A program made the position numbers and the translations under genes. A DNA stretch of 35,183 nucleotides from Rhizobiales bacterium Ga0077530 (GTDB lineage Bacteria; Pseudomonadota; Alphaproteobacteria; Rhizobiales; Hyphomicrobiaceae). The stretch is from contig LNEA01000002.1 in NCBI GenBank assembly GCA_001464855.1, forward strand, positions 1-35,183, written 5' to 3'. The notes beneath the pieces were generated by a model, which was not told the origin of the DNA, did not search any database, and saw only the letters and a program-made list of their open reading frames with translations. This document shows positions 1 to 35,183 of the stretch, piece by piece. The first letter of the stretch is position 1. Each line of letters begins with the position of its first letter.

Positions 1-305
1 TAATGCGTCCAGGGCTCGCGGCGGCCGAACTTGAAGTTGTCGGCGTAGGACTTGCGGACCGGCTCGCGCGGCTTGGGATCGGTGACGCGGCAGACGATGC
101 CATTCCGCTGAGCGTAGGCGATCGCCTCTTCCTTACTGTCGAATTCCAGCTTGATCTGAGCGCGCATATCGGTCGAGCTGGTCCAGCCCATCAGCGGATC
201 GACCTCGCGAGCCGCATCGCCCTCGTACTCGAGAACCCATTCCTTGGTGCGCGCCAAGCCGGACTGCATCGCGCTCTTGGCGGGTCGGTAAATTCGAGCG
301 GTCAT
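1..305 (-). CDS. ETC complex I subunit (NDUFS4-type), stop codon cut by window edge
   Basis: Translating the minus strand from the ATG at 305-303 gives about 101 residues that start MTARIYRPAKSAMQSG and end FKFGRREPWTH, with the first two bases of a stop codon (TA) at the window edge. The GWTSSTDM segment, the EEAIAYAQRNG helix and the terminal FGRREPWTH are hallmarks of the ETC complex I subunit family (PF04800). This is the bacterial counterpart of the 18-kDa/NDUFS4 accessory subunit of NADH:ubiquinone oxidoreductase, found at the inner membrane of alphaproteobacteria and in mitochondria. The length fits the bacterial family (about 100 aa). The gene is the clearest pointer to an alphaproteobacterial host. 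Confidence 0.88.
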   Translation of the reverse strand, partial: MTARIYRPAKSAMQSGLARTKEWVLEYEGDAAREVDPLMGWTSSTDMRAQIKLEFDSKEEAIAYAQRNGIVCRVTDPKPREPVRKSYADNFKFGRREPWTH

Positions 306-399
306 GGGCGTGCGGCTCCGCAAATGCGCATGCTAAAGCGATGTCGCCGCCAGTTCTAATGAACCCGCAGCCGGCTCGCAACTACGGAAACGACGCGCC

Positions 400-1794
400 T
401 CACGCCGCATCCTGGACCGCGTCGGCCAGCGCCTGATCCGCTTCCACCAAGGCGCGCCGTAACGCGTCGAAGCAGTCTTCATCGATCGCCGTGTCGACCA
501 TATCGGTCATGATCGCCAAAGCCTTGCTCACCGGCATAGCCGCCCGATACGGCCGCTCGGCGGTCAGCGCGTCAAAGATGTCCGCGACAGTGATGATCCG
601 GCTCTCAAAGGCGATCTGGTCGCCCTTGAGGCCATGCGGATAGCCCTTGCCGTCCAGCCGCTCGTGGTGGGCACCGGCAATGGCCGCGAGGTCGCCGAAC
701 GCGGCGATCCGCGACAGGATGGTCTCGGTGTGGGCTGCGTGCATCTTCATCGCCACCCACTCTTCGGCGTCGAGCTTGCCCGGCTTATCCAGGATCGAAT
801 TGCTGACACCGAGTTTGCCAATGTCGTGCAGGAGCGCCGCCCGCTTGAGCCAGCGGCGCCGCTCGGGCGTGAGCCCCAACTGCTCCGCGATCAAATCGGT
901 GAAGAGCGTGACGCGCTCGCTGTGACCGGCGGTGTAGGGGCTCTTCGAGTCGATGACCTTCGCGAACGCGGCTGCGATATCGTCGAGGTAGTCCTCGTCC
1001 ACGATCACGACCGACCGCGCCGGCTCCAACGAGAACAACGAGTCCTGCAAGCCCTCCGAACGCAGCGTGTCCCAGAAGTCGGGCTGCGCCGCGACGCGCT
1101 CGAACGCTGCCGCGAGATCCGGATCGAACCACGTGCCAGAACGCCGCCGCACTTCCTTCCGCGCGGCATCGATGCCGTTGGTCGTCTGAAAGACGTCGAT
1201 CACCTGTGCCATCAGCGCGATCCGCGCATAGACGGGGATCGCCGAACCACGCAGCCCAAGCGGTTGGCCGCCACCATTCCAATGCTCGTCGAGGTTCTGG
1301 ATGCCTTCCGCGACGGGCTCGGAAAAGCGCATCTGTCGCGCAATATCTGCGCCGCGATGACACCGTGTCTCGATGAGTTCGCGGGAAATCTCGCCGCTCT
1401 TGAGGAATACGTTCACGACGGTTCGGAAGCGTTCTGCAAGGCCGGCTTGCAGCCCGGTGTGGGAAAGCACGAAGCGCAAGGCTTCAGGAAGGCTACCGTC
1501 GATCGTTTTGATGTCGCGCTTGAAGGTCACGTCATCAGCGAGGAACAGCTTGCAAATGCGCGCAGCATTGCTGCTGCAGCCAAGGTCTTTCAACAGAACG
1601 GCGTAGTACAGCTCCGATCGCTGTGCATCATCGAGACCAATTTCTTCGCCGATGTGCAACGCGATCCAGCAGCAGCGGACGCAGTGGCCGGCGGGCTGGC
1701 CCTCGACCATGTCGAGCGCATGGCTGAGCGCACCGAGAATCTCTGCGAGGCGAAGTTTCGGGGCGCCATTCGGAGCCTTTGTCACATCCGGCAT
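400..1794 (-). CDS. HD-GYP domain protein with a degenerate first HD-like half
   Basis: This 464-aa protein starts at ATG 1794, preceded on its strand by AGGAG about 8 nt upstream; longer in-frame starts lack such a site. The C-terminal half has the HD-GYP signature: HDIGKLG, then HHERLDGKGYPHGL, then the ADIFDALTAERPYR stretch. In characterised members this domain hydrolyses cyclic-di-GMP using a metal centre. The N-terminal half (LKDLGCSS, EHWNGGGQPLGL) looks like a second HD-GYP-type copy in which the HD metal ligands and the GYP core are altered, so it is probably regulatory. No membrane segment or response-regulator receiver is evident. It is divergent from the transporter at 2106 with about 310 bp between them, in which I see no further gene. 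The role in c-di-GMP turnover is family knowledge, not shown here. Confidence 0.85.
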   Translation of the reverse strand: MPDVTKAPNGAPKLRLAEILGALSHALDMVEGQPAGHCVRCCWIALHIGEEIGLDDAQRSELYYAVLLKDLGCSSNAARICKLFLADDVTFKRDIKTIDGSLPEALRFVLSHTGLQAGLAERFRTVVNVFLKSGEISRELIETRCHRGADIARQMRFSEPVAEGIQNLDEHWNGGGQPLGLRGSAIPVYARIALMAQVIDVFQTTNGIDAARKEVRRRSGTWFDPDLAAAFERVAAQPDFWDTLRSEGLQDSLFSLEPARSVVIVDEDYLDDIAAAFAKVIDSKSPYTAGHSERVTLFTDLIAEQLGLTPERRRWLKRAALLHDIGKLGVSNSILDKPGKLDAEEWVAMKMHAAHTETILSRIAAFGDLAAIAGAHHERLDGKGYPHGLKGDQIAFESRIITVADIFDALTAERPYRAAMPVSKALAIMTDMVDTAIDEDCFDALRRALVEADQALADAVQDAA

Positions 1795-2105
1795 TACCTG
1801 GCTCCTACCCCACATCGCGCACCCATGGCAGCGCGCGTTAACATCTGGACAACCACAGGCAACCACACCCGGCTTAACGCGGGGTTTCACTGACCTCCGG
1901 AAGATCATGAAACAGTCGCCATCGACCGGACCGCGCCCGCGGGGGGCACGGTTGCATTGGCTGCTCACGTTGCGGGCTGTCTGTCCAATATGCCACCGTG
2001 CGTCGGGCGCCGCTTCGTGCCTATGCTGTTGTGGTCGAGTGCAGAGTGACGCGTCACTCCGAGCAATCCTGCGGATTTCATGAATGGACAAAAGGGTCGG
2101 TTGCA

Positions 2106-3320
2106 TTGACGTCGAAGGCCGCTGATCCGCCGAACCCGCCGCGCAGCTCCAGTCCGACGGTACCGCTTTGGCTGCTGGCGCTGTTTACGTTGAGCGGCCC
2201 GATCGCCATGCACATGCTGGTGCCGGCGCTGCCCCACGCGGCGCGCGATCTCGGCGCAAGCGTCGGCGCGATGCAGCTCACGATCAGTCTCTACATTCTC
2301 GGCATGGCCGTCGGCCAGCTCGGATACGGACCGGTCTCGGATCGCTTCGGCCGCCGACCGGTTCTGGTCGCGGGATTGATCCTCTATTCCGTGGCAAGCA
2401 TTGCCGCATACTTCGCGCCGACCATCCACGCCCTCATCGCCGCGCGCTTGTTTCAGGCGTTTGGCGGCGGCGCGGGGCTCGCGTTGAGCCGAGCCATCGT
2501 GCGCGACACCGCGAAACCTCCCGATATCGCGCGCCGGCTCGCGCTGATGAACCTCATGGTGACGCTTGGGCCGGGAATGGCGCCCGTCATCGGCGGCGCC
2601 CTGTCGACCTCGTTCGGCTGGCGCACCATCTTTCTCGCCCTCGGCGCATTGGGCGTAATCAATCTCCTGCTGCTCTGGCGGCTGCTGCCGGAGACCCGCG
2701 CCATCACTGGGCCTGTGAGCGCGGCCACGATCGCCAAGGACTACCGCCAGCTCCTGCAATCGCCGTCCTTCATCGGGTACGCAATCGGTGGCGGCTGCGC
2801 GACCACTTCGATGTACGCCTTCATCGGCGCAGCGCCCTTCATCCTGGTCGATGAACTCCACCGACCGCCCTTCGAAGTCGGCATCTACCTTGGCCTTCTG
2901 GTCGGCGGCTTTTCGCTCGGCACTATTCTCGCGACGCGCCTCATCCCCGGCGTTCCCATCTCAACCTTGCTGACCCGATCCAGCCTCATCAGCGCGTTGG
3001 CCGCTTTCGTGTTTCTCGGCGCGGCATTGTCGTCGCACCTGAATGTCGCGCTCGCCGTCGTTCCTATGTTCATCTTCACGATCGGCGCCGGCATCTCCTC
3101 GCCGACAGCGTTGACGCAAGCGCTCGGCATCAACCCGCGCGTTATCGGCTCGGCGTCGGGGCTCTACGGCGCGGTGCAGATGGGTATCGGCGCACTCTGT
3201 GCTGGGCTTGTCGGCCTTGGTCAGGATCCGGCGCTGGCCTCCGGCATCGTCCTCGCGACGGCAAGCGTCGTCGGACAACTCGCGTTCTGGATCGGCGCGC
3301 GCAGCCGCCGCGAAACCTGA
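2106..3320 (+). CDS. MFS multidrug efflux transporter, Bcr/CflA-like
   Basis: A polytopic membrane protein of about 404 aa with some 12 hydrophobic segments. The loop after the second helix carries the MFS motif A (GYGPVSDRFGRRPVL), and the first helix region has MHMLVPALPHAARDL, typical of Bcr/CflA drug:H+ antiporters (about 400 aa). The TTG at 2106 is preferred as the start because it gives the family's usual length; the reading frame stays open upstream to 1998, but those residues look like non-coding translation and the nearby ATGs are out of frame. It is expected to export drugs or metabolites across the inner membrane. The substrate cannot be deduced. Start-site confidence is moderate and family confidence is high. 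Confidence 0.85.
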   Translation: MTSKAADPPNPPRSSSPTVPLWLLALFTLSGPIAMHMLVPALPHAARDLGASVGAMQLTISLYILGMAVGQLGYGPVSDRFGRRPVLVAGLILYSVASIAAYFAPTIHALIAARLFQAFGGGAGLALSRAIVRDTAKPPDIARRLALMNLMVTLGPGMAPVIGGALSTSFGWRTIFLALGALGVINLLLLWRLLPETRAITGPVSAATIAKDYRQLLQSPSFIGYAIGGGCATTSMYAFIGAAPFILVDELHRPPFEVGIYLGLLVGGFSLGTILATRLIPGVPISTLLTRSSLISALAAFVFLGAALSSHLNVALAVVPMFIFTIGAGISSPTALTQALGINPRVIGSASGLYGAVQMGIGALCAGLVGLGQDPALASGIVLATASVVGQLAFWIGARSRRET

Positions 3321-3351
3321 TCGAAAGCGGTAGCGTGTGACGCGGTTCAAC

Positions 3352-3831
3352 TCAATTCGCGGCCACGATCGCGCCGTTGAGCGACGCTGCATAGACGATC
3401 CAGGCGAAATACGGGGCGAGCAGGCAAGCCGCGACTCGGTCAACCCCGGCAGACGTCCAGATGGTTGCCGCCAGCACGAAAATCAGCGCGACGATAATCG
3501 CGAGCGCGGCGGCGAGCGCGTGGAACGCGAAGAAGACGGGCGACCACGCCGCATTAAGAGCGAGTTGCACGATGAACAAGCCGATCGCTCGATTGGCATT
3601 CGGCACGCCTTCGCGGGCACGCTCCCACAGCAACCAGAGGCTCACGGCCATCAACGCGTACAGAAGGTTCCACGCAACCGGAAACGCCCAATTCGGAGGG
3701 GTCCAGCTTGGCTTGGCCAACGACGCGTACCATGTCGGGATCTCTGGTCGCGTAATCATCGCCCCGACGGTCGCCACGGCGAAGCACAGTACGAGGCACG
3801 CAAAGAGGCGCACCACGGATGATATCGTCAT
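3352..3831 (-). CDS. tspO: TspO/MBR family membrane protein
   Basis: A 159-aa protein starting at ATG 3831 with five hydrophobic helices. Family landmarks are visible: the WYASLAKPSWTPPNWAFPVAWNLLYALM segment split by prolines (PSWTPPNW), and the second conserved block LNAAWSPVFFAFH. TspO proteins are outer- or inner-membrane tryptophan-rich receptors that bind porphyrins and cholesterol-like ligands; in alphaproteobacteria they modulate tetrapyrrole and photosynthesis gene expression. The size matches the family (about 155-160 aa). The gene converges on the transporter at 2106-3320 with about 30 bp between stops. Confidence 0.9.
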   Translation of the reverse strand: MTISSVVRLFACLVLCFAVATVGAMITRPEIPTWYASLAKPSWTPPNWAFPVAWNLLYALMAVSLWLLWERAREGVPNANRAIGLFIVQLALNAAWSPVFFAFHALAAALAIIVALIFVLAATIWTSAGVDRVAACLLAPYFAWIVYAASLNGAIVAAN

Positions 3832-3965
3832 TGCAAGTACCCTTCCCGTGTGAGCAACGAGCAGAAGCGCAAAAGGTTTCGGGGGCCTCCACGCAATCCC
3901 TCGACGCGCTCTGGGCAACCTGCTTTAAGGCGATGAACGCGGATCGAGCCGGAGACTGAAGGACA

Positions 3966-4325
3966 ATGACTGCACTGTCGATCTACTCGGTCGTCGCAGG
4001 GATCGCGGCGCTGTTTGGCATGGTCGCCGGTCGTGTGTTTGCGATCGAAGGCGGCCGCCGTCTATCCGCAGTGCTCGCCGCGGCCTACGTCGGAGCAGGG
4101 GCCGGATTGCTGACGTCCGTCCTGATCGGCCCTTTGCTCGCATTGGTGGCGCAATACCTCAATTCGAGTGCCAGCACATGGTTTGATGCTCTGGAAGTCG
4201 CGGGCACGACCTTGTGGTGGGGCACGCTTGCCGGTGCGGCCGGTGGGCTGGCAATCGGCATCGTCATTATGTGTATGCCGTCGACCTGGTTCTTGAGATC
4301 GCCGAGCCAGACCAGCAAGAATTGA
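3966..4325 (+). CDS. small membrane protein of unknown function
   Basis: A 119-aa protein with about three hydrophobic segments: residues 5-25, the AAAYVGAGAGLLTSVLIGPLL stretch near 40-60, and the GTLAGAAGGLAIGIVIMCM stretch near 90-108. GAAGG/GAGAG runs suggest tightly packed helices. A GAAGGA ribosome site lies just before the ATG. It is divergent from tspO and precedes tRNA-Pro, so it is probably the last host gene on this side. I do not recognise the family. Confidence 0.6.
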   Translation: MTALSIYSVVAGIAALFGMVAGRVFAIEGGRRLSAVLAAAYVGAGAGLLTSVLIGPLLALVAQYLNSSASTWFDALEVAGTTLWWGTLAGAAGGLAIGIVIMCMPSTWFLRSPSQTSKN

Positions 4326-4413
4326 GCCCGCACGGGCACGCCGCGCGATCCGCGTTGCAGCGGCCCCTCGCGACCACCGACGCAACATAGCGAACAGATT
4401 GTGCTAAAGGTAT

Positions 4414-4490
4414 TGGTCGGGGCAGAGAGATTCGAACTCCCGGCCCCCTGCTCCCAAAGCAGGTGCTCTACCAGGCTGAGCTATGCCCCG
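4414..4490 (-). tRNA. tRNA-Pro (anticodon TGG) with encoded CCA
   Basis: The reverse strand folds as a cloverleaf. The acceptor CGGGGCA pairs with TGCCCCG, the D arm contains GCTCAGCCTGGTAGAGC, the anticodon stem CCTGC/GCAGG encloses loop TTTGGGA (anticodon TGG), and the T loop is TTCGAAT. Discriminator A is at 4417 and CCA is encoded at 4416-4414. The tRNA is intact. The phage element begins beyond its 5' end, which is the wrong side for classical integration into a tRNA 3' end. Confidence 0.95.
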
Positions 4491-4629
4491 ACATCTAGTC
4501 ATTTCAACCAGTTAGCTTCTTCCGTCTAGCACTCCTTCATGGCTTTTTTGCACTGAGTTGGCACTCACGCCTCAATCCCGTCGTGCGCCCGAACCTTGAA
4601 GGTGCAAAGTACCTAGCCTAACTTCCCAG

Positions 4630-4662
4630 ATGCAGCAATCCCGCTGCATGGCAGTGCACTGC
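4630..4662. promoter_or_regulatory. adjacent operator-like palindromes before the AlpA-type gene
   Basis: A perfect 7-bp inverted repeat (ATGCAGC at 4630-4636 and GCTGCAT at 4643-4649, 6-bp spacer) is followed by the perfect 12-bp palindrome GCAGTGCACTGC at 4651-4662, only 17 bp before the ATG at 4680. The two share the TGCA core. Position and symmetry fit binding of a dimeric regulator, possibly the AlpA-like product itself. This is inference. Confidence 0.45.
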
Positions 4663-4679
4663 TCTTAGGAGCAGATGCA

Positions 4680-4877
4680 ATGTCATCGAAGCTATTGAGC
4701 TGGAAGCAGGTACGCGAACGCATCCCGTTGTCACGGACACAGGTCACACGACTGGAAAAAGCTGGGAAATTTCCACAACGCCTTCGAGCGGGAGATCACC
4801 CAAACAGCCGAGTGATGTGGCCAGAAGACGAGATCGACGCGCACGTCCAGAAGCTACTCGACAAGCGCGGCTCGTAA
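4680..4877 (+). CDS. AlpA-type helix-turn-helix regulator / excisionase-like
   Basis: A 65-aa protein with a TAGGAG ribosome site. Its layout is that of MerR-like AlpA/HTH_17 proteins: LLSWKQVRERIPLSRTQVTRL forms the winged-helix DNA-binding part, followed by FPQRLRAGDHPNSRVMWPEDEIDAH, where the family normally has a sheet (FP.R...G...V.W...E). AlpA proteins activate phage-integrase genes or serve as excisionases. It is the first recognisable mobile-element gene after tRNA-Pro and marks the approximate left boundary of the element. No integrase gene is visible in the window for it to control. Confidence 0.8.
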   Translation: MSSKLLSWKQVRERIPLSRTQVTRLEKAGKFPQRLRAGDHPNSRVMWPEDEIDAHVQKLLDKRGS

Positions 4878-4885
4878 GGGTTGCC

Positions 4886-4918
4886 AAGGGCCTGATGGCA
4901 GTGATGCTGTCAGGCCTT
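4886..4918 (+). terminator. hairpin after the AlpA-type gene
   Basis: AAGG(G)CCTGA at 4886-4895 pairs with TCAGGCCTT at 4910-4918 with one bulged G, starting 8 nt after the stop codon. There is no clear T-run afterwards, so termination would be weak or factor-dependent. Confidence 0.4.
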
Positions 4919-5016
4919 ACTTCTATGATTATATATCATGTCATTCCCGGTATATCCGTCGAACTCTGTAATATATTGATTTATAGTCACAATTCCCGCC
5001 TGTCCCGTCCGCTACG

Positions 5017-5152
5017 CGGCCGTGACCCAAATAAAATCAGCCTAAGCTTCTATCGTCCGTCAAGGACATGACGGCTGCTACACCCACTCGCCTTACGTCC
5101 TTCATGCAAGTTACGGACATACGGCTCGGGGCTTTTATTTGGGTCACGGCCG
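5017..5152. repeat. perfect 20-bp inverted repeat with a 96-bp loop
   Basis: The arm at 5017-5036 (CGGCCGTGACCCAAATAAAA) is exactly reverse-complementary to 5133-5152. Smaller inverted pairs occur inside the loop (CCGTC/GACGG near 5056-5073; GTCC/GGAC near 5098-5117). The repeat lies just upstream of the predicted leaderless start at 5215. The stretch 4919-5199 has no convincing gene and is locally AT-rich near 4925-4990. Confidence 0.75.
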
Positions 5153-5199
5153 GTATCGTTCATGCTGCATGTAATGCGCCGAGACAGGCGGGGGGCGGT

Positions 5200-5208
5200 T
5201 GCTATCAT
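5200..5208 (+). promoter_or_regulatory. extended -10 promoter TGCTATCAT
   Basis: TGC plus TATCAT at 5203-5208. The expected +1 (seven bases after the hexamer) is 5215, the G of an in-frame GTG, predicting a leaderless mRNA. No -35 box is seen. Confidence 0.5.
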
Positions 5209-5214
5209 GGATAC

Positions 5215-6408
5215 GTGAGACTTCCCTCAGATCGAATACTTATCCGCTCTATTCGCTCCGTCATCATTTGCCAGCAGCGACGATTTTCCGTCGACGATCG
5301 GACGATCAATTTCATTTCGCTTCTCGAATTATTGCAAAAGCAAAATTTCAAATGTCAAAATTGTCCGCGCGAATTGTTCTCCGCCCGACATCTCGACCAC
5401 ATCATACCTGTAGCCTCCGGCGGACCTCACACCATCGCAAATGTCCAGTGGCTCTGCATCCCCTGCCATAAGAGCAAGCACAACCCCAATCGCTCCATAA
5501 GACACAGTGAGCGCGACTACTACTTCGACCCCGACACAACAGACCCCGCCCAAGCTGTCAGTAGCGGTTGGAAACCCACGCTACAATGGCTAGAGCCAGC
5601 TCTTGTTTACGGCGGAGCGCACTGCAAGCACCTCCGAGCAGAAGCTCTACTTGCCGTGCGTTTCGCCAATATGAACAAGCTCCACATCGGATTTTCAAAA
5701 GACATCGATCTCCCGAATTCAGGAGGATTTTTATTTATCGACGACGAGATTCCGAAGATCGCCCGCGCGCGGATCTTCGATGTCGAGGAGCACTCCTTCA
5801 ACCCCCTGCGCCACATCGACTATCGGACAGCTCGCGACCTCGCCGTAGTGTTGTATTCGCTCTCTCCGCAAGGCGAGAACACGTTGACTGTCCGTAACGG
5901 CAAGCGCGCTTTGCTTCAGGCTCTTCTGAGGGCCAATCGCCTCAACCGCATCGAGGGCGACGAAGAGATCACGGCGATGATCGACGACCTTCTCATCTCG
6001 CCTGTCCTTAAGCGTGTCCTTTGCAATCCGGAGAACTTGCACAACACCTTCTCCTTCAACCCGCGCTCCGTGATCTTGGCTCGGATCAACCGAGCCGAGC
6101 TTGGCGAATTCGATGCACTCGTTCTCGGACAATTCCTGATCGCGCAATTTAAAGGACAGATCGTCATCCCCGACTTCGGCTTTTACGGACGCGACGCTCA
6201 CGTGAGCCTCATACGGCAGAACCGGCTGATCGCCGGGGTGAACTACCTCGACGAACTACCGCTACAGCTGCGTCGGACGGCACTCTCCGTAAAGGACAGG
6301 GTCATCGGCACCGCATTATTCGATGACGCGGTGCTCCTGGCGAAATACGAAGGGCTCACCCCAACATCCAACGGCTTCAATGATTTCGTCGACAAAGCGA
6401 TTGCTTAA
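5215..6408 (+). CDS. HNH endonuclease fused to a degenerate HerA/VirD4-like domain
   Basis: A 397-aa protein if started at GTG 5215, which I prefer because the -10-like box places +1 there; the frame is open back to 5068 but that part crosses an inverted repeat. Residues 35-92 are an HNH nuclease: CQNC (47-50), HLDHIIP with catalytic-type H at 62, N76, and CIPCHKSK (81-88) forming the zinc knuckle. Residues from about 110 on resemble the core of the ATPase encoded at 7247. DVEEHSFNPL matches DPDTSPPPLNFL there; SVILARINRAELGEFDAL matches KVVLVKGGRESLGDEGM; IVIPDFGFYGR sits where the Walker B IMIVDEAH should be; and NRLIAGVNYLDELP matches CGFLAATQVLDQIA. No Walker A (GKS/T) is present and the Walker B glutamate is missing, so this half is probably a non-hydrolysing pseudo-ATPase. 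First gene of an operon with the ATPase and Replic_Relax genes. Confidence 0.7.
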   Translation: MRLPSDRILIRSIRSVIICQQRRFSVDDRTINFISLLELLQKQNFKCQNCPRELFSARHLDHIIPVASGGPHTIANVQWLCIPCHKSKHNPNRSIRHSERDYYFDPDTTDPAQAVSSGWKPTLQWLEPALVYGGAHCKHLRAEALLAVRFANMNKLHIGFSKDIDLPNSGGFLFIDDEIPKIARARIFDVEEHSFNPLRHIDYRTARDLAVVLYSLSPQGENTLTVRNGKRALLQALLRANRLNRIEGDEEITAMIDDLLISPVLKRVLCNPENLHNTFSFNPRSVILARINRAELGEFDALVLGQFLIAQFKGQIVIPDFGFYGRDAHVSLIRQNRLIAGVNYLDELPLQLRRTALSVKDRVIGTALFDDAVLLAKYEGLTPTSNGFNDFVDKAIA

Positions 6409-6495
6409 CGGACGGTATCGCGCTCGTACTCGACGACAAGGCGCGGACACAGTACGCTCAGCCATTGCCATGGTCGTCTCCGTGCGACCGCGTAG

Positions 6496-6504
6496 TGCTA
6501 CATT
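6496..6504 (+). promoter_or_regulatory. extended -10 promoter TGCTACATT
   Basis: TGC plus TACATT at 6499-6504, expected +1 at 6511, giving a 12-nt leader that contains GGGGG before the ATG at 6523. Confidence 0.4.
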
Positions 6505-6522
6505 TCCGCAGTCGGGGGTGTC

Positions 6523-7281
6523 ATGTACAGAACGCCGAGGCTCTGGCTACTTGCGCCCATCGCACTCTTTATCTGGATACAATACAGCGAAGGCGGCGTC
6601 GGAGGCATCCTCGCTTTTTTTATCGTGCTCGCTTGTGCAGTGTGGGCCTACGACAATCGCTACTTTTTCCAAGATGTTACCACTGCGCGCGCAAAGACCG
6701 CGCAGCAGACCGCACTCGCTGAAACACCTGCACGTACGACGCTACCGACCATCGAAGATTCAAAGATGGCCCAAGCGCAGATGCACGTTGCCTGGAACAT
6801 CATCCAGCGTGCGCAGCGCGACAAGCGCATCAACTACGCGCTCAGCATTCTCGAAGAAGCGGCTCTACCGCTGAGCAAGGTGCGCCAGCTCGATCCGGCT
6901 ACCACCATTGAAGTGAAGCCTGACAAGAAGTCGGACAACACCATTACGCTCACGCACGACAGCATCACCGCCTTCATGCTTTTCCAAGAAGCCGCCTGGC
7001 TGCGCGAGCAGTCTGAGCAGCGCAACGAACAAGTGATGGATGCGGCGATGGCTGGCGATCAGAGGAGCTTCAAAACATTGAAGTCGGAAGCTACGCAGCT
7101 CGCCGCGCGCGCTATTGCGGCAATACGCAAAGCCATCGCCTACGAACCGGACAACATTGCCTACCTCATGGAACTGACGAAGCACATGGATGACTGCGCC
7201 GAGAAGAAAGCGATAGTGATGCACGTCCTCTCGATGGAGCCGTACAATGTCGAAGCTTTGGAAATTGCTAACCGGCTCTGA
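6523..7281 (+). CDS. membrane-anchored TPR-like helical protein
   Basis: A 252-aa protein. Residues 3-18 (LWLLAPIALFIWIQY region) and 24-45 (VGGILAFFIVLACAVWAY) form two membrane helices. The rest is soluble and almost entirely helical. The end (IAYEPDNIAYLMELTKH...AEKKAIVMHVLSMEPYNVEAL) has the spacing and P-N/A pattern of a TPR unit. A scaffold that anchors DNA-processing partners at the membrane would fit its place between the pseudo-ATPase and the ATPase genes; this is inference. Its 3' end overlaps the next gene by 35 bp, which suggests translational coupling. No family recognised. Confidence 0.6.
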   Translation: MYRTPRLWLLAPIALFIWIQYSEGGVGGILAFFIVLACAVWAYDNRYFFQDVTTARAKTAQQTALAETPARTTLPTIEDSKMAQAQMHVAWNIIQRAQRDKRINYALSILEEAALPLSKVRQLDPATTIEVKPDKKSDNTITLTHDSITAFMLFQEAAWLREQSEQRNEQVMDAAMAGDQRSFKTLKSEATQLAARAIAAIRKAIAYEPDNIAYLMELTKHMDDCAEKKAIVMHVLSMEPYNVEALEIANRL

Positions 7282-9229
7282 CAAGTATGAATATGGCGCA
7301 GCAAAGAGCCTGCCGAGCGCCCCGATTTACGACCTGAAGGGCCACGTCGCGCACGTGAGAGCGCTATACGAAGCGCACCCCAACCGAGCACCAGAAGCCA
7401 AACAGAAACTCACTGACGAATGCCTAGCCGCTATAGAGCACGGCATGGGCCGACCTATTGATGACGCTCTCCGGGGCTTCGTCGAGAACAACATCTTCGA
7501 GCTGCTGATCTACGGAAAGGCGGCATGGACCAACGAATACGAAGCGCCTGAGCATCGCGAGCTCCTGCAGAATGAACAGGCCGCACTCACTGATCCCAAT
7601 CGAACTGAAAAGGTGCAGCTGGTCATCGTCGATTTGTTTGCCACCCTCTTCTCAAATCTGCCGACGCTCGAAGGCACCTCATTGCTCACGGTGCCGCTGC
7701 ACACCATCACGAAGAACTACGTCGGCCTCGTGAGCTACATCATCCAGCAGCTGAACGAAGGACTTTTTCCTACGCTCTCCTCTTTCATCATGGAGAATGT
7801 CTACCGCATCACCGGCACGGAGAAGGGTAGTGGTAAGACGCTCAAAACTCCTGCGGACGTGGACGATCCGACTGAGTTCCTGCGCAATACGCCGTTCTAT
7901 GACCTCTTCACTACCCAGGTGCCGTTTGCGATCCCGCAGAAGACGTGGGCGTCGCATGGTATAATCCTGGCACCACCGAACCATGGAAAAACTCAACTTT
8001 TGGGAAGTCTTATCGCTGACTTTTTACATCGCCCTGATGCCCCTGGCCTTTTTGTTCTTGACCCCCATGGCGACCTTTTTACGCTTCTCTCTCATAGGGT
8101 GGACGCTAGCAGGCTCGTTACTCTTGACCCTGATACTTCTCCGCCTCCGCTAAACTTCCTCGACTTCGGCACCTCTACCGAAGCGCAAACACTCCAGACG
8201 TTCTCGTACCTAATGTCCTCCCTCAGTGGGGGACTTTCTGACAAGCAGAGCGGGGTCGTGCCGTACCTACTCAAGCTCTTGCGGCTGATACCCGATGCAA
8301 GTCTTGAGACCCTTCGGCTTGTAGTGGATGAGAAGGTGAAGCGGCCTGAACTTTCCCAATTTGCTTTCGCAATCGCAAAGCTCCCACTCGTTGACCAAGG
8401 ATTTTTCCATAACCAATTCTACCACTCCAGCATGGACCCCACGAAGCAAGCGCTAGGTGCCAAGCTCTATGCGGCCATGGCGTCGGACACCTTTCGCGAG
8501 ATGTTCGGAGCCAAAACGAACAGCGTCAACTTCGACCAGCTCATTGCCGACCGGAAAGTAGTGTTAGTGAAAGGCGGTCGCGAAAGCCTCGGCGATGAAG
8601 GCATGGAGATTTTTCTGCAGTTCATCATCGCGCAGTACTACGCCGCTGGCCGCAGACGCGAGAAGATCCCTGAGAGTGACCGCCACCTGTGCATCATGAT
8701 TGTCGATGAAGCGCACACCGTATTGAAATCACCAGTCATTTCAAAAATCCTCGTTGAGCTACGCAAGTACGGCTGCGGGTTTCTCGCTGCCACCCAGGTG
8801 CTCGACCAGATTGCTCACGAAGTCAAAGCATCGGTCTACGGTGCGACGGCTATCAAGATTGCCGGTCCTGTCTCCTCAGCATCTGGGGATGCGGGGCAGC
8901 TCTCCAAGGACATGTATTGCAGTGAGCAATTCATCCTCAGCATGAAGGCGGTCGAGCGCTCACACGCCGACTGGGCATTCTATGTGCGAGGGCTGACGGA
9001 CAAAGCAACGCGGGTGCGCGTGCCGTATGGTGCCCTGGAAAGACTACCCGTTGCTGGTGCCGCTTCGGCCCATGGTCGCATCGTTCATGAGCCAATTGTA
9101 CCACAAACGCACGAAGGCCCGAGCAAGCCCGAGCCTCACGCGCACAAGGCTGACCCACCCATCATACCAGGCGACGATCCGAGCAAGGCTGTCCCCAGCG
9201 ACTGGGTCACCAAGTCGAAGCAGCCCTAA
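7247..9229 (+). CDS. VirD4/TraG-like (HerA-FtsK superfamily) ATPase
   Basis: A 660-aa protein. Walker A is GIILAPPNHGKTQLL (about residues 239-253, GKT present), followed by the LFVLDPHGDLFTLL block characteristic of conjugation coupling and HerA-type ATPases. Walker B is CIMIVDEAH near residue 482, followed by the ELRKYGCGFLAATQVLDQI sensor-like segment and a C-terminal FYVRGLTDKATRVRVP strand. This is the domain order of TraD/TraG/VirD4 coupling proteins, hexameric motors that pump DNA. About 220 helical residues precede the motor and no membrane segment is obvious, so the TPR-like neighbour may supply the anchor. A GGAG lies about 8 nt before the ATG. Such a motor is uncommon in a tailed phage and points to a mobilisation or DNA-segregation function. 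The gene encloses a second hydrophobic ORF at 7983-8153. Confidence 0.8.
   Translation: MSKLWKLLTGSDKYEYGAAKSLPSAPIYDLKGHVAHVRALYEAHPNRAPEAKQKLTDECLAAIEHGMGRPIDDALRGFVENNIFELLIYGKAAWTNEYEAPEHRELLQNEQAALTDPNRTEKVQLVIVDLFATLFSNLPTLEGTSLLTVPLHTITKNYVGLVSYIIQQLNEGLFPTLSSFIMENVYRITGTEKGSGKTLKTPADVDDPTEFLRNTPFYDLFTTQVPFAIPQKTWASHGIILAPPNHGKTQLLGSLIADFLHRPDAPGLFVLDPHGDLFTLLSHRVDASRLVTLDPDTSPPPLNFLDFGTSTEAQTLQTFSYLMSSLSGGLSDKQSGVVPYLLKLLRLIPDASLETLRLVVDEKVKRPELSQFAFAIAKLPLVDQGFFHNQFYHSSMDPTKQALGAKLYAAMASDTFREMFGAKTNSVNFDQLIADRKVVLVKGGRESLGDEGMEIFLQFIIAQYYAAGRRREKIPESDRHLCIMIVDEAHTVLKSPVISKILVELRKYGCGFLAATQVLDQIAHEVKASVYGATAIKIAGPVSSASGDAGQLSKDMYCSEQFILSMKAVERSHADWAFYVRGLTDKATRVRVPYGALERLPVAGAASAHGRIVHEPIVPQTHEGPSKPEPHAHKADPPIIPGDDPSKAVPSDWVTKSKQP
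7957..7965 (+). promoter_or_regulatory. intragenic extended -10 promoter TGGTATAAT
   Basis: A perfect TGnTATAAT lies inside the ATPase gene. The expected +1 is 7972, 11 nt before the ATG of the nested ORF at 7983. It is identical to the TGGTATAAT before the terminase gene at 18519. Confidence 0.45.
7983..8153 (+). CDS. nested two-helix membrane ORF overlapping the ATPase gene
   Basis: In the +1 frame relative to the ATPase gene, ATG 7983 opens a 56-codon frame ending at TAA 8151-8153. The product starts MEKLNFWEVL, has two strongly hydrophobic segments (about residues 11-33 and 36-53) joined by a short turn, and ends in RLR, a holin-like or small toxin-like layout. Within this stretch 29 of 56 ATPase codons end in T. 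In the 36 codons before and 36 after, only 7 and 4 do. T-rich third positions of the ATPase are the second positions of this frame and are what make it hydrophobic. A perfect TGGTATAAT lies 17 bp upstream. No Shine-Dalgarno is present. Expression is unproven. The function (holin, toxin, or membrane partner of the operon) is inference. Confidence 0.45.
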   Translation: MEKLNFWEVLSLTFYIALMPLAFLFLTPMATFLRFSLIGWTLAGSLLLTLILLRLR

Positions 9230-9234
9230 CCAAA

Positions 9235-9243
9235 TGGCATAAT
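9235..9243 (+). promoter_or_regulatory. extended -10 promoter TGGCATAAT
   Basis: TGG plus CATAAT, expected +1 at 9250, giving a 40-nt leader that contains the small hairpin GTGAC-atctac-GTCAC (9262-9277) before the ATG at 9290. Confidence 0.4.
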
Positions 9244-9289
9244 GGATACCGTTCTGGTGGCGTGACATCTACGTCACCAAATATGCCGT

Positions 9290-10204
9290 ATGGCTCGCAA
9301 ACACAGCTCACAATTCCACTACGAAGGAGAAAATGCGGACACCGCGCCCTTCCGTCCGTCATTCCTCGACCGAGACGTTCAAGCGCTCCTAAGACGCTAT
9401 CCCATTCTGCCCAGCAACTGGATCACGGCATTCGTCGGCGGCAACGAAATCTACAACGCGCGACGCTACGCACGACTTGCTCGTGAGCCGCACAATCTCC
9501 TGATCCGCTATCAAGCCTGGTACAAGCACGCTACCTACGCGCTCAAGCACCACGAGCACAGCTCGACCGAAGATAATCCGCACAAGACCCTGCAAGCGTT
9601 GGCGATGGCGTCCATCGAGCTGGCAGCACGCAACGATGCTGAAGTTTTGCTGTGGGACGATATAGTGGCGCTCGGCAATGTGCCGCAGTCTACGCTAGAT
9701 ATGCGCGACCCGCACCGCATCCCACTACTTACCGAACATTCCAAGGGCGACGTACTGCCCTTCATACTCCGCAAGGGCGGAAGGGACCTCGCCGTGCTCA
9801 CTATCGAGATCGACCGGCACACCGAGCCAAAGACCAGCTCCACGAATCGCAGAACGATCGAGCAGAAGATGGAGCACTACCAGGAGATCTTCAAACGCAA
9901 GCTATGGCGCAGTCACTACGGCTTCCCGAACTCCATCGTCATCTTCCTCACGATCTCCAAGCCGCGAATGCACGCGATCATGGAGCAAGCGAAGGCGACC
10001 ATCGGCGATGCGTCGTGGCTCTGCTTCGCGCATACGCGCGATTGGGGACAGAGCGATCCGATGAAAAAGAACTTCGAGCGCCACTACCCGCCAGCACCTG
10101 GCCAGCAACCGCTGCACGATATTGAGCCGTTCGACCTCTATCACACGCCGCTGAAACGCAATGGCCACCCGGATTTCAGGCTGGATAAGTTTGATACAAT
10201 GTAG
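9290..10204 (+). CDS. Replication-relaxation (Replic_Relax-like) family protein
   Basis: A 304-aa protein. The N-terminal 90 residues look like a winged helix (DVQALLRRYPILPSNWITAF followed by NARRYARLAREPHNLLIRY), which in the Replic_Relax family (PF13814) binds DNA. The C-terminal half has the family's nuclease-like core: FILRKGGRDLAVLTIEIDR, then TEPKTSS, TIEQKMEHYQEIF, and the hydrophobic strand NSIVIFLTISKPRMHAIM. Members are encoded on plasmids and integrative elements next to coupling-type ATPases, exactly as here. No Shine-Dalgarno precedes the ATG (T at -1). The operon ends with a strong terminator 80 bp downstream. The assignment rests on motif layout and is reasonable but not certain. 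Confidence 0.6.
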   Translation: MARKHSSQFHYEGENADTAPFRPSFLDRDVQALLRRYPILPSNWITAFVGGNEIYNARRYARLAREPHNLLIRYQAWYKHATYALKHHEHSSTEDNPHKTLQALAMASIELAARNDAEVLLWDDIVALGNVPQSTLDMRDPHRIPLLTEHSKGDVLPFILRKGGRDLAVLTIEIDRHTEPKTSSTNRRTIEQKMEHYQEIFKRKLWRSHYGFPNSIVIFLTISKPRMHAIMEQAKATIGDASWLCFAHTRDWGQSDPMKKNFERHYPPAPGQQPLHDIEPFDLYHTPLKRNGHPDFRLDKFDTM

Positions 10205-10282
10205 GGGCTTGCTGCGACATCAGGACGGTACGCATGGATAGTGGCCCGGGCCGCTCGCAACGCCATCGCTTCAGCTAAGCAG

Positions 10283-10323
10283 GGAGAGCACGTGTTCTAC
10301 GGCAAACACTGCTCTCCTTTTTT
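10283..10323 (+). terminator. strong intrinsic terminator
   Basis: GGAGAGCA (10283-10290) pairs with TGCTCTCC, extended by GTGTT/AACAC past one bulged C, and is followed directly by seven Ts. It closes the 5215-10204 operon. Confidence 0.9.
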
Positions 10324-10324
10324 A

Positions 10325-10333
10325 TGGTACAAT
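10325..10333 (+). promoter_or_regulatory. extended -10 promoter TGGTACAAT
   Basis: It begins 2 bp after the T-run of the terminator, so transcription is reset here. Expected +1 is 10340, 38 nt before the ATG at 10378. Confidence 0.45.
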
Positions 10334-10352
10334 TAGCTCAGCGTACTTTGAC

Positions 10353-10670
10353 AGTAGGGGGTCTAAACACAACTCTTATGGAGAACAAAGCAACCACCGA
10401 GTTACTAGACCTATTGTGGAAAATGGAGAAGAAGTCCGACGAGGATAAGTTTGATTGGGATGCCTACAACGAAATCGAAGCAGAACTACGAAAGCGTCCC
10501 GGTTTCCGAGGAATAATAGGCACCAACGACGACCAGCGCGACTTAACTCACGCAGAACAGCTCGAAGAAATAAACGAGAGCATTAAGAAGCTAGAGCGTC
10601 ACAAGCACGACCCGAACTCCGGCGACGTGATGGTGCGTATCTAAGAATTACAAAGCACCCCCTACTGCCA
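10353..10670. repeat. inverted CAGTAGGGGGT copies flanking the 10378 gene
   Basis: CAGTAGGGGGT at about 10353-10363 reappears reverse-complemented (ACCCCCTACTG) at about 10660-10670. The first copy lies in the leader and the second just after the stop codon. Confidence 0.5.
10378..10644 (+). CDS. small acidic helical protein
   Basis: An 88-aa protein starting MENKATTELLDLLWKMEKK, rich in D, E and K, predicted all-helical, with a possible coiled coil near the end (LEEINESIKKLERH). I chose ATG 10378 (T at -1, no Shine-Dalgarno) over the in-frame ATG at 10324 because that one lies upstream of the expected transcript start. It is flanked by 11-bp inverted copies of CAGTAGGGGGT. Function unknown. 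Confidence 0.55.
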   Translation: MENKATTELLDLLWKMEKKSDEDKFDWDAYNEIEAELRKRPGFRGIIGTNDDQRDLTHAEQLEEINESIKKLERHKHDPNSGDVMVRI

Positions 10671-10687
10671 GTGTATGCGAAAAGTTT

Positions 10688-10717
10688 GAGACACCGCCGC
10701 CGAAGCAACAGTGTCTC
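10688..10717 (-). terminator. hairpin between convergent genes
   Basis: GAGACAC (10688-10694) pairs with GTGTCTC (10711-10717). On the minus strand it is followed by AAACTTTTCGC, a weak U-tract. It separates the gene at 10378 from the minus-strand gene at 10723. Confidence 0.5.
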
Positions 10718-10722
10718 TAGGC

Positions 10723-10947
10723 TCATTCCTCCGTCTTCGGAGGCATCATCAGGCAGCTGCCGTCCCAACCGACCGGAATGCTTTGCAGCTTGATGCTGTA
10801 CGCCTTCTGGCCGTTGACCTCGATTTCCCACGCGACGCCGAGCGTCAGGTAGAACTCGCTGTCGGCTGATTGGCGTGCGCGCAGCACCATGTCCGGCCGC
10901 TTGCCTTTTTCCTCTGCAGGAGAAGCTTTCTTTGAAGTAACAGCCAT
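10723..10947 (-). CDS. small conserved-looking protein, unknown function
   Basis: A 74-aa protein starting MAVTSKKASPAEEKGKRPD, with a GGAGA ribosome site 8-10 nt before the ATG. A charged N-terminus is followed by a compact beta-rich part (FYLTLGVAWEIEVNGQKAYS, IKLQSIPVGWDGSCLMMPP). It is the only minus-strand gene in this early region and is divergent from the CHC2 gene across an 87-bp gap that may hold both promoters. The type of small protein is common on alphaproteobacterial mobile elements in my recollection, but no function is known to me. Confidence 0.6.
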   Translation of the reverse strand: MAVTSKKASPAEEKGKRPDMVLRARQSADSEFYLTLGVAWEIEVNGQKAYSIKLQSIPVGWDGSCLMMPPKTEE

Positions 10948-11034
10948 CGCTGTATCTCCTATACCGAACCGTCATTGGTCCGTACACGAAGTATACTGGA
11001 GCCTGGCTCTTTACCTACGAAAGGCAGGTGCACA

Positions 11035-11319
11035 GTGGCAGGTCCAGACTTCGCCGAACTCCGCCGCACTATTCCGCTAGACCGAGTGCTCGAATATCTC
11101 GGCATTGAAGCCAAGTGGGCACGTAAGCAGATGCGCGGAAAATGCCCGATCTGTAAGAGCAAGATCCCTCGCGTCTTCGCAGCTACGCCAAGTATCGGCT
11201 TGTTTCGTTGCTTCGCGTGCCATGCTTCGGGCGACTGTATCGAGCTGGTGGCGCGCGTGCGAGAGATCAGCAAATACGAGGCAGCCAAGGAGCTGCAGCG
11301 CACCTTCAATCCGCCCTAG
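11035..11319 (+). CDS. stand-alone CHC2 zinc-finger (primase N-domain-like) protein
   Basis: A 94-aa protein from GTG 11035, preceded by AAGGCAGG; a TATACT box at 10992-10997 would start transcription near 11004. The motif CPIC...CFACHASGDCIELV, with a preceding LDRVLEYLGI helix, is the DnaG-type CHC2 zinc finger, which recognises initiation sites on template DNA. The TOPRIM catalytic domain that should follow is absent. It may act in trans with a host or phage replicase, or be a regulator. The stop codon lies in the loop of a terminator hairpin. Confidence 0.75.
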   Translation: MAGPDFAELRRTIPLDRVLEYLGIEAKWARKQMRGKCPICKSKIPRVFAATPSIGLFRCFACHASGDCIELVARVREISKYEAAKELQRTFNPP

Positions 11320-11336
11320 CCGGCGGATTTATTTTG
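11308..11336 (+). terminator. intrinsic terminator spanning the CHC2 stop codon
   Basis: AATCCGCC (11308-11315) pairs perfectly with GGCGGATT (11322-11329), then TATTTTG. The stop TAG is in the loop. Confidence 0.7.
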
Positions 11337-11424
11337 CCTCTCCATGCATCACATGCCGACCCTAACCGCGCGAAGCCGCGCCAAGCGAACCGGTGACAGC
11401 CGAAAATCATGCTCTTAATTGGAA

Positions 11425-11441
11425 GTCTCCACAAAGGAGAC
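11425..11441 (+). promoter_or_regulatory. hairpin hiding the methyltransferase ribosome site
   Basis: GTCTCC (11425-11430) and GGAGAC (11436-11441) are perfectly complementary across a 5-nt loop. The right arm is the AGGAG Shine-Dalgarno of the gene starting at 11446, so translation could depend on melting this stem. Confidence 0.5.
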
Positions 11442-11445
11442 ATCC

Positions 11446-12111
11446 ATGTACCAGCTCATCCACGCCGACTGCATCCAGGCCCTCCGCATCATGCCGGACA
11501 AGTGCGTGGATTGCATCGTCACCGATATGCCATACGGCGTCCGCATCGGCGGACAGGACTGGGATAGTCCTGAGAACGTGAGGCATCTGATCGAGCACGC
11601 GCTTCCGGAAATGCGCCGCGTCGCCCAGCGCACGGTTCTTACGTCAGGCATCGCTGCCATGTGGCTGTATCCAGAGCCGACGTGGACCCTTGCTTGGTAT
11701 TTCGGAGGCGGTGCGCGCGGTCGCTGGGGGTTCAATCACTGGCAGCCGATCCTCGTTTACGGCACCGATCCTCTACCAAGCCTTCACATGCACCACACCG
11801 ACGTCATTCGGTCGACGTCGAACGCGCTGACGGATCGCACGGAACATCCCTGCCCGAAGCCGCTGTCATTCATGCGCAAGCTCATCAACCGCGTTGCGCC
11901 TTCATCGGCCGACGTCATCCTCGATCCTTTCATGGGATCGGGCACCACCGGCGTAGCCGCCATTCAGCTCGGCCACCGTTTCATCGGGATCGAACAGAGT
12001 GGTGATTACCTGGCTGCAGCGCAGCGACGCATCGCTGAGGCCCGGCCGGACTTCCCGCACACCCTCGATCTCAATGCAAAGGACATCTCATGCCCGACAT
12101 CTCGAACCTGA
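11446..12111 (+). CDS. orphan DNA methyltransferase, N6_N4_Mtase type
   Basis: A 221-aa protein starting MYQLIHADCIQAL, with AGGAG 5-6 nt upstream. The catalytic motif IV appears near residue 27 as TDMPYG (usual DPPY, here DMPY). The S-adenosylmethionine-binding FxGxG motif follows late as DPFMGSGTTGVAA, so the order is IV then I, as in beta-class amino-methyltransferases of PF01555. KPLSFMRKLI precedes motif I as usual for the family. It should methylate adenine-N6 or cytosine-N4 in a short target. No restriction endonuclease neighbours it, so protection against host restriction or epigenetic control is more likely than a complete R-M system. It overlaps the next gene by 22 bp. Confidence 0.85.
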   Translation: MYQLIHADCIQALRIMPDKCVDCIVTDMPYGVRIGGQDWDSPENVRHLIEHALPEMRRVAQRTVLTSGIAAMWLYPEPTWTLAWYFGGGARGRWGFNHWQPILVYGTDPLPSLHMHHTDVIRSTSNALTDRTEHPCPKPLSFMRKLINRVAPSSADVILDPFMGSGTTGVAAIQLGHRFIGIEQSGDYLAAAQRRIAEARPDFPHTLDLNAKDISCPTSRT

Positions 12112-12299
12112 ATTATAGCGAGCTACATAATCTCAAGACTGCTGTAACGGAACGAATGAAGGAAATGCGCGACTCCGGCATCATGCAACTACGCGCGACG
12201 ATCGCCGAACAAGCCGAGCTACTGGGTGTTGCACCTGAAGACTTGGTTCCGAAGAAGCGCAAGCGCCGCAAGAGCGCGGACGATGATGCATCAAACTAG
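12090..12299 (+). CDS. H-NS-like N-terminal-domain protein lacking the DNA-binding tail
   Basis: A 69-aa protein. The helix YSELHNLKTAVTERMKEMRD, then LRATIAEQAELLGVAPEDLV and a basic KKRKRRK tail, resemble the oligomerisation region and linker of alphaproteobacterial H-NS-family proteins. The C-terminal AT-hook-like core (family YRNP...W.GRGR.P.W) is missing; the gene stops after an acidic end. In enterobacteria such short H-NS forms can act by forming inactive heteromers with host H-NS and relieving silencing. It overlaps the methyltransferase gene by 22 bp and is followed by a hairpin. Confidence 0.6.
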   Translation: MPDISNLNYSELHNLKTAVTERMKEMRDSGIMQLRATIAEQAELLGVAPEDLVPKKRKRRKSADDDASN

Positions 12300-12304
12300 C
12301 AACT

Positions 12305-12332
12305 GCAGCCCGTGCGTAGCGGTACGGGCTGC
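12305..12332 (+). terminator. hairpin after the H-NS-like gene
   Basis: GCAGCCCGT (12305-12313) pairs perfectly with ACGGGCTGC (12324-12332). It is followed by CAATAAAA rather than a T-run, so it may act as a weak terminator or 3' stabiliser. Confidence 0.5.
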
Positions 12333-12436
12333 CAATAAAAGCTGCTTCTTTGATGCATAAAAACTACAGCCATCCCCAGACACGCTCTGCTAGATTTTAG
12401 GAAAATATACTCAATGCGTTTTTGGGGAGTGCCGTT

Positions 12437-13363
12437 ATGCGTAACCAGCTATTTCTGGCGCCGACAGCTATTGCCTTTTTCGCGAGCGCTTGCAGCCACT
12501 TGCCACAAATGCCGGAGGACCCGCCGGACACGGCTGACTTACTCACGCACATCAAGTGTGAGTTTCGGGATGCGATCAAATCTGATCCCTCGTTGTTTCC
12601 GTTTCTCCGCGGGTGGAACACGCTTTTCGTCCTGACGTTGGAGACGGACGAAAAGGGCACGCTCTCGACCAACGCAAGCCTTGCACACCCGATCATTCCA
12701 ACACTGTTTTCTCTCCCGCTGACCGGCGAAGCGTCACAAAATGTGACGAGAACGCAGAGGCTTCAGTTCGCCGAGCCTGTGCCTGAGACCGTCAAAGATG
12801 CTGACACGCTTTGGTGCCCCGATCTCCGACGATCTCCGCTCCATGGAAAGCTTGGATTTGCGGACCTGTTCATGCGCGCGCGACTTTCCGCAGACACGGC
12901 CGCGATCAAGGCAACGCAGTTCGACTACACTCTGGATTTTGCGATCGTGAAGAATGCCTCAGTCGCTCCGAAGTGGACCATGATCCCATTGCGTGGCCGA
13001 GACACGATGGAAGCGGGGTTCAAGTGGACCGGCAATCGCGAGCATACTCATACGCTGCAGCTGACGTTGAAGCCAGATGATCGCGAGAAGTGCGCGCTCT
13101 TCCCCGAATTCTTCGCCGTGTACAAGAAGTGCCCAAGCGTTCACGCGACTATGGACGAAGCGCGTCGGGCTCAGCCGCCTGCGCTTGCTCTCAAAGAGAG
13201 AAATCAACTAGAGAAGCGTCTTGCAAAAGGCGTGAAAACTCCATCGGGTTCACCGACTGTGAGGGGTATTTCTCAAGACACACTGCGTGACCTCCAAACT
13301 AGCGGAGGTATCACCGGCCTTGAAAATACGCTCCAGAAAGTCCGACGGAGAGAATCTCAGTGA
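12437..13363 (+). CDS. predicted lipoprotein, unknown function
   Basis: A 308-aa protein from ATG 12437, preceded by GGGGAG; a TATACT box lies near 12406. The N-terminus MRNQLFLAPTAIAFFASAC is a signal peptide ending in an imperfect lipobox with Cys 19, predicting lipid anchoring in the envelope. The mature part is beta-rich (LFVLTLETDEKGTL, HTLQLTLKPDD) and ends in a charged region. I recognise no domain. Its ribosome site and envelope targeting suggest bacterial-type cargo rather than virion structure. Confidence 0.6.
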   Translation: MRNQLFLAPTAIAFFASACSHLPQMPEDPPDTADLLTHIKCEFRDAIKSDPSLFPFLRGWNTLFVLTLETDEKGTLSTNASLAHPIIPTLFSLPLTGEASQNVTRTQRLQFAEPVPETVKDADTLWCPDLRRSPLHGKLGFADLFMRARLSADTAAIKATQFDYTLDFAIVKNASVAPKWTMIPLRGRDTMEAGFKWTGNREHTHTLQLTLKPDDREKCALFPEFFAVYKKCPSVHATMDEARRAQPPALALKERNQLEKRLAKGVKTPSGSPTVRGISQDTLRDLQTSGGITGLENTLQKVRRRESQ

Positions 13364-13618
13364 AGCTGGAAATGCGTACCGACTGCATTTCTTGGTTCAG
13401 CTTCTCAGTTTCATTCATGGCGCCTCCCTTCGGGATCGGGCTGTCGTGGACCGAGCCGCTATTATCCGACCATGTGAAAATAAACGGTCAAGCGTCTCGG
13501 CCCTGGCGGGCGTCCATCCCTGGCGCGAGGCCTTGACTGACGCGCCCAAGGTGATCTTAAGATACTGCTGACATGAACGGATAAGTATCGATTTTCATTT
13601 ATCACTAGGGGATTGCAT

Positions 13619-14197
13619 ATGCGCCAAATAATCCTAACAATCTCAACTCTCGTTCTAGCTGCAGTTTTTTCGCCTATTCACACCGATGCCTTGGCTCAAG
13701 AGTTCTGTGCGCTGGGATCGGTTAAAGACCATGAAGGCTGCCGTGTGAGCTGCACCACAACGTGGAACGGAGGCAATTGCCCTCAGCATTGCGTAGCGAC
13801 GGTACCAGTTGGATTTATTTTATTGGGTCAAAGAATCGTGTCGCATTCTGGCCACGGTGATGTCAGGTACGATGTGATTGCTGGCGGTCAGCGATATAAG
13901 TACGTCAGCGACATCCGAACCGCGTACGACAACGCAATTCGAGCTGCGGCTAAGAAAGGACGAAAATCACTGGCTGGATCTCTGAGGGAACAAAGAAAAT
14001 CAGAAATTTCGCAAGCCCAATTTTTTGAGTCAAGCCACCCAGCAGTACGACTGGAAGTTAACGCAGCGAGAGCATCCGGCGCCAGTGCTTTCAATCAAAT
14101 TAGCACATGGAGAGATGCCTCGATAGTGCTGACTTTGAAATGCGCTGTTCCAACGAACATGTCCGAGCAATTGTATAAGATGCATGGTCTCAGATAA
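13619..14197 (+). CDS. secreted protein, unknown function
   Basis: A 192-aa protein from ATG 13619 (GGGG upstream). A signal peptide MRQIILTISTLVLAAVFSP...TDALA with cleavage after ALA leaves a mature protein that starts QEFCALGSVKDHEGC. Six or more cysteines in the first 50 mature residues suggest disulphides and a periplasmic or secreted location. The AT content and rarer codons here are higher than in neighbours, consistent with separate acquisition. The 255 bp before it (13364-13618) holds no convincing gene. Confidence 0.6.
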   Translation: MRQIILTISTLVLAAVFSPIHTDALAQEFCALGSVKDHEGCRVSCTTTWNGGNCPQHCVATVPVGFILLGQRIVSHSGHGDVRYDVIAGGQRYKYVSDIRTAYDNAIRAAAKKGRKSLAGSLREQRKSEISQAQFFESSHPAVRLEVNAARASGASAFNQISTWRDASIVLTLKCAVPTNMSEQLYKMHGLR

Positions 14198-14261
14198 CTC
14201 CCATTACTACGGGCGGGCGCCCAGTCGTTGTGAAACCAGTCCGTCTTCTAGAACCCCGCTA

Positions 14262-14270
14262 TGCTATAAT
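14262..14270 (+). promoter_or_regulatory. extended -10 promoter TGCTATAAT
   Basis: Perfect TGnTATAAT. The expected +1 is 14277, exactly the A of an ATG that opens a nine-codon leader frame. Confidence 0.55.
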
Positions 14271-14276
14271 TGCCTT

Positions 14277-14306
14277 ATGTGTGACCGTTCTAGCCATTGG
14301 GTATGA
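14277..14306 (+). CDS. predicted leaderless nine-codon leader peptide
   Basis: ATG 14277 opens MCDRSSHWV and stops at TGA 14304-14306. The stop overlaps the ATG at 14303 of the following gene as ATGA. With +1 on the A of the first ATG, ribosomes would start without a leader and re-initiate at the overlap. No other ribosome site exists for the second gene. Confidence 0.4.
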   Translation: MCDRSSHWV

Positions 14307-14635
14307 ACTATATCCTAGCCAAGCAGCTTAAGGATGCGGGGTTTCCGCAAGAGCACAACCCTATGGCTGGGCCTGTCGCTTATGAAAGCTCCGATTTCAA
14401 TGGAAGCAAAGAATGGGCTTCTGCACCCACTCTCGAAGAGCTCATAGAGGCGTGCGGCGCTCGTTTCCGGAAGCTGTACTGCAAAAGCACTCAACGCTGG
14501 GACGCTTACGCTCGTCCTGAACCACTCATGGATGCTGCAGGCAATGCGTATCCGATGGTTCGCGGTAGTGCCCCATCCCCCACCGAAGCCGTCGCCCGCC
14601 TTTGGCTCTCGCTGAATAAGTCAGTCGAGAGCTAG
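14303..14635 (+). CDS. phage small protein with LKDAGFPQ and ELIEACG motifs
   Basis: A 110-aa protein starting MNYILAKQLKDAGFPQEH. The blocks LKDAGFPQ, APTLEELIEACGARF, and the terminal SPTEAVARLWLSLN form a pattern I have seen in hypothetical phage proteins, including from candidate-phylum metagenomes, but no function is known to me. I chose ATG 14303 because it overlaps the stop of the leader frame. The TTG at 14297 is an alternative. Confidence 0.6.
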   Translation: MNYILAKQLKDAGFPQEHNPMAGPVAYESSDFNGSKEWASAPTLEELIEACGARFRKLYCKSTQRWDAYARPEPLMDAAGNAYPMVRGSAPSPTEAVARLWLSLNKSVES

Positions 14636-14652
14636 AGAGCAGGAGACTGCGA

Positions 14653-14760
14653 ATGGTCTACATATCTGCACGCACCCTCTCCTTGGGTCAGATCCAAGAC
14701 CTCGTCGGCAGCGCAGTTCGCGCTTTCGGTGATCCTGTCATCGTCGTCACGATCGGATAG
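14653..14760 (+). CDS. 35-aa small protein
   Basis: ATG 14653 has an AGGAG ribosome site at the right distance and encodes MVYISARTLSLGQIQDLVGS and 15 further residues ending VIVVTIG. The next gene has the same arrangement (AGGAG, 11 bp after this stop), so the three form a compact operon 14303-14999. Function unknown. Confidence 0.5.
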   Translation: MVYISARTLSLGQIQDLVGSAVRAFGDPVIVVTIG

Positions 14761-14771
14761 GAGCCACACCA

Positions 14772-14999
14772 ATGAAAAGCGGTGAACTGGTCTTCGCGAT
14801 GTCTGGTTGGACGATCTGCAAAGACGGCGAGAAGTTCTTCATCTGCAAGACGTGGACCGGCAAGCAGGATTGGTCACGGCCATACAAGACCCTGACCAGT
14901 GCCTGCAACGCCATCGCTCGCCATCTCGAGAGAGAGTGGACAGAGCGCGCGGCGCGGCAAACGGCTTTCCACGGCCGCTACAAGAAGAAGGCGGCGTGA
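14772..14999 (+). CDS. 75-aa small basic protein
   Basis: Starts MKSGELVFAMSGWTICKDG with AGGAG upstream. A short beta-hairpin (WTICKDGEKFFICKTW) is followed by the helix TSACNAIARHLEREWTERAA and a basic KKK end. Probably a nucleic-acid-associated accessory protein, by inference only. A terminator follows within 8 bp. Confidence 0.6.
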   Translation: MKSGELVFAMSGWTICKDGEKFFICKTWTGKQDWSRPYKTLTSACNAIARHLEREWTERAARQTAFHGRYKKKAA

Positions 15000-15006
15000 A
15001 ATTGCT

Positions 15007-15037
15007 ACAGGCCTCCCTCACCGGAGGCCTGTCCTTT
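15007..15037 (+). terminator. intrinsic terminator
   Basis: ACAGGCCTCC (15007-15016) pairs perfectly with GGAGGCCTGT (15023-15032), followed by CCTTTTG. Confidence 0.85.
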
Positions 15038-15041
15038 TGCG

Positions 15042-15050
15042 AGGTACAAT
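15042..15050 (+). promoter_or_regulatory. -10-like promoter AGGTACAAT
   Basis: TACAAT lies 12 bp after a terminator stem. Expected +1 is 15057, giving a 24-nt leader with AGGAG before ATG 15081. Confidence 0.4.
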
Positions 15051-15080
15051 TACGAGCGGTCCATAGCACAGGAGACCGCA

Positions 15081-15797
15081 ATGCCACTTGTCCTACACGC
15101 GGGAGCAGACCCCGTAAGCTACGATGACCTGAGAGCAGTCGTGATGCCTGAAGCCACGAGTACGCACGTACCAGTGGCTCATCATGAGATCGTGGAGCTG
15201 ATGCGCTACACGCTCGGCTTCCATGGCCATGAGATCGCAGACGAGGTTCACGCCATCACACCAGATGGTGCGCGCTACTTCGGCCTCATGACCTTGCGAT
15301 CACCGTACGGCGAATATGCTGATACGCTAGGGTTGCGAAACTCCCATGATAAGTCACTACCGATCGGCATTGCCTTTGGCAGTCGTGTGTTCGTTTGTGA
15401 CAACACCGCCTTCATCGGCGATCACGTCATCAAGCGAAAGCACACCGTGAGAGCCAAGCGAGAACTGCCCGGTCTCTTGAGTGAGATCGTGCAGCCTCTC
15501 CAGGCGGAACGACTGGCCCAAAACCAGAAGCTCCTCACCTACCAGAAGACGCCGCTCACCGATGCGCAAGCAGACCATGTCATCATGGATCTGTATCGCA
15601 ACGACGTGATCGGGGTGCAGGCTATCGCGCATGTCCTCAAGGCGTTCGACGAGCCACCACATGACTGGGGAGGCAGGACGGCTTGGCGGCTCTTTAACTC
15701 GGCTACGTTTGCACTCGCAGGCAAGGCCGCTGAGAAGCCGACGCTGACCAAGGCGCTGCACCAGATCATCGATGGTGTATGCGAGGAGGTGCACTGA
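15081..15797 (+). CDS. DUF932 phage/plasmid-like protein
   Basis: A 238-aa protein starting MPLVLHAGADPVSYDDL. The central block IGIAFGSRVFVCDNTAFIGD followed by IKRKHT is the recognisable core of the DUF932 family found in phages and plasmids, often near replication or recombination genes. The preceding GFHGHEIADEVHAITPDGARYFGL also fits. The molecular role is unknown. The gene sits alone between two terminators with its own -10 box. Confidence 0.75.
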   Translation: MPLVLHAGADPVSYDDLRAVVMPEATSTHVPVAHHEIVELMRYTLGFHGHEIADEVHAITPDGARYFGLMTLRSPYGEYADTLGLRNSHDKSLPIGIAFGSRVFVCDNTAFIGDHVIKRKHTVRAKRELPGLLSEIVQPLQAERLAQNQKLLTYQKTPLTDAQADHVIMDLYRNDVIGVQAIAHVLKAFDEPPHDWGGRTAWRLFNSATFALAGKAAEKPTLTKALHQIIDGVCEEVH

Positions 15798-15811
15798 GCA
15801 CTTCACTATCA

Positions 15812-15838
15812 ACAGGCTCCCACCGGGGCCTGTCTTTT
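15812..15838 (+). terminator. intrinsic terminator
   Basis: ACAGGCTCC (15812-15820) pairs with GGGGCCTGT (15825-15833, one G-T pair) around the loop CACC, followed by five Ts. Confidence 0.85.
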
Positions 15839-15842
15839 TGCT

Positions 15843-15851
15843 TGATATAAT
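15843..15851 (+). promoter_or_regulatory. extended -10 promoter TGATATAAT
   Basis: Perfect TGnTATAAT directly after a terminator. Expected +1 is 15858. No credible ORF follows for over 600 bp, so the transcript may be non-coding. Confidence 0.45.
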
Positions 15852-16526
15852 TCATGAGGCGCAGGTGAGCACACCTGGCAGTCATCGGAGACCCTGCAGA
15901 GGGCTGGGCGATGTCTGTGCGAGGCTGCTGTACCATCACAGCGCCTCCCGTTCCATTCTTCGGGTCACCACGTTTCGACAATGCAATTATCTTATAAACG
16001 CGTTGCGTGAGCTGCCGGATAGCTAAAAGCTGGCAGCGGCAAAAGTCAATTCAATCGACCTAATTTTCTTATCGAGATCAAAAGGCACAATAAAGTCGAG
16101 TTATACTGGCCTATTGCATACTTCGCATTGTTGACCAGAACCAAGCACTGTGTCTTGGAGTTAAATTTAGACGCGGATGTAGGATGTCCTTCTCAGCTCC
16201 CTCTTGACACGACACACCGAACGACCAGATCATCCCTACATGGCGTGAGTAATGATGAGCCATGGGGCCAGTTGGTTCGAGATTCCGCAACTGAGCGATG
16301 ATCCAAGCGTTCTACCCTAAGTGAACAGCGCACATACTTATAATGTGTGCGCCGGGAGAGCCACAGAACGACCTAAGGGCCGTTAGACATCCATATTTGT
16401 CTGAAAAAACTAGTCCTACTCGGACAACGGCGGAGCTGTGCCTGGATCGCAGATCCTGCAAGCCAAATAACTAACTCGTTTCAATGAATTAGAGGGTAGA
16501 TCAGCGCGCGAGATCGGAGGTAACAA
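15852..16526 (+). other. gene-free stretch after a strong -10 box, possible non-coding RNA
   Basis: About 670 bp without a convincing reading frame. It contains a hairpin GCGCACAT-acttata-ATGTGTGC near 16327-16349 (one G-T pair) whose loop and right arm include TATAAT. It also holds an AGACA/TGTCT stem followed by six As (about 16386-16408). A TTGACA at 16204 lacks a good -10 at 17 bp. I see no tRNA. Confidence 0.3.
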
Positions 16527-16793
16527 ATGTACTTAGCTTTGCTGATAATTATCGCTTGTGCGATCTGGGGATGGGTAACTTGGCTTGGGAGAGTCTCTTT
16601 TAAAACTCTTCAGGTCTTGGCTGCCCTGGCCGCAATCTATGTAGGGTTCATCCATTACAAAAATTCCATCAGGCCAGCTGAGCCGAAGGCGCCTCAGATT
16701 GAAATATCAATTGGAGACAATGCCTTAGCTCACCTGCTTCTGAATATTTGTCCTGCGAAAGCAAGCCTGCCAAAGCGGTCAAGAGTCGCTTGA
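16527..16793 (+). CDS. small membrane protein
   Basis: An 88-aa protein with a canonical GGAGGT ribosome site. Two hydrophobic helices (residues 1-20, MYLALLIIIACAIWGWVTWL; and about 27-43, TLQVLAALAAIYVGFIHY) precede a soluble tail of about 45 residues. Being small with two helices it could be a holin, but the long tail and host-type ribosome site make that no more than a guess. Confidence 0.5.
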   Translation: MYLALLIIIACAIWGWVTWLGRVSFKTLQVLAALAAIYVGFIHYKNSIRPAEPKAPQIEISIGDNALAHLLLNICPAKASLPKRSRVA

Positions 16794-16801
16794 TGTATAA
16801 T
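16793..16801 (+). promoter_or_regulatory. -10 promoter TATAAT for the RusA gene
   Basis: TATAAT at 16796-16801; the preceding ATG is offset by one from TGn. Expected +1 is 16808, one base before ATG 16809. Confidence 0.45.
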
Positions 16802-16808
16802 TGACTGA

Positions 16809-17255
16809 ATGAAGGATACAGAGGCGTGCCCTGGCCGAATAGTTCGCAGTGTCCCAATTCATAGCCAGCATCACGCATCGCACGGTTTGGCGTCATGTCG
16901 TACTGCGAAGATTGTTCTCAGTGGCGAACCGCGCAGCACGAACCACATCTACAGGAACACGTGTCGCAATGGGTACTCCACTACCTATCTGACCGCAGAA
17001 GGCAAGGCCCTGAAGGAGCAGTATCAGTGGGAGGCGAAGAGCCAGTGGAAGGGGCCGCCGCTTGAAGGGGATGTGGCGCTCACGATGACCTTCTATTTCA
17101 AAACGAGGCGCAAGCGCGATCTCGACAATCAGAACAAGCTGGTGCTGGATGCCTTGTCGGGCATTGCATATGACGACGATGCGCAAATCGCTGAGCTTCG
17201 CCTCATTCGAGCGTACGACGCGCAACGCCCGCGCATAGAAATCAGGGCAGCTTAG
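16809..17255 (+). CDS. RusA-type Holliday junction resolvase
   Basis: A 148-aa protein. From about residue 35 the fold follows RusA (PF05866): IVLSGEPRSTNHIYRN, a central strand VALTMTFYFKTRRKRD, then the catalytic RDLDNQNKLVLDALSG with its conserved aspartates, then YDDDAQIAEL. RusA dimers resolve four-way junctions made during recombination and replication. The first 35 residues are extra compared with the family, but the -10 box one helical turn upstream supports ATG 16809 as a leaderless start; an internal TTG at about 16884 would give the usual N-terminus. Its end overlaps the convergent membrane gene by 14 bp. Confidence 0.8.
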   Translation: MKDTEACPGRIVRSVPIHSQHHASHGLASCRTAKIVLSGEPRSTNHIYRNTCRNGYSTTYLTAEGKALKEQYQWEAKSQWKGPPLEGDVALTMTFYFKTRRKRDLDNQNKLVLDALSGIAYDDDAQIAELRLIRAYDAQRPRIEIRAA

Positions 17256-18093
17256 GAACTATCGCTGGCCGGAAGTGGTCGCCAATTGAGGACGTTGGCA
17301 TCTGCCAATCTGGGTAACGGACGTATTCTACAGCTTCGACGTCTTTTGTTGGTATCTCAATGAATTGGGATGGTTGAACAAGAATCACCCGCTCAGCGGT
17401 GTAAATAAAAAGGTTCCCAGTAATTGACGGCTTTCCAGTTCGTTGGATGGTGACCTCGATTCCGCCTCCGTGGCGAATCATACGAAGGAATTGATCGAAT
17501 ACGCCTGGCACAAAGAGAGCAGAAGAAAGCCAGAGGGTCAGAGCAAGATAAGAGATGCTGATAATTCGATTGGCATATTGAGCGTAAGCTGAAATCGCTG
17601 CGGGCACTCCGACCACGAAAAATATCAATATAACTGTCGCCGTCGGATGATCGTGAACTCTCAGCTCAATCTGAAGAAAGCTTGGCACACCAATATTAAT
17701 TGTTCGAGCTACGAAGGTCGGAAAGTAGCTCACTACAATGATCAACGAAATGAACAGTGTGAGTACTACAGCTCGCACCCATCCGCGAACTTCAGGAAAC
17801 GGAGCAACCCAATTGAAGAAACGAAATGTCGCGTATATTATTAATGCGACCACGCTAGCCAACGTGAAAATACAAAATGACATGATTGCGACTGTCAGTG
17901 TTAGAAATGGCACGCCCTCAACGGGAATACGAGCCCCGTTTCGGAAAGCGTAAAAATAAGTTGCATACGTACTTATGAATGCCATAAACGCGGAGCCAGT
18001 CACGATTGACGCACTAATAGAAATGAGAATTTTGATGACGAAGGGGGCGTCTGCCCACCACCGAACTAGCCGTGAAATCAGGCTCTGAACCAC
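17242..18093 (-). CDS. polytopic membrane protein cargo
   Basis: A 283-aa protein. GTG 18093 has GGAGG 5-6 nt upstream and is preferred over the in-frame TTG at 18105. About five hydrophobic helices (beginning FVIKILISISASIVTGSAF) occupy residues 20-205. A soluble C-terminal domain of about 75 residues (IEVTIQRTGKPSITGNLFIY, AERVILVQPSQFIEIP, KDVEAVEYVRY) looks like a small beta-barrel. It points against the phage genes and diverges from the HExxH gene. No family recognised; superinfection exclusion or defence is possible by position only. Confidence 0.6.
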   Translation of the reverse strand: MVQSLISRLVRWWADAPFVIKILISISASIVTGSAFMAFISTYATYFYAFRNGARIPVEGVPFLTLTVAIMSFCIFTLASVVALIIYATFRFFNWVAPFPEVRGWVRAVVLTLFISLIIVVSYFPTFVARTINIGVPSFLQIELRVHDHPTATVILIFFVVGVPAAISAYAQYANRIISISYLALTLWLSSALFVPGVFDQFLRMIRHGGGIEVTIQRTGKPSITGNLFIYTAERVILVQPSQFIEIPTKDVEAVEYVRYPDWQMPTSSIGDHFRPAIVPKLP

Positions 18094-18106
18094 CGCCCCC
18101 TCCAAG

Positions 18107-18115
18107 TGCTATAAT
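18107..18115 (+). promoter_or_regulatory. extended -10 promoter TGCTATAAT
   Basis: Perfect TGnTATAAT. The hexamer is 18110-18115 and +1 is expected at 18122, the A of the ATG. It predicts a leaderless mRNA. Confidence 0.6.
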
Positions 18116-18121
18116 TTATTT

Positions 18122-18526
18122 ATGAAAGTGATTGTCAGTGTTCCACCCAACTATCTTGAAATCAAGCAGCACCTTCAACCTTCTGCCTCAGCAGTATTTT
18201 GCTATGGCGACACCATCTTCAGTCCGAGTGCCGAAGAGATCCCCGCCGACATCGAGTACCACGAGAGCATCCACCAAACACAGCAGGGCGATAATCCGGA
18301 GATGTGGTGGAAGCGCTACCTGATCGATCCGCAGTTCAGGTTCGATCAGGAGCTTGAAGCATACGCGCACCAATACCTATTCGTGAAAGGTGCACTCGAC
18401 GACAAGGCTGCGAAGGAGGCGCTGCAGGAGATGGCAGAGAACCTAGCCAGCCCGCAGTACGCACTGCGCATCACTGTCCACGGAGCCGCTACTGAGATCC
18501 GCTTGCGCGCGAAGGCCATGGTATAA
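18122..18526 (+). CDS. HExxH putative metallopeptidase-like phage protein
   Basis: A 134-aa protein starting MKVIVSVPPNYLEIKQHL. The motif YHESIHQTQQ contains HExxH (zinc-binding plus catalytic Glu), and about 30 residues later RFDQELEAYAHQY offers a third Glu ligand, the arrangement of gluzincin peptidases. The whole chain is only 134 residues, so it may be a minimal or inactive domain. It lies just before the terminase genes, where prohead-protease or DNA-packaging accessory genes often lie; the substrate is unknown. No Shine-Dalgarno; leaderless start predicted. Confidence 0.65.
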   Translation: MKVIVSVPPNYLEIKQHLQPSASAVFCYGDTIFSPSAEEIPADIEYHESIHQTQQGDNPEMWWKRYLIDPQFRFDQELEAYAHQYLFVKGALDDKAAKEALQEMAENLASPQYALRITVHGAATEIRLRAKAMV

Positions 18527-18527
18527 T
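18519..18527 (+). promoter_or_regulatory. extended -10 promoter TGGTATAAT
   Basis: Perfect TGnTATAAT overlapping the stop codon of the HExxH gene. Expected +1 is 18534, 20 nt before ATG 18554. Confidence 0.5.
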
Positions 18528-18553
18528 TCGAGTGTCAAGCTTGCTCGGGAAAT

Positions 18554-18817
18554 ATGGCATCACCCACTATCGGCACAGGCAAAGGCGGTAAGAGCTTCCA
18601 AGACAGGCAGCTTGCGGCCGACGTCCGAAACCAGGCGCTTAAAGACATTCATGCCGTTCTCAAAGGCGACGCATCCGCGGAAAACTACAGCGAATTCAAG
18701 AAAGCGATGTTGCTCAAGCTCGCTTCGACGCTCCTGCCCCGTCTCAACGAAGTAACGGGTGAAGACGGCGGCCCCGTTGAGATCAAAGGCGTCGAGATCA
18801 CCATCCGCAAGAAATGA
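18554..18817 (+). CDS. probable small terminase subunit-like protein
   Basis: An 87-aa protein directly before, and overlapping by 4 bp (ATGA), the large terminase gene. It has a basic glycine-rich start (TIGTGKGGKSFQDRQLAADV), a helical body, and an end LPRLNEVTGEDGGPVEIKGV. Position, size and the TGEDGGP end fit a short terminase small subunit, but no HTH is obvious, so the assignment is by position. Confidence 0.5.
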   Translation: MASPTIGTGKGGKSFQDRQLAADVRNQALKDIHAVLKGDASAENYSEFKKAMLLKLASTLLPRLNEVTGEDGGPVEIKGVEITIRKK

Positions 18818-20142
18818 CCGACGTCAAAGTGAACTTCGAGATCCACGAGTCCCATATCCCGCTCTTTGAGCGCAAGGGCTGGCGCTACGCCTTCCTGATG
18901 GGAGGCCGCGGCAACGGCCGCTCCGGCACCGCATCGCGCTACGTAGTCTCTCAAGTCATGGGAAAGGAGTACACGCGCGGCGCTATCTTGCGTGCGGTCA
19001 AGGAGGACATCCGCACATCGTGCTGGCAAGAGCTCATTGACCGAGTGGAAGAGGAGGAAATCCGGGCCGCCTTCGACATCACTGAGAACAACATGCGCAT
19101 GGGCTATGGGGTCAACAGCATCCAAGCTCATGGCTACAAAGCTGGGTCAGGAAGTCAGACAGCAAAACTGAAATCCTTGGCTGGGTACAACCTTCTTTGG
19201 AACGAGGAGGCGGAGGAGATCGGTGAGAGCGAATTTATGAAGCTCGACGACTCTCTGCGAACTACCAAGGGAAGCATTCGCATAATCTTCACGCTCAACA
19301 CGCCGCCAAAGAACCACTGGATCATCAAGCGCTTCTTCGATCTTCAACCCGCTCCGCAGGCGCCTGGCTTCTTCATTCCACGGCTCAAGCGTGAGGCGAA
19401 AGATGCGCTCTACATTCCAGGCACGTGGCGTGACAACGCGCCGAACATCGATCCCAATACGGCAACACGCTATCAAGCGTACAAGCAAACGAACCCGTCC
19501 TACTACTGGCAGATGATCGAGGGGCTAAGCCCCGAGGTTGTGCTTGGTCGTATCTATAAAAATTGGAAGATCATCGACAGCGTCCCGCACGAGGCGCGTC
19601 TGCTTGGCTACGGCCTTGACTTCGGTTTTGACCCAGATCCAGCTGCGATCGTCGCAATCTATTGGTACAACGGCGGCTACATCCTCGACGAGAAGCTCTA
19701 TCAAACTGAGCTGCTGAACCAGCACCTCGCGGCGACCTTCAAGGGCTTACCAAAAGCGCCGGTAATCGCTGATAGCGCAGAACCTAAGAGCATCGCTGAG
19801 CTTCAGACTCACCAGATACCTGTCATTCCATGCGAGAAGGGTGCCGACAGCGTCGACTTCGGTATCAAGCAAGTGCAGGGCCTACCAATCAGCTACACGC
19901 GCACCTCGACCAACATTCATGCGGAGGTCGAAGGCTATGCTTGGAAGATCACCAAGGACGGCGAGAACGTCGGCATAGAAGATCCGAAGTGCCCGAACCA
20001 CCTGATGTCAGCCGCACGCTACGGCCTGTCTATGCTCGCGGGCAGTGGTGCGATGTCGATATTCGATCCGGCGCGCAAGGACCGCGAACGCATCCAGGTG
20101 TCCGTTACGCGGCAGAAGCAGACGCAGAACCAGGCGCGCTGA
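18814..20142 (+). CDS. terL: phage terminase large subunit
   Basis: A 442-aa protein. The ATPase half has a deviant Walker A MGGRGNGRSGTAS (residues 29-41), with Arg 36 where most terminases have Lys, and Walker B YNLLWNEEAEE (125-135) with the catalytic Glu. The nuclease half begins near 263 with GYGLDFGFDPDPAAI (RNase H-like first Asp), then VIADSAEPKS (second Asp) and a third acidic region before MSAARYGL. This is the PBSX/Terminase_3-like layout. It cuts and pumps phage DNA into proheads through the portal. Two minus-strand cargo genes separate it from the portal gene, which in most phages is adjacent. Confidence 0.88.
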   Translation: MTDVKVNFEIHESHIPLFERKGWRYAFLMGGRGNGRSGTASRYVVSQVMGKEYTRGAILRAVKEDIRTSCWQELIDRVEEEEIRAAFDITENNMRMGYGVNSIQAHGYKAGSGSQTAKLKSLAGYNLLWNEEAEEIGESEFMKLDDSLRTTKGSIRIIFTLNTPPKNHWIIKRFFDLQPAPQAPGFFIPRLKREAKDALYIPGTWRDNAPNIDPNTATRYQAYKQTNPSYYWQMIEGLSPEVVLGRIYKNWKIIDSVPHEARLLGYGLDFGFDPDPAAIVAIYWYNGGYILDEKLYQTELLNQHLAATFKGLPKAPVIADSAEPKSIAELQTHQIPVIPCEKGADSVDFGIKQVQGLPISYTRTSTNIHAEVEGYAWKITKDGENVGIEDPKCPNHLMSAARYGLSMLAGSGAMSIFDPARKDRERIQVSVTRQKQTQNQAR

Positions 20143-20146
20143 AGAC

Positions 20147-20557
20147 CTATGGTATGGCTTTGAAAAGCAGCCATTTCAGTACGTCATAGACGATCGGATA
20201 CAGAACGCCGACAGCGAACGACACTAGCGCGATCCACGTAGCGATTCTGCCTGCTGGATCGGCCGAATTCATGGCCCATCGTACGCTCTGAAGCGGGTTG
20301 GCGTGCTCGAACGTAAACCTGGCTTCTTCATCAAGCGTCAGACCCATATCTTCGCGGTTCAAGTGATCCAACCCGATGGTATCCCGTTTATCGTCGCCGG
20401 TACCCCTCATCGCCAGAAAGTACGGACCTCTGCCATTGACCATTACGCGAGCTATCGACCCATTGCTCACATTGTTCCGCTGACTCCAATAGACGCGGGC
20501 GGTATCCTTGTACTGATCATTGGCAGCAAGCGCCCTTACCCTGAGCACGACTTCCAT
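20147..20557 (-). CDS. C-terminally membrane-anchored protein, cargo gene 2
   Basis: A 136-aa protein with GGAGG 6 nt before its ATG. A soluble beta-rich part (residues 1-105, with ARVYWSQRNNVSNGSIARVM and TIGLDHLNREDMGLTLDEEA) is followed by one membrane helix (IATWIALVSFAVGVLYPIVY). The LDHLNREDMGL block loosely resembles small double-psi barrel sensors, a speculative match. It begins 13 bp after the stop of the next minus-strand gene, forming a two-gene unit inserted between terL and the portal gene. Confidence 0.6.
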   Translation of the reverse strand: MEVVLRVRALAANDQYKDTARVYWSQRNNVSNGSIARVMVNGRGPYFLAMRGTGDDKRDTIGLDHLNREDMGLTLDEEARFTFEHANPLQSVRWAMNSADPAGRIATWIALVSFAVGVLYPIVYDVLKWLLFKAIP

Positions 20558-20569
20558 GTCCCCTCCATG

Positions 20570-21013
20570 TCATTTGTAGAGCACCGCCACCAAACCAATT
20601 AGCGTACCCACGGCTCCGGTAAGGCCGGTCAGAAGAAGACCGATCACTTTCACCCGTAACTCCCAGAACTGCCAACGCTGATTGCGTTCCTCGCGGATCG
20701 ATGCGCGCAACGCTGCCGCAGCTGCCACCGTCAGATACCGTCGTGGCGACGACGATCCTTCTTCCCACGCCGGATCATTAATTTTCGGCGTCGGAACGTA
20801 AAGCGCATTGGCTTCCTTGATCAGCTGCTTTGTTATGACGCCGTTGCGAAGCTCGTCGATCATCCAAACCAGGCTTACAATTTCGCCTTCATCAGGCGGC
20901 TTCGTCTTTTCTCTTTTCGCGACAGCGACTCGCTTATCAAACGCGGCTCGCTCCTTGCGCTCCCATCTATCTAAGCTCGCAATCTCGCGCTTGTATTTCC
21001 ACCAATCCCACAT
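20570..21013 (-). CDS. C-terminally membrane-anchored helical protein, cargo gene 1
   Basis: A 147-aa protein from ATG 21013 (AAGGT upstream; GTG 21022 is an alternative). A charged helical N-terminus (WWKYKREIASLDRWERKERA) and middle (EGEIVSLVWMIDELRNGVIT) lead to a helix pair at the end (VKVIGLLLTGLTGAVGTLIG). First gene of the minus-strand pair. Host-type ribosome sites and opposite orientation mark the pair as a moron-like insertion; anti-phage or superinfection functions are typical for such positions but are not shown. Confidence 0.6.
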   Translation of the reverse strand: MWDWWKYKREIASLDRWERKERAAFDKRVAVAKREKTKPPDEGEIVSLVWMIDELRNGVITKQLIKEANALYVPTPKINDPAWEEGSSSPRRYLTVAAAAALRASIREERNQRWQFWELRVKVIGLLLTGLTGAVGTLIGLVAVLYK

Positions 21014-21042
21014 GCTCTGCACACCTTGACAGTCAAAAAAGA

Positions 21043-21051
21043 TGCTACACT
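21043..21051 (+). promoter_or_regulatory. extended -10 promoter TGCTACACT
   Basis: TGC plus TACACT, expected +1 at 21058, giving an 11-nt leader to the portal ATG with no ribosome site. A TTGACA at 21026 is only 14 bp from the hexamer. Confidence 0.5.
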
Positions 21052-21068
21052 GATCTCACCGCCCTCAT

Positions 21069-22892
21069 ATGGGAACTATCTACGAGTTCGTCAGGAAGCA
21101 GCGCGACGACTATCGCTCTAAGAAAGTGACCGTCGCTGAAGGCTATGACTTCTCGCAGTACGAAACGCTGCGCACCATCGACCTCTATCACAACTCGCAA
21201 TTCACGAGCGGCCCCAAGGATACGTTGGGCCGAGAGAAACCGTTTTACAACATCACCAAGTTTCGCGTGAACGTCGCCACGCGCGCAACCGACCTCGACA
21301 CCAAAGATGTGCACATCCAGTCCGACCGGCCGGGCCGTAAAGCTTATGTCCAGTCGTTCATGCTCTCACTCAAGAACCGCAACTGGATGAAGGACAGCCA
21401 CTTCGGCAAGTTCTTGAACCGCATGGGCCAGACCCGCGCCAAATACGGCGGCGTCCTCGTGAAGAAGACCGTGCGCAACGGTGATCTAGAGCTGCACGTC
21501 GTGCCGTGGCGCGATCTAGTGACCGACCAAGTCGACATCCGGAGCGGCGTGAAGATCGAGCGCCACTACTACACCCCGGCCGAGCTGAAAACGAACACTC
21601 CGAAGGGCTGGAAGAACATCGATGACGCGATCACCGCCGCTAAGAAGACCCAGACTGCGCAGGCTGCCAATCAAGTGGCTAACGAGAACGATACGCCTGG
21701 CAACTACGTCGAGGTGTGGGAGGTGCACGGCGTGCTGCCGACCTGCTTCCTGCGCGGGACCAGCGAGGAATATGGCGACGACTACGGCAGCGAGGATGAG
21801 TACGAGCGCCAGATGCACGTCATCGTGCTCGATGAGAGTAACAAGACGCAGACCGAGGGAGTCACGCTCTACGGCGGTATCGAGGACGAAGACCCGTACA
21901 AGTATCTTGAGTGGGAGCAGGTGGATGGCCGTGGGCTAGGCGTTGGCGTCGTCGAGGATCTCTTCGAGGCGCAGGTGTGGACCAACTACGGAGTGAAGCA
22001 GAAGAAGGATATTCTCGACCTCGCAGGGAAAATCGTCTTCCAGTCGAGCGACAGCAGCATCGAGGCGAAGAACATCCTCACCGATCTGGAGCAGGGCCAG
22101 ATCATCACGACCGGGCCAAACGGCCAGGTGACCCAGGTCAACAACGTCCCATCATCCATCGGCGGTTTCGACAAGCTCATCGAGGATTGGAACTCACAGG
22201 CAGAGAACAGCACGTCGACCTACCAAGCCATGACGGGTGCCACGATGCCGAGCGGTACGCCGTTCCGCCTCGCAGCGCAGCTCAACCGCGAAGCTGGCTC
22301 CATGTTCGTCTACCGACGACAGGAAGCCGGACTTTTCATACAGGAGATATTCCGCGACTGGGTGCTGCCGTACATCGTCAAAGAGATAAAGAAGGCGAAG
22401 GACCTCACTGCTGAGTTGCAGCCAGAGGAGCTAGAAGCCTTGAGCGACGCGCTGGCGCAGATCGAAGAGATGCGATTTGCGAAGGACGTGCTGCTCTCGC
22501 CTGGCACCGCTATACCGACCGAGGCCGACAGAGGCTTCGTCCGTTCTGCAGCTCGAGACGCCTACATCCAGTCTGGCGCTCGCAAGGCCTTCGCCTTCCC
22601 TGACAAGTTCTTCGACGATTGGGAGGGCAACACCGACGTCATCACGACCGGGGAGCAGGAGAACAAGGAAGCGGCTATGGAGACGCTGTTCAATCTCTTC
22701 CAGGTGCTCGCCAAGTTCCCCACCGCCTTGCAAGACCCGGTTCTGAAAGGCCTGTTCAATCAGATCGTGGAGAAGGCAGGCAGCTCGCCGATCACTCTGG
22801 GCACCGGGCGAGCGTCAGGAACCGAAGTGCCGACCGCACCAGCTGTAACAGGTGCACCGACTGAAGTCGCTCCAGCTGCACCTACCGTATGA
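21069..22892 (+). CDS. phage portal protein
   Basis: A 607-aa protein between terminase and scaffold/capsid genes, the standard portal position and size. N-terminal SQYETLRTIDLYHNSQFTSG and FYNITKFRVNVATRATDL lead into a mixed domain. The segment NREAGSMFVYRRQEAGLFIQ followed by EIFRDWVLPYIVKEIKK is the long-helix region typical of portals. The C-terminus (after about 565) is low-complexity Ala/Pro/Thr. It forms the dodecameric ring through which DNA is packaged. No Shine-Dalgarno (T at -1). Its stop overlaps the next start (ATGA). Confidence 0.75.
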   Translation: MGTIYEFVRKQRDDYRSKKVTVAEGYDFSQYETLRTIDLYHNSQFTSGPKDTLGREKPFYNITKFRVNVATRATDLDTKDVHIQSDRPGRKAYVQSFMLSLKNRNWMKDSHFGKFLNRMGQTRAKYGGVLVKKTVRNGDLELHVVPWRDLVTDQVDIRSGVKIERHYYTPAELKTNTPKGWKNIDDAITAAKKTQTAQAANQVANENDTPGNYVEVWEVHGVLPTCFLRGTSEEYGDDYGSEDEYERQMHVIVLDESNKTQTEGVTLYGGIEDEDPYKYLEWEQVDGRGLGVGVVEDLFEAQVWTNYGVKQKKDILDLAGKIVFQSSDSSIEAKNILTDLEQGQIITTGPNGQVTQVNNVPSSIGGFDKLIEDWNSQAENSTSTYQAMTGATMPSGTPFRLAAQLNREAGSMFVYRRQEAGLFIQEIFRDWVLPYIVKEIKKAKDLTAELQPEELEALSDALAQIEEMRFAKDVLLSPGTAIPTEADRGFVRSAARDAYIQSGARKAFAFPDKFFDDWEGNTDVITTGEQENKEAAMETLFNLFQVLAKFPTALQDPVLKGLFNQIVEKAGSSPITLGTGRASGTEVPTAPAVTGAPTEVAPAAPTV

Positions 22893-23143
22893 AGCTAAGC
22901 GACGCGCAGGTCGGGTTGCTCAAGTCCTTCTTCGCGAACGAGCCACTTGCTGCACTGGTCGAGGAAGCGCTGATCGAGCACGTCTCAGAGGTCAGCTACG
23001 ACCTCAACCGTCCAAACTCAGAACTTGGTGAGCTGGTCCGAGCGAGCCGCCAAGCAAAGCTGAGTATCGAAGCCGCATTTTCAGAGATGAAACGCAAGGC
23101 GCGCACTAATCCACAGCCCTCAACGCAGAACGAAGCGCGGTGA
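22889..23143 (+). CDS. small protein between portal and scaffold
   Basis: An 84-aa, mostly helical protein starting MKLSDAQVGLLKSFFANEPL, translationally coupled to the portal gene by ATGA. It ends in a basic, proline-containing tail. Unknown; a head-assembly accessory role is likely from position. Confidence 0.6.
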   Translation: MKLSDAQVGLLKSFFANEPLAALVEEALIEHVSEVSYDLNRPNSELGELVRASRQAKLSIEAAFSEMKRKARTNPQPSTQNEAR

Positions 23144-23144
23144 G

Positions 23145-23153
23145 TGGTATTAT
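23145..23153 (+). promoter_or_regulatory. extended -10 promoter TGGTATTAT
   Basis: TGG plus TATTAT, expected +1 at 23160. The 40-nt leader holds a perfect hairpin GCCGGT-tatcgg-ACCGGC (23167-23184) before ATG 23200. Confidence 0.45.
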
Positions 23154-23199
23154 CCAATTAGCAATTGCCGGTTATCGGACCGGCGTAACAACACCCCTT

Positions 23200-23790
23200 A
23201 TGGCAGATGAAGAACAGGTCCAGTCGTCCACCGAAGAGACGACCGAGGCAGCGGAAGAGACTACCCAGCAGGACACCACGGAGACTGAAAGCTCTACGGA
23301 GGCCGCTGAAGAAAACCAGGGCGGCGATCAGGAAGAAGATCTTGGGCAGATCCGCAAGGACGCCAAGGCCTTCAAAGACCAGAAACGCCGCGCAGAGAAG
23401 GCTGAGGCAGACGCAAAAGCACTTCGCGAGAAGTATGAGCCTCCAGCCGCACGTCGCACCCGAAAGGACGACACCTCTGCTCTTTCCAAGCAGATAGAGG
23501 AAGCGAACGCGAGAGCGACCAGAGCTGAGATCAGGTCGGCTGGATTTACACATCCGGACGACCACAAGTACATCCTGGACGCCGCTAAGCGCCTCGGCGT
23601 TGACCCGCTCGAGGCCGCAGCAGACGATCTTGTAGCTGGCAAGCTGAAACGCATGGCAGCCGCGAGAGAGACTGCAGACAACACGCCTTCGCCAACCCGC
23701 AGCGGTCCTGCTCGGAAAGGCACCAAGCTCCCCGACTTCTCGAAGATGTCCGACAAGGAATTCGACGAATGGGAGAAAAAGAACCGCTGA
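23200..23790 (+). CDS. probable capsid scaffolding protein
   Basis: A 196-aa protein from ATG 23200; the in-frame GTG at 23140 lies upstream of the expected transcript start. An acidic Glu/Thr-rich start (MADEEQVQSSTEETTEAAEE) is followed by a long coiled coil (KAFKDQKRRAEKAEADAKAL) and a short C-terminal helix with FSKMSDKEFDEWEKKNR. This is the common composition of scaffold proteins, and the gene sits immediately before the major capsid gene. Scaffold proteins chaperone capsid assembly and leave before DNA packaging. Confidence 0.75.
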   Translation: MADEEQVQSSTEETTEAAEETTQQDTTETESSTEAAEENQGGDQEEDLGQIRKDAKAFKDQKRRAEKAEADAKALREKYEPPAARRTRKDDTSALSKQIEEANARATRAEIRSAGFTHPDDHKYILDAAKRLGVDPLEAAADDLVAGKLKRMAAARETADNTPSPTRSGPARKGTKLPDFSKMSDKEFDEWEKKNR

Positions 23791-23815
23791 ATTATCCAGC
23801 TAGATTTCAGGCTCT

Positions 23816-24775
23816 ATGCCTACGACTACAACTCAGATCGATCCAGGCGTAGCTAACTACTACGATCGACGCCTTCTCAGGAAGGCAATGCCTCGTCTCA
23901 TACACCTCCTGTACGCGCAGACGCGCGATCTTCCGGAGGGCGACTCTACCGTTATTAAATTCCGTCGCTACAGCCTTTTGACTGCAGCTACCACTGCTCT
24001 TACCGAGGGTGTTACGCCTGCCGGTAGCAGGCTTTCCAAGACGGACGTAAGCGCCACTGTCAACCAGTACGGTGACTACATAACGCTCACCGATAAGCTT
24101 CTCTTCACGACCAGCGATCCGGTACTGAAGGAAGCCAGCAGCGTTCTGGCGCAGCAGGCGGGCAATACGCTCGACCAGTTGACTCGCGACGTGCTCCTGG
24201 CTGGCACCACCATCCAGTACGCCTCGACCGCCACCGCGCGCGTTGAAGTCGCGGCCGCGATGAAGATCTCACGCGCTGAGATCAAGGAGGCAGTGCGAAC
24301 GCTTAAAAACAACAACGCGGAGAAGATCACCGAGATGATCGACCCCTCAGACGGCGTCGGCACCTCCCCGGTTGATGCAGCCTTCATCGGCTTCGTGCAT
24401 CCGAACACGACCTTCGATTTGAAGGAACTCACGGGCTTCATCCCGGTCGAGAAGTACGGACAGCGCAAGGCGCTTCCGGGCGAGATCGGTGCACTCGACG
24501 AGGTTCGCTTCATCGAGAGCACAAACTCTAAAGTCTTCACGGGCGCGGGCGACTCCGGCATCGACGTGTACGGCACGCTCATCATAGGTGCCGACTTCTA
24601 CGCTCAGAGCCGCATCGCTGGTAACGCGATGAAGAACATCATCAAGCCACTCGGCTCGGCAGGTTCGGCTGACCCGCTCGACCAGCGCCAGACTACGGGC
24701 TGGAAGGCGACGTTCGTCGCTACCCGCCTGAACGAGGCTTTCGGCCTCCGCATCGAGCACTCAGTAACCGCTTAA
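23816..24775 (+). CDS. major capsid protein, N4-gp56 family
   Basis: A 319-aa protein starting MPTTTTQIDPGVANYYDRRL. The block LPEGDSTVIKFRRYSLLTAA, then ALTEGVTPAGSRLSKTDVSA and QYGDYITLTDKLLFT, is the characteristic N-terminal arm and A-domain entry of N4-gp56-type HK97-fold capsid proteins. EVRFIESTNSKVFTGAG and YAQSRIAGNAMKNIIKPLGS follow in the usual C-terminal order. It forms the icosahedral shell. No Shine-Dalgarno; T at -1. Confidence 0.85.
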   Translation: MPTTTTQIDPGVANYYDRRLLRKAMPRLIHLLYAQTRDLPEGDSTVIKFRRYSLLTAATTALTEGVTPAGSRLSKTDVSATVNQYGDYITLTDKLLFTTSDPVLKEASSVLAQQAGNTLDQLTRDVLLAGTTIQYASTATARVEVAAAMKISRAEIKEAVRTLKNNNAEKITEMIDPSDGVGTSPVDAAFIGFVHPNTTFDLKELTGFIPVEKYGQRKALPGEIGALDEVRFIESTNSKVFTGAGDSGIDVYGTLIIGADFYAQSRIAGNAMKNIIKPLGSAGSADPLDQRQTTGWKATFVATRLNEAFGLRIEHSVTA

Positions 24776-24793
24776 TAGCTAACGTCATCATCT

Positions 24794-25141
24794 ATGGCGA
24801 AGAAACCAAAAGCACCTAAAACTCCTGGCGAGCAGAGAGCACCGACTGAACCCGTCGGAAAGGCCGACGCAATGCGTCGCAAGCTCGAGAAGCAGGAGAA
24901 GGTGCCGATAATGATCCCGCTTGGCCACGGGGAGGCTCCAGGCTCTACAGAGTCTGTGATCCTCAACGGCTACCGCCTCAACATCCGCAAGGGTGAGTAC
25001 GTCCACGTACCGAAGCAGGTGGCACAGGTCATCATGGAAAGCCAGCAGCAGACACAGGAAGCGATCGCGAATTACTTCCTGATGAACGCGCAGGGCAAGT
25101 CGAAGGCCATGAGCAATAAGGAGGTATCAGATAACGCATAA
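24794..25141 (+). CDS. small head-associated protein
   Basis: A 115-aa protein starting MAKKPKAPKTPGEQRAPTEP. A basic, disordered N-terminus precedes GSTESVILNGYRLNIRKGEY and a helical end. The VILNG.R..I.KGE.V.VP pattern, with a preceding pliable arm, is often seen in capsid-decoration or head-completion proteins next to N4-type capsids. Function inferred from position. Confidence 0.6.
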   Translation: MAKKPKAPKTPGEQRAPTEPVGKADAMRRKLEKQEKVPIMIPLGHGEAPGSTESVILNGYRLNIRKGEYVHVPKQVAQVIMESQQQTQEAIANYFLMNAQGKSKAMSNKEVSDNA

Positions 25142-25146
25142 CGCCT

Positions 25147-25470
25147 ATGGCAATCACACAAAGCCAAAGCTCTCATCATGTTCGCAACGTAGCGCAGGGC
25201 GCGTTCCTGGACACCGGCACTGTCGCTGCTACGAAGATCACGACAGGCTTCCGTCCTCGATACGTGAGGGTTCAAAACCTCACCTCGCGCGACTCGATGG
25301 AATGGTTCGAGGGTATGACCGCAGCTCACGGCCTCAAAACCGTAGCCGCCGGTACTCGAACTGCCGCTAGCTCCAATGGCATCACCATTGCAGACGACGG
25401 CTTCACCATCGGCCTCGACACCGACGTGCTCGTCACCAGCGAGCAGCTGTATTGGGTCGCGATGGGCTAA
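25147..25470 (+). CDS. small beta-rich structural protein
   Basis: A 107-aa protein starting MAITQSQSSHHVRNVAQGAF and ending in a beta strand YWVAMG. It starts 5 bp after the previous stop with T at -1. The pattern of glycine-spaced strands (TGFRPRYVRVQNLTSRDSME) fits a decoration or head-completion protein. Unknown family. Confidence 0.55.
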   Translation: MAITQSQSSHHVRNVAQGAFLDTGTVAATKITTGFRPRYVRVQNLTSRDSMEWFEGMTAAHGLKTVAAGTRTAASSNGITIADDGFTIGLDTDVLVTSEQLYWVAMG

Positions 25471-25476
25471 CGCCCA

Positions 25477-25498
25477 CATCAGCCTTTGCGGGCTGATG
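25477..25498 (+). terminator. perfect hairpin after the capsid gene cluster
   Basis: CATCAGCC (25477-25484) pairs with GGCTGATG (25491-25498). No T-run follows, so it may attenuate transcription or stabilise the abundant upstream capsid mRNA. Confidence 0.4.
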
Positions 25499-25538
25499 CG
25501 GCGCAGGGTCTAGAACGCTCTGCCGCACCAACCCGCAT

Positions 25539-26288
25539 ATGAGCAAACCTTTCAACGACACGACAAATAGGACTGGTCTCATCCAGGATTGCGAGAAGTG
25601 GACTAACCTCGGCCGCAACACGATCAGCGGTAACGAAGGGCTCCTGGCCGACTTCGCTGCATTCCTCAACGATGCACTCGACGAGCTGCTGCCGCTCATC
25701 TTCGCGTCCGATGCGAAGTGGCAGTTCGACGACGCCAACCATGAAGACTATCCAGTCGCCACTATCGACCTGGAAGAGGGCCAAGCAGACTACAGCTTCA
25801 CGGCCGACGAAGAGGGGAACTCCATCCTGGACATCTACGAGGTGTTCGTGAAGGACCCTCAGGGTGTGTATGTCAAGCTTCGCGCAGTGAACGCTCAGGG
25901 CGATCCAAACACCGCGAGCATCTTCGCAAGGAACGACGACAACCTAGGCACGCCCACGCGCTACGACAAGTTCGCCACCTCGATATTCCTAGATCCGGTT
26001 CCGAACTACGACATGGAGAACGGCATTCGCGTCGTCTTCACGCGCACCGGCTCCTACTTCAATGCAGACGACACTACGAAGACGCCAGGCATCCCGGCAC
26101 CATTCCACCGACTTCTATCGCTCATCGCATCGCGTGACTGGCTCGCGGTGAATAAGCCGGAAGCGCCGGTCTACGCGGAGGTCAAGGAACAGATCAGAGA
26201 TCGCAAAGTCGCGCTCTCGCAGCATCTTTCCAAGCGGTCGAAGGACGAGAAGACCGTCATGCGACCGCGCGTCGACAGCTCACGATGA
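25539..26288 (+). CDS. head-to-tail connector / adaptor-like protein
   Basis: A 249-aa protein starting MSKPFNDTTNRTGLIQDCEK. Helical N-terminus (GLLADFAAFLNDALDELLPL), then a beta domain with WQFDDANHEDYPVATIDLEE and YSFTADEEGNSILDIYEVFV, then a helical end. The layout and position (after the capsid, before fibres) match adaptor or gatekeeper proteins of short-tailed phages. No Shine-Dalgarno; the next gene overlaps as ATGA. Confidence 0.6.
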   Translation: MSKPFNDTTNRTGLIQDCEKWTNLGRNTISGNEGLLADFAAFLNDALDELLPLIFASDAKWQFDDANHEDYPVATIDLEEGQADYSFTADEEGNSILDIYEVFVKDPQGVYVKLRAVNAQGDPNTASIFARNDDNLGTPTRYDKFATSIFLDPVPNYDMENGIRVVFTRTGSYFNADDTTKTPGIPAPFHRLLSLIASRDWLAVNKPEAPVYAEVKEQIRDRKVALSQHLSKRSKDEKTVMRPRVDSSR

Positions 26289-26539
26289 ACAATGAAACCA
26301 AACACCCAGCTTCGCTATCAAACACCGGCAAGAATGTTGCCGTCCTCTCTTCGCTCGGGAAGAACGCCGCAACATTGTCCAACAGCGCAAAGCACATGGC
26401 CGCACTCGACATGCTCGACAAGAGCCTCACTACCGAGCTTCTGCTGTGTGAAGACGCCAGCTTCCTCGTCGCCGAGAACAACGATTTCATCCTCATACGA
26501 GATGGCAATCCATGGATTAATCTCGCCAAATCTGTATGA
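26285..26539 (+). CDS. small protein with short tandem repeats
   Basis: An 84-aa protein starting MNNETKHPASLSNTGKNVAV. Three or four roughly 10-residue repeats (SLSNTGKNVA, LSSLGKNAA, LSNSAKHMA) precede a short beta part (LLLCEDASFLVAENNDFILI). Coupled to its neighbours by ATGA overlaps at both ends. Unknown; the context indicates a virion component. Confidence 0.5.
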   Translation: MNNETKHPASLSNTGKNVAVLSSLGKNAATLSNSAKHMAALDMLDKSLTTELLLCEDASFLVAENNDFILIRDGNPWINLAKSV

Positions 26540-26934
26540 GCAACAAGCGCATCAGCGAACTGACGGAGCTGGCATCGGGTCAAATAGTGGGGACCGACCT
26601 CGCGCCAGTAGTGGACGTGTCCGACACGACGCACGCAGCAAGCGGTACGACCAAGAAGACGACGTTCGCGGCGATACTGGCCTACATCGTCGCCAACATT
26701 TCCAGCAGTACGCCGACCATCGAATGGGTGGATTTGACGGGCGACATCGACAGCGTCAATACCGTTTTCACATTGGCCACGGAGCCGGACAACGGCGTCA
26801 TCGAAGTAGCTCTGGCGCGGCAAAAGCAGTTCGAGACTTTGGATTACGCCTACGACGGCAACGTCACGATCACATTCAATACAGCACCGGACGAGTCATT
26901 AGCCGCGGAGCCACTAAAAGCCTTGGTATACTGA
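26536..26934 (+). CDS. small fibre or tail-associated protein
   Basis: A 132-aa protein starting MSNKRISELTELASGQIVGT. An N-terminal segment common in phage tail-fibre attachment regions (ISELT......TDLAPVVDVS) precedes a beta-sandwich-like part (EWVDLTGDIDSVNTVFTLAT). Coupled by ATGA to the previous gene. Unknown family. Confidence 0.5.
   Translation: MSNKRISELTELASGQIVGTDLAPVVDVSDTTHAASGTTKKTTFAAILAYIVANISSSTPTIEWVDLTGDIDSVNTVFTLATEPDNGVIEVALARQKQFETLDYAYDGNVTITFNTAPDESLAAEPLKALVY
26924..26932 (+). promoter_or_regulatory. extended -10 promoter TGGTATACT
   Basis: TGG plus TATACT overlapping the end of the previous gene. Expected +1 is 26939, three bases before ATG 26942. Confidence 0.5.
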
Positions 26935-26941
26935 AGACTGT

Positions 26942-29900
26942 ATGAAGCGCCTCATTTTCGTTGCCTTCTTCCTACTCGCCCTCGCTCTGTATTTGATCGT
27001 GCCAGGACTAGCCTCCGCAGCAGCCTACGCACCCGCAGTTGGCGGAACTGGCACTACGACACCGCCTCGCTACGGCCAACTCCTCGTCGGGAACGCCAAT
27101 AAAACCTACACCCTCACCTCGACGTCATCGCTTGGCCTTCCAACCTTTGCCGATCTGAGCGGACTATCGGCGTTCTCCACGACCTCAGCCGACTATTGGA
27201 AAACACAGCGCAACTTCTTCGCCACCACATCCGCGGATTTTTGGAAGACGCAGACCAGCTTCTTCTCAACCACATCAGCCGACTGGTGGCAGTTGCAATC
27301 AAGCTTCTTTTCGACGACATCCGTCGCGTACTGGATGAGCGTCACTAATCTCTTCTCAACGACCTCGACCGACTTTTGGAAGACACAACGCAACTTCTTC
27401 AGCACCAGCTCAGCAGATTGGTGGAAGACGCAGACCGACCTCTTCTCGACCACCTCCGCTACCTACTTCGCGCATTCCTCGACGACCATTCCGAAGACGT
27501 ACACCGCCAACACTTGGACTGCTCTACAAACCTTCGGAAATTCATCTACTACCAACGCATCCTTCGGCGTCGCTTCATCCACCAACCAGACGATCGGCAC
27601 GCTCTCATTCGGCGGCGTCACGTCAAACGCTTGGAGCGCATTCTGCATTGCGATCACCGGAGGCGCAGGCCTCTGTGACGGCACCGACGCAACGGGCAGC
27701 AGCAGTGACGGCCTGGCCACCACGTCCATCGCCGCTACTTTCCCAATCATCAAGACGACCACATCTGCCGCAGTCACTCTGAGCTTCGGAGGCTTATCGA
27801 CATCGACCCCGTGGACCACCAGCGGCGTCGCCTATCGCACTAGCGACAACACCGTCGCGACTGTCGCTACCGGCACCGTATCGAGCAGTGGTGGCATCAC
27901 GACAACGGCAAGCCGCTCTGTGCTTGGCGGAGCGCTTTCAATCTCATGCGACGTCGCGTCCGGCTCAATTCCCGGCTGCCTCTCTGCTGCTGACTGGGTG
28001 ATCTTCAACGCCAAGCTTTCGAGCTACGACGCCTTCACGCATCCAACGACTTTCGCAACGACGACATCGGCGACCAGCAGCTCACTGTGGACTCAGGGAG
28101 TGTTCTTCTCCTCGTCCACGAAAGCAGCCTCGCAGTTCCCATACGCGTCCACCACGCAGATCTCCGCGCAGCACGCTTCCACCACCGGCCTCACGGTATC
28201 TGGCACCACCAATGCTCTAGCCCTCATGGGTACGACCGGCATCCTCGGGGCCTACGGAGGCGCAGCAGCCTGCACAAATCAGGTTGTAACCGCCATCTCG
28301 GCCGTGGGCGCCACTACATGCAGCAGCGTGGCAAATGCCATGCTGACCAACTCAACCATCAGCGGCATCGCACTCGGCTCCAACCTGGCCGACCTCACGG
28401 CCACCAATGCCTCGCTCACCTTCTCCGGAGCGTACAACGGAGGCATCGCCCGAACCGTTGGCTTGAATGTCGGCAACGCCAACACTTGGACAGCGCTTCA
28501 GACATTTGCATACGCCTCGACTACAGGCATATCGGCGAGCTACGCGACATCAACGCTCTACTACGGTGCGGGGCTTGCGAACTGCAACACCGGAAACATG
28601 CTCACGTGGACAGACGGCCGCTTCGGCTGTGAAGACGACACGACCGGAGGGGGAGCTGGCTTTGCCTACCTGTTCAACAACGGCCTGACATACGCCACGT
28701 CTACAGCAGCGACGACGACCAGCATCTGGAGCCAAGGCGTCTTCTTCTCTTCTTCGACGAAGGCAGCATCGCAGTTCCCTTACGCTTCCTCGACCGCTCT
28801 GACTGCAGGCAACCTTTTCTCGACCAACGCAACCACGACCGCACTATCGGCTAGCAGCTTCTCATTCGGCGGTGTCAACGGCAGCACCTGGCCTTCCTTC
28901 TGCACTGCAATCACCGGTTCTGCTGGCCTATGCGACGGCAGCGATGATGGCGGAGGTGGAGGAGGCGTCGCGGATAGCAAGTGGGCGACATCTACGGACG
29001 GCACCGGCATCTACGCCAACGCCGCTACAGCTGTAGGCATTGGAAGCTCTACGCCGTGGGGATTGCTTTCAATCGCTAACGACTCGCCGGACCACACCAC
29101 CCCCCTATTTGCTATCGCAACATCGAGCGACGTGTGGGGCCAACTCCTTGCGGTCAGCGCTACCTCCTCTCCCAACTTTGGTCACTCCGGCGTTCGCGTG
29201 ACACTTGGCACTACCTCGTCTTCGGGCCTGGCGAGCATGTGGCCATTCTTGCTGAACGGCCCTGAATACTCGACGTACGGCCAAATCGCGTGTGACGCAC
29301 CTGGCAGGATGGGAAATCTCACAGCGGACAGCGCCATCGGAACGGATTGCCCAGGCGGAGCCTTCACCTTTGACGAAGATGCGACCGCGGCGACATACTC
29401 TCCGACCACACGAGGTTACTCGATCGACGATTTGGGACGTCGCAATGTCGTCATGTTTGCAGGCGCTGCCGCAAACTCAAACGCTAATGCGCTCGCTGGG
29501 GACGGTGCAGCCGTCATCACATGGGGCGGCAGCGCGTACTTCAACGCTTCGTCCTCACCTCTATTCGAAGCACTAATCGCGGCGTCGAGCACGAATGCGA
29601 CCTCCACGATGTTTAAGGTCGGTCTGATTGCGACTTACGAGGACCAAGATCACGCACCGTCTGATGCGAGCCTCGCCGGTATACAGGGTTTCTTCTTTGT
29701 CGCGACGAGTGGAGGTCCAAACTGGATAGCGGCTGCTAAGCCGGGCGCCGCAGCAATGCAGTTCAAGAATACCGGCATATCCTCGACAACGGCCAACACC
29801 ATCACGTACCAGAAGCTGAACATATTCGTAGTACCCCAAGGACCCAATACCTCGGCGTACTACTATATCGACAACAATCTCGTGGCCATCATAACGGGAA

Positions 29901-30031
29901 GCAATGCCAACGCAGGAGCCGCCCTATCGACTCTTGCACCGCAGGCCTCGGTAGGCGCCATCACGGCCGGTAAAGCTAAATCCCTGGCCGTCGCATACAT
30001 CAGAGCATGGTGGCGTGTCGTCAATTTCTAG
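26942..30031 (+). CDS. 1029-aa repeat-rich surface or fibre protein with signal peptide
   Basis: Residues 1-28 look like a Sec signal peptide (MKRLIFVAFFLLALALYLIV, then ...GLASA). Residues 78-180 are seven repeats of about 15 residues with an FSTTSADxWKTQ core. Two longer internal duplications follow: SQGVFFSSSTKAASQFPYAS occurs twice in near-identical form, and a FGGV...FC.AITG.AGLCDG block twice. The last 200 residues form a compact domain resembling a lectin-like beta sandwich. GGTGTTTPPRYGQLLVGNA near residue 34 and SSTPWGLLSIAN near 700 are typical of large repeat proteins I recall from candidate phyla radiation metagenomes and their phages. It has a near-leaderless promoter of its own. 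A receptor-binding fibre is the usual reading, but the signal peptide would instead send it to the host envelope. Confidence 0.7.
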   Translation: MKRLIFVAFFLLALALYLIVPGLASAAAYAPAVGGTGTTTPPRYGQLLVGNANKTYTLTSTSSLGLPTFADLSGLSAFSTTSADYWKTQRNFFATTSADFWKTQTSFFSTTSADWWQLQSSFFSTTSVAYWMSVTNLFSTTSTDFWKTQRNFFSTSSADWWKTQTDLFSTTSATYFAHSSTTIPKTYTANTWTALQTFGNSSTTNASFGVASSTNQTIGTLSFGGVTSNAWSAFCIAITGGAGLCDGTDATGSSSDGLATTSIAATFPIIKTTTSAAVTLSFGGLSTSTPWTTSGVAYRTSDNTVATVATGTVSSSGGITTTASRSVLGGALSISCDVASGSIPGCLSAADWVIFNAKLSSYDAFTHPTTFATTTSATSSSLWTQGVFFSSSTKAASQFPYASTTQISAQHASTTGLTVSGTTNALALMGTTGILGAYGGAAACTNQVVTAISAVGATTCSSVANAMLTNSTISGIALGSNLADLTATNASLTFSGAYNGGIARTVGLNVGNANTWTALQTFAYASTTGISASYATSTLYYGAGLANCNTGNMLTWTDGRFGCEDDTTGGGAGFAYLFNNGLTYATSTAATTTSIWSQGVFFSSSTKAASQFPYASSTALTAGNLFSTNATTTALSASSFSFGGVNGSTWPSFCTAITGSAGLCDGSDDGGGGGGVADSKWATSTDGTGIYANAATAVGIGSSTPWGLLSIANDSPDHTTPLFAIATSSDVWGQLLAVSATSSPNFGHSGVRVTLGTTSSSGLASMWPFLLNGPEYSTYGQIACDAPGRMGNLTADSAIGTDCPGGAFTFDEDATAATYSPTTRGYSIDDLGRRNVVMFAGAAANSNANALAGDGAAVITWGGSAYFNASSSPLFEALIAASSTNATSTMFKVGLIATYEDQDHAPSDASLAGIQGFFFVATSGGPNWIAAAKPGAAAMQFKNTGISSTTANTITYQKLNIFVVPQGPNTSAYYYIDNNLVAIITGSNANAGAALSTLAPQASVGAITAGKAKSLAVAYIRAWWRVVNF
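27173..27481 (+). repeat. seven 45-bp coding repeats
   Basis: Tandem units encode FFSTTSADxWKTQxx variants with Trp or Tyr at a fixed position. The DNA copies are diverged, so the repeat is old or kept by protein-level selection. Confidence 0.75.
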
Positions 30032-30040
30032 CTTTACCTT

Positions 30041-31558
30041 ATGAAACAAATCCTCGACCTCACCGAAAAAGACTTCCTCACTGGCATCGCACCGTCATCG
30101 CAAGTGCAAGACAAGGGCCTGTGGCACAAGCTCGCTGGCATGACCGTTGTACGCGATCCATTCCTGGCAAGTGACGAAGTCGGCATCCTTCAAGTGTCAC
30201 CTGAACCAGTGGACCTCACCGGCAGCATCATCCAAGACACGCCGTTCGCATGGGCGATGGACCATGTTGATCCTGATACCGGCTACGGAAAGCTCTATAT
30301 CTGGGGAGACGACGGATACCTCTATTCAATTGCTCTCGAAGCCGACAGTGCCCCCGTGAACCTCAACGCAGCACTCGCACTCGGAGGCATGACGGATGGT
30401 GCCAACGGGCTATTCGTGATGAACCACAGCGACGGCAAGAAAAACGTTTGGTATTTCCGACACGCAGCTATCGGCTACTACGGCGACCTAAACGGAACGC
30501 CGTCGTTCAACAACGACGAGTATACCGACGACATCGAAGAGACGCCTTGGCACCCAGTGCATCAGCTGTTCGACCGACGCTACTTCGGTAACGGTCGCTA
30601 CATCGGCCAACTGGAAGATGATGGCGCGGGCGGTCTAAACGTGACAGGTCATGCACTCGACTTCGACACCGATGACCGAGTGAACTGCATATCCGACGAC
30701 GGCACGTACCTCGTCGCCGGCATCACCAAAAACGTCACGACATTCCCAGACAGCCGCGGTCGCTCGCGCATCATCTTCTGGGACACAAATCAAAGCTCAT
30801 GGCAGCGCGAATGGGAGATACCGGACGCAAACATCCTTTCAATCAGGCGCGTCGGTTCAGCGATGGAAGCAGTGACCACGCGCGGGGTCTTCGCCTTCAA
30901 CTTCAGCACACCGCCGCAGCTCGTGCTCCCCTACTTCGGCACGCTCGGCAACACACCGGAATACACGATACCGACGCAGTTTGCCGCCGACGTTCTCGGA
31001 GACGCATTACTCTTCGGTGGAGCCAACCGCGTGTCATCTTTCGGCAAGCTGACACCGGCGATGCCGACAGCCTACTTTCAGCCTTGGGCTTTCGGCGATG
31101 ACCTAGACATCGCTACACTCGTCGTCGCGAGCGCTAAGACCAGCAACATCTTCGTTGGTACGTTCTTCGGCAAGCTCTACCGTATTTCACTCGCCACGGA
31201 AGGCGCGGGAGGTACCGTCGCTCCAGCTGAAACCATCTACATAGACTTGAAGCGCTGGTACCAAGTGGGTCGGGTGGTACTCGGCTTTGACGGTCAGCTG
31301 CAAGAGGACGACGAAGTTATCGTGACGCTGAAACCTGACGACTTGAGCTCAGAGTTCGTCGCAGGCACTGCATCATTTGCGGACAACGGCCCTGTACGAA
31401 CCAAAGAACTGTTTTGCACGCTTGAAGCTCGCAAACTGAAGCTATTGCTGAACTTTGCCGATGGTGCGCCACGACTACGAAACATCCAGGTCTGGGGCGA
31501 TCCGATTGAAACACCGACACACTCGCGTGCTGACGTAGGCGTGCCCGCTCTCTCTTAA
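30041..31558 (+). CDS. beta-propeller-like virion protein
   Basis: A 505-aa protein starting MKQILDLTEKDFLTGIAPSS. Repeated blade-like strands with GYGKLYIWGDDGYLYSIALE, LFVMNHSDGKKNVWYFRHAA, and IFVGTFFGKLYRISLATE suggest a multi-bladed propeller of about 350 residues, then a separate C-terminal strand domain (YQVGRVVLGFDGQLQEDDEV). No signal peptide. It lies directly after the long repeat protein and before two fibre-type genes. Probable tail hub or receptor-binding part; no family recognised. No Shine-Dalgarno; T at -1. Confidence 0.5.
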   Translation: MKQILDLTEKDFLTGIAPSSQVQDKGLWHKLAGMTVVRDPFLASDEVGILQVSPEPVDLTGSIIQDTPFAWAMDHVDPDTGYGKLYIWGDDGYLYSIALEADSAPVNLNAALALGGMTDGANGLFVMNHSDGKKNVWYFRHAAIGYYGDLNGTPSFNNDEYTDDIEETPWHPVHQLFDRRYFGNGRYIGQLEDDGAGGLNVTGHALDFDTDDRVNCISDDGTYLVAGITKNVTTFPDSRGRSRIIFWDTNQSSWQREWEIPDANILSIRRVGSAMEAVTTRGVFAFNFSTPPQLVLPYFGTLGNTPEYTIPTQFAADVLGDALLFGGANRVSSFGKLTPAMPTAYFQPWAFGDDLDIATLVVASAKTSNIFVGTFFGKLYRISLATEGAGGTVAPAETIYIDLKRWYQVGRVVLGFDGQLQEDDEVIVTLKPDDLSSEFVAGTASFADNGPVRTKELFCTLEARKLKLLLNFADGAPRLRNIQVWGDPIETPTHSRADVGVPALS

Positions 31559-31561
31559 TCT

Positions 31562-32167
31562 ATGGTCTACAAAGAACCTCAGCTGCCAACATCGAACGAG
31601 ACCGACATCCGGATCATCTCCGGCTTTGTCGCATCAGGCGCCACACCCACGGGACGACCTCGCAACTTCTTTCAGCAGTTCCGCATCGTGAGCGGCGTTC
31701 TCTATTTCTACGACACCATCCTCAACGCCTGGCACAGCGCCACCGCAGCAGCGGGCGGCGGCGACACTCACGTTCAATACAATGACGGCGGTACCCTACT
31801 CGGCGGAGACGCCGGCTTTACCTGGGACAAGGTTCTCAAGAAGCTCACCATCACCGGCCCGAACTCTGGCGGCTTCGATACGCTCCTCGAAATTTTCGGT
31901 TCACTCAACTCGATTCGCCTCGACTGGGACGGCACCATCTACAGCCTGCTCACCAACCGATTCCTCAACATTTCTGGCTCTTCCGGTCTTGGACTCAACA
32001 ACTCATCGTTGGGCACCAGCACCGACGACGGCTTCATCTACATACCCTACATGAACGGAACTCCGACAGGCACGCCTGCTACAACGCCTGCGCTCGTCTA
32101 TGACACCTCAGCGCACAAGCTGTGGGCTTATCAAGGCGGATCGTGGCGGTCCGTAACATTCACATAA
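31562..32167 (+). CDS. short tail fibre-like protein
   Basis: A 201-aa protein. GGGDTHVQYNDGGTLLGGDA followed by FTWDKVLKKLTITGPNS is a motif common in phage fibre shafts and fibre tips (QYN.GG...G...F.WD...KKL.I). The end (ALVYDTSAHKLWAYQGGSWR) is a typical fibre-tip strand. Likely a host-recognition or shaft component. Starts 3 bp after the previous stop, T at -1. Confidence 0.65.
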   Translation: MVYKEPQLPTSNETDIRIISGFVASGATPTGRPRNFFQQFRIVSGVLYFYDTILNAWHSATAAAGGGDTHVQYNDGGTLLGGDAGFTWDKVLKKLTITGPNSGGFDTLLEIFGSLNSIRLDWDGTIYSLLTNRFLNISGSSGLGLNNSSLGTSTDDGFIYIPYMNGTPTGTPATTPALVYDTSAHKLWAYQGGSWRSVTFT

Positions 32168-32168
32168 T

Positions 32169-33860
32169 ATGCCGTCCTACTCATCCATCCTCTCGACGAA
32201 CCAAAGCAAGCCGATCAACTTCGGCGCGATCAACGTCGCTCCCGGTGCGGTCACTCCGCAGAGCATCGCCCCAAACGCAGCACTTGCGCCCAAGACAGCG
32301 GCTCCGGCCGTAGCAGCGCCGCAGCCAACCTACTCAGCAAGCGGCGGTGCGATCATTCCCTCGACGACGGCGTCGACCGCCATCGGCAGCATCGACACCA
32401 GTGCACCCGTCGATGTTTCCACGCTCTCTGGTTCGACACCTCTCAATCTGCCCCAGCTTCCGCAAGCACAGATACCGAACTACGCGACGATGGATTTCAG
32501 TAGCTACTTCCAGAACTCACCCGAGCAGGACCGACTTCAGTCTGAGAAGAGTGATCTCACCAAAGGCATCACCGACACTCAGACCAAGCTCGGCACCAAG
32601 GCAGCCAAGACGGCAGAGCTTGAGACCGCCGCGGGCATCCCAGGCCTCAGCAAGCAGCTCAAGGAACTCAACGATCAGATCCGCAATGTTCAGAGCCAAT
32701 CGCTCGACGCCTACAACACTTCGGAAGATCGCAAAGCACCGACGTTTGTCATCCAGGGTGAGCAAGCGGCCATAGAGCGCCTCCGAGCTGCCAAGACGTT
32801 TGGCCTGGCAGCGGCCGCGAGCGCTATCCAAGGCAACATCGCACTTGCTGAAGACCAGGTGACACGCGCCATCGACGCGGAGTTCGGTGGGCTTGAGCAG
32901 GAGATCGAAAACAAGAAGTTCCTCCTGCAGCTGAACCGCGATGACTTCAACGAAGCAGAGAAGCGGCAAGCCGATGAGCGCACGGTCGCGCTCGACCAAG
33001 CCAAAGAAGGCCTCGCGCAGCAGCGCACCGACCGCGAGAACATCCTCAAGGTGATGCTGGAAGCAGCCGCCAACGGCGCGGATAACCGAACCCTCACCCG
33101 CATCCAAAACGCGAAGACGCCGGAAGAGGCAATCTCAGCTGCCGGCGACAGCCTCGCGAGCGCAGACACCCAAGTTGTAGACGCAGGCGGTCGCCGCTTC
33201 CTCATCAACAGCAAGACGGGCGAGACGGTCAAAGATCTGGGCGCTGTCCCATCAAGCGGAGGTAGCAGCTCGAACACCATGATCGACAACGAAAGGGCCT
33301 TGCTCGGACAGTTCCTCGGCAGCCCAATCGTGAAGGACTACAACGTGATCGTCAGCCAGAAGCTCGCAGCTGACAAGATCATTACAGACGGCGTCGGTGG
33401 TCCTGCCGACCTCGCGCTCGTCTTCAGCTTTATGAAGAGCCTCGATCCGAACTCAGTCGTGCGCGAGACTGAGTACGATAATGCTGCCAAGTCGGGAAAC
33501 ATCTTCGCGGGCGCATTTGCGAAGTTCAACGGCTACCTCAAGCCAGAAGGCGGCTTCCTACCGGAGAGCGTGCGCGGCGAATTCCAAAACCTGCTCAACG
33601 GCAAGCTTGCTTCACAGCAGCAGCAGTACGACAACTTCAAAGCCAATTTTGAAGAGCTTGCTGGCCGCCAGGGCTTGAACCCGCAGAACGTGACGCTCGA
33701 TCTAGCCGGTGCGCTTCCGCCGCTCGTGACACCGAGCGACGACGACAAAGAAAACATTTTCACCAGCACCCTCGGTATCACCAACGTGTCACCGTCAGCG
33801 GGCGGTAGCGGCTTCCTAGGATCGATCGGCAGCTTCTTCGGTGGCCTCTTCGGCAAATAA
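32169..33860 (+). CDS. coiled-coil internal virion-like protein
   Basis: A 563-aa protein. The first 120 residues are low-complexity (Ala/Pro/Ser/Thr), then residues 120-310 form long coiled coils (LQSEKSDLTKGITDTQTKLG and ELEQEI-type helices), and then a helical globular part. The end is glycine-rich and amphipathic (GFLGSIGSFFGGLFGK), like membrane-active ends of ejected internal virion proteins of short-tailed phages. It lacks the length and repeat of a tape measure. Starts directly after the previous stop. Confidence 0.55.
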   Translation: MPSYSSILSTNQSKPINFGAINVAPGAVTPQSIAPNAALAPKTAAPAVAAPQPTYSASGGAIIPSTTASTAIGSIDTSAPVDVSTLSGSTPLNLPQLPQAQIPNYATMDFSSYFQNSPEQDRLQSEKSDLTKGITDTQTKLGTKAAKTAELETAAGIPGLSKQLKELNDQIRNVQSQSLDAYNTSEDRKAPTFVIQGEQAAIERLRAAKTFGLAAAASAIQGNIALAEDQVTRAIDAEFGGLEQEIENKKFLLQLNRDDFNEAEKRQADERTVALDQAKEGLAQQRTDRENILKVMLEAAANGADNRTLTRIQNAKTPEEAISAAGDSLASADTQVVDAGGRRFLINSKTGETVKDLGAVPSSGGSSSNTMIDNERALLGQFLGSPIVKDYNVIVSQKLAADKIITDGVGGPADLALVFSFMKSLDPNSVVRETEYDNAAKSGNIFAGAFAKFNGYLKPEGGFLPESVRGEFQNLLNGKLASQQQQYDNFKANFEELAGRQGLNPQNVTLDLAGALPPLVTPSDDDKENIFTSTLGITNVSPSAGGSGFLGSIGSFFGGLFGK

Positions 33861-33861
33861 T

Positions 33862-35118
33862 ATGCAGCTCACCAAAGCACAGGTTTCCCAGCTGAAGGCC
33901 AAAGGCCTCGCCGATAACGACATCGCCACCTACGCCAAGAAGTACGGCTACACGCTCGCGCCTTCAGGCTCATCGGTCGCGCATGAGATCGGCTCGGCGA
34001 TAAACAAGCGCGTCACGAACATCGCCCAGACCGCTAAGCGCGTGGTCACTGGCAAGCAAGGCTTTCACTCCGCAATGTTTGATGCGGGCGGTCAAGCGGC
34101 CGGAGCCGCTGGCGACGTAGCGGGCGCGGTTACCGACGCCATCACCCCAGCACCGATCAAAAACGCTCTGGAGCGCGTGGGTCTGAAGGCCGCAAGCCAG
34201 CCTGCGGTGAAGTCGCTCATGACCAAGGCGCAGCAGTTCTACCAGAGCCTTCCGGAGGAGGAGCAGCGCCACCTGGATGCCGTCATGGGATATGCGTCCG
34301 GTGCTTCGGCGCTCGCAGGCGCTGGAGCTGCTGGGGCCATCGCAAAGACTGCTGCGAGTGCCACTGTAAAGCCAGCTCTTCGTGTCGCCGGTCGCAGCCT
34401 CTCGGGTGCAGGCGAGACGATCTACAAGAGCGCCATCACACCGACAGTGAAGGAAGCAACGCGCATCCAGTCATTCAAGGCCGGTGCGCCATTCCTCACT
34501 CGGGTCGGCAACCAGATCAAAGGCATCAAGACCGCTGGCGAACCGGTCACCCGAGCCGACACTGCGCTGAAGAAAGGCATCCTGGGCCGTGAGACCGACA
34601 TCGGCGTCCAGGCTACCCGTGAGGCGGAAAAGCTGTTCAAAGAGACGATCGCGCCAGCACTGAAGACCAGCCCGGCGCAGATCACCGTGGACGACCTCTT
34701 CGCACCGGTCATGAAGCGCATCGCCGCCACAGCTGAGCCAGGGCGCAAGAAGGCGCTGGAAGAGGCCTTCGAGGCTATCAAGGCCGACTATGCGGGACAG
34801 AAGCCCTATTCGCTCGAAGCTGCTCAAGAGATCAAGAAGGGACTCGACGAGTTCACGCCGGAGAAGATCTTCAACGGCAAGAGCGTCGCCAGCGAATACA
34901 GGACGCTGCAGAACGACATGGCCAACGCCATACGCCAGAAGACCTACGAGGCGTTGCAAGACGTCAATATCAAGCAGTCTTATCTCGACTACGGCAACCT
35001 CGCCGAGCTGAGGAAGATCGGCGTAAAGGCGCTCACGAACGCGACCGCCAAGGGCGGCTTCGGCACGTTCTGGTCAGGTGTGTGGTGTCCGACATCAGCA
35101 CATGTGAGACAAAACTAG
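33862..35118 (+). pseudogene. internal virion-like protein, 3' end replaced by an insertion
   Basis: From ATG 33862 (T at -1, 1 bp after the previous stop) the 418-aa reading frame begins MQLTKAQVSQLKAKGLADND, with a short DNIATYAKKYGY motif often seen in SPOR- or LysM-like linkers. A membrane-like Ala/Gly stretch (ASALAGAGAAGAIAKTAAS) and a helical body follow. The natural sequence seems to run to about residue 405 (GGFGTFWSG) and then switches to VWCPTSAHVRQN and a stop at 35116-35118, matching the boundary of the foreign end at about 35080. The gene is therefore truncated, and later phage genes may lie beyond the insertion. Confidence 0.6.
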
Positions 35119-35183
35119 CGGCTTGAGGAACGGAGGATTTCGAGCTCATCGTCACCCCCTGAGGAGTGGAGCATGAGACCTAA
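35080..35183 (+). mobile_element. left end of an insertion sequence, probably IS21-like
   Basis: Sequence character changes at about 35080 (TGTGTGGTGTCCGACATC onward). GTGAGACAAAACTAG and a short untranslated stretch lead to GAGGAGTGGAGC and ATGAGACCTAA at the window end, with a good ribosome site, as at the start of a transposase gene. The TG start and GTGAGAC element resemble IS21-family ends, but I cannot confirm the family. Confidence 0.4.

Follow-up and report, generated by a model that had tools for sequence, protein, structure and literature searches.

Accessory genes of phages have been described at hot spots such as that of P2 and P4, a small locus between conserved phage genes that shows a high turnover of unrelated cargo, as far as the accessible text of the source goes (PMC9122126). 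Extra genes between the gene for the large terminase subunit (terL) and the portal gene are described, in the available portions of the respective papers, for actinobacterial phages (PMC7302621, PMC5513430) and for the Rhodobacter phage RcZahn (PMC8601537). Among the actinobacterial phages, Arthrobacter cluster AL carries a terL-portal insert, the direction of which is not given in the accessible text. At the protein level, the S-2TMβ effectors Cap15 of CBASS and OptE of Panoptes combine a two-pass transmembrane (TM) element with a nucleotide-binding β-barrel, according to the available part of PMC12657218. The locus described below shares elements with each of these systems.

The window, that is, the whole stretch of 35,183 nucleotides that was analyzed, is an entire contig of an assembly of 747 contigs. 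Since host-type genes at its left end (an HD_5 protein and an MFS transporter) are followed rightward by terL, the portal gene, and the gene for the major head protein, we read the window as a prophage truncated by the right end of the contig. A tRNA-Pro lies at 4414-4490. The PHROG match of the portal gene is weak, and its assignment is supported by its position and by the major head protein gene downstream. The features of the locus are as follows:

18814..20142, plus strand: terL, terminase large subunit (Pfam Terminase_3, 5e-24; PHROG terminase large subunit, 1e-33), left border of the slot
20143..21042, no strand assigned: variable slot from the terL stop to the promoter-like motif of the portal gene, with other cargo or no minus-strand cargo in close relatives
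20147..20557, minus strand: gene A, 136 aa, predicted tail-anchored double-psi β-barrel resembling the CDC48/VCP N domain
20560..20566, minus strand: Shine-Dalgarno-like GGAGGGG of gene A, read from the sequence, 2 nt before the ATG of A
20570..21013, minus strand: gene B, predicted helical protein with one C-terminal TM helix, 147 aa from the ATG at 21013
21043..21051, plus strand: TGCTACACT, extended -10-like motif before the portal gene, right border of the slot, at the same position in L018, L022, and L037
21069..22892, plus strand: portal protein gene (PHROG portal, E of 0.0077; homologues at 66% in L018 and 59% in L022)
23816-24775, downstream of the portal gene: major head protein gene (PHROG, 8e-72)

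Two other regions of the window deserve mention. Near its left end, a VirD4/HerA-like ATPase and an HNH protein are encoded at 7247-9229 and 5068-6408; the TrwB_AAD_bind match of the ATPase (0.0053) lies below the cut-off, and the two genes may mark an island that has fused with the prophage. The minus strand at 17242-18105, immediately ahead of the terminase genes, encodes another reversed membrane protein, of 287 aa, with five hydrophobic segments and a GC content of 47.7%, versus 57% for the window. This protein had no tblastn match at an E value of 0.5 among the collected loci, no Pfam match, and no PHROG match better than an E value of 0.15.

The original prediction had placed two minus-strand genes between terL and portal, and both open reading frames (ORFs) were found there, between flanks recognized as terL and portal. 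They are closely spaced, with 4 nt between the terL and A stop codons, 12 nt between B and A, and 55 nt between the ATG of B and that of the portal gene. Opened at a GTG, the B frame spans 20570-21022 on the minus strand and encodes 150 aa; its real start is probably the ATG at 21013 (147 aa), since the homologue in L197 begins at a methionine aligned with codon 4 of B and an AAGG sits 10 nt ahead of that ATG. First-order Markov simulations of the terL-portal gap produced a single minus-strand ORF of at least 150 aa in 34 of 2000 runs, and two non-overlapping ORFs of the sizes of A and B in 0 of 3000. Because homologues exist for both proteins, we regard A and B as nearly certain to be coding. 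Hydropathy predicts exactly one membrane segment in each (A, residues 105-123; B, residues 124-142 in the 150-aa numbering), followed by 13 residues in A and 8 in B, and both proteins are thus predicted to be tail anchored, with a single TM segment near the C terminus. The proposed two-gene membrane-anchored unit, each member with a soluble domain and a C-terminal helix, was borne out by this analysis, except that the alternative of several helices per protein fell away.

Moron genes often differ from the phage in base composition. The overall GC contents of A (54.0%) and B (55.0%) are not foreign to a window at 57.3%. Third-position GC is 0.63 in A and 0.62 in B, compared to 0.72 to 0.78 in terL, portal, and capsid genes and 0.64 to 0.68 in four other genes of the window, and GC evidence for a foreign origin is therefore not decisive. 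No sigma-70-like promoter was recognized on the minus strand upstream of B, and terminator-like sites, with 6 found versus 7.2 in shuffles, were not enriched.

We compared the terL-portal gap across viral relatives. With terL as the query, a scan of IMG/VR recovered 18 loci; scanning with a three-sequence portal alignment recovered 155 relatives, and 80 of them were kept. A single-sequence viral scan with the portal missed relatives later found by the alignment, and a portal search in 120 relative genomes matched only the own genome. Gap classes cover only the 37 of 80 portal loci in which terL was recognized, with L036, L018, and L116 counted once as the same contigs, and likewise L022 and L039. 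This left 32 distinct gaps, window included: 14 were tight (100 nt or less), 12 were filled mainly by plus-strand ORFs, 3 were filled by minus-strand ORFs (the window, L018, and L022), and 3 were classed as other, L037 among them. Since minus-strand filling was confined to those three gaps, reversed cargo is, within the sample compared, characteristic of the close group around the window.

The close group consists of four phages including the window, two of them on short contigs (10.9 and 6.6 kb). Compared to the window, L018 has terL at 67% and portal at 66%, L022 has terL at 75% and portal at 59%, and L037 has portal at 62%, its terL being at 73% to the best of six queries. The L018 gap holds one minus-strand ORF of 268 aa and the L022 gap one of 218 aa with two predicted TM segments, while L037 has 229 nt from the terL stop to the portal ATG and no minus-strand cargo. 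This last gap is not a clean empty site, and a short plus-strand remnant may lie inside it. ORFs as long as that of L018 arose in 0 of 2000 simulated gaps, and ORFs as long as that of L022 arose in 0 of 3000, the latter in an enlarged region, since the L022 ORF overlaps the terL end by 8 nt and the longest ORF in the strict gap is 36 aa. Third-position GC is 0.57 in the L018 cargo and 0.54 in the L022 cargo, versus 0.74 in their terL and portal genes; A and B tend in that direction too relative to the terL, portal, and capsid genes of the window. Neither cargo had a Pfam match to an E value of 0.5, a PHROG match to 0.01, or a PADLOC match to 0.1.

Neither A nor B had a tblastn match in the L018, L022, or L037 locus, and A was also without a match in the whole records of L037 and L038, in a search that carried no positive control. 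The slot cargoes matched neither one another nor A and B by tblastn at an E value of 0.5; the best cross-match of a cargo, C22 versus L116/L036 (E of 0.13 to 0.20), covers 34 aa and lies outside the slot. By sequence comparison, the content of the slot differs between close relatives, and reversed cargo occurs in three of the four, window included. A and B had been called a moron, and the anatomy of that claim is upheld by the gaps of the relatives, with other cargo in L018 and L022 and no minus-strand gene in L037. The comparison of terL-portal gaps for empty sites, which the original prediction had proposed, found A and B missing from all three close relatives, which speaks against a pair that is always present in this phage family and against A and B as a universal phage gene.

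Several further gaps and terminase loci differ in other ways. L038 (portal at 58%) was excluded from the close four as its terL was not recognized. Its gap holds a plus-strand ORF of 96 aa and a minus-strand ORF of 88 aa, and a 454-aa ORF upstream of its portal (3059-4423), read as a terminase, does not match the window's terL, perhaps reflecting a terminase swap beside a conserved portal. L034 and L035 share an interruption of terL by ~890 bp at residue 272/273, as by an intron or intein. More distant relatives, L026/L027 and L023/L024, carry small plus-strand genes in the terL-portal gap, including one of 94 aa with a metallopeptidase-like HEIMH motif and one of 81 aa that is presumably GroES-like, as recognized by eye.

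The borders of the slot are sharp in all four close phages. The 3′ ends of terL are alike up to the stop codon, and similarity resumes at the sequence TGNTAYACT, which lies, measured from start to start, 15 to 30 nt ahead of the portal gene. TGNTAYACT occurs twice in the window versus 0.65 expected, a count reached by 15 of 100 shuffles. The broader TGNTAYAMT occurs 10 times versus 1.19 expected, a count reached by 0 of 100 shuffles, in a test that is partly post hoc, as the motif was widened from TGNTAYACT, first noticed in the four relatives. Nine of these 10 sites are on the plus strand:

7957, 10192, 10325, 14262, 15843, 18107, 18519, 21043, and 26924, plus strand: TGNTAYAMT sites from a motif scan of the window

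Five of the nine lie 6 to 26 nt before picked ORF starts (14297, 18122, 18554, 21069, and 26942), and the remaining four are not ahead of picked ORF starts. Of the 80 portal loci, 25 (near-duplicates included in the count) also have TGNTAYAMT close to the portal start. We take the motif for a putative extended -10 promoter of the phage; given its short distance from the start codon at five sites, some phage transcripts could be nearly leaderless. A TTGACA at 21026-21031 was considered as the -35 box of the portal gene and rejected, since its 14-nt spacer to TACACT is too short for sigma-70. If the portal gene has a promoter of its own, cargo between terL and that promoter can point either way, and the promoter-like motif may thus explain the tolerance of reversed cargo. 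TGNTAYAMT is absent on the minus strand before B, which argues that B and A are not driven by this class of motif.

Protein A is a CDC48-N-type double-psi β-barrel followed by one predicted membrane helix at the C terminus. The profile built from A together with four homologues matched the VCP-type barrel of PDB 7dg9 at an E value of 1.1e-6, and an AlphaFold2 model built from the same five sequences reached a pLDDT of 84.9. Foldseek searches with this model ranked 7dg9 (4.1e-6) and Sec18 N domains (5.3e-6) at the top, and VIA-align gave Z scores of 11.2 to 11.8 to double-psi barrels over 82 to 84 residues at 1.9 to 2.1 Å among the first seven rows. A fold search of BFVD gave four matches at an E value of 0.001 or lower, three from giant viruses and one nameless. 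The fold is clear, but A falls outside the curated CDC48_N family (PF02359), scoring 13.4 bits against a curated cut-off of 35.1; four of seven homologues score 16.9 to 30.7 bits, all below that cut-off, and three have no match. Three oxidoreductase-like frames score 22.8 to 24.6 bits against a portion of the same model. A had nothing over curated Pfam or NCBIfam cut-offs and no PHROG match. The N domain of CDC48, VCP, and NSF is typically fused to AAA+ ATPase modules; A, at 136 aa and ending in a membrane helix, has no such module.

Two helices follow the barrel in the model of A, a short one (88-96) and a long one (101-134) that contains the hydrophobic segment. Conservation is higher in the juxtamembrane block (88-110) than in the barrel, with a mean pairwise identity of 0.371 versus 0.266 in 10 intact sequences and of 0.405 versus 0.287 in the eight that remain when L013 and L014 are left out. 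Conserved residues of this block are W94, D100-P101, I105, and W108. R21, G52, and W94 are invariant in all 10 intact sequences, and R27, I61, and R68 are no longer so once L013 and L014 join.

Homologues of A were found at 11 loci (L003, L004, L005, L007, L008, L009, L012, L013, L014, L016, and L017) scattered over plasmids, viral contigs, and chromosomes, and we read those of L004, L012, and L017 as chromosomal. The best, at 39% identity, is in an alphaproteobacterial MAG (L017). Homologues turned up in 3 of 299, 2 of 385, and 6 of 398 genomes, in overlapping sets that include the own genome, and those of L003 and L007 are broken by an internal stop. Neither A nor its L017 homologue matched INPHARED phages by tblastn, and A matched nothing in a single-sequence viral scan. 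In the viral contig L008, the homologue lies, in our reading of the ORFs, upstream of a presumed terminase on the same strand. Other homologues neighbor genes for NucS-like (NucS_C) and reverse transcriptase (RVT_1) proteins (viral contig L009), YefM-YoeB (L013), HIRAN and PIN-like (PIN_10) proteins (L016, Shinella), and DUF3800 (L012). A defense- or mobile-like neighborhood is suggestive only, since these neighbors are few and were picked by eye, and 3 of the 10 tested are without a Pfam match. On a Sulfitobacter plasmid (L005, 6001-9070), a 205-aa protein and then a caspase-like 637-aa protein (PADLOC caspase, 3.2e-7; no Pfam match) come after the A homologue, and the three may form an uncharacterized operon.

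Protein B is predicted to be helical with one C-terminal membrane helix. Its single-sequence AlphaFold2 model, made with no alignment, is all-helical at a pLDDT of 60, which was too poor for a fold search. Single-sequence searches of INPHARED (tblastn), viral scans, plasmids, and genome contigs found no homologue. A degenerate DNA pattern derived from the stretch LRxxIRxExxxRWxxW returned six viral stretches, one of them real: the L197 protein, the sole sure homologue, with 41% identity over 93 aa (B 55-147; E of 1e-14), to which the N-terminal half of B aligns only by global alignment. The L197 protein itself had no tblastn match in INPHARED, and plasmid searches with it and with B gave nothing, apart from short hits at E values of 2 or worse in one of them. 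This homologue lies in another phage (L200), where an 828-aa gene on the same strand ends 15 nt ahead of it; we read this neighbor as the tape measure. B thus belongs to a phage-borne family that, at least once, stands among late genes, an arrangement that argues against a role of B in lysogeny alone; such a codirectional, tape-measure-like neighbor suggests late rather than lysogenic expression of the family.

Weaker matches of B did not extend this family. B matched phrog_19471, a family without known function, at an E value of 0.011, and the L197 protein did so at 0.17; in a search for phrog_19471 in 200 genomes, the control was also without a match, so the negative outcome there carries no weight. 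Nothing exceeded curated Pfam or NCBIfam cut-offs, and a match to XopL_C (E of 0.053), below the cut-off, was taken as chance. Among 367 genomes of the class, B had 12 weak candidates (E of 0.001 to 0.05, some at 4e-4 by tblastn against this small set) besides its own; by eye, these were chance frames, antisense frames, or pieces of unrelated proteins, such as a transketolase-like protein (L184) and a long tail-protein-like frame (L192), and none was B-like. In nine of the genomes or records with A homologues (L016 and L017 not included), B had no match at an E value of 0.001 or lower, and one match at 0.277 contained three stops. We accordingly rejected A and B as an obligate pair.

We propose that A and B form a moron of two genes, lodged in an exchange slot of this phage group that is bounded by the terL stop codon and the portal's own promoter. 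Both proteins would be inserted post-translationally at the lysogen's inner membrane, with the soluble part in the cytoplasm. A single B-A transcript would arise from a promoter near the portal start, outside the phage's plus-strand class, so that B and A could be expressed even from a silent prophage. In A, the barrel would bind either a ligand or a partner protein; the membrane helix and the conserved juxtamembrane block (W94, D100-P101, I105, and W108) would together relay this binding as a change at the inner membrane. The most likely purpose would be to protect the lysogen by excluding or aborting superinfecting phages, a suggestion made by analogy with P2/P4 hot spots (PMC9122126) and with Cap15 and OptE (PMC12657218), as the available parts of these sources describe them. 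Neither A nor B matched any family of PADLOC-DB 2.0.0 up to an E value of 10. We are confident of the cassette and its architecture. The whole explanation, in which the pair is optional prophage cargo of this slot protecting the lysogen, we hold as a tentative reading with a somewhat less than even chance of being right, and a function of A and B in superinfection exclusion or abortive infection, taken on its own, as more doubtful than that.

The same evidence can be read in other ways. A and B might be proteins of the lytic cycle, acting in the control of lysis, in DNA injection, or at the membrane during assembly or entry, and encoded backwards by happenstance. The B homologue behind the tape-measure-like gene favors such a role, as does the weak resemblance of B to phrog_19471. 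However, A and B went unmatched in the loci of the three closest relatives, two of these loci hold unrelated reversed genes instead, the minus-strand position of A and B opposes the late direction, and A homologues also occur outside phages, on a plasmid (L005) and at presumed chromosomal loci. We consider a lytic role unlikely, though we rank it first among the alternatives. Next to it, and likewise unlikely, we place a neutral or decaying cassette without a selected function, which would fit the internal stops in 2 of the 11 homologue loci and the rarity of A homologues; the window copy is intact, however, and the stronger conservation of the juxtamembrane block relative to the barrel argues against decay.

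The short spacing of two small, membrane-anchored genes on one strand would also suit a toxin-antitoxin-like system, in which one of the two membrane proteins would be a toxin held in check by the other until phage takeover releases it, and homologues of A do lie near YefM-YoeB (L013) and PIN_10 (L016). Yet no convincing B match accompanied A homologues in the searched genomes and loci, which indicates that A does not need B, and neither protein matched a toxin family; we regard this reading as improbable, below both of the preceding ones. Finally, as its barrel is closest to the CDC48/VCP/NSF N domain, A could be a membrane-tethered decoy or adaptor for a host CDC48/VCP-like ATPase. CDC48_N exceeded its cut-off in 0 of 18 genomes (own and relatives) versus 4 of 14 controls, in a search in which the own genome is 88% complete and sensitivity is too low to list A itself. 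Weaker matches occurred in 5 of the 18, and the four frames read are, by eye, three oxidoreductase-like and one hydantoinase-like. With none over the cut-off and such frames below it, a host partner is probably lacking, and we hold the decoy to be by far the least probable of these readings.

Beyond protection of the lysogen by A and B, a broader reading, speculative and improbable in our estimate, though less so than a toxin-antitoxin system, is that A founds a dispersed family of small proteins of immunity or exclusion, in which a stand-alone CDC48-N-type barrel acts as sensor and the conserved juxtamembrane block with its one tail anchor as output at the inner membrane, and that the slot is a defense hot spot of this phage group. 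If so, A would be a single-helix counterpart of Cap15 and OptE, and the L018 (268-aa) and L022 (218-aa) cargoes would be unrecognized anti-phage genes. Its fold, a CDC48-N barrel tied to the membrane without an ATPase, would be a new membrane-sensing building block of bacteria and phages. Variable slots between conserved phage genes are a productive source of new anti-phage systems. The reversed cargo in three of four close relatives has no Pfam match over the cut-off and no PADLOC match, and the clear borders of the slot, a terL stop codon and a portal promoter, give a simple rule for harvesting further candidates.

In fold, A shares with the CDC48/VCP/NSF N domain (PF02359; PDB 7dg9, 1cr5) the same double-psi β-barrel, aligned over the full domain, and differs from it in having no AAA+ ATPase, one C-terminal membrane helix, and a score below the Pfam cut-off. 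No stand-alone membrane-anchored CDC48-N barrel and no reversed cargo at terL-portal were found in the literature searched, which left most subscription journals outside its scope. Like Cap15 and OptE, as presented in the available part of the source, A joins a small soluble β-barrel to a membrane element, a possible working analogy; unlike them, it has one C-terminal TM segment and a double-psi, CDC48-N-like barrel, and its neighbors are terL, B, and portal, with no CD-NTase, mCpol, or nucleotide cyclase (PMC12657218). A and B resemble bacterial tail-anchored proteins in their single TM segment at the very C terminus, although those treated in the accessible text of PMC6794478 are from E. coli and A and B are prophage cargo. 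As for the locus, the accessible text of PMC9122126 places the P2 slot, like that of the window, next to the portal gene (gpQ in P2), but in the cos-proximal gpA-gpQ interval rather than between terL and portal. Cargo of the window group measures 0.7 to 0.9 kb and is reversed in the three filled close relatives, which sets it apart from P2/P4, and its defense role is putative. Tolerance of inserts in the terL-portal interval is common to the window group, the actinobacterial phages, and RcZahn, and Microbacterium cluster EC, like the window group, has a repeated motif before start codons, whereas in clusters EC and EF and in RcZahn, going by the available portions of the sources, all genes run in one direction and the window's insert is backwards. 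Hot spots of phage accessory genes and inserts between terL and portal are thus known; what appears to be new here is the cargo families and their reversed orientation at this site.
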